Source: an uncultured Gammaproteobacteria bacterium (GTDB lineage: Bacteria; Pseudomonadota; Gammaproteobacteria; Pseudomonadales; Azotimanducaceae). Taken from it: 45,543 nucleotides of DNA. Under the pieces are notes generated by a model. That model did not search any database. It was not told the DNA's origin and worked only from the letters and a program-made list of their open reading frames with translations. A program made the translations under genes and the position numbers. Positions 1 through 45,543 of the stretch are shown here, one piece after another. Location of the stretch: the NCBI GenBank assembly GCA_913043815.1, contig CAJWNY010000012.1:1-45543 (forward strand), read 5' to 3'. The stretch's first letter is position 1. Each line of letters opens with the position of its first letter.

Positions 1-776
1 CTGCCGCGAATAATTCCCTTATCAGAAGACTCTAGAGATTTCACAAAAACATCAACTTCTGGATGTAATTTGCGAGCATAGTCTAACTCAAAAATCGCCT
101 CCTTTAGCTTTTTGCCGCTCCGATAAACTACTCTGTGGGCTGATTTAACTGCCTGAATCGCTTCATCAGAGAAACCCCGTCGTTTAATGCCCTCAAGATT
201 GAGCCCTATCGCGTTGGCGGGGTTACCCGCGACTGTCATGAAAGCAGGCACGTCTTTAGTCACCAAACTCATTCCCGCTATATGGGTATATGCACCGATT
301 TGACGAAACTGCGGTATACCTGCATAACCACCAAAATTGGCGTAGTCACCTACCACAACATGCCCGGAGAGAGAGGCGTTATTAGCCATAATAACGTTGT
401 CGCCAACAATACAGTCGTGGCCAATGTGGACATAGGCCATCAGTAGGCAATTTGCGCCAACTACCGTTTTACTGATGCCGCCAGCAGCCATACCTCTGTG
501 TATGGTGACACCTTCTCTGATTATCGTGTTAGCGCCGATGATCAACTCCGAGTGCTCCCCTGCGTAGGCTAGGGCCGGAGTATCTTCGCCTACTGTAGCG
601 AACTGGTAGATTTTCACGCCTGCGCCAATGAGGCACGGCCCTTTAACTACAGCACTAGAAGCAATTTGAACGTTATCACCCAAAACCACATTGGGCCCAA
701 TGATGGTCCAAGGACCAATGCTGACGTTTTCCCCGACAACTACAGAGCTGTCTACAATGGCGCGCTCATCTATCAC
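1..776 (-). CDS. lpxA: UDP-N-acetylglucosamine acyltransferase LpxA, 3' end cut by the window edge
   Basis: LpxA transfers R-3-hydroxyacyl from ACP to UDP-GlcNAc, the first step of lipid A synthesis in the cytoplasm. About 258 residues are readable, close to the full family length of about 260, and the frame runs off position 1 just after a GIIR ending like that of E. coli LpxA, so only a few bases are missing. Left-handed beta-helix hexapeptide repeats fill the first 180 residues. The HIGHDC segment carries His117 and the expected catalytic base His120. The start is GTG at 776-774, overlapping the fabZ stop as GTGA. No in-frame ATG fits. It is last in the bamA-skp-lpxD-fabZ-lpxA series, and lpxB is expected next, outside the window. 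Confidence 0.95.
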   Translation of the reverse strand, partial: MIDERAIVDSSVVVGENVSIGPWTIIGPNVVLGDNVQIASSAVVKGPCLIGAGVKIYQFATVGEDTPALAYAGEHSELIIGANTIIREGVTIHRGMAAGGISKTVVGANCLLMAYVHIGHDCIVGDNVIMANNASLSGHVVVGDYANFGGYAGIPQFRQIGAYTHIAGMSLVTKDVPAFMTVAGNPANAIGLNLEGIKRRGFSDEAIQAVKSAHRVVYRSGKKLKEAIFELDYARKLHPEVDVFVKSLESSDKGIIRG

Positions 777-1219
777 AACTTTTGCTCTACAATTGAGAGC
801 GTGGCGGAACAGGCGAGCTGGCCGTCAACGAAGGCTGTGCAGTCAAATTTTATCATCATTTTGCGCTCAGCCAAGATTGAACTGTGTATCTCTAAGCGGT
901 CTCCGGGTATGACCTGGCGGCGAAATCTAGCTTTCTCTACTCCGCCAAATAAATAGTTTGTTCCATCTGCGGGCCTGCCACCTCGGCTTTCAAAAGCTAA
1001 AACACCGGAAATTTGTGCCATAGATTCTAAAATCAGTACTCCGGGCATAATCGGCTGACCAGGAAAATGTCCGTTAAACATCTCTTCGTTTACGGTCACG
1101 TTTTTAAAGCCTTTAATTGACTCGCCCTGCGTTAACTCGGTGACTCTGTCCAAGAGCAAAAACGGATACCTGTGAGGAAGGTAGTCGAACAGTTCGGTAA
1201 TCGTTTTAACTTGGCTCAT
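773..1219 (-). CDS. fabZ: 3-hydroxyacyl-[ACP] dehydratase FabZ
   Basis: FabZ dehydrates beta-hydroxyacyl-ACP in fatty acid elongation. It competes with LpxA and LpxD for R-3-hydroxymyristoyl-ACP, which explains why it sits between them. The protein is about 148 residues, a normal length. It shows the hot-dog fold hallmarks LPHRYPFLLLDRV near the N-terminus and GHFPGQPIMPG, with the catalytic pair His51 and Glu65. I chose the ATG at 1219 because a GAGAG Shine-Dalgarno-like run lies just upstream. The ATG at 1231 (152 residues) is also possible. Either start lies inside the 3' end of lpxD, so translation is probably coupled. The stop overlaps the lpxA GTG start. Confidence 0.95.
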   Translation of the reverse strand: MSQVKTITELFDYLPHRYPFLLLDRVTELTQGESIKGFKNVTVNEEMFNGHFPGQPIMPGVLILESMAQISGVLAFESRGGRPADGTNYLFGGVEKARFRRQVIPGDRLEIHSSILAERKMMIKFDCTAFVDGQLACSATLSIVEQKL

Positions 1220-2264
1220 CAGCTCTCTCATTTTCTAACTTTTTAACTCGAACAAAAAGCTGCCCGAGGTTATTGAACCGTAATGCATTGCGCAGCCACT
1301 GCTTGTGTTCACTAGCAACAATGGCTCCGGAATACGTTCCAGGCTTGTCTATAGATTGGCTTATTGTCGTTTTCACGCTGACCACTACGCCATCACATAG
1401 CGTTATTGGGCTACTGCCTGCGATCCCGCAGCCACCCGCAAGTACACAGTGCTTACCAATTGTGGTGCTGCCAGCCATGCCAGCGCCACCGCAAATTATC
1501 GTATGGTCACCAATACGGCAGTTATGACCTATCTGAACTTGATTATCAATTTTCACCCCATCACCGATAATGGTGTCTTCTATCGCCCCGCAATCAATGG
1601 CGGTTGCCGCTCCAATAGAAACGTCATTACCAATCTGTAAACCACCGATTTGCGCAATGGTTTCATATTGGCCTTGGGCGTTGGGTGTAAAACCAAATCC
1701 AGCAGCGCCGAGAACGACACCACTATGAATAATGCAGCGCTCGCCTATAACTACGTTTCGATAAACACTGACATTACTCATAATCAGGCCACCGTCACCA
1801 ATGTTGCTATGACTAGCGATGGTGGTATTAGCATGGATTTGAACGTTGCTACCGATTTGACAATGAGCGCCAATAACCACATTGGGGCCGATACTTACAT
1901 CGTCTGCAAGATGAGCTAGAGGGTCTATTACTGCACTGGAATGAATCCCCAAAGCCATGGGTTCTTCGATGTGAAACAGTTGGGATGCACGGGCAAAAGC
2001 CAAATACGGCTGATCTACCACAAGACAGACGGCAGGACATTCGGCGACATATTCAGCGCTGAGGATAACCGCTGATGCATCCGTTGATGCCAGTTGATCG
2101 CGGTAACTAGGACTAGAAAGGTGACTTAAGTCCCCAGCTTGAGCCGTTCCAAGACTGCCCAAGCCTGAGATGACCCGCGCATCAAAGTTTTCTTCACTCA
2201 TACCAAAAGGGCCGACAATATCGGCCCCTATGCGATTAGCGATTTCAACAAGAGTTGTCTTCAT
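1206..2264 (-). CDS. lpxD: UDP-3-O-(3-hydroxyacyl)glucosamine N-acyltransferase LpxD
   Basis: LpxD adds the second R-3-hydroxyacyl chain, N-linked, to UDP-3-O-acyl-GlcN in lipid A synthesis. The 352-residue protein has a UDP-binding N-terminal domain (about 1-105), a long hexapeptide beta-helix (about 108-320) and a C-terminal helix ending in charged residues. The QIGHNC segment contains the expected catalytic His247 (E. coli His239), and the GAAGFGF loop before it is typical. The ATG has only a weak ribosome-binding site. The gene lies about 70 bases after skp and overlaps fabZ at its 3' end. Length and motifs are normal. Confidence 0.96.
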   Translation of the reverse strand: MKTTLVEIANRIGADIVGPFGMSEENFDARVISGLGSLGTAQAGDLSHLSSPSYRDQLASTDASAVILSAEYVAECPAVCLVVDQPYLAFARASQLFHIEEPMALGIHSSAVIDPLAHLADDVSIGPNVVIGAHCQIGSNVQIHANTTIASHSNIGDGGLIMSNVSVYRNVVIGERCIIHSGVVLGAAGFGFTPNAQGQYETIAQIGGLQIGNDVSIGAATAIDCGAIEDTIIGDGVKIDNQVQIGHNCRIGDHTIICGGAGMAGSTTIGKHCVLAGGCGIAGSSPITLCDGVVVSVKTTISQSIDKPGTYSGAIVASEHKQWLRNALRFNNLGQLFVRVKKLENERADEPS

Positions 2265-2336
2265 TTGAGCATATGGGGACGGTCACCCTTACCCGCCCCT
2301 AATTGTTATAGAGGAGGCCCCAGGTTAACCGCTGAG

Positions 2337-2846
2337 TTATTTACTTTGCTCGTTCATCTTTTCTGTCACTCTTTTCGTGATGTCATGCTTAGCGTTCGCG
2401 TATTGGAGAACGTTTGGATTAACAATCATATCTATCTGATCTATTTGAATAAGATCATCTCGCACCTTCTGAAATTGCGGCGCTAAAGATTGCAGAATTT
2501 CTTGCTGTCTGTCCTGGGCTTCTTTTTGAAGCTTTTGCTGAGCAAATTGAATATCAACCTGCATGCTTTCAAGTTCTTTTACCGTTTTACGCTTGTCAGA
2601 GTCGCTCATAACTTCGCCATCTTTTTGCATTTTTGCTTGCAAGGCCTGAAATGCTTCTACGCTTGCCACTAATTTATCTTGATCTTCTTTCAGTTCGCTT
2701 TCTAAATTTGCTAACAGCAACTTACCTTCATCGCTTCCTGCAATCGCTCTAGCTGGATCTAAAACCACAATTTTCATCTCCGCATATACGGATGGCGCAG
2801 CCATAATTGCTGTTACCAGTAAAGCCATTGCTAATTTGTTAAACAT
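2337..2846 (-). CDS. skp: periplasmic outer-membrane-protein chaperone Skp/OmpH
   Basis: Skp is a trimeric jellyfish-shaped periplasmic chaperone that keeps unfolded outer membrane proteins soluble on the way to BamA. The 169-residue product starts with a clear Sec signal peptide cleaved after about residue 22 (VYA-EMK). A highly charged Lys/Glu/Gln-rich helical region follows (about 45-125) and would form the coiled-coil tentacles. The ORF is preceded by an excellent AGGAGGG ribosome-binding site five bases before the ATG, so the start is secure. It lies between bamA and lpxD, the standard position of skp. Sequence conservation in this family is low, so the assignment rests on architecture and context. 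Confidence 0.92.
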   Translation of the reverse strand: MFNKLAMALLVTAIMAAPSVYAEMKIVVLDPARAIAGSDEGKLLLANLESELKEDQDKLVASVEAFQALQAKMQKDGEVMSDSDKRKTVKELESMQVDIQFAQQKLQKEAQDRQQEILQSLAPQFQKVRDDLIQIDQIDMIVNPNVLQYANAKHDITKRVTEKMNEQSK

Positions 2847-2922
2847 AGTTCCCTCCTAAGGAATAAGTTTGTTAACTATTTGAGAGTTGCTCATTATCCA
2901 CTACTCGAGCGTTCATTCTAAC

Positions 2923-5367
2923 CTAGAAAGTACGTCCAAGTTCAAACTGAAAGCTCTCTTCTTGATCAAAATCTTGAGTTTGGAACGGCTTAGCTACACT
3001 GAATGTCAACGGACCAAAACCGCTTAACCAGCTCATACCAAAGCCAAGCGAGTAACGCAAATCATCTTGATCGAAACCAAAGCATTTGCCACTGGGACCG
3101 TTCACGACATCGGCGTTAAAACTTAGACAATCGGTGTTAAATACGTTACCGGCATCAAAAAAGAATGCCGGTCTAAACTGACGGTTATCCTCAACAAATG
3201 GCAATGGGAAAATCAACTCGGCTGAAAATTCGACTAACAGGTTCCCTCCAAAAGGTTGACCATATTCTCCACTGTCTCCGTTTTGTCGATAAAATATCGG
3301 CTGTCCATTCTGATCAAGAGGGTTCGTGCTACGCGGCCCTAATGTCGAATCCTCAAAACCACGAATTGAACCAAAACCACCGGCATAAAAATGTTCGTAA
3401 AATGGCAAGGAGCTGGTATTTCCATAAGCTCCACCAAAACCCAATTCGGTTCGAAGCTTCAGTGTCCAACTTTTCGTTACGGGAAAATAACGTTCGCCTG
3501 CATAGGTCAATTTATAAAACTCAAGATCGCTTCCCGGGACTGTAGTCTCCAAAGCGAGAGATTGAGAAGAGCCTCTATCGGCAAAAACACCTCTGTTTAA
3601 AGTAGAGCGGGTCCAAGAAAGATTACCTTTCAGAAAGAAAGCTTTTTGACCGTTGTCATCAACAAAGCGAGCAATTTCTTGAGCAGCAGCATAGCCCGAC
3701 GTCAGTTTTGTATGCTCGGCGGAAACACCAAAGTTTATCCGTTGGGTTTCACCAATAGGAAAACCAAAATTCACACCAGCACCGAAGGAGTCGGTGCTAT
3801 AACGAGCGATAAATCTCTCATCATAATCCAACCGTCTAAAAAACAGGTTGAATCCTCGGCTTATGCCGTCAAGAGTAAAATATGGGTCAAAATACCCTAC
3901 GTTTACGGACTTCTGGTATTTAGAGAGGTTGACCCCAGTATTAAAACTATTGCCGCTGCCCTGGATATTCGATTGTTGATAATTGCCGCCAATTATTAAA
4001 CCGTAACCTTGAGAGTAAGCCAATGTGCCGGAAATTGATCCAGATGGTTGCTCTTCTACTGAAAAATTCACATCAATCTGATCGTCACTGCCTGCAACCT
4101 GCGGGGTTTCTACTTCTACACCCTTGAAAAACCCCAAACGTTCTAAACGAACTTTAGTAAGATCAATTTGCGCGCTTGATGCCCAGGCACTTTCCATTTG
4201 TCTAGATTCCCGGCGCAACACTTCATCTTGAGTAACCTGATTGCCGTTGAAGGTAATACGTCGGACGTATGCGCGTTTGCCGGCGTCAACAAAAAACTCA
4301 ACGTCAGCAGTGCCGTCATCGTTCAGCTTGGGCACGCCGCTGGCTGTCGCAAAAGTAAAACCACCATTGCCCAACGCCGTTGTAAGGCGCTCTTCTGTGG
4401 CGGTAATCAGCGCCTGTGAAAACTTTTGCCCCTTTTGAACAATAATCAGACTTTCTAAATCTTCCGCTTTTACATCACCAAGTTCGCCGACCAAATTGAC
4501 TTCGTCTACGGTGTACGTCTCGCCTTCGTTAATGGCTATAGATATATAAACCTGTTGGCGATCCGGCGTGATACTTACCTGCGTTGACGTAATGTCGAAG
4601 TCTGCATACCCCTGATCCTTGTAGAACGCCTCTAACGTCTCCAGGTCTCCAGACAGTTTTTCTCTGGCGTACTTGTCATCATTTTTGTAAAACGAGGTCA
4701 AGCTAGGATGCTTGAGCTCAATAATGTCTAGTAATTGGCTTTGCTTAAAAACCTCAGCGCCGACAATATTTAAATGGCGAATGCCCGAACTTTTACCTTC
4801 TTCAATATCAATTTTGATATTGACCCGATTACGTGGCAGCTCTTCGATTTCCGTTTCGATAGCCGCGCTATAACGGCCTTGAGCAACATATTGACGCTCT
4901 AGCTCTAAACCCATACGTTCTAGCGTTACTTGCTTAAAAATTTCACCCTCCTCCAGACCTTGATCGGCAAGGCCCTCAAGCAATGCATCGCTTTCAATGG
5001 CTTTATTACCATCTAGCTCTATCGATTCAATGGCTGGTCGCTCTACTACAGTCACAATCAAGACTCTGCCATCTCTTGCGAGTTGAATATCTTTAAAAAA
5101 GCCAGAACTAAATAGTGTGCGCATTAAATTTCGTATGGCCAGCGAATCAACAGAGTCGCCAACACTCAGGGAAATTAGGTTAAATACGGTGCCCGAAGAA
5201 ACTCGTTGCAATCCTTGCAGGCGTATATCACTGACAACAAACGAATCCTCGAGAGTCGGAGTTTGCTGAGTATCTTCCGCAGCCCCTGATAAAGAGGGTG
5301 TCATTACAAAAGCAAAGCTCAGGGTCACCAGTGACAGCAACCGGCTCTGAAATTTATTGATTCTCAT
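2923..5367 (-). CDS. bamA: outer membrane protein assembly factor BamA
   Basis: BamA is the beta-barrel core of the BAM complex, which folds and inserts outer membrane proteins. Using the ATG at 5367 the protein is 814 residues. A GAGGG ribosome-binding site precedes this ATG, and the longer frame opens only with a GTG at 5391. A signal peptide ends around SLSGAAE. Five POTRA domains occupy roughly residues 45-440, and an Omp85 barrel fills the remainder. The loop-6 IRGF motif (Arg669) matches the conserved VRGF/Y, and the last residue is Phe, the usual barrel targeting signal. The neighbours rseP and skp are canonical. Confidence 0.97.
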   Translation of the reverse strand: MRINKFQSRLLSLVTLSFAFVMTPSLSGAAEDTQQTPTLEDSFVVSDIRLQGLQRVSSGTVFNLISLSVGDSVDSLAIRNLMRTLFSSGFFKDIQLARDGRVLIVTVVERPAIESIELDGNKAIESDALLEGLADQGLEEGEIFKQVTLERMGLELERQYVAQGRYSAAIETEIEELPRNRVNIKIDIEEGKSSGIRHLNIVGAEVFKQSQLLDIIELKHPSLTSFYKNDDKYAREKLSGDLETLEAFYKDQGYADFDITSTQVSITPDRQQVYISIAINEGETYTVDEVNLVGELGDVKAEDLESLIIVQKGQKFSQALITATEERLTTALGNGGFTFATASGVPKLNDDGTADVEFFVDAGKRAYVRRITFNGNQVTQDEVLRRESRQMESAWASSAQIDLTKVRLERLGFFKGVEVETPQVAGSDDQIDVNFSVEEQPSGSISGTLAYSQGYGLIIGGNYQQSNIQGSGNSFNTGVNLSKYQKSVNVGYFDPYFTLDGISRGFNLFFRRLDYDERFIARYSTDSFGAGVNFGFPIGETQRINFGVSAEHTKLTSGYAAAQEIARFVDDNGQKAFFLKGNLSWTRSTLNRGVFADRGSSQSLALETTVPGSDLEFYKLTYAGERYFPVTKSWTLKLRTELGFGGAYGNTSSLPFYEHFYAGGFGSIRGFEDSTLGPRSTNPLDQNGQPIFYRQNGDSGEYGQPFGGNLLVEFSAELIFPLPFVEDNRQFRPAFFFDAGNVFNTDCLSFNADVVNGPSGKCFGFDQDDLRYSLGFGMSWLSGFGPLTFSVAKPFQTQDFDQEESFQFELGRTF

Positions 5368-5446
5368 TTTACCCTCTTCAATGGGGATCACCTTAAATGA
5401 CCCCGAATACTTTCAATTACGCCACGCTTAAATGGGTTGGCGCGTT

Positions 5447-6829
5447 TTAGATCAACCTAGACAGATCATTAAATGTTACGAAGATAAACATCAGCGCCAC
5501 AAGAAAAAGGCCCCCTTGTAGAGCTGCTGATTGAAAGCCATCAGAAACAGGCTTACCCATAATAATTTCAGCCAAAATAAAGACAACGTGCCCCCCGTCT
5601 AACATCGGTATAGGCAATAAGTTCAAAACCGCTAGCGAAATACTCATCAGCGCCATAATGCCAAAAAACGTACGCCAGCCTGATTTAGCCGATTGCCCCG
5701 CTATTTTTGCGATCCCTACGGGACCGACCAATGTATTTGCAGATACCGCCCCTGTAAACATTTTAGTGATCATCGAAAATGTCATCGATGTTTTACCCAA
5801 GGTCTCGTCGACGCCCTTCTGTAAGGCTTCGCCAAGCGGGAATTCTACCTCTATCACTACTGGGCCTACACCCAAAAACCCTTGCTCAATTTCGTTGGGA
5901 GCAGAATTTTCAGCGCCTTCTTGCAGACTGGCTATGACTTCAACCGTTCTTACATCTGGAGTGGCACGTAACTCGTAAAAAATACCTGAACGAAAGAGAG
6001 AGAGAACCAGTGATTTATTGGGCGAGCGCTCTATTTCCCGCACCCAATCCGACCAATAGGTCACTGGCTCGCTATCTACAGCGACTATCCAGTCGCCCTT
6101 CTCTAGCCCTGCACGCTCCGCTTGGGAGCCCTCTACAACCCGCCCTATTACCGGCAATATGCTTGGCATAAGGCCTAAAGAACCGAAAATATCAGGATCA
6201 TCCTCGCCCTTTAACCAATCAGACAACGGCACGACAATCTCTTGTTCAATACCGCTTTCTAATTCAACTACTGCTAGCTTAAGATCCCCGGAATCTCCTA
6301 AACGCTTAGTCAACGCCAAAGCAATATCTTGCCAACCTGTTACCTGCGCTTCGTCTACACGCAAAATCTGTACGGCGCTATCTATGCCACTGCGTTGCAA
6401 CAAAGAGCCGTCGCCTGGCGCAGTAGACATAGGCGCGAACTGCACACTGCCAGCAAAAAAAAGCAGCCAATAGATCAATACTGCGAGCAGGAAGTTTGCA
6501 AACGGTCCTGCCAAAGCGATCGCTATTCGCCAATAGGCTGTTAAAGAGGTGTAACCCACTGCGCCCTCTAACTCGGGACTAGCGGCAAGGTCCGTCAATG
6601 GATCACGCTCGTCATACATACTCACGAAGCCGCCCAATGGAATCATCGCTAAAGTAAATACCGTACCTTTTGAATCCACCCAACTAAACAGCGGTTTGCC
6701 AAAGCCAATTGAAAAACGTAGGACGTGCACACCAGACATACGTGCAACGACAAAATGCCCGTACTCATGAAACGCAACCAAAACACCTAAAAGCAGAAAA
6801 AACGCCAGGGGATACAGCAAAAATTCCAT
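5447..6829 (-). CDS. rseP: RIP metalloprotease RseP (site-2 protease)
   Basis: RseP is an inner membrane zinc protease that cuts within membranes. It degrades the anti-sigma factor RseA after DegS cleavage and also clears remnant signal peptides. The zinc motif HEYGH is at residues 21-25 in the first transmembrane helix, and the third ligand motif LDGG lies near residue 411. Tandem PDZ domains span roughly 115-310, and two transmembrane helices lie near the C-terminus. The start is the ATG at 6829, which overlaps the cdsA stop as TGATG and implies translational coupling. The longer frame opens only with TTG. The protein is 460 residues, a normal length. The rpoE-rseA-rseB genes are not at their usual place elsewhere in this window. 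Confidence 0.96.
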   Translation of the reverse strand: MEFLLYPLAFFLLLGVLVAFHEYGHFVVARMSGVHVLRFSIGFGKPLFSWVDSKGTVFTLAMIPLGGFVSMYDERDPLTDLAASPELEGAVGYTSLTAYWRIAIALAGPFANFLLAVLIYWLLFFAGSVQFAPMSTAPGDGSLLQRSGIDSAVQILRVDEAQVTGWQDIALALTKRLGDSGDLKLAVVELESGIEQEIVVPLSDWLKGEDDPDIFGSLGLMPSILPVIGRVVEGSQAERAGLEKGDWIVAVDSEPVTYWSDWVREIERSPNKSLVLSLFRSGIFYELRATPDVRTVEVIASLQEGAENSAPNEIEQGFLGVGPVVIEVEFPLGEALQKGVDETLGKTSMTFSMITKMFTGAVSANTLVGPVGIAKIAGQSAKSGWRTFFGIMALMSISLAVLNLLPIPMLDGGHVVFILAEIIMGKPVSDGFQSAALQGGLFLVALMFIFVTFNDLSRLI

Positions 6830-7617
6830 CAAATAATGACCCAAGTAAGTAAAGGTAAGACTGCTATTACTGAATCTATACGGTCTAAAACTCCGCCGTG
6901 CCCAGGAAGAATAGTGCCTGAATCTTTTACTCCCGAAACTCTTTTCAGTAGACTTTCGAATAAATCACCAAACACGGAGACGCAAACCAGCACCACAGTT
7001 AACAATAGCGCGCTGAGCAAAGAATAAGACTGCCAAAACACGAGGACCGGTGTGCAAATCAATGTTGCAATAATACATCCACCAAGCGCGCCCTCCCAGG
7101 TTTTGCCCGGGCTTAACTCGGTCGCCAGGCGATTTTTACCAAATGCCTTGCCAACAAAATAGGCCCCCACATCCGCAGACGTAGTTAAAACGAACAGCCA
7201 AACCAACCATAAGGCGCCTTGCTCATGGGCTCGCAACATGTTTAAGCTCACCCAAGCACCGAGCATAATCACCAAGCCCAGCACGCCTACAAACCATTGA
7301 TTTTTGTATAAAAATTCACCTGTGGGATAAAGTAAAATACTGGCAATAGCGAACATCCAAAGGATTCCGACCAAAAGGATAAAGTCCGAAAAGTGCTCTT
7401 TCAACAGATACAATGCCGCCGCCATAAGTATAAAAAGCGCGGTATAAATAAATTTCGCTCTTAAAGATTCTAGACCGGCAAACCCTCCCCACTCAAACAC
7501 TCCGAAGCCGGCTGCAGCTAAAAAAAACAAAGAAAATCCCCACAAAGGCAGCATAAATATAGCGGCCAACGTGACGAATGCTATTGCGAGAGCGGTAATG
7601 ATTCGGTTCCTCAACAT
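6829..7617 (-). CDS. cdsA: phosphatidate cytidylyltransferase CdsA
   Basis: CdsA makes CDP-diacylglycerol from phosphatidate and CTP, the branch point to phosphatidylethanolamine and phosphatidylglycerol, in the inner membrane. The 262-residue protein is almost all hydrophobic helices. The family signature is near the C-terminus: SLLKRVSGVKDSG followed by PGHGGVLDRIDS, whose acidic residues bind the metal ion. The upstream uppS stop is five bases away. In Pseudomonas the next gene would be dxr, but here rseP follows immediately with a one-base overlap. Confidence 0.96.
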   Translation of the reverse strand: MLRNRIITALAIAFVTLAAIFMLPLWGFSLFFLAAAGFGVFEWGGFAGLESLRAKFIYTALFILMAAALYLLKEHFSDFILLVGILWMFAIASILLYPTGEFLYKNQWFVGVLGLVIMLGAWVSLNMLRAHEQGALWLVWLFVLTTSADVGAYFVGKAFGKNRLATELSPGKTWEGALGGCIIATLICTPVLVFWQSYSLLSALLLTVVLVCVSVFGDLFESLLKRVSGVKDSGTILPGHGGVLDRIDSVIAVLPLLTWVII

Positions 7618-7622
7618 AGTTC

Positions 7623-8402
7623 TTAGCGTCTGCCAAACCTACGTTGGCGAACAGCATACTCATCAATCGCAATTTTTAACTGCTCAGCGTCGAATTCGGG
7701 CCAGAACAAGTCTGTGAAGTACAGTTCGGTGTAGGCTAAATCCCAGAGTAAAAAATTACTCACTCTGTGATCACCACCAGTGCGAATGAGCAAATCCGGC
7801 TCTGAGACTTCGCTCAGAGACAGCTGCGCACCCAGCATCTCCTCGCTAATCGCGTCAGCAGTTAACTCTCCTCGCTCAACTTTTCGGGCTAACGCTTTCG
7901 CTGCCTTAGTGATATCCCAACGACCGCCAAAGTTCACGGCCACGGACATATTCAGCTCAATGTTGTTTTTAGTTAGATCCTCGCATTGGGCCATCATCGA
8001 GCGAATGTCAGGTGCAAAATGGCTCCTGTCACCGATAATGCGCAACCGCACACCCTTAACATGGAGGTCTTCGATATCGTTTTTCATAACGTAACGCATG
8101 AGATCCATCAAGACACTGACTTCACCCATCGGGCGATGCCAGTTTTCAGTGCTAAATGCGAATACAGTTAGATTGGTCACCCCGTGCTCAACGCACGCTT
8201 CGGCGATGGGACGCAGAAGCTTTGCTCCTGCTCTGTGGCCGGCTGAGCCTGGGAGAAAACGTTTTTTCGCCCAGCGATTATTTCCGTCCATGATTATAGC
8301 AATATGGCCTGGGCAACTACCCGACCTACCCACCGCGACGCCGCTTTCATGTCCCAGTTTTTTGCCCGGGTCTGGGATAGAAGATTTAGTATCAGAGCTC
8401 AT
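7623..8402 (-). CDS. uppS: undecaprenyl diphosphate synthase UppS (IspU)
   Basis: UppS is a cis-prenyltransferase that extends farnesyl diphosphate with eight isopentenyl units, giving the lipid carrier for peptidoglycan and O-antigen. The 259-residue product has the IIMDGNNRWAKKR motif with catalytic Asp39, GHRAGAK, FSTENW and the C-terminal RTGGDHRVSNF substrate-binding motif. A Ser/Gly/Pro-rich stretch of about 30 residues precedes the conserved core, slightly longer than in E. coli. A later start is not obvious because no ATG lies nearer the core. It is 24 bases downstream of frr and 5 bases upstream of cdsA. Confidence 0.96.
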   Translation of the reverse strand: MSSDTKSSIPDPGKKLGHESGVAVGRSGSCPGHIAIIMDGNNRWAKKRFLPGSAGHRAGAKLLRPIAEACVEHGVTNLTVFAFSTENWHRPMGEVSVLMDLMRYVMKNDIEDLHVKGVRLRIIGDRSHFAPDIRSMMAQCEDLTKNNIELNMSVAVNFGGRWDITKAAKALARKVERGELTADAISEEMLGAQLSLSEVSEPDLLIRTGGDHRVSNFLLWDLAYTELYFTDLFWPEFDAEQLKIAIDEYAVRQRRFGRR

Positions 8403-8426
8403 GGGCCAGTACCTATTACAGTCGCT

Positions 8427-8984
8427 CTAAATTTCCATCAACTCAGATTCTTTTTCGGACAGCGCTTTCTCTATCTCAGCTACACGGGTATCGGTATAGG
8501 CCTGCACCCGCTCTTCACCCTTGCGGCCTTCGTCTTCTGCAGCTTCTTTCTCTTTGACCAGTTCGCGAATATCAGCAATGGCGTCTCGACGAATATTTCT
8601 CAAGGAAATTCGTCCATTTTCCGCTTCCGCTTTGGCCTGTTTAGCCAAGGCGCGGCGATTTTCCTCGGTTAACGGAGGCAGCGGAACTCTAATGACTTCG
8701 CCGTTATTCACCGGCGTGATGCCTACATCACTTCGCAATATAGCTTTTTCAATCTCTACAACTAGAGGGCGTTCCCAAGGGGCTAGTAACAATGTGCGAG
8801 CATCCTCTACTGATACGGAGGCTACCTGGTTTAGCGGCGTTTTAACGCCGTAATAATCGACGAATATACCTTCTAATAGAGCTGGATTAGCTCGCCCTGT
8901 GCGAATGCGGCCAAAAGTATTTCTAAGCGCATCTATCGATTTGCCCATGCGCTCGTTGGCTTCTTCAAGAATTTCATCAATCAC
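8427..8984 (-). CDS. frr: ribosome recycling factor Frr
   Basis: RRF works with EF-G to split post-termination ribosomes. The 185-residue length equals the family norm. The N-terminal IDEILEEANERMGKSIDAL and the internal RTGRANPALL segment are characteristic, and the rest is the three-helix bundle with a hinge domain. The start codon is GTG at 8984-8982 with a GAGGG ribosome-binding site a few bases upstream. It is separated from pyrH by about 120 bases in which I see no gene. Confidence 0.97.
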   Translation of the reverse strand: MIDEILEEANERMGKSIDALRNTFGRIRTGRANPALLEGIFVDYYGVKTPLNQVASVSVEDARTLLLAPWERPLVVEIEKAILRSDVGITPVNNGEVIRVPLPPLTEENRRALAKQAKAEAENGRISLRNIRRDAIADIRELVKEKEAAEDEGRKGEERVQAYTDTRVAEIEKALSEKESELMEI

Positions 8985-9107
8985 AATTAACCCTCAACTA
9001 TTATTTAATCTTCGCCACTATCTCAGTTAACATTTTGGCGCATGTTCTGACAAAACCAAATTTGCCCGACTCTGAGTATTGCTCTTGAACCAGTTCAATG
9101 AAGTAGT

Positions 9108-9809
9108 TTATTGAACTACCTTGGTGCCAATACTTTGACCGGCAGTAAGGGCTAGTAGCGCGCCTTTCACCGACGCATCAAAAACCACCAAAGGCATATT
9201 ATTTTCTTTGCATAAGACAATCGCTGTTAAGTCCATAACCCCTAATTGTTTTTCCAGCACTTGGTCAAAACTAACGGTATCAAACTTTATCGCAGAAACG
9301 TCTTTATTTGGATCACTGCTGTAGATTCCATCAACGTTCGTCGCTTTTAGCACCGTATCAACCTGTAACTCTACTCCACGCAGACAAGCAGCAGTATCAG
9401 TCGTAAAATAGGGGTTCCCGGTACCGCCGGTGACTATAACAACCTGTCCACCGCGCATTTTAGCCAGTGCCAGATCGCGATCATAACCTTGTACCACTCC
9501 AGCAATTGCCGAGGCACTAAAAACGCTACAAGGTACGCTATTCCGGCGTAAAAAATCCCCGAGAGCCAGACCATTCATGATGGTCGCAAGCATACCCATT
9601 CGATCGCCTACCACCCTATCCATGCCGGCCTCGGAAAGCTTTGCCCCACGGAAGAGATTGCCTCCACCAAGGACCACTGCAACACCAATGCCTTGATCCA
9701 CTATTGACCGAATCTCATTGGCATAGTGCTCAAGCACAGTGTGGTCTATACCCAACCCTGAGGCTCCGCCAAGGGCTTCACCACTGAGCTTAAGCAACAG
9801 AGTTTGCAA
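9108..9809 (-). CDS. pyrH: uridylate kinase PyrH
   Basis: PyrH phosphorylates UMP to UDP in pyrimidine nucleotide synthesis and belongs to the amino acid kinase fold. The 233-residue protein begins almost directly with the KLSGEAL phosphate-binding segment and contains GGGNLFRG, DRMGMLATIMNGLAL and GTGNPYFTTDTAA. The start must be TTG at 9809-9807. Upstream in this frame are only GGT, GTA and then a stop, so no ATG or GTG is available. The N-terminus is therefore several residues shorter than in E. coli. The TTG lies two bases after the tsf stop, so initiation is probably coupled to tsf translation. Confidence 0.95.
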   Translation of the reverse strand: MQTLLLKLSGEALGGASGLGIDHTVLEHYANEIRSIVDQGIGVAVVLGGGNLFRGAKLSEAGMDRVVGDRMGMLATIMNGLALGDFLRRNSVPCSVFSASAIAGVVQGYDRDLALAKMRGGQVVIVTGGTGNPYFTTDTAACLRGVELQVDTVLKATNVDGIYSSDPNKDVSAIKFDTVSFDQVLEKQLGVMDLTAIVLCKENNMPLVVFDASVKGALLALTAGQSIGTKVVQ

Positions 9810-9811
9810 AC

Positions 9812-10678
9812 CTACTTACTCTCGGCGAGCTGCGCTGCAACTTCAGCGGCGAAATCTAGCTCTTCAACTTCGATACCTTCGCCTACTTCAAAGCGCAAAA
9901 AGCCTTGCACTTCAACACCAGCTTGCTTGACAAGCGCGCCAACTTTCACATTGCCGTCTTTGACGAAAGGTTGGTCAAGCAAACTCACTTCAGCGAGATA
10001 TTTCTTAACTCGCCCTTCAACCATTTTGACAATGATTTCTTCAGGCTTGCCGCTGTCTTGCGCTTGAGAAAGGTAGATTTCTCTTTCTTTATCAAGTGTC
10101 TCGGTTGCGACGTCCGCACTATTAATGACCATCGGGTTGATAGCGACAACATGCATGGCCAAATCACGCCCGAGGTCTGCAGCCCCTGCAGAAAGTTCAA
10201 TCAGCGCACCACGACGTTGATCGCCATGTATATAGTAGCTAAGGCCACCCTTAGGCGACTGCATTACTTGCCCGCGACGGATGGTGATGTTTTCACCAAT
10301 TTCTTGAACAAGAGTTTCTCTTTCGTCGTTCAGCGCAGCGGCTATATTTTCCAAACTACCGTCAGCTGAACCGTATAGCTCCTCTGCGACCTTGCTGACA
10401 AATGCAATGAACTTATCGTTCTTTGCTGCAAAGTCAGTCTCGATATTGATTTCCACTAGCGCAGCTTTCGAGCCGTCGTCTGCAAATTTAACGCCCAACA
10501 GACCATTGGCCGTTATTCTCCCGGACTTTTTGGCCGCCTTTAAAGAACTTTTCTTACGAAGTTCCTCGATTGCTTTTTCCATATCGCCGTCGACTTCGGC
10601 TAAAGCTTTTTTACAATCCATCATGCCAAGCCCAGTACGCTCTCTGAGTTCTTTCACCAGTGCTGCTGAAACGGCCAT
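9812..10678 (-). CDS. tsf: elongation factor Ts
   Basis: EF-Ts exchanges GDP for GTP on EF-Tu. The 288-residue protein has the N-terminal UBA-like domain with signature RTGLGMMDCKKALAEVDGD, and the TDFAAKNDKF segment that contacts EF-Tu, followed by the core subdomains and a C-terminal module. The start ATG is two bases after the rpsB stop, and an AAGGAG ribosome-binding site overlaps the rpsB stop codon. The rpsB-tsf-pyrH-frr order is canonical. Confidence 0.97.
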   Translation of the reverse strand: MAVSAALVKELRERTGLGMMDCKKALAEVDGDMEKAIEELRKKSSLKAAKKSGRITANGLLGVKFADDGSKAALVEINIETDFAAKNDKFIAFVSKVAEELYGSADGSLENIAAALNDERETLVQEIGENITIRRGQVMQSPKGGLSYYIHGDQRRGALIELSAGAADLGRDLAMHVVAINPMVINSADVATETLDKEREIYLSQAQDSGKPEEIIVKMVEGRVKKYLAEVSLLDQPFVKDGNVKVGALVKQAGVEVQGFLRFEVGEGIEVEELDFAAEVAAQLAESK

Positions 10679-10680
10679 CC

Positions 10681-11544
10681 CTACTCCTTGCTTGCTTCTG
10701 CATCGCTGCTAGCCGCAGCTTCTTTAGCTGCTTCAGCAGCTTTTAATTCGTCTTCTGCCGCAAAGGCTTCATTCACGCTTGCCGCTACTGCTTCAGAAAT
10801 TTCAGCGACCGGCGCTGACGCTTCCTCCACTTCAACAAATTCATTCAAATCTACAGTAGCCGAGGAGTTCGCCTGACCTTCCGCCACTGCGTCTGCCATT
10901 GCGCTAACGTAAAGGCGAATCGCTCTAATCGCATCGTCGTTGCCGGGAATGACATAATCAACGCCAGCTGGATCACTGTTTGTATCCACTACGCCCACCA
11001 CTGGAATACCTAGCTTATTTGCTTCCGTGATCGCAATTTTTTCGTGCTGTACATCAATGACAAAAATCACATCAGGCAATCCACCCATATTCTTAATGCC
11101 GCCGAGGCTGCTTTGCAGCTTATTCATCATCCGCGTTCGTTGCAGAGCTTCTTTCTTAGAAAGTAGATCAAATGTGCCGTCGGCGGCTTGGACTTCTAAA
11201 TCTTGCAGTCGCTTAATTGACTGACGGATAGTTTTGTAATTAGTCAACATGCCACCCAACCAGCGTTGGTCAACGTAAGGCATGCCCACGCGGCTCGCTT
11301 GCTCGGCAATTACCTTTGCAGCGGCGCGCTTGGTACCAACAAAAAGAATTTTTTTACCTTTTGATGCAAGATTACGCACTTCGATCAAGGCTTCGTTAAA
11401 GGCAGGAAGGGTTTTTTCAAGGTTGACGATGTGAATCTTGTTACGAGCGCCAAAAATAAAGGGCGCCATTTTTGGATTCCAGAATCTGGTCTGGTGGCCA
11501 AAATGCACACCAGCAGCCAGCATGTCACGCATACTTACAGTCAT
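10681..11544 (-). CDS. rpsB: 30S ribosomal protein S2
   Basis: S2 is a late-assembling 30S protein that, with S1, shapes the mRNA platform. The 287 residues include [13 protein letters not shown] and [19 protein letters not shown], both S2 signatures, and VVDTNSDP. The last 50 or so residues form an Ala/Glu-rich acidic tail beyond the E. coli length of 241. This tail is probably disordered. The ATG at 11544 has a GGAGA ribosome-binding site seven bases upstream. It is the first gene of the minus-strand operon and diverges from map. Confidence 0.97.
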
Positions 11545-11642
11545 CTTTTTATCTCCGGGTTAGTTTGTTTGTCCTAATTCCCATGTTCCAACCTTCAAGC
11601 AAGCTCAAAAGCACCCGGGCACATGTGACGAATCAGACAAAT

Positions 11643-11671
11643 TTTTTAATCGGCTAGAGTTCAGCTATACT
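11643..11671 (+). promoter_or_regulatory. map: candidate map promoter
   Basis: A TATACT -10 element at 11666-11671, with a poor T-rich -35 about 17 bases upstream, would start transcription about 90 bases before the map ATG at 11767. A second -10-like TATAAC at 11728-11733 lies closer to the gene but has no recognisable -35. Assignment is by consensus only. Confidence 0.3.
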
Positions 11672-11687
11672 GCCACCCACGCCACTA

Positions 11688-11716
11688 ATTGTAGCGATCT
11701 CACCGAAATGGCTAAC
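11688..11716 (-). promoter_or_regulatory. candidate rpsB promoter with a long leader
   Basis: On the minus strand a TACAAT -10 element (11688-11693) lies about 16 bases after a weak TTAGCC -35. It would give a leader of about 140 bases before the rpsB ATG. In gammaproteobacteria the rpsB leader is known to mediate S2 autoregulation, and the leader length here fits, but I could not fold it to the known structure. This is an inference from consensus matching only. Confidence 0.3.
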
Positions 11717-11766
11717 CGCGGCGCGTTTATAACACAAACATCTTCCTTTAAGAAACGAGTTTTAGC

Positions 11767-12552
11767 ATGGTTGCAAAAGTAGAGACCGAAATAGACATAC
11801 TAGGCATGCGCGAGGCAGGAAAATGCGCCGCATCAGTTTTAGAAATGATTGGAGAACATGTCCAACCGGGTGTCACTACCGACCAGCTAAATCAGATTTG
11901 TCATGACTTTATTGTCGACGAATTAGACTGCATACCCGCGCCTCTTAATTACGGCGGCGGTGGCGGCCAGATGCCCTTCCCAAAATCCATTTGCACTTCG
12001 GTAAATCACGTGGTTTGCCACGGCATTCCGTCGCCAGCAAAAAAGCTGAAAAACGGCGATGCACTGAATATCGATATCACGGTTATTAAAAATGGCTATC
12101 ACGGCGACACCAGCAAAATGTTTTTTGCAGGTGAGGCCAGTATTCTGGCCAAACGCTTGTCCAAAATTACTCAAGAATGCATGTATAAAGGCATTGAATT
12201 GGTTAAGCCCGGCGCACGCTTGGGAGATATTGGCCACGCAATACAAAGTCACGCGGAAGCCAATAGATTTAGTGTTGTGAGAGAGTTCTGTGGTCATGGC
12301 ATTGCCAAGGTATTTCACGATGAGCCACAAGTACTGCATTACGGCCGTCCTGGGACCGGCGTCGTCCTTCAAGAGGGCATGAGTTTCACCATTGAACCCA
12401 TGATTAATGCAGGCAAGCGCAATATCAAAATACTGCCAGACCAATGGACCGCAGTAACGAAGGACCATAAGTTATCCGCTCAGTGGGAGCACACTTTGAT
12501 GGTCACCGAAGATGGCTTTGAAATTTTCACTTTAAGGCAAGAAGAGCAGTAA
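11767..12552 (+). CDS. map: type I methionine aminopeptidase
   Basis: MAP removes the initiator methionine from nascent proteins. In the 261-residue protein all five metal ligands are present: Asp103, Asp114, His177, Glu210 and Glu241, each shifted six places from E. coli MAP. The shift comes from a glycine-rich insertion (NYGGGGGQMPF, about 61-71) before the PKSICTSVNHVVCHG segment that lines the active site. The gene heads a plus-strand run with glnD eight bases downstream, as in Pseudomonas. The start is an ATG. Confidence 0.96.
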   Translation: MVAKVETEIDILGMREAGKCAASVLEMIGEHVQPGVTTDQLNQICHDFIVDELDCIPAPLNYGGGGGQMPFPKSICTSVNHVVCHGIPSPAKKLKNGDALNIDITVIKNGYHGDTSKMFFAGEASILAKRLSKITQECMYKGIELVKPGARLGDIGHAIQSHAEANRFSVVREFCGHGIAKVFHDEPQVLHYGRPGTGVVLQEGMSFTIEPMINAGKRNIKILPDQWTAVTKDHKLSAQWEHTLMVTEDGFEIFTLRQEEQ

Positions 12553-12559
12553 TCATTCT

Positions 12560-15205
12560 ATGTCATTATCGTCTAAAGTTACCCAGCGGCGGGAAAAATT
12601 AGAATCTGAAAAGGCCAAAATAGCTCAGCGCTACTGGAACAATGACTCTGTAGAGATCTTAGTCAGCGACCTTGCCGAAGTCATGGACAACTTAATTCTT
12701 GACGCTTGGCACGACCAGATTACAGAAAGCAAAGACATTGCCCTCTTTGCGGTGGGTGGCTACGGACGTAAAGAACTGCACCCCGGGTCGGATATTGACC
12801 TACTGGTAGTCGCTAAAGATCCGAAGAGTCACGGCCGGGCAATAGAACTGTTTCTACAAAATGTTTTTGATCTCAACATAGAGGTGGGACACAGTGTCCG
12901 CGACACCACCTCTTGTGTAAAAGAGTGCAAGGCGGATATCACCGTCGCTACGGCCATGTTCGAACGCAGACTTTTAGGCGGCGATGCAACCTTAGAGATC
13001 GCTATTGCTGAGGCACTGACCAAGAAAAAAGTCTGGCCCGCAGAAAAATTCTTTGAAGCTAAACACAGGGAGCAAATTGAACGGCACAGACAATTTGACG
13101 ACGTTGACTATAACCTAGAACCCAATGTAAAAGCCTCGCCTGGTGGCATGCGCGATATTCACACCGCGCTATGGATTTGTAACCGCAACTTTGGCACCAC
13201 TGATATTGGCCAGCTCGTAGAAATGAAAGTGCTCACCGCAGAAGAGGGGAAATGGCTGATTGAAGGACGAAGATTTCTTTGGTGGGTGCGCTTTGGGCTG
13301 CATCTAATTGCTGGCCGCAAAGAGGACCAGCTACACTTTTCTAGACAAAGAGAGCTCGCCCAACGGCTTGGATTCGTCGACACTGACAGTCAAATGGGCG
13401 TGGAAGTGTTTATGTACCATTTCTATCGCCACATACTTGCCCTCACCGAAGTCAATGGCATTCTCCTTAAGAATTTCCAAGAAGCCGTCGAAAGCGCGAA
13501 CCGCGAAAAAATAACTCAAATTAACGAACGCTTTATGTTAGTCAATAACCGCATCGAAGCTATGCATGATAATGTGTTCAAAGATTCCCCATCTGCGCTT
13601 TTGGAAATGTTTTTATTAATGGCTCAGCGTGAAGAAGACATTCAAGTGAGAGTTTCTACGATACGATTGATGCGCGAATCCCTAACACTTATCGATGACG
13701 ACTTCAGAAAAAATCCAGATAACACTCGCTTGTTCTTGAATTTGCTCAAAGCGCCCTACACTGTGGTAACGCAATTGATTCGTATGCGCAAGTACGGGGT
13801 CTTGGGACGTTACCTTCCTGAGTTCAAACAAATCATTGGTCAAATGCAACACGACCTATTCCACATTTATACTGTGGATGCCCACACAATGATGGTAGTA
13901 CGCAATATGCGTAAATTCCGTTACAAATGGGCTGAGGAAACCTTCCCAATAGCGCACTATTGCTCCAACACAATACCCAAGCTAGAACTACTTTATATAG
14001 CTGGATTGTTTCATGATATTGGCAAAGGCCGTGGCGGCGACCACTCAACTCTTGGCTCTATTGATGCAAGGAAATTCTGCCAGCTACACGGTTTAAACCA
14101 AGCAGATACGGATTTAGTTTGTTGGTTGGTTGAGCGGCATTTATACATGTCTTTCGTTTCGCAAAACCAAGACATTTACGACCCAGAAGTAATTCAGGTT
14201 TTTGCTCAAAACGTGAAATCTGAAATGCGCCTGAACTATCTGTATGCCCTCACCGTGGCAGATATCAATGCAACAAACCCAAACCTTTGGAACAGTTGGC
14301 GCGCAAGTCTTATGCGCCATTTGTACAGCGAGACCAGAAAAACTCTGAGACAGGGCAAAAGCGACGCACTGGACCGCGACGAAACCATTGCCGCTTATCA
14401 AGAAAGCGCATTGGACAGGCTAGAAAATACTATCAGCGAAGAGAAAGTCAGAACGTTATGGCGAAACCTAGGCGATGATTTTTTCTTACGCCATAGCACT
14501 GATGAAATCAGCGATATTTCCCGCCAACTACTGAAGCACGACCACCAGCAAGGCCCATTCGTAAGTATGTCCCCAGCAGACCTAACCTATCTGGGTGAAG
14601 GCGCCACGCAACTTTATATTTGGGCCGAAGACAAACCTAAAACATTCGCTGCAACGGTAGTTTGCCTAAACCAATGGGATTTATCAGTTGTCGATGCACA
14701 CATAAATAAAGCGGTAAAGGGACGGATATTTAATACCTTTACCGTTCTAACGGCAGATGGTGCCCCAGTAGAGCAGGACAAGAAACTGCGAAGTGAGATT
14801 GTAGAAAAAGTTAAAGCTATCCTTGTCGCACCCTCTCCAAGAACCGACGGTGCAACCCGGCGAGTGCCGCGCCAACTCCGTGAACTACCGTGGCCGACGG
14901 AAGTTTCAATGGAAACTGATGACGAGGGCTTAACGACCACAGTTAATATTTTGGCCGCTGACCGACCGGGTTTATTGGCTAATATTTCTCTGCTGCTTAT
15001 CGACCTGGAGTTGGAATTGTCGTCGGCTCGAATTACGACGCTTGGTGAGCGTGTCGAAGACGTTTTCGCTGTCACAGACGCTGAAGGCAAGGCGATAACT
15101 GATAAAGCCCAGTTGTATAATCTTGAGAACGCATTGCGACAAAAATTGGATGCCGCTATGGGTTTGGGGAGTGGGGGGGGGCTTGGGCGAGAACACACTT
15201 TCTAG
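12560..15205 (+). CDS. glnD: bifunctional uridylyltransferase/uridylyl-removing enzyme GlnD
   Basis: GlnD senses glutamine and adds or removes UMP on PII proteins, controlling glutamine synthetase and Ntr regulation. The 881 residues (E. coli 890) comprise a nucleotidyltransferase domain with GGYGRKELHPGSDIDLL (Asp78, Asp80), an HD hydrolase domain with LFHDIGKGRGGDHS (His485-Asp486), and two C-terminal ACT domains. The second ACT begins at NILAADRPGLLANIS. The extreme C-terminus is Gly-rich because of a run of nine G bases at 15173-15181, where slippage or a sequencing error could change the last ten residues. It lies directly after map. Confidence 0.97.
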   Translation: MSLSSKVTQRREKLESEKAKIAQRYWNNDSVEILVSDLAEVMDNLILDAWHDQITESKDIALFAVGGYGRKELHPGSDIDLLVVAKDPKSHGRAIELFLQNVFDLNIEVGHSVRDTTSCVKECKADITVATAMFERRLLGGDATLEIAIAEALTKKKVWPAEKFFEAKHREQIERHRQFDDVDYNLEPNVKASPGGMRDIHTALWICNRNFGTTDIGQLVEMKVLTAEEGKWLIEGRRFLWWVRFGLHLIAGRKEDQLHFSRQRELAQRLGFVDTDSQMGVEVFMYHFYRHILALTEVNGILLKNFQEAVESANREKITQINERFMLVNNRIEAMHDNVFKDSPSALLEMFLLMAQREEDIQVRVSTIRLMRESLTLIDDDFRKNPDNTRLFLNLLKAPYTVVTQLIRMRKYGVLGRYLPEFKQIIGQMQHDLFHIYTVDAHTMMVVRNMRKFRYKWAEETFPIAHYCSNTIPKLELLYIAGLFHDIGKGRGGDHSTLGSIDARKFCQLHGLNQADTDLVCWLVERHLYMSFVSQNQDIYDPEVIQVFAQNVKSEMRLNYLYALTVADINATNPNLWNSWRASLMRHLYSETRKTLRQGKSDALDRDETIAAYQESALDRLENTISEEKVRTLWRNLGDDFFLRHSTDEISDISRQLLKHDHQQGPFVSMSPADLTYLGEGATQLYIWAEDKPKTFAATVVCLNQWDLSVVDAHINKAVKGRIFNTFTVLTADGAPVEQDKKLRSEIVEKVKAILVAPSPRTDGATRRVPRQLRELPWPTEVSMETDDEGLTTTVNILAADRPGLLANISLLLIDLELELSSARITTLGERVEDVFAVTDAEGKAITDKAQLYNLENALRQKLDAAMGLGSGGGLGREHTF

Positions 15206-15343
15206 TGTCAGCGGAGCAGGGGTCTAATCGCTAGCTGCTAAGAATCAACTGATAACCGAGACCTACAAACAGTTAACTAAACAACTCGTTGGTCGTGTAT
15301 TCGTTGGGCATTCCAGCTATCGTAGGACTTCCTTATTAATTGA

Positions 15344-16555
15344 ATGAATATTGTGTCTTTCAACGCCCACTTAGATTTGCTTCAGCCCTACCCCTTTGAA
15401 CGTCTTCGAGCTCTGCACAAAGGCATTAGCCATACCGGTGAGCTGACACATATTTCTCTTTCAATTGGCGAACCCAAGCACAGCCCCCCCAAATTTGTCA
15501 TCGATGAGCTGTCAAATCCTCAGTCATTGACCAAACACCTTGCCACCTATCCGGCAACGAAAGGAAGCGAAGTGCTGCGAACCTCAATCTCTGAGTGGTT
15601 GGCGCGCAGATTTTCCGTAACCGTTGACCCTGAACTTGGCATTTTGCCGGTAAACGGCACAAGAGAAGCATTGTTTTCGGTCGCCCAAGCCCTACTCAGC
15701 GGCAAACCCGACACCTTAGTGGCAATGCCCAACCCGTTTTATCAAATTTATGAGGGCGCAGCCCTATTGGCGGGTGCCAAGCCTTTATACATTCCAAATT
15801 TGGTAGCGCTCAATTACAAAGCGGACTTTAGTTCTATCAGCGCAGAGCAATGGCATAAAACGGAACTGGTCTATATTTGCTCTCCCGGCAACCCTACTGG
15901 GCAGATTATGCAGCGTGATCACATGCAGTCGCTCATTGAGCTAGCGCAAAAATATGATTTCAATATCGTTTCCGACGAGTGCTATGCAGAGCTGTATTAC
16001 GATGACGACAACCTCCCAGAAAGTATTCTGGCAGCAGCGGCCGCTATGGGACTGCCAAATTTCGACCGATGTTTAGCATTTCATAGCCTTTCCAAACGAT
16101 CTAATTTGCCGGGGTTACGCAGCGGTTTTGTGGCAGGCGACCCCAATTTAATGGCCAAGTATTTGAGCTATCGTACTTACCACGGGTGCGCGCAAGGCGC
16201 TCACCATCAAGCAGCCAGCGCTTTGGCATGGCAGGACGAAGCCCACGTTGTAGAAAACCGGCAAATGTATAAAGACAAGTTTGCGGCAGTGAGCGAAATT
16301 CTCAGCCCTCACTACAATTTAACCCAGCCTGAAGGCGGGTTTTATCACTGGCTGCCTACGCCAATCTCTGATCAAGAATTCAGTCAACGCTTACTAGCAG
16401 ATCAACACATCACCGTTATGCCAGGGTCTTTTTTAGGCAGAGATACGCAGCTCGGTAATCCGGGGCACAACCACGTAAGAATTGCCTGGGTTGCACCCTT
16501 CGACGAATGTATTGAAGCCGCTAACCGCCTAGCCCAGTTTGCGCAAAATTTATAA
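15344..16555 (+). CDS. dapC: succinyldiaminopimelate transaminase DapC
   Basis: This class I PLP aminotransferase converts N-succinyl-2-amino-6-ketopimelate to N-succinyl-LL-diaminopimelate in the succinylase lysine pathway. In the 403-residue product the PLP lysine is Lys251 in SLSKRSNLPGLRSGF. Other fold markers are SPGNPTGQ, SDECYAELYYD and the C-terminal RIAWVAP arginine. The N-terminal LQPYPFERLRAL matches DapC-type enzymes of Pseudomonas. The function is supported by dapD and dapE directly downstream. About 140 bases separate it from glnD, without an obvious gene. Confidence 0.93.
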   Translation: MNIVSFNAHLDLLQPYPFERLRALHKGISHTGELTHISLSIGEPKHSPPKFVIDELSNPQSLTKHLATYPATKGSEVLRTSISEWLARRFSVTVDPELGILPVNGTREALFSVAQALLSGKPDTLVAMPNPFYQIYEGAALLAGAKPLYIPNLVALNYKADFSSISAEQWHKTELVYICSPGNPTGQIMQRDHMQSLIELAQKYDFNIVSDECYAELYYDDDNLPESILAAAAAMGLPNFDRCLAFHSLSKRSNLPGLRSGFVAGDPNLMAKYLSYRTYHGCAQGAHHQAASALAWQDEAHVVENRQMYKDKFAAVSEILSPHYNLTQPEGGFYHWLPTPISDQEFSQRLLADQHITVMPGSFLGRDTQLGNPGHNHVRIAWVAPFDECIEAANRLAQFAQNL

Positions 16556-16631
16556 GTTAATTTCGCTCGGTTAAGCGGTCTCTTGGCGTCAGCTGTAGTA
16601 ATATGAGGGAAAGATTTTTTCTGAGATTGAT

Positions 16632-17633
16632 ATGACTGATATTTTTGCGTTTGCGGTTGGCATCACAAGCACCAATGGCTCGAGTACAGTACTAGACTGT
16701 TTTTTCCCAAACCCTATACTTACTCCAAAAGAAGACGTGCTCAGCGCAATAGGCAGCCTGCCTCAAGGGACCAGTGCCCTTACAGCAGAGCAGGCTCAAT
16801 CCCTAAACTCGGCATCAGGCGTCGCAATTGTACCTCAATCACTGCTTGATATGGATCAGCCTCTGATCAGTGTAAGACTCGATTCCGATGCACCAAGTAA
16901 CAGTATTGAAGAGGTTTACCTAAAGCTGCACCTGCTGTCCCACAGACTATGCCTGCCAAATACCCTTAACCTTGATGGTATTTTTGGCCATCTACCTAAC
17001 TTAGCGTGGACTTCAGCTGGACCCATTGAGGTCAATGAATTGACCAGTGCACTAATGAATGCCCGTCGGCAGGGGCTCAACCTAGAAGTCTTCTCTGTGG
17101 ACAAATTTCCAAAAATGGTCAACTACGTGGTACCCACCGGCGTGCGTATAGCTGACGCAAGCCGTATCCGCCTTGGCGCCTATCTAGGCGAAGGCACAAC
17201 GGTCATGCACGAGGGATTTGTTAACTTCAACGCAGCAGCCATCGGCCCTAACATGATTGAAGGCCGAATATCCCAGGGCGTTATTGTCGGGGCAGGCACA
17301 GACCTAGGCGGCAGCGCCAGCACCATGGGCACACTTTCTGGTGGCGGTAATATCATTGTGAGCATCGGCGAAAACTGCCTCATTGGTGCAAATGCAGGCA
17401 CTGGTATTCCCTTGGGCGACCGTTGCACTATTGAAGCGGGGTTGTATATAACTGGCGGCACACCTATTGCTATTTTCGACGAAACAGGCCAACAAGTGCG
17501 ACTTGTCAAAGGTCGAGAATTGGCTGGCAACTCTGACATGCTGTTCATTCGCAACAGCCAAAACGGCCAGGTGATCTGTCGCACGAATCGTCAGGCCATT
17601 GAGCTTAACGACGCTTTGCACGCACACAATTAA
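16632..17633 (+). CDS. dapD: tetrahydrodipicolinate N-succinyltransferase DapD (long form)
   Basis: DapD succinylates tetrahydrodipicolinate, committing it to lysine and meso-diaminopimelate synthesis. The 333-residue protein is the long Pseudomonas/actinobacterial-type DapD, not the 274-residue E. coli type. It has an alpha/beta N-terminal half and a left-handed beta-helix (about 170-290) with NFNAAAIGPNMIEGRIS and the glycine-rich GGSASTMGTLSGGG segment. The ATG has a short purine run upstream. It sits between dapC and dapE, and the dapE start lies only a few bases after its stop. Confidence 0.95.
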   Translation: MTDIFAFAVGITSTNGSSTVLDCFFPNPILTPKEDVLSAIGSLPQGTSALTAEQAQSLNSASGVAIVPQSLLDMDQPLISVRLDSDAPSNSIEEVYLKLHLLSHRLCLPNTLNLDGIFGHLPNLAWTSAGPIEVNELTSALMNARRQGLNLEVFSVDKFPKMVNYVVPTGVRIADASRIRLGAYLGEGTTVMHEGFVNFNAAAIGPNMIEGRISQGVIVGAGTDLGGSASTMGTLSGGGNIIVSIGENCLIGANAGTGIPLGDRCTIEAGLYITGGTPIAIFDETGQQVRLVKGRELAGNSDMLFIRNSQNGQVICRTNRQAIELNDALHAHN

Positions 17634-17644
17634 GGTCATTGAAA

Positions 17645-18796
17645 TTGGAAAATCCAGTATTTGAGCTTGCGAAAGAACTCATCAGCCGCGTTTCTGTTAC
17701 CCCTGAAGATGCAGGATGCCAGGAGCTCATTGCCGCGCGGCTTAACCAGCTGGATTTTCAAACGCGACAAATAAATGCCGAAGGCGTGCATAACTTGTGG
17801 GCTTCGCGTGGCACCGGTTCGCCTCACTTAATGTTTGCTGGACATACCGATGTAGTGCCCCCAGGCCCACTGGAGCAGTGGCAAACTCCGCCGTTTGAAC
17901 CGACGGTTAAAAACGGGCAACTCTATGGTCGCGGGGCGGCAGATATGAAATCTAGCCTTGCGGCAATGATAGTAGCCGTAGAGGATGCAACAGCAAATGC
18001 CGAACACAACTGCGGAACGCTGAGTTTTTTGATCACCAGTGACGAGGAAGGTGTAGCAACTTACGGCACTCGTTATGCGATAGATGTACTGGCGAAAGAA
18101 GGTGTAACACCCGACTACTGTGTAGTTGGCGAGCCAAGTTCTAGCGAGCAATTAGGAGATGTGGTGCGCTCTGGACGTCGCGGTTCGCTGAATGCAAAAC
18201 TAAAAGTCATAGGTATTCAAGGCCACGTGGCCTACCCCGAGGCGGCAAAAAACCCAATCCACAAGGTCTTAACTGCGCTTTCTGTCCTGACGACCAAGGA
18301 GTGGGATTTCGGCAACGAATTCTACCCGCCTACTAGCTTCCAAATTTCCAATATAAATGGCGGCACCGGTGCCACTAACGTGATTCCTGGCGAACTAGAA
18401 ATAGACTTTAACTTTCGTTTTAATACCGAACAAACCGCCGCAGGTTTGAGCGCAAGCGTTGAGGAAATTCTACGAAGCTTTGAAATAACCTATGAGATCA
18501 AATGGCAGTTATCCGGGGAGCCGTTCTTAACTCTACCAGGCGCGCTCACCGAGGCAGTAACCCAAGCGATACTCGCCGAAACCGGATTGACCGCACTACT
18601 TTCCACGTCAGGTGGCACCTCTGACGGACGCTTTATTTCCCCTTGGAACAAACCAGGCAGCGGTCAAGTAGAGGTGGTTGAACTAGGGCCACTCAACGCA
18701 ACCATCCATAAAATTGATGAATGCGTAGCTGTGAATGACCTGGCGCCATTGGCAAGAATTTACCAACAGATCATCAAAACTCTACTCACCCAGTAG
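17645..18796 (+). CDS. dapE: succinyl-diaminopimelate desuccinylase DapE
   Basis: DapE is a dinuclear zinc hydrolase releasing LL-diaminopimelate from its succinyl derivative. The roughly 383-residue protein shows the M20 peptidase metal motifs FAGHTDVVPPG, GRGAADMKS, SDEEG and a C-terminal IHKIDE. Alignment with E. coli DapE places the start near ENPVFELAKELI. Only TTG codons are available there. TTG at 17645 is nine bases from an AAGG ribosome-binding site, and TTG at 17639 is three bases from it, so I prefer 17645. It completes a dapC-dapD-dapE cluster. Confidence 0.94.
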   Translation: MENPVFELAKELISRVSVTPEDAGCQELIAARLNQLDFQTRQINAEGVHNLWASRGTGSPHLMFAGHTDVVPPGPLEQWQTPPFEPTVKNGQLYGRGAADMKSSLAAMIVAVEDATANAEHNCGTLSFLITSDEEGVATYGTRYAIDVLAKEGVTPDYCVVGEPSSSEQLGDVVRSGRRGSLNAKLKVIGIQGHVAYPEAAKNPIHKVLTALSVLTTKEWDFGNEFYPPTSFQISNINGGTGATNVIPGELEIDFNFRFNTEQTAAGLSASVEEILRSFEITYEIKWQLSGEPFLTLPGALTEAVTQAILAETGLTALLSTSGGTSDGRFISPWNKPGSGQVEVVELGPLNATIHKIDECVAVNDLAPLARIYQQIIKTLLTQ

Positions 18797-18809
18797 GCTA
18801 CCCAAACCA

Positions 18810-19553
18810 ATGAAACGAAATCTATTTATTGGCGGGCTGGTAGTGGTGGTTTTGCTCATCGTCCTAGCCCCGGCAAACCTGTTGCGCATCGCATTGACGC
18901 AGGTTGCTGGCGTCGATCTGGTTAAACCCGAGGGTACTGTTTGGCAAGGCCGCGGCGTACTAGTCGCCAACCCCGGCCTCTCAGCTAACCTCGCTTGGCA
19001 GACACAATGGCAGCTTAGTGAATCGCTAACACCCTACATTCATTGGCAGTTAGCCAATAGCGAGCTTTCTCTACAAGGGAGAGTCGTCCCAGGACTCAGT
19101 GCCCAGAAAGTAAACATAAAAGGTAACTTTAGCGGCCTCGCCCTAAAACCGGTTCTAGCCAAGTACGACATATCTATTCCCGGAACCTTCGAACTGAGCC
19201 CCACGGAACTATTGGTTACTAAATCTGGCCCAATCACAGAATTTGAATTAATCGACGACAGTCAACTTTACTGGAGCGGCGGCAACATTCGCTACGTGCT
19301 ATCGAACGGCCTTGAGCAGGCCAACCTACCAGAACTAAATGCCGCAATAAAGTCGGCCAAAGGGTCGCTACCTAAGGTGCTTATCGAACTCGCCGAAAAC
19401 AGTACCGGTCCACTACTAACCTTGACCCCAGACCGCAGCGGATATGTAAACATAGCGATTACTCGAGGATTCATTGAATTGGTGGGCCGCACTTGGACTG
19501 GGTCAGCAAAATCTAGCGATGTCGTTCTAGAGGTAAAACGCAAGGTATTTTAA
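18810..19553 (+). CDS. gspN: type II secretion system protein N (GspN)
   Basis: GspN is a bitopic inner membrane accessory protein of type II secretion. From the ATG at 18810 the product is 247 residues. One N-terminal transmembrane helix (about 6-26) is followed by a beta-rich periplasmic domain beginning with the typical GTVWQGRG motif, which GspN proteins share. The frame is open further upstream inside dapE, but that segment overlaps dapE and lacks conservation. It lies 13 bases after dapE and 200 bases before gspC. The family is divergent, so the call leans partly on its neighbours gspC and gspD. Confidence 0.87.
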   Translation: MKRNLFIGGLVVVVLLIVLAPANLLRIALTQVAGVDLVKPEGTVWQGRGVLVANPGLSANLAWQTQWQLSESLTPYIHWQLANSELSLQGRVVPGLSAQKVNIKGNFSGLALKPVLAKYDISIPGTFELSPTELLVTKSGPITEFELIDDSQLYWSGGNIRYVLSNGLEQANLPELNAAIKSAKGSLPKVLIELAENSTGPLLTLTPDRSGYVNIAITRGFIELVGRTWTGSAKSSDVVLEVKRKVF

Positions 19554-19753
19554 GTTTGGGCGAACGCTTAAGCTGTCCATAGTACAGCATCAATTTAATG
19601 CGAAAATGCTGATTTCACTTTCTAATTAGCATCTTATGAAGCGACCACTTGAACTCGATAGTCCACAAGTAAATCAGGTAAGATGTGCCACGAGCTACAA
19701 TTAAGCATGAACCTTTCTTAACGCGATGAACAGACGGCTTTTTACGATTCACT

Positions 19754-20617
19754 ATGCAAATAAATAACCACATCGAAAAATTGGTTACCCCGCTCCAATG
19801 GCTAATTGTACTTGGCATAGCTTGGACAGTTGCTAATACCGTCTTGGCGTTAATGCAGTCGCCGTCTGAGCCTGCGAGTAAATCTGCGGTTACTACAGCT
19901 ACCTCTGCCCAGGACCAACTTAAAAATACTGGCCTAGATAATAGATCTAAGCGTGTGGAGGCACTGATAAATCGCCATGTGTTTGGTCTAGTGCCGCAAA
20001 ATAACAACGTGCAAGCACAGCGCATTGAAACAGCTGAGGCCACTCGCCTACCGTTAACGTTAAAAGCTGTATTTGTAGCAGGCGAAAATGAGAATTCTGG
20101 GGCCATCGTAGCGAGCAGTGGCAAGAAAGGCTTGCTTTACAGGGTGGGCGACATTCTACCCGGCAATGCACGACTCATCGAAGTGCGGCAAGAACAAATC
20201 ATTTTGCAAAGAGCGGGCAATAGAGAGGCTCTGGCATTCGAAAAAAGTAAATTCAACCCTGAAGCCGAACTTCGCGCAACGAAGCTAGTTACAGCCGACA
20301 AGCCTAAAAGCAGAATAGAAACCATTGACGACATTCAAAGTCTCATCAGCGACAATGTTGAAAGCGCTCTAAAGGACTTTGGCCTCGAGACCAATGGAGG
20401 AAGGGGCTACAGAATCGGTAGCTTGTCTAGCAACCCCTACTTGCGACAAGCTGGCGTACGGCCCGGTGATATTGTCCTGTCCGTAAACGGCCAGCTTTTG
20501 GGTGACCTACAAAAAGACCAATTAGAATTCGACAATATACTAGCCCAAGGCTCGGCCAGTATTGAACTCGAGCGCAATGGCGAGCAAATGACCATTACAG
20601 CTCGCTTACCTAACTAA
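19754..20617 (+). CDS. gspC: type II secretion system protein C (GspC)
   Basis: GspC links the inner membrane platform to the secretin GspD. The 287-residue protein has a short cytoplasmic N-terminus, one transmembrane helix (about 14-32), a Ser/Thr/Ala-rich linker, the homology-region domain (about 65-165, LPLTLKAVFVAG to the residues after AIVASSGKKGLLYRVGD), and a C-terminal PDZ-like domain (about 215-285, GYRIGSLSSNPYLRQAGVRPGDIV). It is 23 bases upstream of gspD, the usual order. The remaining gspE-M genes are not in the window. Confidence 0.93.
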   Translation: MQINNHIEKLVTPLQWLIVLGIAWTVANTVLALMQSPSEPASKSAVTTATSAQDQLKNTGLDNRSKRVEALINRHVFGLVPQNNNVQAQRIETAEATRLPLTLKAVFVAGENENSGAIVASSGKKGLLYRVGDILPGNARLIEVRQEQIILQRAGNREALAFEKSKFNPEAELRATKLVTADKPKSRIETIDDIQSLISDNVESALKDFGLETNGGRGYRIGSLSSNPYLRQAGVRPGDIVLSVNGQLLGDLQKDQLEFDNILAQGSASIELERNGEQMTITARLPN

Positions 20618-20640
20618 ATATCAACTGAACCAACAAATTT

Positions 20641-22593
20641 ATGAAACTAATATCTTCTATTCGCAAAGCTCTACTCCTTTGCGCTGCATTCCTCAGCCTT
20701 AGCGCTTTAGCTGCAGAAATCCAAGAAAGTGAAAGCACTTGGCAAATGGCTACTAAGAACGCGGACATCCAAGAGTTTGTGGCCCAAGTTGCAAGAATTA
20801 CTGGCAAGACTTTTATCGTTGACCCTAAGCTAAAAGGTCAGGTAAACATTATCTCTGAAACACCATTGGGCAAGCAAGGCGTTTATGAGCTGTTTTTAAG
20901 CGTCCTTAGGTTACAAAACTATACCGCCATCCCTTCTGGCAATGTGATTCGCATCCAACAAAGTGCCACAGGGAAGCAGACTCCGGGCGCGCTCGGAGGG
21001 CTGAGTGCGGCTGCGCCAGAAGAATTGGTGACACAGATTATTGCGGTACAAAACGTAAAGTCTGAGGACTTGCTGAAAATTCTCCGGCCCCTTATTCCTC
21101 AATATGGTCATATTGGCAGCGTAAGCGAACCCAACGTTGTCATCATTTCTGATCATGCAGACAACATACGCCGCCTGAAACAGATCATCAGCGACATAGA
21201 CGTTGCAGAAACCAATGAAATTGTTATGTTTCCACTGAAAGAAGCGTGGGTGGGCGACATTGTAGAGATATTAGAAAAAGTTGCGCCAAAGCAGGTTGGT
21301 ACTAGCGCAACCGGACCACAAAAAGTTCAGCTCATTGCTAACGAGCGAAACAACTCTTTAGTACTTAAAGGCCAGAGTCGGCCTATCGCCGACCTCTTGG
21401 AAATTATTGAGCAATTAGACCAACCGGCGACCACTAAAGATGCTACTCAAGTAATTCTGCTTAGTCATGCTGATGCAGAAAACGTCGGCAAAATTTTACA
21501 AAGCATCCTCGGCAATCTAGGCTCCAGTCAATCCAGCGGCAACGCATCTGATAAGATCAACGTTCAAGCAGATTCATCTCTGAACGCTCTGATTATAAAA
21601 GCCGACCCTGGCGCCATGGGCGAGATTTTGAATATTGTGGAAAAATTAGATTCTCCTCGTGCTCAAGTATTAATAGAAGCAGCAATTGTTGAAGTCACCT
21701 TAAATGACGACCTTTCGTTTGGCACCGAAATAGCGGCAGGTGATCAGCGCGGACAAAGCGTGCCACTGATAAGCACTAGCCTTAATGGCAGCATTCAATC
21801 GCTACTCGGCGGGGTTATCGACACAAACAATCCGGGGGCGGTAAGTGTGGTTCAGGGTTTAGCGACGATGAGCGGACCTACATTAGCTGCAGCAAAATTA
21901 GATCTTGACGGCATTTCATTCGGCGCTGTGATTACTGCGCTTTCTACTAACTCAGATGCTAATCTACTTTCGACGCCAAGCATTATTACGCTGGATAATA
22001 ACGAGGCAAAGATCTTAGTTGGCCGCGAAGTACCGTTTCGCACTGGCTCCTTCACCACCACAGGTAACGGTTCTAGCAACCCGTTCACCACAGTAAACCG
22101 CCAAGATGTCGGTGTAGAGTTACTCGTCACCCCTCATGTGTTTAACAGCAATGAAGTGCGTTTGGACGTAGTCCAAAATATTTCGAATGTTCTACCTACG
22201 GCTGTTGGCGGAAGCACTTTCGCCGACGTCGTGACCTCTAAACGGACCATAGAAACTACGGTGCTTGCCGGCGACGGAGAAACCATTGTGTTGGGCGGTC
22301 TAATTCAAGACGACGTTACCGAAACCAACAGAAAGGTACCGTTGTTGGGTAGCATTCCTATCCTGGGCAATCTTTTTAAGTCCAGAACAACTGCACGCGT
22401 AAAAACAAACCTTTTGGTGTTTATTCGCCCGACCATTATTTCTGATAGCGAACAAGCGACTATCCTGACTAACGAAAAATACTCAGGCATTTGGGAACTA
22501 GCATCGGATAGGAAGAAACTGAGCACTGAAGACACTACTGAAGGGCGCGCAGAGGCGCTACAACTTCTTTTTCAAGGTAAGCAAGACAAATAA
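20641..22593 (+). CDS. gspD: type II secretion system secretin GspD
   Basis: GspD forms the outer membrane channel of type II secretion. The 650-residue protein has a Sec signal peptide cleaved around SALAAE, a TonB-like N0 domain, three KH-like N1-N3 domains (about 95-350, each with the LKIL..L.P or ..VLLSHADAENVGKIL type pattern), and the secretin domain. The signature VPLLGSIPILGNLFKSRTT near 570-590 is followed by LLVFIRPTII. A short C-terminal S-domain-like region follows. plsB follows after 32 bases and may be cotranscribed. Confidence 0.96.
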   Translation: MKLISSIRKALLLCAAFLSLSALAAEIQESESTWQMATKNADIQEFVAQVARITGKTFIVDPKLKGQVNIISETPLGKQGVYELFLSVLRLQNYTAIPSGNVIRIQQSATGKQTPGALGGLSAAAPEELVTQIIAVQNVKSEDLLKILRPLIPQYGHIGSVSEPNVVIISDHADNIRRLKQIISDIDVAETNEIVMFPLKEAWVGDIVEILEKVAPKQVGTSATGPQKVQLIANERNNSLVLKGQSRPIADLLEIIEQLDQPATTKDATQVILLSHADAENVGKILQSILGNLGSSQSSGNASDKINVQADSSLNALIIKADPGAMGEILNIVEKLDSPRAQVLIEAAIVEVTLNDDLSFGTEIAAGDQRGQSVPLISTSLNGSIQSLLGGVIDTNNPGAVSVVQGLATMSGPTLAAAKLDLDGISFGAVITALSTNSDANLLSTPSIITLDNNEAKILVGREVPFRTGSFTTTGNGSSNPFTTVNRQDVGVELLVTPHVFNSNEVRLDVVQNISNVLPTAVGGSTFADVVTSKRTIETTVLAGDGETIVLGGLIQDDVTETNRKVPLLGSIPILGNLFKSRTTARVKTNLLVFIRPTIISDSEQATILTNEKYSGIWELASDRKKLSTEDTTEGRAEALQLLFQGKQDK

Positions 22594-22625
22594 GAAAAGG
22601 CCAATTTAGGGAATAATCTGCGTAG

Positions 22626-25127
22626 ATGAATAATAGCTTACTGCGTGCCTATTACCGTCTCCTTAGGCGGGTTATTCAACTTGTCACTAAACCGTATTTT
22701 AGTGGCATTGAAAATCTTGATATGCCATTCGAAGAACGTGGCAACACGCGTCCTTATCTAGACGGCAGCAAACCACCAGAACTCCACAAAAGAGAGGTTA
22801 TTTACGTATTAGACAAAAGGTCCATCGCAGACCTGCTTGTTTTAGAGCACACACTAACACAGTCATCCGACGCGCCGCCGCTCTCACCGCTGACGCCTCT
22901 GACAATCGCAGACTGGTCTATTAACGGCAGAGCCTTCGCTCTGAATAGAGCTTGGGGCGGCAAAATAACTATGCAGCGATACTCGCGCCGACTGCTACAG
23001 TTGGTCAGTGCTAATGAAGCAATAAAAGAACAAATAGCACTAGTGCCAGTGTCTATATTTTGGGGGCGATCTTTAGCCCCTAGAGGAAGTTGGATTGAAG
23101 CCCTGACATCAGATCAGCGACCGGCAACCGGCGGTATCAAGCGCTTCTTCGCCATACTATTTAACCGCGGCGACATTCATGTTTGCTTTGGTAAACCCAT
23201 ACCGTTAGAGGAAATAGCTAACCACGACAAAGGCCAAAACTATGCTATTCGTCGATCCGCACGATTACTCAGAGTGCGCTTTAAACGGCAACATGAGGCC
23301 ACACTAGGCCCAGATTTTTCTCACAGGAGAACTCTGTTATCGAGCATTGCAAACTCACCGCGAATTACTCAATACATAAACGAAGCGACCCCTTCGGGCG
23401 CTTCTAAAAAAGATAAAACGCAGAGCAGGGCCAAGCTCAAGGCATTGGCCTACCAACACGCCAAGAAAATTGCGTCGGACATGTCCTACTCTTCAATTCG
23501 CATCTTTCTGATTTTTTTGGCTTGGTTTTGGCGGCGCATTTATACCGGCGTTAACGTACGCGGATTACAGTCAGTAAAAGAAATCACCGACACCCACACC
23601 CTCGTATACGTACCTTCACACCGCAGCCATATAGATTACTTAGTATTGAGCTACACCCTCTACCAAGCCGGCATTATGATTCCTCATATAGCCGCAGGGG
23701 ATAATCTGAACATGCCCGTACTCGGCGGATTCCTACGCCGAGGCGGCGCATTTTTTATGCGCAGAAGTTTTAGAGATGACCCACTTTACGCAGCCGTATT
23801 TGACGAATATTTGTATCAGGTTTACAACAATGGACATTGCGTGGAATTCTTTCCCGAAGGTGGGCGCAGTCGCACCGGCCGATTACTACCGGTCAAGTAT
23901 GGGCTGCTAAAACTTTCGCTTGCCCATCAATTCCAAGGCCTGAAAAAGCCATTGGCCTTCGTTCCGGTGTACTTTGGCTACGAAAAAGTCATTGAAGGGA
24001 GCAGTTATATAGATGAACTGCGCGGCGCAAACAAAAAGGCAGAAAGCGTCTTGGATTTAATAAATGGTCTCAAAGTCATCCGACAAAATTTCGGTGAACT
24101 ACAGGTGAATTTGGGTGAACCTATTAAGTTGGACGAATGGCTAGAGCAAAACCATTCACAGCCACCTAAACAGGACAAGCAAAATACGCTGGCCAACACT
24201 CCCGCCAATGCTGCGGGCGACCAACTGATAAAAGCCCTTGGCGCGCAAATTATGGGCAACATCAACGCCCAAGCTACGGTTAACTCGGTAAATCTAATTG
24301 CCCTAGCCAGCTTAAGCATCGATCAAGAGGTCATGGAAGAAAAACAAATTACCGAGCAATGCGACTGTTATATGCAAATTTTGCATAGCCTTTACGGCAA
24401 TCAAGTATTTACGAATCCTGATATGACTGGTCAGTCCTCGATTGAAAAAGTGGAAGCTCTGGGCTTAATAACAAGAACAACAGAAAGCTTTGGCGCTGTC
24501 TTTCATCACGAGCCGTTTACCGCACTGCTGATGACTTGGTACCGAAACAACGTACTTCACCTGATGGCATTACCCAGCCTCGTTGCTAGTCTTTTAGTTC
24601 ACCGACAGCAAGCCACTTTCGTATCGGAGCTTGAAGAAATGGTCTCGCTGATTTTTCCTTACATTGCTCACGAGCTATCCGTTATAGACTCTCCGTCCAC
24701 CCAACTTGTCCTTGCCGCTCTCAACGACCAAGGCATGATGCGAATTGAAGGTGAACTTATTGTCCTGCCGGCACAAGGGGCAGAGCAATACATACGACTT
24801 GGGATACTGGCCAGCTTAATGAACGAGACATTGGGGCGTATGTACCTTGTTTTGAATTTAGCGAAGCAAGGCAAAAAAGATCGGCAAGCACTGAGCCAAG
24901 CCAGCGAGAACTCTGCTGAAAAAATCTCTCTTTTACTGGGCATCAACGGGCCTGAATTTTTTGAACAGAAGTTGATTAGTGTATTTCTAGATCAGCTCGT
25001 TAACCTTGGGCTATTAGAGCCGGTAGGTGCGGGTGCCCTAAAACCTAGAGGAGATTTTATTTCTCTGCACAGTGCTATCGAATCGGCCATTGATGCACCA
25101 TTAAAATTCTCGATTAACTCTGAATAG
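22626..25127 (+). CDS. plsB: glycerol-3-phosphate 1-O-acyltransferase PlsB
   Basis: PlsB acylates position 1 of glycerol-3-phosphate from acyl-CoA or acyl-ACP at the inner membrane, the first step of phospholipid synthesis. The 833 residues (E. coli 807) contain the acyltransferase block I HRSHIDYL (His332, Asp337), block II GGAFFMRRSF, block III FPEGGRSRTGR and block IV VPVYFGYEKVIEG. The N- and C-terminal regions are typical of the long PlsB form. The ATG at 22626 lacks a strong ribosome-binding site. Convergent with rsmJ. Confidence 0.97.
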   Translation: MNNSLLRAYYRLLRRVIQLVTKPYFSGIENLDMPFEERGNTRPYLDGSKPPELHKREVIYVLDKRSIADLLVLEHTLTQSSDAPPLSPLTPLTIADWSINGRAFALNRAWGGKITMQRYSRRLLQLVSANEAIKEQIALVPVSIFWGRSLAPRGSWIEALTSDQRPATGGIKRFFAILFNRGDIHVCFGKPIPLEEIANHDKGQNYAIRRSARLLRVRFKRQHEATLGPDFSHRRTLLSSIANSPRITQYINEATPSGASKKDKTQSRAKLKALAYQHAKKIASDMSYSSIRIFLIFLAWFWRRIYTGVNVRGLQSVKEITDTHTLVYVPSHRSHIDYLVLSYTLYQAGIMIPHIAAGDNLNMPVLGGFLRRGGAFFMRRSFRDDPLYAAVFDEYLYQVYNNGHCVEFFPEGGRSRTGRLLPVKYGLLKLSLAHQFQGLKKPLAFVPVYFGYEKVIEGSSYIDELRGANKKAESVLDLINGLKVIRQNFGELQVNLGEPIKLDEWLEQNHSQPPKQDKQNTLANTPANAAGDQLIKALGAQIMGNINAQATVNSVNLIALASLSIDQEVMEEKQITEQCDCYMQILHSLYGNQVFTNPDMTGQSSIEKVEALGLITRTTESFGAVFHHEPFTALLMTWYRNNVLHLMALPSLVASLLVHRQQATFVSELEEMVSLIFPYIAHELSVIDSPSTQLVLAALNDQGMMRIEGELIVLPAQGAEQYIRLGILASLMNETLGRMYLVLNLAKQGKKDRQALSQASENSAEKISLLLGINGPEFFEQKLISVFLDQLVNLGLLEPVGAGALKPRGDFISLHSAIESAIDAPLKFSINSE

Positions 25128-25129
25128 TA

Positions 25130-25148
25130 AAATTTCAATAAGAAATTT
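25130..25148. terminator. AT-rich hairpin between convergent plsB and rsmJ
   Basis: A perfect seven-base inverted repeat (AAATTTC and GAAATTT) flanks a five-base loop, directly after the plsB stop and about 20 bases before the rsmJ stop. The stem is all A/T apart from one G-C pair, so it would be weak and could serve either strand. The call rests on position. Confidence 0.3.
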
Positions 25149-25167
25149 GATGAAGGGCTCTATTACG

Positions 25168-25914
25168 CTACTTCGCCAGATAAACATCAAACCGCACGGT
25201 TTTTCCTTTAATCTGGAAATTCACCCCCTCTATAACCGGATCCTTCAGCCGCCGTTTAACCACTACACGATTATTAGCGCAACTCAGCGCTAGTCTAATA
25301 AGGTCAGTCGAGTCGGACGCGTCCTGTGCATCTTGTGCTAAGTAACGTAAATGCTGCAGTGCCTGGTTCGGCAACGCATTTTTCTTGCGCTCTGGGAACA
25401 TGGGATCCAGGTAGACAACATCCCAAGTCTGGTTGCCACCGAGCGCATCTTTACAGTCCATAAACATAACTTGGGAATTATCAAAACTACGAGCAAAATC
25501 TTGCAGCAGTATCCAGATGAGAGGCTCGCGCTCGACTAAGGTTACTGGACAACCCAACATAGACAAAGTCAGACCGTCGGTGCCAAACCCCGCACAGGCA
25601 TCAAGAACACTAAGGTCCCCCTGGTTTAGGCCGCAAGCCCGAGCCAACTCACCTTTTCTTGCACCTACGCTGCGCCTATGTAAATTTTGCTCAGCAAGAC
25701 GAAATGGGCGCTTATTGCCAGGACTACATAACGCTAAACCTTGGTAGTCCAAATAGAGGCTGGGCACGTCTACCTGCATAGGCGCATCCACCTCATGCAA
25801 ATCACACCAAAGGTCAAAAGCCATTGCCTGCCCACGCTTCTCCGCGGTGTACATCAATACAATAGGCTCCTTCGGACGATCAGGTATTGTTCTCATCTTT
25901 GCTGTATTTTCCAT
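25168..25914 (-). CDS. rsmJ: 16S rRNA m2G1516 methyltransferase RsmJ
   Basis: RsmJ methylates N2 of G1516 in 16S rRNA using S-adenosylmethionine. The roughly 248-residue protein carries the SAM-binding motif VLDACAGFGTDGLTL, the acidic loop TLVEREPLIWILLQDF, and the catalytic-type motif VVYLDPMFPERKKNAL seen in E. coli YhiQ. The ATG at 25914 is preferred over an upstream TTG. The ATG at 25896 is also possible, and neither has a strong ribosome-binding site. Convergent with plsB, and separated from tsaB by a 345-base spacer. Confidence 0.94.
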   Translation of the reverse strand: MENTAKMRTIPDRPKEPIVLMYTAEKRGQAMAFDLWCDLHEVDAPMQVDVPSLYLDYQGLALCSPGNKRPFRLAEQNLHRRSVGARKGELARACGLNQGDLSVLDACAGFGTDGLTLSMLGCPVTLVEREPLIWILLQDFARSFDNSQVMFMDCKDALGGNQTWDVVYLDPMFPERKKNALPNQALQHLRYLAQDAQDASDSTDLIRLALSCANNRVVVKRRLKDPVIEGVNFQIKGKTVRFDVYLAK

Positions 25915-26259
25915 CAAGGATTATCACCTAGATCTACGACCTAAATTTTTAGTTTGAGGCGAATTATCATTCTCACAAAGCGAATGACATCCTACGTTCC
26001 TTTTCTCGATTTTAAAACGCTACGCATCAATAGACGGCGATTAGCTCTTTTATAAGCACTCGTTACAACTAAATACGTGTTTTATGTTTTTGTTTTAGCC
26101 GCATGAGGTAGACGCTCGCTAACGATCGCGGCTTCAATTCTTGGGTCGCGTTATAAACGACCAAATTTCTATTTTTTTTTGCAAAGCCACTGTGGAACGG
26201 GATGCACTTTTTTATTCAGTCATTATTTCTAATAATTAGGGATTAGCGCGCTCAACAGA
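25915..26259. other. 345-base spacer between tsaB and rsmJ with no recognisable gene
   Basis: The spacer is A/T-rich and opens into only very short frames on either strand. It contains a Fur-like sequence near its rsmJ end, a run of nine T bases near 26170, and a GCCGC/GCGGC pair (about 26099-26133) enclosing a long loop. None of these proves an RNA gene. No tRNA or transposon end is visible. Confidence 0.5.
25960..25976 (-). promoter_or_regulatory. possible Fur box upstream of rsmJ
   Basis: Read on the minus strand, TGAGAATGATAATTCG resembles the first half and core of the Fur consensus GATAATGATAATCATTATC, with a degenerate second half. It lies about 45 bases upstream of the rsmJ start. 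Iron control of rsmJ is not expected, so the match may be chance. Confidence 0.22.
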
Positions 26260-26976
26260 TCACGTACTCTTGCGCCAAGGCGAGTCGCCATCAACATACA
26301 CCGGCAAGGCATACTCAGGATCCTGCCCTGTGCCATCAATGAATTGTTGCCTCACCTGACTAAGCATTACTCTAGCATCCGGCATGGGTATTCCAACCCA
26401 GTAAGGCTCTAAAACCTTGGGCATCCAACTTGGCATTGCGCCAATGATCTTCAGGGTATTTCCCCCCTGGGCGGTAATGTCCGCTGCTAGCGCTTCAATC
26501 CAATCCGCGGGTTCTAGCAGCAGTTGATCGGCAATGACCACACTTATTTCTGCGCCACTTTGCTGATACAGCGATACATAGTAGGCATCTGCGCGGCTTG
26601 GGATAAGCGCTAACCAATTTGTTGACTGCCCGTAGTCGCTATAAATGGTCAAGGTTTTGTCTTCAATGGCGCTGCGTACAAGTACTTCTGAGCCTTTCAT
26701 GGCCACTACCTTGCTATTACTTGCCATAGCAATGCCTTGTGCGACTGAAGCCGCTATGCGCACGCCAGTAAATGAGCCTGGGCCTGCCCCAAAGCCAATG
26801 ATCTGTATGGCCTGCTTACTCAGATCTGCGTTTTCAAACAGCTCGCTGAGCATGGGTAAAATATGCTCATTGTGGCTGCGTTCCAGTTTGCGCTGCTGAG
26901 AAAAAATGTCCTCGCCTACGGCTAAGGCCAAGCTACAATGGGCGGTCGAAGTTTCTATACATAAGGTGTTTACCAT
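26260..26976 (-). CDS. tsaB: tRNA threonylcarbamoyladenosine biosynthesis protein TsaB (YeaZ)
   Basis: TsaB partners with TsaD and TsaE to make t6A37 in ANN-decoding tRNAs. It has an ASKHA fold. From the ATG at 26976 it is 238 residues, starting with the diagnostic LCIETSTAHCSLAL. It also has FGAGPGSFTGVRIA, the conserved contact segment for TsaD. An alternative ATG at 27015 would add 13 residues and overlap moeA by 40 bases. The start codon abuts the moeA start on the opposite strand. Confidence 0.95.
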   Translation of the reverse strand: MVNTLCIETSTAHCSLALAVGEDIFSQQRKLERSHNEHILPMLSELFENADLSKQAIQIIGFGAGPGSFTGVRIAASVAQGIAMASNSKVVAMKGSEVLVRSAIEDKTLTIYSDYGQSTNWLALIPSRADAYYVSLYQQSGAEISVVIADQLLLEPADWIEALAADITAQGGNTLKIIGAMPSWMPKVLEPYWVGIPMPDARVMLSQVRQQFIDGTGQDPEYALPVYVDGDSPWRKST

Positions 26977-26978
26977 TG
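26963..26978 (+). promoter_or_regulatory. moeA: ribosome-binding site and TTG start of moeA
   Basis: AAGGTG at 26963-26968 precedes a TTG at 26976-26978 by seven bases. No ATG or GTG is available near the conserved N-terminus of MoeA, so this site fixes the start. It lies inside the tsaB 5' coding region of the opposite strand, and the two start codons share base 26976. Confidence 0.55.
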
Positions 26979-28205
26979 TCCCAGCATAGCCAACCTTTGG
27001 ATTTGGAGGAAGCATTAGCTTCTTTGAAAGCGCAATTGTTACCGATAAATGAGGTGGAGCACTGTGCTTTGCAACACAGTCGCGGCAGAATACTGGCCAA
27101 GCCTGTGACCGCCCAACTCAGCTTGCCACCCTTCCGGGCGTCGGCAATGGATGGTTATGCGATTCATGCAGAGGAATTTGACCAGTTGCTCGTTATTATC
27201 GGCGAGAGCCTCGCTGGGCAACCTTTCCAAGGTGATATTGGTCCGGGAGAATGCGTGCGCATTTTTACCGGCGCATTGGTGCCGGCCAGTGCAGATCAAA
27301 TAATTTTGCAGGAAGAAGTCGCTGAGCGTAAAGGCAGTCAAGTGCGATTTAATTCTCACAATACACCTGAATCTTATATCCGCCCTATTGGAAACGACCT
27401 AAAAATAGGCAGTCGAATTGCAGGGCAAGGTGACCTTTTAAACCCGTTTTTAATGGGCAGCCTTGCCAGTGCTGGCGTCAACTCTGTAGAGGTTTTTCGC
27501 AAGCCTGTAATCGGCGTTTTTTCTAGTGGCGACGAACTCAGAGATCCCGGGGTTCAAGTCGAGGATTTACTAGAGGGTCAAATTTACGATTCAAATCGGC
27601 TCACGGTTATCCAGTTATTAGCCAATTTGCCGTTAGAAGTTCGCGATTTGGGAAGACTGGCGGATGAAGTAGATGTAGTGAGCGAAGCTCTGACGAGCGG
27701 AGCAAAGTACTGCGATGCCATGATCACCAGTGGCGGCGTCTCAGTGGGCGACGCAGATTACATTACCGAGACCATTGAAAAACTGGGGACGCTCGCGTTT
27801 TGGCGCCTCAATCTTAAGCCGGGTAAGCCTATGGCTTTTGGCAAGATAGAAAACTGCTGGATCTTCGGTCTACCGGGAAACCCCGTATCCACAATAGTTA
27901 CAGCTCTTTTATTGGTTCGCCCTGCGCTCGCCGCCCTTGCCGGCACTGTACCTGAGGCGCCCTTACGTATTAAGGCCAAGTTAACTACGTCGCTGCAACA
28001 TCAACCGGGACGAACAGAATATCAGCGCGGTACATTTACTCAGAGGGATGACGGGTTTGAGGTCGGCCATACGGGCGACCAGGACTCAAATAGATTAAGC
28101 ACTTTTCATAATGCAAATTGCTTAATAAAAGTTGATAACGAGACGAGGGATCTTCAGCCGGGGGATTGGGTAAATATATTGCCCCTGACCGACCTAATAA
28201 ATTGA
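26976..28205 (+). CDS. moeA: molybdopterin molybdenumtransferase MoeA
   Basis: MoeA inserts molybdate into adenylated molybdopterin to give the molybdenum cofactor. The 409-residue protein contains the SAMDGYA motif near residue 50, the FTGALVPASAD segment, and MITSGGVSVGDADYI followed by LKPGKPMAFG and FGLPGNPVS, all MoeA signatures. The C-terminal domain IV is present. The start is TTG with an AAGGTG ribosome-binding site. No other Mo-cofactor gene is nearby. Convergent with adk downstream. Confidence 0.94.
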   Translation: MSQHSQPLDLEEALASLKAQLLPINEVEHCALQHSRGRILAKPVTAQLSLPPFRASAMDGYAIHAEEFDQLLVIIGESLAGQPFQGDIGPGECVRIFTGALVPASADQIILQEEVAERKGSQVRFNSHNTPESYIRPIGNDLKIGSRIAGQGDLLNPFLMGSLASAGVNSVEVFRKPVIGVFSSGDELRDPGVQVEDLLEGQIYDSNRLTVIQLLANLPLEVRDLGRLADEVDVVSEALTSGAKYCDAMITSGGVSVGDADYITETIEKLGTLAFWRLNLKPGKPMAFGKIENCWIFGLPGNPVSTIVTALLLVRPALAALAGTVPEAPLRIKAKLTTSLQHQPGRTEYQRGTFTQRDDGFEVGHTGDQDSNRLSTFHNANCLIKVDNETRDLQPGDWVNILPLTDLIN

Positions 28206-28268
28206 CCAGATCACTGGCCGGCCTGCTGAACCCAGTGCTCCGCAGAATCTAACTAAAGCGAAAAGAGC

Positions 28269-28913
28269 CTATTTAATGGAAGCAAGACCTTCAGATATGG
28301 CGCTCTGGATCTCAGAGACATCACCCTGTCCGTTCACTTCAATATAGGCTATCAAGGGTTGGCTTTTATAATGAACGGCCAGAGGCTGCGTTTGTTCATA
28401 ATAAACGGCTAGACGGTCACGAACAGTTTCTTCTGTGTCATCTTCTCTTTGCACTAGTGGGTCGCCAGATTCATCATCCAAATCGACAACTTTCGGTGGG
28501 TTATAAATTACATGGTAGACCCGCCCGGAACCCGGGTGCACTCGACGCCCAGTAATGCGTTTAATCAGTTCTCCGTCATCCACTTGAATCTCCACCACGG
28601 CGTCGATAGGTACATCCGCAGCTTCCATCGCTGCTGCTTGTGGAATAGTTCGAGGAAATCCATCAAAGAGGAAACCATCTGCGCAGTCGGATTCTAAAAT
28701 GCGCTCTTTAACCAAAGCTATAATGATTTCGTCCGACACCAAACCGCCTGAATCCATGACTACCTTAACCTGATTGCCAAGCTCACTGCCGGAGCTAACT
28801 GCCGCACGTAACATATCTCCGGTGGAAATCTGGGGAATGTTTAGCTGTTCTTTTATGAACTGCGCTTGGGTGCCTTTTCCTGCGCCAGGTGGTCCCAATA
28901 AGATTATCTTCAT
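28269..28913 (-). CDS. adk: adenylate kinase
   Basis: Adk interconverts ATP plus AMP and two ADP. The 214-residue length equals E. coli Adk. It has the P-loop [10 protein letters not shown] at 7-16, the AMP-binding [17 protein letters not shown], and a long-form LID domain ([17 protein letters not shown]) that lacks zinc-binding Cys, as in other gammaproteobacteria. The ATG at 28913 is chosen because a GGAG lies about ten bases upstream. The longer frame opens with TTG. Its promoter must lie between 28914 and 29033, next to the relA terminator. Confidence 0.97.
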
Positions 28914-28981
28914 TCTCTCTGTCTCCAAACGATGACTGCGTTTAACAACTTAAGCGCGACACTTTACCTGATTTTCGATGC

Positions 28982-29003
28982 AAAAAAGCCATGGTTAACG
29001 GCT
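28982..29003 (-). terminator. rho-independent terminator after relA
   Basis: On the minus strand AGCC(G) pairs with (T)GGCT around a loop of about seven to nine bases and is followed by six T. It lies about 30 bases after the relA stop and before the adk start, as expected for the end of the lepA-to-relA transcript. The stem is short, so efficiency is uncertain. Confidence 0.5.
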
Positions 29004-29033
29004 GATTTTTGAAGCTACTTGCTAGCGCGTGCC

Positions 29034-31049
29034 CTAAAGCAGTGGGTTCCGAACCACCGACTGCACTCCTTTTAAAAAGTTAATCCTACTGATTAACTGA
29101 AAGTACTGACGCCAGTCCTGTAATTCTACTTCTAGAGAAATACGCGCTTCTGTTACGGATGCCATAACTTCGCCGGAAGCCGCCAAAATTTGTAGATCCA
29201 TGGCCGCCACAAGCTGAGTGATATCACTAAGCAGACCATGTCTATTTGCAGCAGTAACACTGATCCCCATGCGCTGCGGAAAAGTAGCAAGAAGGCCGCT
29301 AGGTAAATTGGCCGAACTTTTCGCATTTTCTACCCTGCTTCGATTTTCTAAAAACTCAGCCATAAGAGCAATATAGCTTTGCTCACCACCGCTTACCGCG
29401 CGCAGCATCGCGTCCACATCCACGTACTTCGTGTCTTCACAAAGAGCCTCAAACTGAGCATCAGAGACGGTATCAAGGCCTATACTGGCTGCCAAAGTTT
29501 GAATCAGCTGCAGCCCAACTTTAGGTTCTAAATTTTCAGCCCTAGAGCGATATTGAGTAACGATTTTCGCCTTCGCCCTATGCGTTCGCACAAACTCAAG
29601 GGTTGGTTCCAGCCACTCTCTATGGGGCCCGAGATTTTCACTATTACTATCGCCGCCCAAAACTCGAACTTGCTGACCAGTCTTGAGTTCAGTGTACAGA
29701 GGTACTTCCATGCCATTCACAATACCGCCAACGCAGTTATGACCAAGATCCGTATGCACTCTATAAGCAAAGTCTAATACGGTGGCACCAGCGGACAAAT
29801 CTAAAACGTGTCCCTTTGGTGTAGATACAAAAATGCGGTCCTCGCTGATTCGTTGCCTTAGTAGAGAAACTAAGTCCTCAGTATCACCAAGGTCTTCGTG
29901 CCATTCCAGTACTTGCCGCAACCAGTCCATTTTTGCGGAGAAACTCTCGTCTTCAGAAGTAAATTCTTTTTCACCGACTTTATAGGCCCAATGCGCACAA
30001 ACCCCAAGCTCTGCATCGTCGTGCATCTTTCTTGTGCGCACCTGTACTTCAAGCACTAAACCGTCATCCGCGGCTATCGCTGTATGGATACTTTGATAGC
30101 CATTCTCTTTTGGTGCAGCAATATAGTCGTCGAACTCTTTTGGGATATGTTGCCAGTGCGTATGGATAATGCCTAAAACGGCATAACAATCGGCTAAGGA
30201 ATCTACAATTACTCTAACCGCTCGAACATCATAGACTTGTTCAATAGGAATACTTTTCTTTTGCATCTTGCGCCAGATACTGAATATATTTTTCGCTCTA
30301 CCCCGAACTTCGGCTTCTACACCGTGTCCAACCAGCAATTCGCTAAATTGGATTGCCAAGGCTTGAATTTGATTTTCACGTTCTTGACGCTTATTGCTGA
30401 GCTGTTTCGCAATGCCCAGATAAATATCCTCACGCAAATAACGTAGCGACAAATCTTCCAGTTCCCACTTTAGCTGCCACATACCTAAGCGATCTGCTAA
30501 CGGAGCAAAAATGGCAGCGGCTTCTTCCGCAATGCGGGTCCTTCTGCTAGGCTCATAAGTCTTTGCATGACGCAATACCAACACACGTTCGGCCAGTTTA
30601 ATCACTGCAACACGGACATCATTAACTAACGAGATGAGCATTTTCCGCACATTATCCACTTGGCTGCGGCGCTCCTTCTCTAGCATTTTTGGTGCAGAAA
30701 TCTGCAGTAGGCTACTGGTTGCCATAGCACCTACATTCAGAGTCAGTTCGCAAACTTCATCTCCAACTCTAAATCTGAGTTCAGCGTTATCGACAAGAGA
30801 TTTTCGCCAAGAGTGATAACAAATCGCCGCCAGCACCGAAGCCTGATCTAGCCGTAACTGCGCCACCATCTCCGCCAACTCTAACCCTTGGAGCAATGAG
30901 GGATCTGCGACCTCACTCAACCACAAACATGTTTGAAGTATTTCTTCACGCTCTAAGTGCGGGCGCTCTGTGATTAATAAATCTGCCCAAGCAGCAAGAT
31001 CTACACTGCCGTCGGCATGCTCAGGTAACGCTTTTCGAACACTAACCAT
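29034..31049 (-). CDS. relA: GTP pyrophosphokinase RelA lacking the zinc-finger/RIS domain
   Basis: RelA makes (p)ppGpp on stalled ribosomes with uncharged tRNA in the A site. From the ATG at 31049 the protein is 671 residues (E. coli 744), beginning MVSVRKA like E. coli. It has a degenerate, presumably inactive hydrolase domain, a synthetase domain (about 245-360) with YDVRAVR, NGYQSIHT and LEVQVRT, and the acidic EFDDYI that marks RelA, not SpoT. TGS is at about 403-466, the helical domain at about 480-568, and ACT at about 595-671. The Cys-rich domain expected between the helical and ACT domains is absent, replaced by a linker of about 26 residues. The frame is uninterrupted. Confidence 0.94.
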   Translation of the reverse strand: MVSVRKALPEHADGSVDLAAWADLLITERPHLEREEILQTCLWLSEVADPSLLQGLELAEMVAQLRLDQASVLAAICYHSWRKSLVDNAELRFRVGDEVCELTLNVGAMATSSLLQISAPKMLEKERRSQVDNVRKMLISLVNDVRVAVIKLAERVLVLRHAKTYEPSRRTRIAEEAAAIFAPLADRLGMWQLKWELEDLSLRYLREDIYLGIAKQLSNKRQERENQIQALAIQFSELLVGHGVEAEVRGRAKNIFSIWRKMQKKSIPIEQVYDVRAVRVIVDSLADCYAVLGIIHTHWQHIPKEFDDYIAAPKENGYQSIHTAIAADDGLVLEVQVRTRKMHDDAELGVCAHWAYKVGEKEFTSEDESFSAKMDWLRQVLEWHEDLGDTEDLVSLLRQRISEDRIFVSTPKGHVLDLSAGATVLDFAYRVHTDLGHNCVGGIVNGMEVPLYTELKTGQQVRVLGGDSNSENLGPHREWLEPTLEFVRTHRAKAKIVTQYRSRAENLEPKVGLQLIQTLAASIGLDTVSDAQFEALCEDTKYVDVDAMLRAVSGGEQSYIALMAEFLENRSRVENAKSSANLPSGLLATFPQRMGISVTAANRHGLLSDITQLVAAMDLQILAASGEVMASVTEARISLEVELQDWRQYFQLISRINFLKGVQSVVRNPLL

Positions 31050-31102
31050 TGAACACTTCAATCCCCAGCGCTAGCACTATAAAATACACCGTATTAGTCA
31101 AT

Positions 31103-32464
31103 TTATTCACCACGCACGAAATGCCCAATAGTTTCCACATGTGCAGTATTTGGAAACATGTCGTAGATACCCACTTCTCGAAGAACAAAGCCGCTATCGC
31201 GAAGGCGCTTCGCGTCGTCGGCAAAAGTAACCGGGTTGCAAGAAACATAAACAATCTGCACTAGCTCAGGGGGATTCACCCAAGATTCTAAATTAGGACC
31301 AGCGCCGCTCCGCGGCGGATCTAAAATCAAAGCCTGTGGGAACTTACCAAAATGCCGCAGCGTTGCCAACATACTAGTGTCCACCTCAGCCGTGGCTGTT
31401 TCCGAGAAGAGGTCTTCGTCTGCAAAGTGGCAGCGATCCGAAAGACCATTCCGCTGCGCATTATGCTTCCCCATAATCACGGCTTCTTGGCTGCCTTCAA
31501 TACCCACAACCCTAGCGCCTGCACGAGCAAGAGGCAGAGTGAAATTGCCGATGCCGCAGAACATATCAGCAACAACTTGGTCAGCAATATTGCCAAGATA
31601 ACCTAGCGTCGTGCGCACCAACTCCCTATTCATAAGCGCATTCACTTGAGTAAATTGGTGAGGATAAAATTGTAGGCTCAGCCCGTACTCTGGAATTTTA
31701 TAATCCAGGGGAATGACTTTGTCGTCGTTATTGAGACGCGCTAAAGTGTTGTAACCCTTACTTTGCAGTAAAACCTGCACCGGGTGCTTGGTTTCGAAAT
31801 GTTGCCAAAGTGCCCGATCATTTTCTGTCAATGGCTGAAGGTGGCGTACCAAAATCGCAATATTATTATCCCCTTGCGCAACTTCCAGTTGAGGCACTGT
31901 ATGCGGTTCACTCATCTGGCCAACCGTCTTTTTTAGATCTGGCAATAGCGCTGACAACTGTTTGGTAAGGGTAAGGCAATGATCAATGCGCGCTACACGG
32001 TTGCTGAAGGACTCACGAAAACCTACCAATACGTTTTCCCCGACTACGCGCACGCCCATGCGCGCTTTGCGCCTGTACCCACTGCGCACCTGGGCACTAG
32101 GCTGCCGCCACTGAGCAGGCTCCACTGATACTCTTGCCAGTTGTTCGGCTAAATGACTTTGCTTATGTAACAGCTGAGCTTTAGCACTCATGTGGTGCAT
32201 TGCACACCCACCACAGCGGGGGAAATATTCACATGCTGAGGTCGCTCTGTCTTTGTTGGGCTGAACCTGGGATTCAGAAAAGTCTATCAGGCGACCGTCT
32301 GCAAACTTTTTGCCGCCGCGACGCTTCAAAATACGGGCAATCACTCTTTCACCGGGCAGCGCGTTTCGAATCCAGATTGGACGTTCGTTTAACGTGGCAC
32401 CGCCGAGTCCATCTTCGGACAGGCTCACTACATCTAATTCAACTTCGGTTGGGCTCTTGGCCAT
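31103..32464 (-). CDS. rlmD: 23S rRNA m5U1939 methyltransferase RlmD
   Basis: RlmD (RumA) methylates U1939 of 23S rRNA using S-adenosylmethionine and carries a 4Fe-4S cluster. The 453-residue protein has an N-terminal TRAM domain (about 1-65), the cluster cysteines in SACEYFPRCGGC, a Rossmann SAM domain with DMFCGIGNFTLPLA, and the catalytic nucleophile segment IVYVSCNP. It sits 53 bases upstream of relA on the same strand, a pairing common in gammaproteobacteria. Its start overlaps the recO 3' end by 26 bases. Confidence 0.96.
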   Translation of the reverse strand: MAKSPTEVELDVVSLSEDGLGGATLNERPIWIRNALPGERVIARILKRRGGKKFADGRLIDFSESQVQPNKDRATSACEYFPRCGGCAMHHMSAKAQLLHKQSHLAEQLARVSVEPAQWRQPSAQVRSGYRRKARMGVRVVGENVLVGFRESFSNRVARIDHCLTLTKQLSALLPDLKKTVGQMSEPHTVPQLEVAQGDNNIAILVRHLQPLTENDRALWQHFETKHPVQVLLQSKGYNTLARLNNDDKVIPLDYKIPEYGLSLQFYPHQFTQVNALMNRELVRTTLGYLGNIADQVVADMFCGIGNFTLPLARAGARVVGIEGSQEAVIMGKHNAQRNGLSDRCHFADEDLFSETATAEVDTSMLATLRHFGKFPQALILDPPRSGAGPNLESWVNPPELVQIVYVSCNPVTFADDAKRLRDSGFVLREVGIYDMFPNTAHVETIGHFVRGE

Positions 32465-33215
32465 CTACTATTATCCTACTATTGCGATACATCATTCGAC
32501 TGGTCAGCGGACGATCACCCAGTATTGGAGCTAACGCATCGCGCAGTAATTTTTTGGCCGCACGACGCACGGCAAGATCTTTAAAGTTTCTAGCGGCGAT
32601 AGCTAAGATCTCTTGACCCCAGAGCAATTGGCCAAGGTCTCTCGGCAAATTGCTCTCCCCCGCATACTCTCCCGGCACCAAAAAAAAACCCTCGCTAGGA
32701 CTAAAACTATATAAACGCAGGGGTTCTATAGCTTTCTCTAAGTTGGTTGAACCCACCGCAACCCGGCGAAAATCAAAGCCAAAGCCTAGGTGATGCAAAA
32801 GGTCCATTTCAAAATTACGCAAACTGGGCTCTAACTCATCGCCTTCTTCTATGGCTTCTAACACCGTCAACGCTGCAGTAAAAATATGCGGTTCGCTTTG
32901 ACGTTCTGGCACTAATCTACTGAGCAATTCCAATACATAAAACCCGGCGTACAGAGCGTCGCCTTTTAACGCAATAAAATGGCCTAAATCAAAATTTCTA
33001 ACCGTTACCAAACCGTCGCGCGGAATATAAGAAACAGTGCCGAATGAAAATGCTTGTAGCGCAACTCGTTTCGGATTGTCGCGTTTCAGCCCCTTCATTA
33101 CTCCAACTACACGCCCTTGGCCACGAGTAAGAAACTGCACAATAGAGCTGCTTTCCCTATAGGGCCTTACATGTAACACCACTGCCGGCTCTTGAGAAAG
33201 GTTAGAGGCAGCCAT
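32439..33215 (-). CDS. recO: DNA repair protein RecO
   Basis: RecO loads RecA on SSB-coated gaps with RecR in RecFOR repair. The 258-residue protein has an N-terminal OB fold (about 8-85, with VLHVRPYRESSSIVQFLT and GVMKGLKR) and a helical C-terminal domain. It lacks the zinc cysteines, as do many gammaproteobacterial RecO proteins. The C-terminus (RPLTSRMMYR) is typical. It is 47 bases downstream of era and overlaps rlmD at its end. Confidence 0.95.
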   Translation of the reverse strand: MAASNLSQEPAVVLHVRPYRESSSIVQFLTRGQGRVVGVMKGLKRDNPKRVALQAFSFGTVSYIPRDGLVTVRNFDLGHFIALKGDALYAGFYVLELLSRLVPERQSEPHIFTAALTVLEAIEEGDELEPSLRNFEMDLLHHLGFGFDFRRVAVGSTNLEKAIEPLRLYSFSPSEGFFLVPGEYAGESNLPRDLGQLLWGQEILAIAARNFKDLAVRRAAKKLLRDALAPILGDRPLTSRMMYRNSRIIVDGQEPNRS

Positions 33216-33262
33216 AGCGCAGTACTAACAAGTAGTTTGGCAGCGTGTGGTCAACACGGTTA

Positions 33263-34156
33263 CTAGTCGTAACCCAAATGCTTCATCTGTCCAACGTTGT
33301 TGGTCCAGCCTTTTCGCACTTTCACCCAAAGGTGGAGCATCACCTTATGGTCGAGCAAATGCTCAATATCTTTACGTGCTTCTTGTCCGATCAACTTCAT
33401 ACGCGCGCCAGCTTTACCAATCACGATGCGTTTTTGACCATCGCGCTCAACATAAATGTCTGCGTGAATTTCGGTGATTTTCTCGTTTTGTTTAAAACTT
33501 TCAATGACTACAGTGGAGCTATGCGGGATTTCATCACCCAACTGCCGCATGAGTTTTTCTCGCACGATTTCTGCAACCAAGAACCGTTCTGGTTGATCAG
33601 TCACTTCATCATCAGCGAAAAAGTGCTTACGCATAGGCAGTCGCTGAAACACATGGTGCCGAAAGCTGTCTACCCCATCTTTCTTTAGCGCGCTGACAGG
33701 CACTATTTCATCAAACAGGCCCATTGCGTGGAGCGCCTGCATCTGAGGCAACAACGCAGTTTTATCCTTAATCAAGTCGACCTTTGAAATCACTGCAAAC
33801 TTTGGCATATCGTGTTGCGCTAATAGCTTCAACACATGATGATCGCCATCTTGAATTTTACCCGCTTCAATAAGCACCACCAGCAGATCGACATCGGACA
33901 ATGCGGACGTTGCATTACTTACCATATACCGGTTCAGCTCGCGTTCTATGTGCTGATGAATACCGGGGGTATCTACGTAAATTGCTTGGTTGGCGTCAAC
34001 CGTATCTACACCAATTAAGTTACGCCTCGTGGTCTGTGGTTTACGCGAAGTGATACTGATCTTCTGCCCGAGGACGTGATTCAACAGCGTCGACTTCCCG
34101 ACATTAGGTCTTCCTACCAGCGCTACATAACCACATTTTTGTTGTTGTTCAAACAA
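33263..34156 (-). CDS. era: GTPase Era
   Basis: Era binds the 16S rRNA 3' end and helps 30S maturation. The 297-residue protein has a G domain (G1 GRPNVGKS at 15-22, G3 DTPG at 62-65) and a C-terminal KH domain with GKAGARMKLIGQEARKDIE. G4 is SKVD at 124-127 instead of the usual NKVD. The start is TTG at 34156, eight bases after an AGGGGA ribosome-binding site, with no ATG option. The rnc-era-recO arrangement is canonical. Confidence 0.95.
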   Translation of the reverse strand: MFEQQQKCGYVALVGRPNVGKSTLLNHVLGQKISITSRKPQTTRRNLIGVDTVDANQAIYVDTPGIHQHIERELNRYMVSNATSALSDVDLLVVLIEAGKIQDGDHHVLKLLAQHDMPKFAVISKVDLIKDKTALLPQMQALHAMGLFDEIVPVSALKKDGVDSFRHHVFQRLPMRKHFFADDEVTDQPERFLVAEIVREKLMRQLGDEIPHSSTVVIESFKQNEKITEIHADIYVERDGQKRIVIGKAGARMKLIGQEARKDIEHLLDHKVMLHLWVKVRKGWTNNVGQMKHLGYD

Positions 34157-34167
34157 AAAATTGTCCC

Positions 34168-34929
34168 CTAATTTGAACTATTGTTAGTATCGGCGATTTG
34201 CCCAGTATCAGATTCAGGAGAGCCCGAACCCTGCATTTGTTTGGCGATCACCGCTAACACGTCTTCTGCGGCGGATTTTTCCGCCGCTCGTCTAGAAGAT
34301 GCTTGCGAGGTGCACTGTAGGTTCATAGTAGGCACGTCGCAACGAACGGTGAACAGACGTTGATGGTCTGCACCGCAAACATCGACCACTTTATACGTAG
34401 GCAAGACTAGCCCATGAGCCTGAAGATATTCCTGCAAGCGAGTCTTGGGGTCCTTCAGAACCTCGGCCTCTAAGCCCTGCATTAAGTCAGTGAACAAAAG
34501 ATCCACCAGGTCAGAGCAGGGTTGAATGCCGCCATCTTCATGTATTGCGCCCATCACGGCTTCCAGGGCATCAGCAAGAATTGATGCACGGTCTCGCCCA
34601 CCCGTTTTCAGTTCGCCCGAACCCAAACGCAAATAACCAGAAAGGCCTAAACTCCTCGCCACTTCCGTCAACATTTTGCCGCGCACTAATTTGGCCCGCA
34701 TCAATGACAGCGCATCTTCCTGAACTTGTGGGTAGAGTAAAAACAACCTACTGCCCACCAAATAACCTAAAACAGCATCGCCAACAAACTCTAAACGCTC
34801 ATTGTTGGTCTTCGAAAAACTTTTATGGGTAAGAGCCAGTTTGAGCAATTCGATGCGCGTAAAAGTATATCCCAGCTTCGACTGCAGAGTTTCCAAGTCA
34901 TCCTCAATACTCTCTGTCAGTTCAGGCAT
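34168..34929 (-). CDS. rnc: ribonuclease III
   Basis: RNase III cuts double-stranded RNA and releases pre-rRNAs. It has the catalytic motif NERLEFVGDAVLG (about 42-54), a second acidic motif DALEAVMGAI, and a C-terminal double-stranded RNA-binding domain (about 160-230). The 253 residues exceed E. coli by about 27 because of a Ser/Asn/Asp-rich C-terminal tail. It lies 11 bases upstream of era and 68 bases after lepB. Confidence 0.96.
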   Translation of the reverse strand: MPELTESIEDDLETLQSKLGYTFTRIELLKLALTHKSFSKTNNERLEFVGDAVLGYLVGSRLFLLYPQVQEDALSLMRAKLVRGKMLTEVARSLGLSGYLRLGSGELKTGGRDRASILADALEAVMGAIHEDGGIQPCSDLVDLLFTDLMQGLEAEVLKDPKTRLQEYLQAHGLVLPTYKVVDVCGADHQRLFTVRCDVPTMNLQCTSQASSRRAAEKSAAEDVLAVIAKQMQGSGSPESDTGQIADTNNSSN

Positions 34930-34997
34930 TTGCTACGCTCCACTTACGCAATATTGCACAAACTATTTTATTCAATCGCTTCACAGATAGCATTTCT

Positions 34998-35786
34998 CTA
35001 CTCACTTTCAGCTGTTGCAAACCAGCGATTACGCGCGAAAGTGGGCCAGTTCAATCCAGGCGGTTTGTGAGCCCAAATAGCGACTGCCTTACCCACAACG
35101 TTCTCTTCTCGAGCCATACCCCAAGTGCGAGAATCTGCAGAGTGATCACGGTTATCGCCCATCATCAAGTACTCACCCGAACCAACGGTCCATTTCTGCG
35201 GTCTAGCGAAAGCTCTGGTTTTATGGATTCTGTGTTTTATGCCGCCAACCTCTTCAATAAACTCCGACGCACCAATGCCCAAGCGACGGTCTTCAAAACT
35301 GCGAACAAATTCATAAGGCAGTGCACGACCATTAACCGTCAGCTTCTTGTTGGCATAGCGAACTTGGTCACCCGGAATACCAATAACGCGCTTTATAAAA
35401 TATCGCGGATCGTGAGGTGGCACAAATACCATAACCTCGCCTCGCTGAGGATCGCCGATAGACATCACTTTCGTACCGAAAACTGGGAGCCGCAATCCAT
35501 AAGCGTATTTATTCACCAGAATGAAGTCGCCTACCTCTAAGGTTGGCACCATAGATTCTGATGGGATTTGATAAGGTTCCGCGATGAACCCACGTAAAAT
35601 TAAAACAAATAACAGCACAGGAAAAAACGATCGAGCATATTCGACAATCAAGGGTTGGTTTTCTTCTGGGTCTTGATCTGGATTTGCGGCAATGCGCGCC
35701 ACTTTAAAAAACAGCGTATCAATCAGCCAAATAAAGCCGCAGATAATTACGGCCCAAAACAGATAAAAAGGTAGATCAATATCCAT
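34998..35786 (-). CDS. lepB: signal peptidase I LepB
   Basis: LepB removes signal peptides from Sec and Tat exported proteins in the inner membrane. From the ATG at 35786 the protein is 262 residues, and a strong GGGGAGA ribosome-binding site supports this start over the upstream GTG. Two transmembrane helices (about 6-26 and 55-67) precede the periplasmic catalytic domain. The catalytic Ser78 sits in PSESM and Lys132 in KRVIGIPGD. GDNRDHSADSR near 220 completes the signature. It lies directly after lepA. Confidence 0.96.
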   Translation of the reverse strand: MDIDLPFYLFWAVIICGFIWLIDTLFFKVARIAANPDQDPEENQPLIVEYARSFFPVLLFVLILRGFIAEPYQIPSESMVPTLEVGDFILVNKYAYGLRLPVFGTKVMSIGDPQRGEVMVFVPPHDPRYFIKRVIGIPGDQVRYANKKLTVNGRALPYEFVRSFEDRRLGIGASEFIEEVGGIKHRIHKTRAFARPQKWTVGSGEYLMMGDNRDHSADSRTWGMAREENVVGKAVAIWAHKPPGLNWPTFARNRWFATAESE

Positions 35787-35848
35787 GATCAGTCTCCCCT
35801 TCACTTATCCCTAAAAGGCCTTGCACAAATACCTTGTTGCACATACTG

Positions 35849-37642
35849 CTAACGCTCAACCTTGAGCGCAGCTAAAAATGCTTCTTGAGGAATTTCCACG
35901 GAACCCAACTGTTTCATCCGTTTTTTACCTTCTTTCTGTTTTTCTAACAGCTTCTTCTTTCGCGTGATGTCGCCGCCATAACACTTAGCCGTTACATTTT
36001 TTCGTAGCGCTTTAACCGTCTGACGAGCAACAATCTGACCACCAATAGCAGCTTGAAGCGCAACATCGAACATTTGCCGAGGAATCAGCTCTTTCATTTT
36101 TTCCGCCAAACCTCGACCACGACCTTGGGCTTGGTCACGGTGCACAATGCTCGCTAAAGCATCCACCTTATCGCCATTAATCAGTATTTCTAACTTGACT
36201 AAATTAGCTTCTTCAAAACGAATAAAACTATAATCCAGAGAAGCAAAACCGCGACTCACAGATTTTAGCCTATCAAAGAAATCCATCACCACTTCGTTGA
36301 GTGGCATCTCCCACTCCATGGAAACTTGGCCTTGAGAAAAGTTCATGCTCTTTTGCACCCCCCTTCGCTCGACGCAAAGTGACATTACGTTACCCACGAA
36401 TTCCTGAGGCAAGAGAATATTCACCTCCGCAATGGGTTCACGCATTTGCTTAAAGTTCGCCGGCAACCTTGAGGGGTTATCAATTTGCTTAACACTGCCA
36501 TCGTTAAGTTCCACCTCGTAGACCACCGTCGGCGCTGAGGTAATCAGATTTAGATTATATTCGCGCTCTAAGCGTTCCTGAACAATTTCCATATGCAGCA
36601 TGCCCAGGAAGCCGCAGCGGAAACCAAAACCTAGAGCGTCTGAGGACTCAGGTTCGTAAAATAGCGAAGCGTCGTTTAGCACTAATTTTTCTAACGCGTC
36701 ACGAAAGGCTTCAAAGTCTTCACCATCGACCGGAAAAAGGCCTGCGTAGACTTGGGGTTTAACTTTGGCAAAACCTGGCAACTGTGGCACATCTGGAGAT
36801 TTTGCAGAAACTAAGGTGTCCCCTACCGGCGCACCAGTGATCTCTTTAATACCCGCTACTACGTATCCCACCTCACCTGCATGCAGCGATTTACCGGGAT
36901 TGCGTTTCGGCGTAAAGCGACCAACCTGGTCAATGCTGTGCGTTTTGTTTGTGGATTTAACATAAATTTTATCACCCTTGTTAATCGTGCCTTGAACAAC
37001 GCGCACCAGGGAAACAATGCCGAGGTAGTTGTCAAACCAAGAATCGATTATTAGCGCCTGTAAATCAGCGTTTTCATCGCCCTTTGGTGGCGGGACCTTA
37101 TCTACCAAAAAATCTAGTAAAGCATCTACACCAACGCCAGTTTTTGCGCTGACTTCAATAATATCTGATACGTCTAGGCCAATAATCTCTTCAATTTCCG
37201 AGGCCACTCGCTCTGGTTCGGCTTGGGGTAGATCAATTTTATTGAGAACAGGAAGCACTTCTAAACCCTGCTCAATGGCTGTGTAGCAGTTGGCAACGGA
37301 CTGCGCTTCAACGCCCTGGGCGGCATCCACTACCAGCAAGGCCCCTTCGCAAGCTGCCAAAGACCTTGAAACCTCATAACTAAAATCTACGTGGCCTGGT
37401 GTATCAATGAAATTGAGCTGATAGACCTCACCGTTGGAGTGGGTATATTGCAAATTTACACACTGGGCTTTGATCGTTATGCCACGCTCGCGTTCCAGAT
37501 CCATGGAATCTAGTACCTGATTTTCCATCTCTCGAGCAGTCAAGCCACCGCAGCGCTGGATGAACCTATCTGCCAATGTGGACTTGCCGTGGTCAATATG
37601 GGCAATAATTGAAAAATTCCGGATACGATGAATATTTGGCAC
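35849..37642 (-). CDS. lepA: elongation factor 4 (LepA)
   Basis: LepA is a ribosomal GTPase thought to act in initiation or back-translocation. The 597-residue length matches E. coli. It has the G domain with [19 protein letters not shown] and [10 protein letters not shown], the EF-G-like domains, and the unique C-terminal domain with the basic [20 protein letters not shown] motif. The start is GTG at 37642. No in-frame ATG suits the family start. It heads the lepA-lepB-rnc-era-recO series. Confidence 0.97.
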
Positions 37643-37780
37643 TAGTATCTGATTGTTACAAGGGAAAAGCAGTTTAGCCTATCGGCGAGTGTCGATGAAG
37701 TGAACCTTTGAGTATTAGGGTCTTTTAAGCCACTAATAAGAAGATTTTCGCTTTGAACGCGGGTTTTAGCTTTTGCCATT

Positions 37781-37924
37781 TTAAAGCAAGAGAATATCCA
37801 CCGCAAAGGCGCCTGTTAATGCTCCTAGAAAGATCCAAAGCGGCTTATCGCGCCGCTTCTTTTTTGCCAAGTAATCACAAACGCGCGCGCTCACAAATGT
37901 CATCAAAACCAGCGCAATAACCAT
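37781..37924 (-). CDS. putative small membrane protein, 47 residues
   Basis: The frame encodes a hydrophobic segment of about 10 residues from the ATG, then a basic turn with KKKRRDK (about 21-27), then a second hydrophobic stretch (LWIFLGALTGAFAVDILLL) to the stop. This hairpin membrane layout is common in small membrane proteins, and the pattern is unlikely by chance. The ATG at 37924 lacks a clear ribosome-binding site. The frame is open for 16 codons upstream to a TAA. It is on the strand of mucD and lepA and lies where a promoter-like sequence would transcribe it. I do not recognise a family. Confidence 0.45.
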   Translation of the reverse strand: MVIALVLMTFVSARVCDYLAKKKRRDKPLWIFLGALTGAFAVDILLL

Positions 37925-38008
37925 AGGAGTCGTGCGCGTGACCCAAAAGTCGAGCCGAGTGTGGTGCGAAGGTTAGAAAGAGTATTAGGACCGTTCTTAG
38001 TGGCAGCT

Positions 38009-38037
38009 TTGCTACAACTCTTGCAAAACCCTGTCAA
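38009..38037 (-). promoter_or_regulatory. candidate promoter for the small ORF and lepA
   Basis: On the minus strand a perfect TTGACA -35 (38032-38037) is followed after 17 bases by TAGCAA, a poor -10. It sits about 90 bases before the 47-residue ORF and between the mucD terminator-like hairpin and lepA. The weak -10 leaves it uncertain. Confidence 0.35.
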
Positions 38038-38053
38038 AAATTTGCAATGACAC

Positions 38054-38075
38054 GAAGGCAACACGCGCTGCCTTC
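38054..38075 (-). terminator. hairpin downstream of mucD
   Basis: GAAGGCA and TGCCTTC form a perfect seven-base stem around an eight-base loop about 55 bases after the mucD stop. The T-rich run on the minus strand begins only about 15 bases further on, so this is not a classic rho-independent terminator. It could be an RNA processing or protection hairpin. Confidence 0.4.
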
Positions 38076-38129
38076 ATCCTGCACCAACTGAATGGATAAT
38101 TAGTCAGGCAAGGTCAACTTGGCCCTAAT

Positions 38130-39608
38130 CTACTTATCCTTTGGCACCTTCAAAGCGAGGTATAAGGAGCGCTGCTGACGCTGCACTTTAATTGGAACAA
38201 CTTGTCCAGGCTTGATAGTAGCCACAACTTCCTTGAAGTCAGCTACACCGCTGATTTTCTGGCCACGCATTCTAAGAATCACGTCGCCCACAGCGAATCC
38301 AGCCGACTCAGCAACGCTTGCGACCGCAAACACCTCAACCCCGGCGTCAATACCGAGCTCTCGTGCAACTTTGGAAGAGATATCCCCTATAGTTAAACCA
38401 AAAGAGTTTTCTTGAGTACTAGAACCACGCCCCTGCGCTTGCAATTGTGGATTTTCTGGCAGTTCGCCAATTGTTACTGCGAGTTTAACTTTCTTACCGC
38501 CGCGCATAACAAGGACCTTGGAAGCCTCGCCCACCGGGGCACGGCCAACAAATTGAGGCAACTCGCTGGCGCGAGAGATCTCATCGCCATTAAACTCAAG
38601 AATAATATCTTCGTCTTTTAAACCACCCTTCTCTGCTGGGCTATCCTTTAAAACCCGGGTGACTAACGCGCCTTGGGGGCGATCTAACCCGAAGCCTTCA
38701 GCCAAGTCCTTCGTTAACTCCAATATCTCAACGCCCAACCACCCTCGGGAGACCCGACCGTTTTCTTTGAGCTGATCTACAACGTCCATGGCAATGTCGA
38801 TTGGAATAGCGAAACTGACACCCATGAACCCACCCGAATTAGAGTAGATTTGAGAATTGATACCGACGACTTCGCCATCTAGATTAAATAATGGCCCACC
38901 AGAATTTCCGGGATTTATAGCCACGTCAGTCTGAATAAAAGGAACGTAATTTCCCGTGCGCGGATTAGACAGGCTCCGCCCCTTAGCGCTGACAATGCCC
39001 GCAGTTACCGAGTAATCAAAACCGAAGGGTGAGCCAATAGCTAGCACCCATTGGCCTACCTCAACATCGTCATAGTTACCCATTTTGAGAATTGGAAAGT
39101 CATCTTTTGATTCAATTTTTAGCAGTGCAAGGTCCGAGCGAGGATCGGCACCCACAAGAGTTGCTTCATATTCACGGCGATCGCTGGTGCGCACAATAAT
39201 CTCGTCCGCATCGTCAACCACATGGTTATTGGTTAAAACGTAACCGTCAGCAGCAATGATAAAACCACTGCCCAATGACCTGCTGGGATCTCTTGGCTGC
39301 CCGCCTCTTGGGTTATTAGGACCATTAGGGCCTCCCGGCGGGCCAAAAAACTTATAAAACTCTTCAAGGCGATCATTGCCGCGGGGGCGGCCTGGGCCAT
39401 TAGACCGGCGCTTGGGTTCGCTAGTGGTACTGATATTGACCACTGCGGCCTCGTTATTTTTCACCAGCGAGGTGAAGTCAGGCAACTGCGCAGCTGAAAC
39501 GTTAGATACCAGCGCAGCTAACGCCAAGCAAATCAATGCTACGCCTGCTTTGACGGCCTTGAGCTTTGAATATCTGGAGCCTAGAAAAGAATTTTTACCG
39601 CTCTGCAT
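38130..39608 (-). CDS. mucD: Do/HtrA-family periplasmic serine protease MucD (DegP-like)
   Basis: MucD degrades or refolds damaged periplasmic proteins and in Pseudomonas restrains the sigma-E/AlgU response. From the ATG at 39608, chosen for its GAGGA ribosome-binding site, the protein is 492 residues. It has a signal peptide ending near VSAAQ, a Gly/Pro/Asn-rich loop before the protease domain, the catalytic triad His129, Asp159 and Ser236 (GNSGG), and two PDZ domains (about 280-370 and 400-485). It follows rseC. The neighbours rpoE, rseA and rseB that normally precede this pair are absent. Confidence 0.95.
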   Translation of the reverse strand: MQSGKNSFLGSRYSKLKAVKAGVALICLALAALVSNVSAAQLPDFTSLVKNNEAAVVNISTTSEPKRRSNGPGRPRGNDRLEEFYKFFGPPGGPNGPNNPRGGQPRDPSRSLGSGFIIAADGYVLTNNHVVDDADEIIVRTSDRREYEATLVGADPRSDLALLKIESKDDFPILKMGNYDDVEVGQWVLAIGSPFGFDYSVTAGIVSAKGRSLSNPRTGNYVPFIQTDVAINPGNSGGPLFNLDGEVVGINSQIYSNSGGFMGVSFAIPIDIAMDVVDQLKENGRVSRGWLGVEILELTKDLAEGFGLDRPQGALVTRVLKDSPAEKGGLKDEDIILEFNGDEISRASELPQFVGRAPVGEASKVLVMRGGKKVKLAVTIGELPENPQLQAQGRGSSTQENSFGLTIGDISSKVARELGIDAGVEVFAVASVAESAGFAVGDVILRMRGQKISGVADFKEVVATIKPGQVVPIKVQRQQRSLYLALKVPKDK

Positions 39609-39688
39609 TTTGGAACTTTCCTCAAAATTAGTCAAAAACTGATCTGTCCATCCATCATCTTGGCAGCCTAGGAGAAATTGGGCTGTCG

Positions 39689-40123
39689 CTAAATTTTTTT
39701 AAGATGATCGTGTCCACTTATTGGGATAGTGGGTATGGCTACAGCTTCTTTCAAGGTCAGTATAAGTTCGCGACTCTTCTTGCGCGCTAGATGTCCTCCC
39801 AAGATCATTCCGATACCCGCTGCCAACGCAATAATTGGGATACTGATTCCCGTAAAGCGTTCCGAAGACATTGAAGCCACCTGCACAGCGTAACTGTCGA
39901 TTAACCAAACTGCCGTTACGAGAAGAAATAGAGGCAACCCAAATAAATATAGCGCCACCAAGTTCAAATTCGCTAATGGCCAAGCAAAGTTGATGGTTTG
40001 CAGGCCTTTAGGAGGAGGAGTCGCAGAAGTGCAACCACTGGGGCACTTCGCACAGGGGTTTTCCGAGGCATAAAGCCTAATCGACCCTCGCTGGCTATCA
40101 ACTAAAACTTGCTTTTTTATCAT
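39689..40123 (-). CDS. rseC: RseC/MucC-family inner membrane protein
   Basis: RseC-family proteins are small inner membrane proteins encoded with the sigma-E regulators and linked to SoxR reduction. This 144-residue protein has an N-terminal domain with three closely spaced cysteines (Cys24, Cys27 and Cys31 in NPCAKCPSGC), two transmembrane helices (about 52-74 and 90-112), and a basic cytoplasmic tail. The call relies on layout and on the position immediately before mucD. Sequence conservation in the family is low. It is divergent from nadB across 251 bases. No rpoE, rseA or rseB lies upstream. Confidence 0.75.
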   Translation of the reverse strand: MIKKQVLVDSQRGSIRLYASENPCAKCPSGCTSATPPPKGLQTINFAWPLANLNLVALYLFGLPLFLLVTAVWLIDSYAVQVASMSSERFTGISIPIIALAAGIGMILGGHLARKKSRELILTLKEAVAIPTIPISGHDHLKKI

Positions 40124-40340
40124 TATGACATTAACCCAAAATCATCCCGAAGTAGCAAGAGCTACGGCCCACTTCAATACCAAAGACAAGGCTGGGTCCA
40201 ACAAATGTCTGCCCCAACCGCCAAAGACCGCGTCGAACTAGCTGCTAGCCACCGCTGAGTTTGGCTAGGCGAGCCAGTAAAAAATTGGACAGCGACCGCA
40301 AACTCTCACCATGTGGATTTTCTAATGCCAAAGAGAAAGC

Positions 40341-40346
40341 TATACT
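40341..40346 (+). promoter_or_regulatory. nadB: candidate -10 element of nadB
   Basis: TATACT lies 28 bases upstream of the nadB ATG at 40375, a fitting distance for a short leader. The -35 region is T-rich but poor. The rest of the 40124-40374 divergent spacer shows no gene and no recognisable rpoE or rseB remnant. Confidence 0.4.
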
Positions 40347-40374
40347 GCGTCATCCACTCAACGCGTTAAACAAA

Positions 40375-41991
40375 ATGTCGCAACGATTCAATACTGACAT
40401 CCTGGTCATCGGCGGCGGCGCTGCCGGCCTGACTACTGCTTTACTGTTGGCCGAACACGCAAGGGTTACGGTTTTATGTAAGGGTGATATCGCCAGTGGC
40501 TCATCCCATTGGGCACAAGGCGGTGTTGCGTCAGTGACCGACCCTGAAGACAGCTTTGACGCGCACCTGCGCGATACACTCGACGCTGGCGCGGGATTGT
40601 GTGACGCAAATGTAGTCCGCGATGTAGTGCAAGGCGCTCCCAGAGCGATTAACCAATTAGCAGAATGGGGCGTGGATTTCGACGTTGAGAATAATGCCTT
40701 ACATTTGACCCGTGAAGGTGGTCACTCTCATCGGCGCATCCTCCACGTTGCTGATGCCACAGGCAAAGCCATTACCCAAACACTCACTGATCGCGCCCTT
40801 GATCACCCCAACATTCAACTTTTCAATGACCGTGTGGCCATTGATCTAATTAACTTGTCCAAACTCGGCCGCAATCCCAGTCGCTGCGCGGGGGCTTACG
40901 TTCTTAACCTAGGCAGTGGTCGTGTTGAAGTATTCCAATCTCGTTTTGTTATTCTTGCTACCGGCGGCGCCAGCAAAGTTTATTTGTATACCAGCAATCC
41001 TGACGGATCCACCGGCGATGGCATTGCTATGGCTTGGCGCGCGGGGTGTCGGGTTGCCAACATGGAATTCAATCAATTCCACCCTACTTGCCTTTACCAC
41101 CCTCACGCCGGATCTTTTTTGATCTCTGAAGCTGTCCGAGGCGAAGGCGGCGTACTGCGGCTGCCCAGCGGCGAACGCTTTATGCACAAATTTGATGACC
41201 GCGCAGAACTGGCACCCCGAGACATTGTCGCTCGCGCTATTGACCATGAAATGAAACGTATTGGCGCTGACTGTGTATATCTGGACATTAGCCATCGCTC
41301 TCAGGTGTTCATTCAGCACCACTTTCCGAACATTGCGAAAAAATGTTCTGAACTGGGCATAGACATTTCAGCAGATCCCATTCCCGTCGTGCCAGCGGCC
41401 CACTACACCTGCGGCGGCGTGGTCGTTGACGAACACGGTCGCACAGATCTAGCTAACCTTTACGCAATAGGAGAAGTCAGTTGCACAGGTTTGCATGGCG
41501 CAAATCGCCTGGCCAGTAACTCTTTACTTGAATGCTTGGTATATGGTCAAAGTGCGGCTGAAAAGATTATTTCCCAATTAGACAGACCCCAAACGGTGCC
41601 ATACATACCGCGATGGGACGAATCTCAAGTGACCGACTCTGACGAGTCCATCATAATTGCGCACAACTGGGAGGAGCTACGTAGATTTATGTGGGACTAT
41701 GTCGGCATTGTCCGAACGGACAAGCGCTTACAACGGGCCCAGCGACGCATTGAATTACTGAAACAAGAAATCCACGAATACTATGCAAATTATAGAGTAA
41801 CAAACGACCTTATTGAGCTGCGCAACTTATTACATGTAGCAGATCTCATCGTACGCTCGGCGCTCAAACGTAAAGAAAGCCGAGGTCTGAATTTCAATCT
41901 AGATCACCCGGAACAAACTGTGAATACAACGGACACCATCTTGTTTCCCGGAAGCACTGACCAATTAGATATGATCAAAACCTCTGTTTAG
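40375..41991 (+). CDS. nadB: L-aspartate oxidase NadB
   Basis: NadB oxidises L-aspartate to iminoaspartate for NAD synthesis, with FAD. From the ATG at 40375 it is 538 residues (E. coli 540). The upstream frame extends further but starts poorly and breaks family alignment. Motifs are the FAD-binding [60 protein letters not shown] and the C-terminal helical domain. It is divergent from rseC and convergent with sdhE, as expected from the Pseudomonas layout without algU-mucAB. Confidence 0.96.
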
Positions 41992-42175
41992 GTACATAGG
42001 TCAAACCCACATTTTTATATTCAAAAGCTCCGACCCGGCTTCCTATAGGAACACCCGCTCAACGAACATTATGCTCGACGCTGATGGTCAGGACTCTATT
42101 CGAAAACTAAATGAAACAGAATTTGCTACAAAGGTGATTGGCGGCGACTTGTACCGGTTAAACTATTTAACCTTA

Positions 42176-42280
42176 TTACCTCTGACCATGAACCACTTGG
42201 ACCAACCGGTTTAAGAAAGCGAAGGTGCCGGCATCCACCTCATCAGCAAACACCCACGGGGCCGCCCCCACCAGTTTGAA
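42176..42280 (-). pseudogene. probable C-terminal remnant of ygfX (cptA)
   Basis: Immediately after the sdhE stop, and in the same frame, a further 34 codons read to a TAA at 42178-42176. They include WVFADEVDAGTF, similar to the C-terminal DSVDAD.FRRLR region of YgfX membrane proteins, which usually follow sdhE. The N-terminal two transmembrane helices are absent, and the only possible starts are GTG codons. I infer that a deletion removed most of ygfX. The similarity is short, so this is tentative. Confidence 0.35.
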
Positions 42281-42532
42281 CTAAAGTGTAGACTTGCAGG
42301 CTATGATTTTCTCTACAAGCGCAAGCACCTTTGGGTCGTCGGGTATTTCACGACGTTGCAACCAATCAAAGATCTCCCAATCTTCTAGATCCAACATCTG
42401 CTCATATAATGTTTGCTCTTCAAGGCTCAAATCTTGAAAGTGGTCGCGAATAAACGGCACCAATTTTGCTTCAATTTCGAGCATGCCGCGGCGACTACGC
42501 CAGTAAATTTGTTTAAGATCTGTTGTATTCAT
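42281..42532 (-). CDS. sdhE: FAD assembly factor SdhE
   Basis: SdhE helps attach FAD covalently to succinate dehydrogenase and fumarate reductase flavoproteins. From the ATG at 42532 the protein is 83 residues, close to E. coli's 88. The RRGMLEIE segment contains the functional RGxxE motif. A longer frame to 42589 adds 19 non-conserved residues. It is divergent from ygfZ and convergent with nadB. The usual partner gene ygfX is missing apart from a short remnant. Confidence 0.94.
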   Translation of the reverse strand: MNTTDLKQIYWRSRRGMLEIEAKLVPFIRDHFQDLSLEEQTLYEQMLDLEDWEIFDWLQRREIPDDPKVLALVEKIIACKSTL

Positions 42533-42612
42533 AACTACGATGCCTAAGTTATTGCTTTTATAGCTAGCTTTAAGGCAGTCTAAAACCATAAGATTTGTAG
42601 AAGGACTACTCT

Positions 42613-43353
42613 GTGGAGAACTGGCTGGAAGCTCGAATGATCACCCTCAAGGGCTTTGCCGTCAAAGATTTTTTGCAAGGCTACTTAACCTCTGACAGCG
42701 CTAGAATCAATAGCAGCCTACCTTCACCTATGGCGCTATGCACACTTAAGGGTCGAGTTTTAGCCAATGGATGGGCCTTAGAACTGGCAGATGGTGTTGG
42801 TCTAATAGTGCACCGAACATTAGCCGAAGACGTCATAAATTTTCTTAAGCCTTACGCTATGTTTGCTAAATGTACATTTCACACAGTAGAAACCGCTGTG
42901 AATATTGAGGCCTGCAAAGACACGAAAAGATGCTTTTTGACCAACTGGGCAGTTGCTAACGAACAAGAATCTGCCCTTGGGGAGGGAGACATTTCAGCAA
43001 CACTTAGTGCGCTTATGGCAGAGCACGGCATGGTCTTCATCAACAAAACCCTAAGCCAGAAATTTTTACCGCAGATGCTGAATTTGCATGTAACCGGGGC
43101 TGTAGATTTCGATAAGGGTTGCTATCTAGGGCAAGAAATTGTCGCTAGAGCTCAGTTTAGAGGTGCGGTTAAAAAACAACTGGCTCAATTTCATTGGCAA
43201 GGCAGCGCGCCAGTTGTGGGCAATACTTGGCAAAATCCAAAAGGCGTCAAGGGCGATGTGATTTACGTTAGCGCCCAAGCACAAGAAGAGCATGTGCCCG
43301 CTTTGGGAACCGGCTTATGGGTCATCCGCAAGACCGAGACCGCGACAGATTAG
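42613..43353 (+). CDS. ygfZ: folate-binding protein YgfZ
   Basis: YgfZ is a tetrahydrofolate-dependent protein that supports Fe-S cluster enzymes such as MiaB. The 246-residue protein has the GcvT-like fold and the family signature KGCYLGQE with Cys170, the essential cysteine. It is shorter than E. coli (326 residues), as are many YgfZ proteins of Pseudomonas relatives. The start is GTG at 42613, eight bases after an AAGGA ribosome-binding site. Divergent from sdhE. Confidence 0.92.
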   Translation: MENWLEARMITLKGFAVKDFLQGYLTSDSARINSSLPSPMALCTLKGRVLANGWALELADGVGLIVHRTLAEDVINFLKPYAMFAKCTFHTVETAVNIEACKDTKRCFLTNWAVANEQESALGEGDISATLSALMAEHGMVFINKTLSQKFLPQMLNLHVTGAVDFDKGCYLGQEIVARAQFRGAVKKQLAQFHWQGSAPVVGNTWQNPKGVKGDVIYVSAQAQEEHVPALGTGLWVIRKTETATD

Positions 43354-43436
43354 CATCCGATTAAGCACCGTGTAACCTGACGGTACAGGCCTTTTGTTGG
43401 CGCATATTTCTGCACATGGATTTGAGAACTACTTTT

Positions 43437-44591
43437 TCAGTTCAGGTCATCCAATGGATTATGTGTCCAGAGGCCGGCAAAATCCTCATCGAAGTGGGCA
43501 TTAATATATTCTTGAGACAATTCATCGACATTGGCCACAGTCCACCTTGGCAAACCATCTTTATCAATTAGCAGCGCACGAACGCCCTCTGTAAAATCTG
43601 GCCATTGCAGACAACGAGTGGCCACAGCCAACTCCATTCGAAAGCTTTCTGCTAGGGTCATAGTTTGCACTCGGCGCATCTGTTCAAAAATAATTCCGGC
43701 AGTTACTGGGCAGCCTTTCTGCAAATTGCCTATACCGCGATCGACCCACTCCGACCTACCCTTCAATGCGATAATATTTTGAACACAGATGCTTAGATTA
43801 GAAGCATCTAGATCCATCTCGGCAAGCACAACCAACTCGGATTCGGGACGCGGCCCCTGGCAGTTACAACTGGCAAGATATTCATCAAGCAATGTTCTAT
43901 TGTCACTGTCACCTTGATCCCATGCCAAAGAGGCCAAGCCATCAATAAAGTTTTGCCTTTGCTCATGATCAATCATGTGCGTGCCAATATTCAGCTCTAA
44001 CGCATCCGTTGCATTCACCTGACTACCCGTCAAACCAAGAAAAAGTGCGATTTTTTGGGGTAGATTTTTCAGGACCCAACTACCACCTGCGTCAGGAAAT
44101 AAGCCAATGGTGATTTCTGGGAAAGCCAGCTTACTGCGTTGGGTTAACACCCGATAACTAGAGGCCGCAAAAAGACCATATCCACCACCCATTACTATGC
44201 CGTGGCCTAAGGTGATAACTGGTTTATTAAATGTATGTAACAAATAGTTCAAACGATATTCTTCGGCAAAAAACTCAAAAGGATAACGATCAACTAACTC
44301 AGCGGCCAAACGATTAGCCACGGCCCCTCGATAAAGGGCTTGTATATCGCCACCGGCGCAAAAAGCTTTTTCGCCCTCACCGGTTATTAAAACACCAACA
44401 ATATCTGCCCTTGCAGACCACTGTAAAACAGCGGCAGTTAGCGCTCTTACCGCATCTAATGTAAGCGCATTCAAACTAGCGACCATATTTAAGTGGGCGT
44501 GACCAAGACACATGGCGCCAGAAGTTTTAACCTCACCTATGATCACTTGATCTGTTTTTGAATTAGGGCTGATTTGTGTCTTTACAGTCAT
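43437..44591 (-). CDS. enoyl-CoA hydratase/isomerase family protein, likely 3-hydroxyisobutyryl-CoA hydrolase
   Basis: The 384-residue protein matches the crotonase fold. Its length and motifs (AFCAGGDIQALY, GHGIVMGGGYGLF, FPEITIGLFPDAGGSW) and the C-terminal helical extension match 3-hydroxyisobutyryl-CoA hydrolases of valine catabolism, not simple enoyl-CoA hydratases. GGDI and MGGGYG form the oxyanion hole, and the Glu and Asp in FPEITIGLFPD are the likely catalytic residues. No other valine-degradation gene is in the window, so the substrate is inferred. It lies 12 bases upstream of ung's stop-side neighbour. Confidence 0.85.
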   Translation of the reverse strand: MTVKTQISPNSKTDQVIIGEVKTSGAMCLGHAHLNMVASLNALTLDAVRALTAAVLQWSARADIVGVLITGEGEKAFCAGGDIQALYRGAVANRLAAELVDRYPFEFFAEEYRLNYLLHTFNKPVITLGHGIVMGGGYGLFAASSYRVLTQRSKLAFPEITIGLFPDAGGSWVLKNLPQKIALFLGLTGSQVNATDALELNIGTHMIDHEQRQNFIDGLASLAWDQGDSDNRTLLDEYLASCNCQGPRPESELVVLAEMDLDASNLSICVQNIIALKGRSEWVDRGIGNLQKGCPVTAGIIFEQMRRVQTMTLAESFRMELAVATRCLQWPDFTEGVRALLIDKDGLPRWTVANVDELSQEYINAHFDEDFAGLWTHNPLDDLN

Positions 44592-44602
44592 TGGTAATTC
44601 AC

Positions 44603-45319
44603 TTATTCATTGTTTGCGGACTCGCCGGGCACCTTATTTTGTGACCAGTTTATAACTGGTACACCTTGGGCGGCCAATATTTTATTGGTTTGAGAAAAAT
44701 GTTTGCAGCCAAAAAAACCGCGGTGAGCCGATAACGGTGAAGGATGGGGCGCTATCAGCAGATGATGGCGCTGGTTGCTCACCAGCTTGCCCTTCTTTTG
44801 CGCAGAGGTTCCCCACAGCAAAAATACCAACCCCTGGCGCTGCTCAGCCAACCTGCTAACAAGCACGTCAGTAAACTGCTCCCACCCCTTACCTTGGTGG
44901 GAAGCTGCGGCAGCCTGAGCAACGGTGAGCACACTATTCAGTAGCAATACTCCCTGCGCAGCCCACGAGGATAGGTCGCCACAATTTGCTTGCATTGATT
45001 CAGACAAACCAATATCGATATTTATTTCTTTCAAGATGTTACGCAAAGATGGGGGTATCGGCATGCCGTTGGGCACCGAGAAACTCAAACCATGGGCTTG
45101 GCTTGGACCGTGATAAGGATCTTGGCCTATTATGACAACGCGGACTTTATCCACAGGAACCGCATCTAGAGCTGCAAAAATTAGCTGGCTTGGAGGGTAA
45201 ATTTTTTTGCCTAGACGCTTTTCTGTAAGCAAGAACTTACGCAACTCTTTCATGTAGGGAAGCTCAAACTGATCTTTGAGCAACGCTTGCCAAGACACTT
45301 CCAAATTAACTCGTTGATT
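44603..45319 (-). CDS. ung: uracil-DNA glycosylase (family 1)
   Basis: Ung excises uracil from DNA in base excision repair. From the ATG at 45319 it is 239 residues. It has the GQDPYHG motif with catalytic Asp68 (E. coli Asp64), LLLNSVLTV, LLWG and the HPSPLSAHRGFFGC C-terminal motif carrying the second catalytic His. The longer frame up to 45349 adds 10 residues with no support. It is on the strand of lysS, 75 bases from its stop. Confidence 0.97.
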   Translation of the reverse strand, partial: NQRVNLEVSWQALLKDQFELPYMKELRKFLLTEKRLGKKIYPPSQLIFAALDAVPVDKVRVVIIGQDPYHGPSQAHGLSFSVPNGMPIPPSLRNILKEINIDIGLSESMQANCGDLSSWAAQGVLLLNSVLTVAQAAAASHQGKGWEQFTDVLVSRLAEQRQGLVFLLWGTSAQKKGKLVSNQRHHLLIAPHPSPLSAHRGFFGCKHFSQTNKILAAQGVPVINWSQNKVPGESANNE

Positions 45320-45393
45320 CATTACATAGCCCCTATACGATTTGAGCATCGTTCCCTGAAGCCGGTTCCCAAAACGCCGATACCTCAGCTAGC

Positions 45394-45543
<150 letters not shown>

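Follow-up and report, generated by a model that had tools for sequence, protein, structure and literature searches.

RelA of E. coli, a six-domain long RSH protein (RelA[hS]), offers the best-described view of how such an enzyme engages the ribosome. When RelA is ribosome-bound, the linker helix that follows its helical domain packs on the ACT domain, and ACT contacts the A-site finger and L16 (excerpts of PMC4974054). The contact between the zinc-finger domain (ZFD, or RIS) and this finger was termed key for RelA binding, and truncations of the finger lowered RelA activation 4- and 30-fold, with residual function in cells (excerpts of PMC5829649). In E. coli the finger contact was likewise termed crucial for efficient RelA recruitment; point mutations in the ZFD weaken activation without completely abrogating it, and the ZFD mutations R629E and CC-to-AA counter the toxicity of RelA devoid of its RRM (excerpts of PMC7058999). 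In the same excerpts His432, described as reading the CCA end of the tRNA, is crucial. A C-terminal fragment comprising RIS and ACT inhibited RelA in one study (PMC7669825); dimerisation as a key control of RelA was not supported by another (PMC6719525).

Here we analyse a relA gene on a stretch of 45,543 nucleotides, referred to as the window. Like its E. coli counterpart, the window RelA combines an HD domain devoid of the hydrolase motif with an EFDD synthetase, the CCA-reading TGS histidine, a helical domain and ACT, and its gene also follows rlmD. Whereas E. coli RelA possesses a ZFD/RIS (residues 585-660) and D675, the window protein has no ZFD and carries Asn at the position of D675.

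A RelA without a zinc-finger domain

The locus and the domains of its product are arranged as follows.

28269..28928, minus strand: adk (adenylate kinase), a downstream neighbour common at relA loci of the family
29034..31061, minus strand: relA coding sequence, with an ATG start at 31049 and an open frame from a TTG start at 31061
29046..29276, minus strand: ACT/RRM domain, residues 596-672 in the AlphaFold2 model (Pfam ACT_4, 598-671)
29277..29312, minus strand: short loop at the site of the missing ZFD/RIS (about 75 residues), residues 584-595
29313..29621, minus strand: helical domain, residues 481-583, closing with the linker helix (AlphaFold2 model)
29661..29834, minus strand: TGS domain, residues 410-467 (Pfam); His436 corresponds to E. 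coli His432
29970..30302, minus strand: (p)ppGpp synthetase domain (RelA_SpoT), residues 254-364 (Pfam), with EFDD and NGYQS motifs
30477..30905, minus strand: pseudo-hydrolase (HD_4) domain, residues 53-195 (Pfam)
31103..32464, minus strand: rlmD (23S rRNA m5U1939 methyltransferase), upstream of relA as in E. coli

An earlier note on this DNA had described an intact frame of 671 residues that retains the synthetase motifs, EFDD and TGS. The frame at 29034-31061 is indeed open, giving 671 amino acids from the first ATG (675 from the TTG), and the Pfam domains together with EFDD are present. The closest sequence match in the PDB is E. coli RelA (5iqr, E 1.2e-127). In RSH proteins the hydrolase motif of the HD domain is HD..ED; by eye, it was not seen at the equivalent place of the window RelA, and the SpoT of the same genome reads HDVIED. 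This SpoT (738 amino acids) is the one other protein with a RelA_SpoT domain in the genome and keeps its ZFD, so that the comparison between the two paralogues suggested in the earlier note yields a clear contrast. NCBIfam scores the window protein at 490.8 bits with the RelA model versus 331.1 bits with the SpoT model, both under the curated cut-offs, and the genome's own SpoT at 883.6 bits with the SpoT model versus 455 bits with the RelA model. The window gene is a true relA orthologue.

The central claim of the earlier note, a RelA devoid of ZFD/RIS, was borne out by Pfam, a ZFD HMM, phmmer, NCBIfam and an AlphaFold2 model. The ZFD HMM, trained on RelAs from outside the family, found no match in the window RelA. 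The NCBIfam RelA equivalog is covered at positions 1-567 of 744 only, and the score reaches 490.8 of the 728 bits of the cut-off. In phmmer, the alignment to E. coli RelA extends to residue 568 and resumes weakly from 668; the unaligned stretch of about 568-668 thus corresponds to the ZFD/RIS region. In the AlphaFold2 model (alignment of 47 sequences; pLDDT 85.2, pTM 0.78), a helix at residues 574-583 leads via a loop at 584-595 into a complete ACT fold at 596-672, and the best structural match in the PDB is ribosome-bound E. coli RelA. No other fold lies in between, in agreement with the proposed direct passage from the helical domain into ACT. A search for a concealed zinc finger by structure prediction, which the earlier note had recommended, thus returned no additional domain, and the model together with the HMM search rules out a hidden ZFD in the window RelA. 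The linker itself had been put at about 26 residues. Positions 29268-29345 encode residues 573-598, which comprise the linker and the last residues of the helical domain; the linker is short, as proposed, and its unstructured part is nearer to 12 residues than to 26, as the model assigns the initial portion of those 26 to the final helix of the helical domain.

Distribution and number of losses

A RelA match (E <= 1e-100) was obtained in 149 of 200 genomes of the window's family (f1). We read 145 of these (all except those of G151, G174, G180 and G192) and two more from the window's genus, 147 in total, of which two were not judgeable (G137, L144, where the stretch reads N; G185, L237, a contig end). 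HMM searches for the ZFD and ACT in relatives, as advised in the earlier note, reveal that the ZFD is absent from 94 of the 145 determinable RelAs and kept in 51. The carriers of the ZFD-less form are mostly uncultured marine bacteria; they represent 15 genera, including all 26 RelAs read from the window's genus (g1), and the 51 ZFD-bearing proteins belong to 14 other genera. Measured from a point near the helical domain's end, the median distance to ACT is 21 residues in the ZFD-less proteins of the family versus 98 outside the family. A sequencing or assembly error that removed about 70 codons, considered in the earlier note, is ruled out by the recurrence of the absence in 94 RelAs of the family, single-contig genomes included.

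Even where the domain stays, it appears degenerate in the family. Members that keep the ZFD mostly score 24.9-48.1 bits with the HMM (outliers: g40, 14.5; g44, 20.3; g18, 77.9 bits), compared with 86-109 bits in 11 other families of the order; three of 12 further ZFD-bearing RelAs of the family scored 20-26 bits, two of these being masked or cut sequences. E. coli R629, an arginine in the vicinity of the A-site finger, has an R or K counterpart in all 85 RelAs from outside the family and in 3 of the 50 ZFD-bearing ones within it (the rest including four gaps and one masked position). For this count and those of the other residues given below, rows shorter than 600 amino acids (L020, L166, L234, L032) were dropped; L032 (family f3) is a fragment of 451 amino acids and was kept out of the comparisons. 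The low scores and the widespread loss of the R629 equivalent suggest that the ZFD weakened in the family before it was lost.

SpoT is spared. In 14 of 14 checked genomes with a ZFD-less RelA, SpoT keeps its ZFD, SpoT being assigned as the strong-ZFD protein that resembles the window genome's SpoT far more than its RelA. With E values up to 1, no second strong ZFD was found besides SpoT in the 14 genomes, the best of the other matches being a frame of 489 amino acids in G008 (24.2 bits). A second match in G058 lies in a 70-residue frame (19 bits) and was taken as chance. Provision of the ZFD in trans is very unlikely in these 14 genomes, whose single strong ZFD is that of SpoT.

The gene neighbourhood supports vertical descent of relA within the family: adk adjoins relA at 86 of 95 ZFD-less and 49 of 51 ZFD-bearing family loci (135/146), versus 1 of 86 others, and E. 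coli carries mazEF-mazG at this downstream position. Upstream, rlmD adjoins relA at 48/95 ZFD-less and 50/51 ZFD-bearing family loci, and at all 32 ZFD-less family loci with at least 900 nt of upstream sequence. In the genera g20, g21, g46 and g50, whose flanks are mostly shorter, rlmD was seen at 2 of the 47 loci assigned to these genera, and thus the gene order upstream of relA may differ there.

Following the proposal of the earlier note, we mapped the trait on a RelA tree, obtained with a quick search from 56 rows covering residues 50-565. A constraint that unites all ZFD-less rows of the family in one clade was not rejected (p-AU 0.448), and these sequences may therefore form a single clade. 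In the free tree, a long-branched row of genus g44 with a weak ZFD falls among them; its exact placing is unsure. The RelA trees do not recover the family as one clade, so that the sequence of weakening and then loss rests more on adk synteny and taxonomy.

When 292 genomes from across the order were sampled (271 with RelA at E <= 1e-90), each proved to have at least one ZFD. A single ZFD match in a RelA-positive genome was observed for nine members of f1, six of genus g80 in family f44, G252 and G310. All six g80 RelAs read lack the ZFD and keep ACT. G252 (family f45) combines a RelA match with a single ZFD match, and in G310 the sole ZFD sits in a 766-residue frame taken to be RelA. A common origin of the losses in f1 and f44 was considered and discarded: their joint clade is rejected (p-AU 0.0006; 0.035 with g44 included), the test using the four of six f44 RelAs that are on the tree. 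Rejection of this clade implies that the ZFD has been lost from RelA at least twice.

Across the class (158 genomes sampled; 118 with a match at E <= 1e-85, some of these being SpoT), the ZFD is kept in all of the ten shortest best-match frames (640-707 amino acids, that of the window excluded), and two or three of these ten are without ACT. Two such proteins from other gammaproteobacterial families, L277 (G527) and L278 (G623), keep the ZFD and stop shortly past it, the reverse of the window RelA; L274 may be similar.

Several relatives have no RelA at all. None was found in nine f1 genomes that are 91-100% complete (G022, G215, G039, G050, G055, G061, G063, G069 and G073), and genera g97 and g141 of f44 gave no RelA match in the order-wide sample. 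Among 11 RelA-negative family genomes examined for RelA_SpoT, nine encode one long protein, taken as SpoT, and the other two add a shorter synthetase frame to such a protein. RelA thus appears dispensable in families that also shed its ZFD. In G428 (f44), of a genus without a RelA match, L270:845-2047 (minus strand) encodes a 400-residue synthetase-domain protein whose C-terminal half is TPR-like by eye; it resembles a small alarmone synthetase extended by repeats. G461 has a 406-residue frame with a synthetase domain as in the G428 protein.

Conservation and proposed mode of action

Both aspartates of EFDD, the Asn, Tyr and His of the NGYQSIHT motif and the equivalent of the TGS residue His432 are invariant in 234 of 234 aligned RelAs. 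Of 93 ZFD-less RelAs of the family, 11 carry Ala, Thr or Gln in place of the first Glu of EFDD. In a comparison of five close relatives, pn/ps amounts to 0.057 for the synthetase, 0.099 for TGS, 0.116 for the pseudo-HD domain, 0.147 for ACT, 0.227 for the helical domain and 0.557 for the linker (573-597), with 0.14 over the whole gene; the values are rough, as dS is saturated in several pairs. Judged from the ratios of ACT and linker, purifying selection maintains ACT, and the linker, under much weaker constraint, acts like a spacer. ACT_4 is present in all 47 members of alignment A2. Mean identity in the helical domain and ACT is 0.30 and 0.31 among ZFD-less family RelAs (a sample of 40), compared with 0.49 for both outside the family. 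Asn replaces the ACT aspartate that contacts L16 (E. coli D675) in 33 of 93 ZFD-less RelAs of the family, the window RelA among them, and in 7 of 50 ZFD-bearing ones. This substitution and the lower conservation of the helical domain and ACT indicate that the ribosome contacts of ZFD-less RelAs may be relaxing.

On the ribosome side, 23S rRNA was recovered from 11 of 12 genomes searched (six with a ZFD-less RelA, five with a ZFD) and was not found in the window's own assembly. The A-site finger (H38) has full length in all 11, with A886 and the bulged A896 kept; a shortened finger as a co-adaptation was thus discarded for the six ZFD-less genomes. Small base changes in the finger-tip loop occur in four of the five ZFD-less family genomes and are absent from the fifth and from f44. 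Because this finger also serves other functions, finding it conserved is no proof that RelA binds. In G111, the 23S match (L258) spans 3600 bases versus the usual 2900 or so, and an inserted element is likely.

On the basis of sequence conservation and the published structures, we consider it likely, with some reserve, that the ZFD-less protein is a working RelA that reads deacylated tRNA and is anchored via ACT and tRNA, probably more weakly. The ZFD was lost by descent. Its weakening in the family, with the R629 equivalent mostly gone, would probably have come first; a common ancestor of many genera would then have dropped the entire domain, leaving a short linker of variable sequence instead. 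The protein is predicted to retain (p)ppGpp synthesis, to be held on the ribosome through its ACT and tRNA contacts, and to bind weakly to idle ribosomes, with a greater dependence on tRNA being present. The altered activation by stalled ribosomes that the earlier note had anticipated is plausible by analogy with published mutants. More tentatively, this could amount to a stringent response in which RelA visits the ribosome transiently, brought there chiefly by the A-site tRNA and without pre-binding, a state reached at least twice and maybe a step towards loss of RelA.

Alternatively, RelA might be uncoupled from the ribosome and act as a low-level or ligand-controlled synthetase, ACT sensing a small molecule or mediating dimers and TGS serving intramolecular control. 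The missing ZFD anchor, the D675N change of the window lineage, the lower conservation of the helical domain and ACT, and the apparent dispensability of RelA in some family members all fit this proposal; we nevertheless regard it as unlikely, given that the CCA-reading histidine is invariant, that ACT is still under purifying selection and that the A-site finger, its other functions aside, is kept. Decay towards gene loss, with the missing domain as an early step of pseudogenisation, is improbable and already disfavoured: although nine of the 11 RelA-negative family genomes tested manage with a single long RelA_SpoT protein, taken as SpoT, and the ZFD scores are low where the domain persists, the frames are long and open, the catalytic residues of the aligned RelAs are invariant, whole-gene pn/ps is low and 15 genera share the trait. 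That the ZFD is hidden, supplied in trans or removed by sequencing or assembly error is barely credible, for although the window's own assembly (133 contigs, 90% complete) may miss a ZFD gene, the structure model has no extra domain, 94 family RelAs share the absence, and the strong ZFD match is SpoT in every one of the 14 genomes, all others staying at or below 24.2 bits.

The ZFD-less proteins offer a test, set up by nature, of which RelA domains starvation sensing requires. With the ZFD gone and TGS and ACT under selection, they lend themselves to asking whether recruitment and activation are separable. In marine bacteria, they are also relevant to changes of the stringent response, which sometimes extend to the loss of RelA.

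Comparison with known systems

Natural C-terminal shortening, as in the window RelA, is described for the RelAs of Francisella and Methylotenera; these lack ACT, whereas the window protein keeps ACT and lacks the ZFD (excerpts of PMC3153485 and PMC4708007). According to the same excerpts, Francisella RelA is still activated in vitro by stalled ribosomes, though more weakly. The contact between the ZFD and the A-site finger is disturbed, as in the window RelA, in RRM/ZFD deletions and ZFD point mutants of Rel and RelA; these were engineered in the laboratory, in E. coli and B. subtilis, and none of those in the excerpts of PMC7058999 removes the ZFD alone while keeping the RRM. The census of Atkinson (2011) lists RelAs without ACT and two SpoTs without the helical and CC domains, and in its excerpted part no RelA without CC alone (PMC3153485). 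In the open-access literature searched, we found no earlier report of a natural RelA lacking the ZFD only. The nearest parallel is provided by SpoT of Haemophilus ducreyi and Actinobacillus pleuropneumoniae, which like the window RelA have lost the CC/ZFD internally and kept ACT; these two SpoTs are also devoid of the helical domain, whereas the window protein is a RelA without the ZFD alone (excerpts of PMC3153485).
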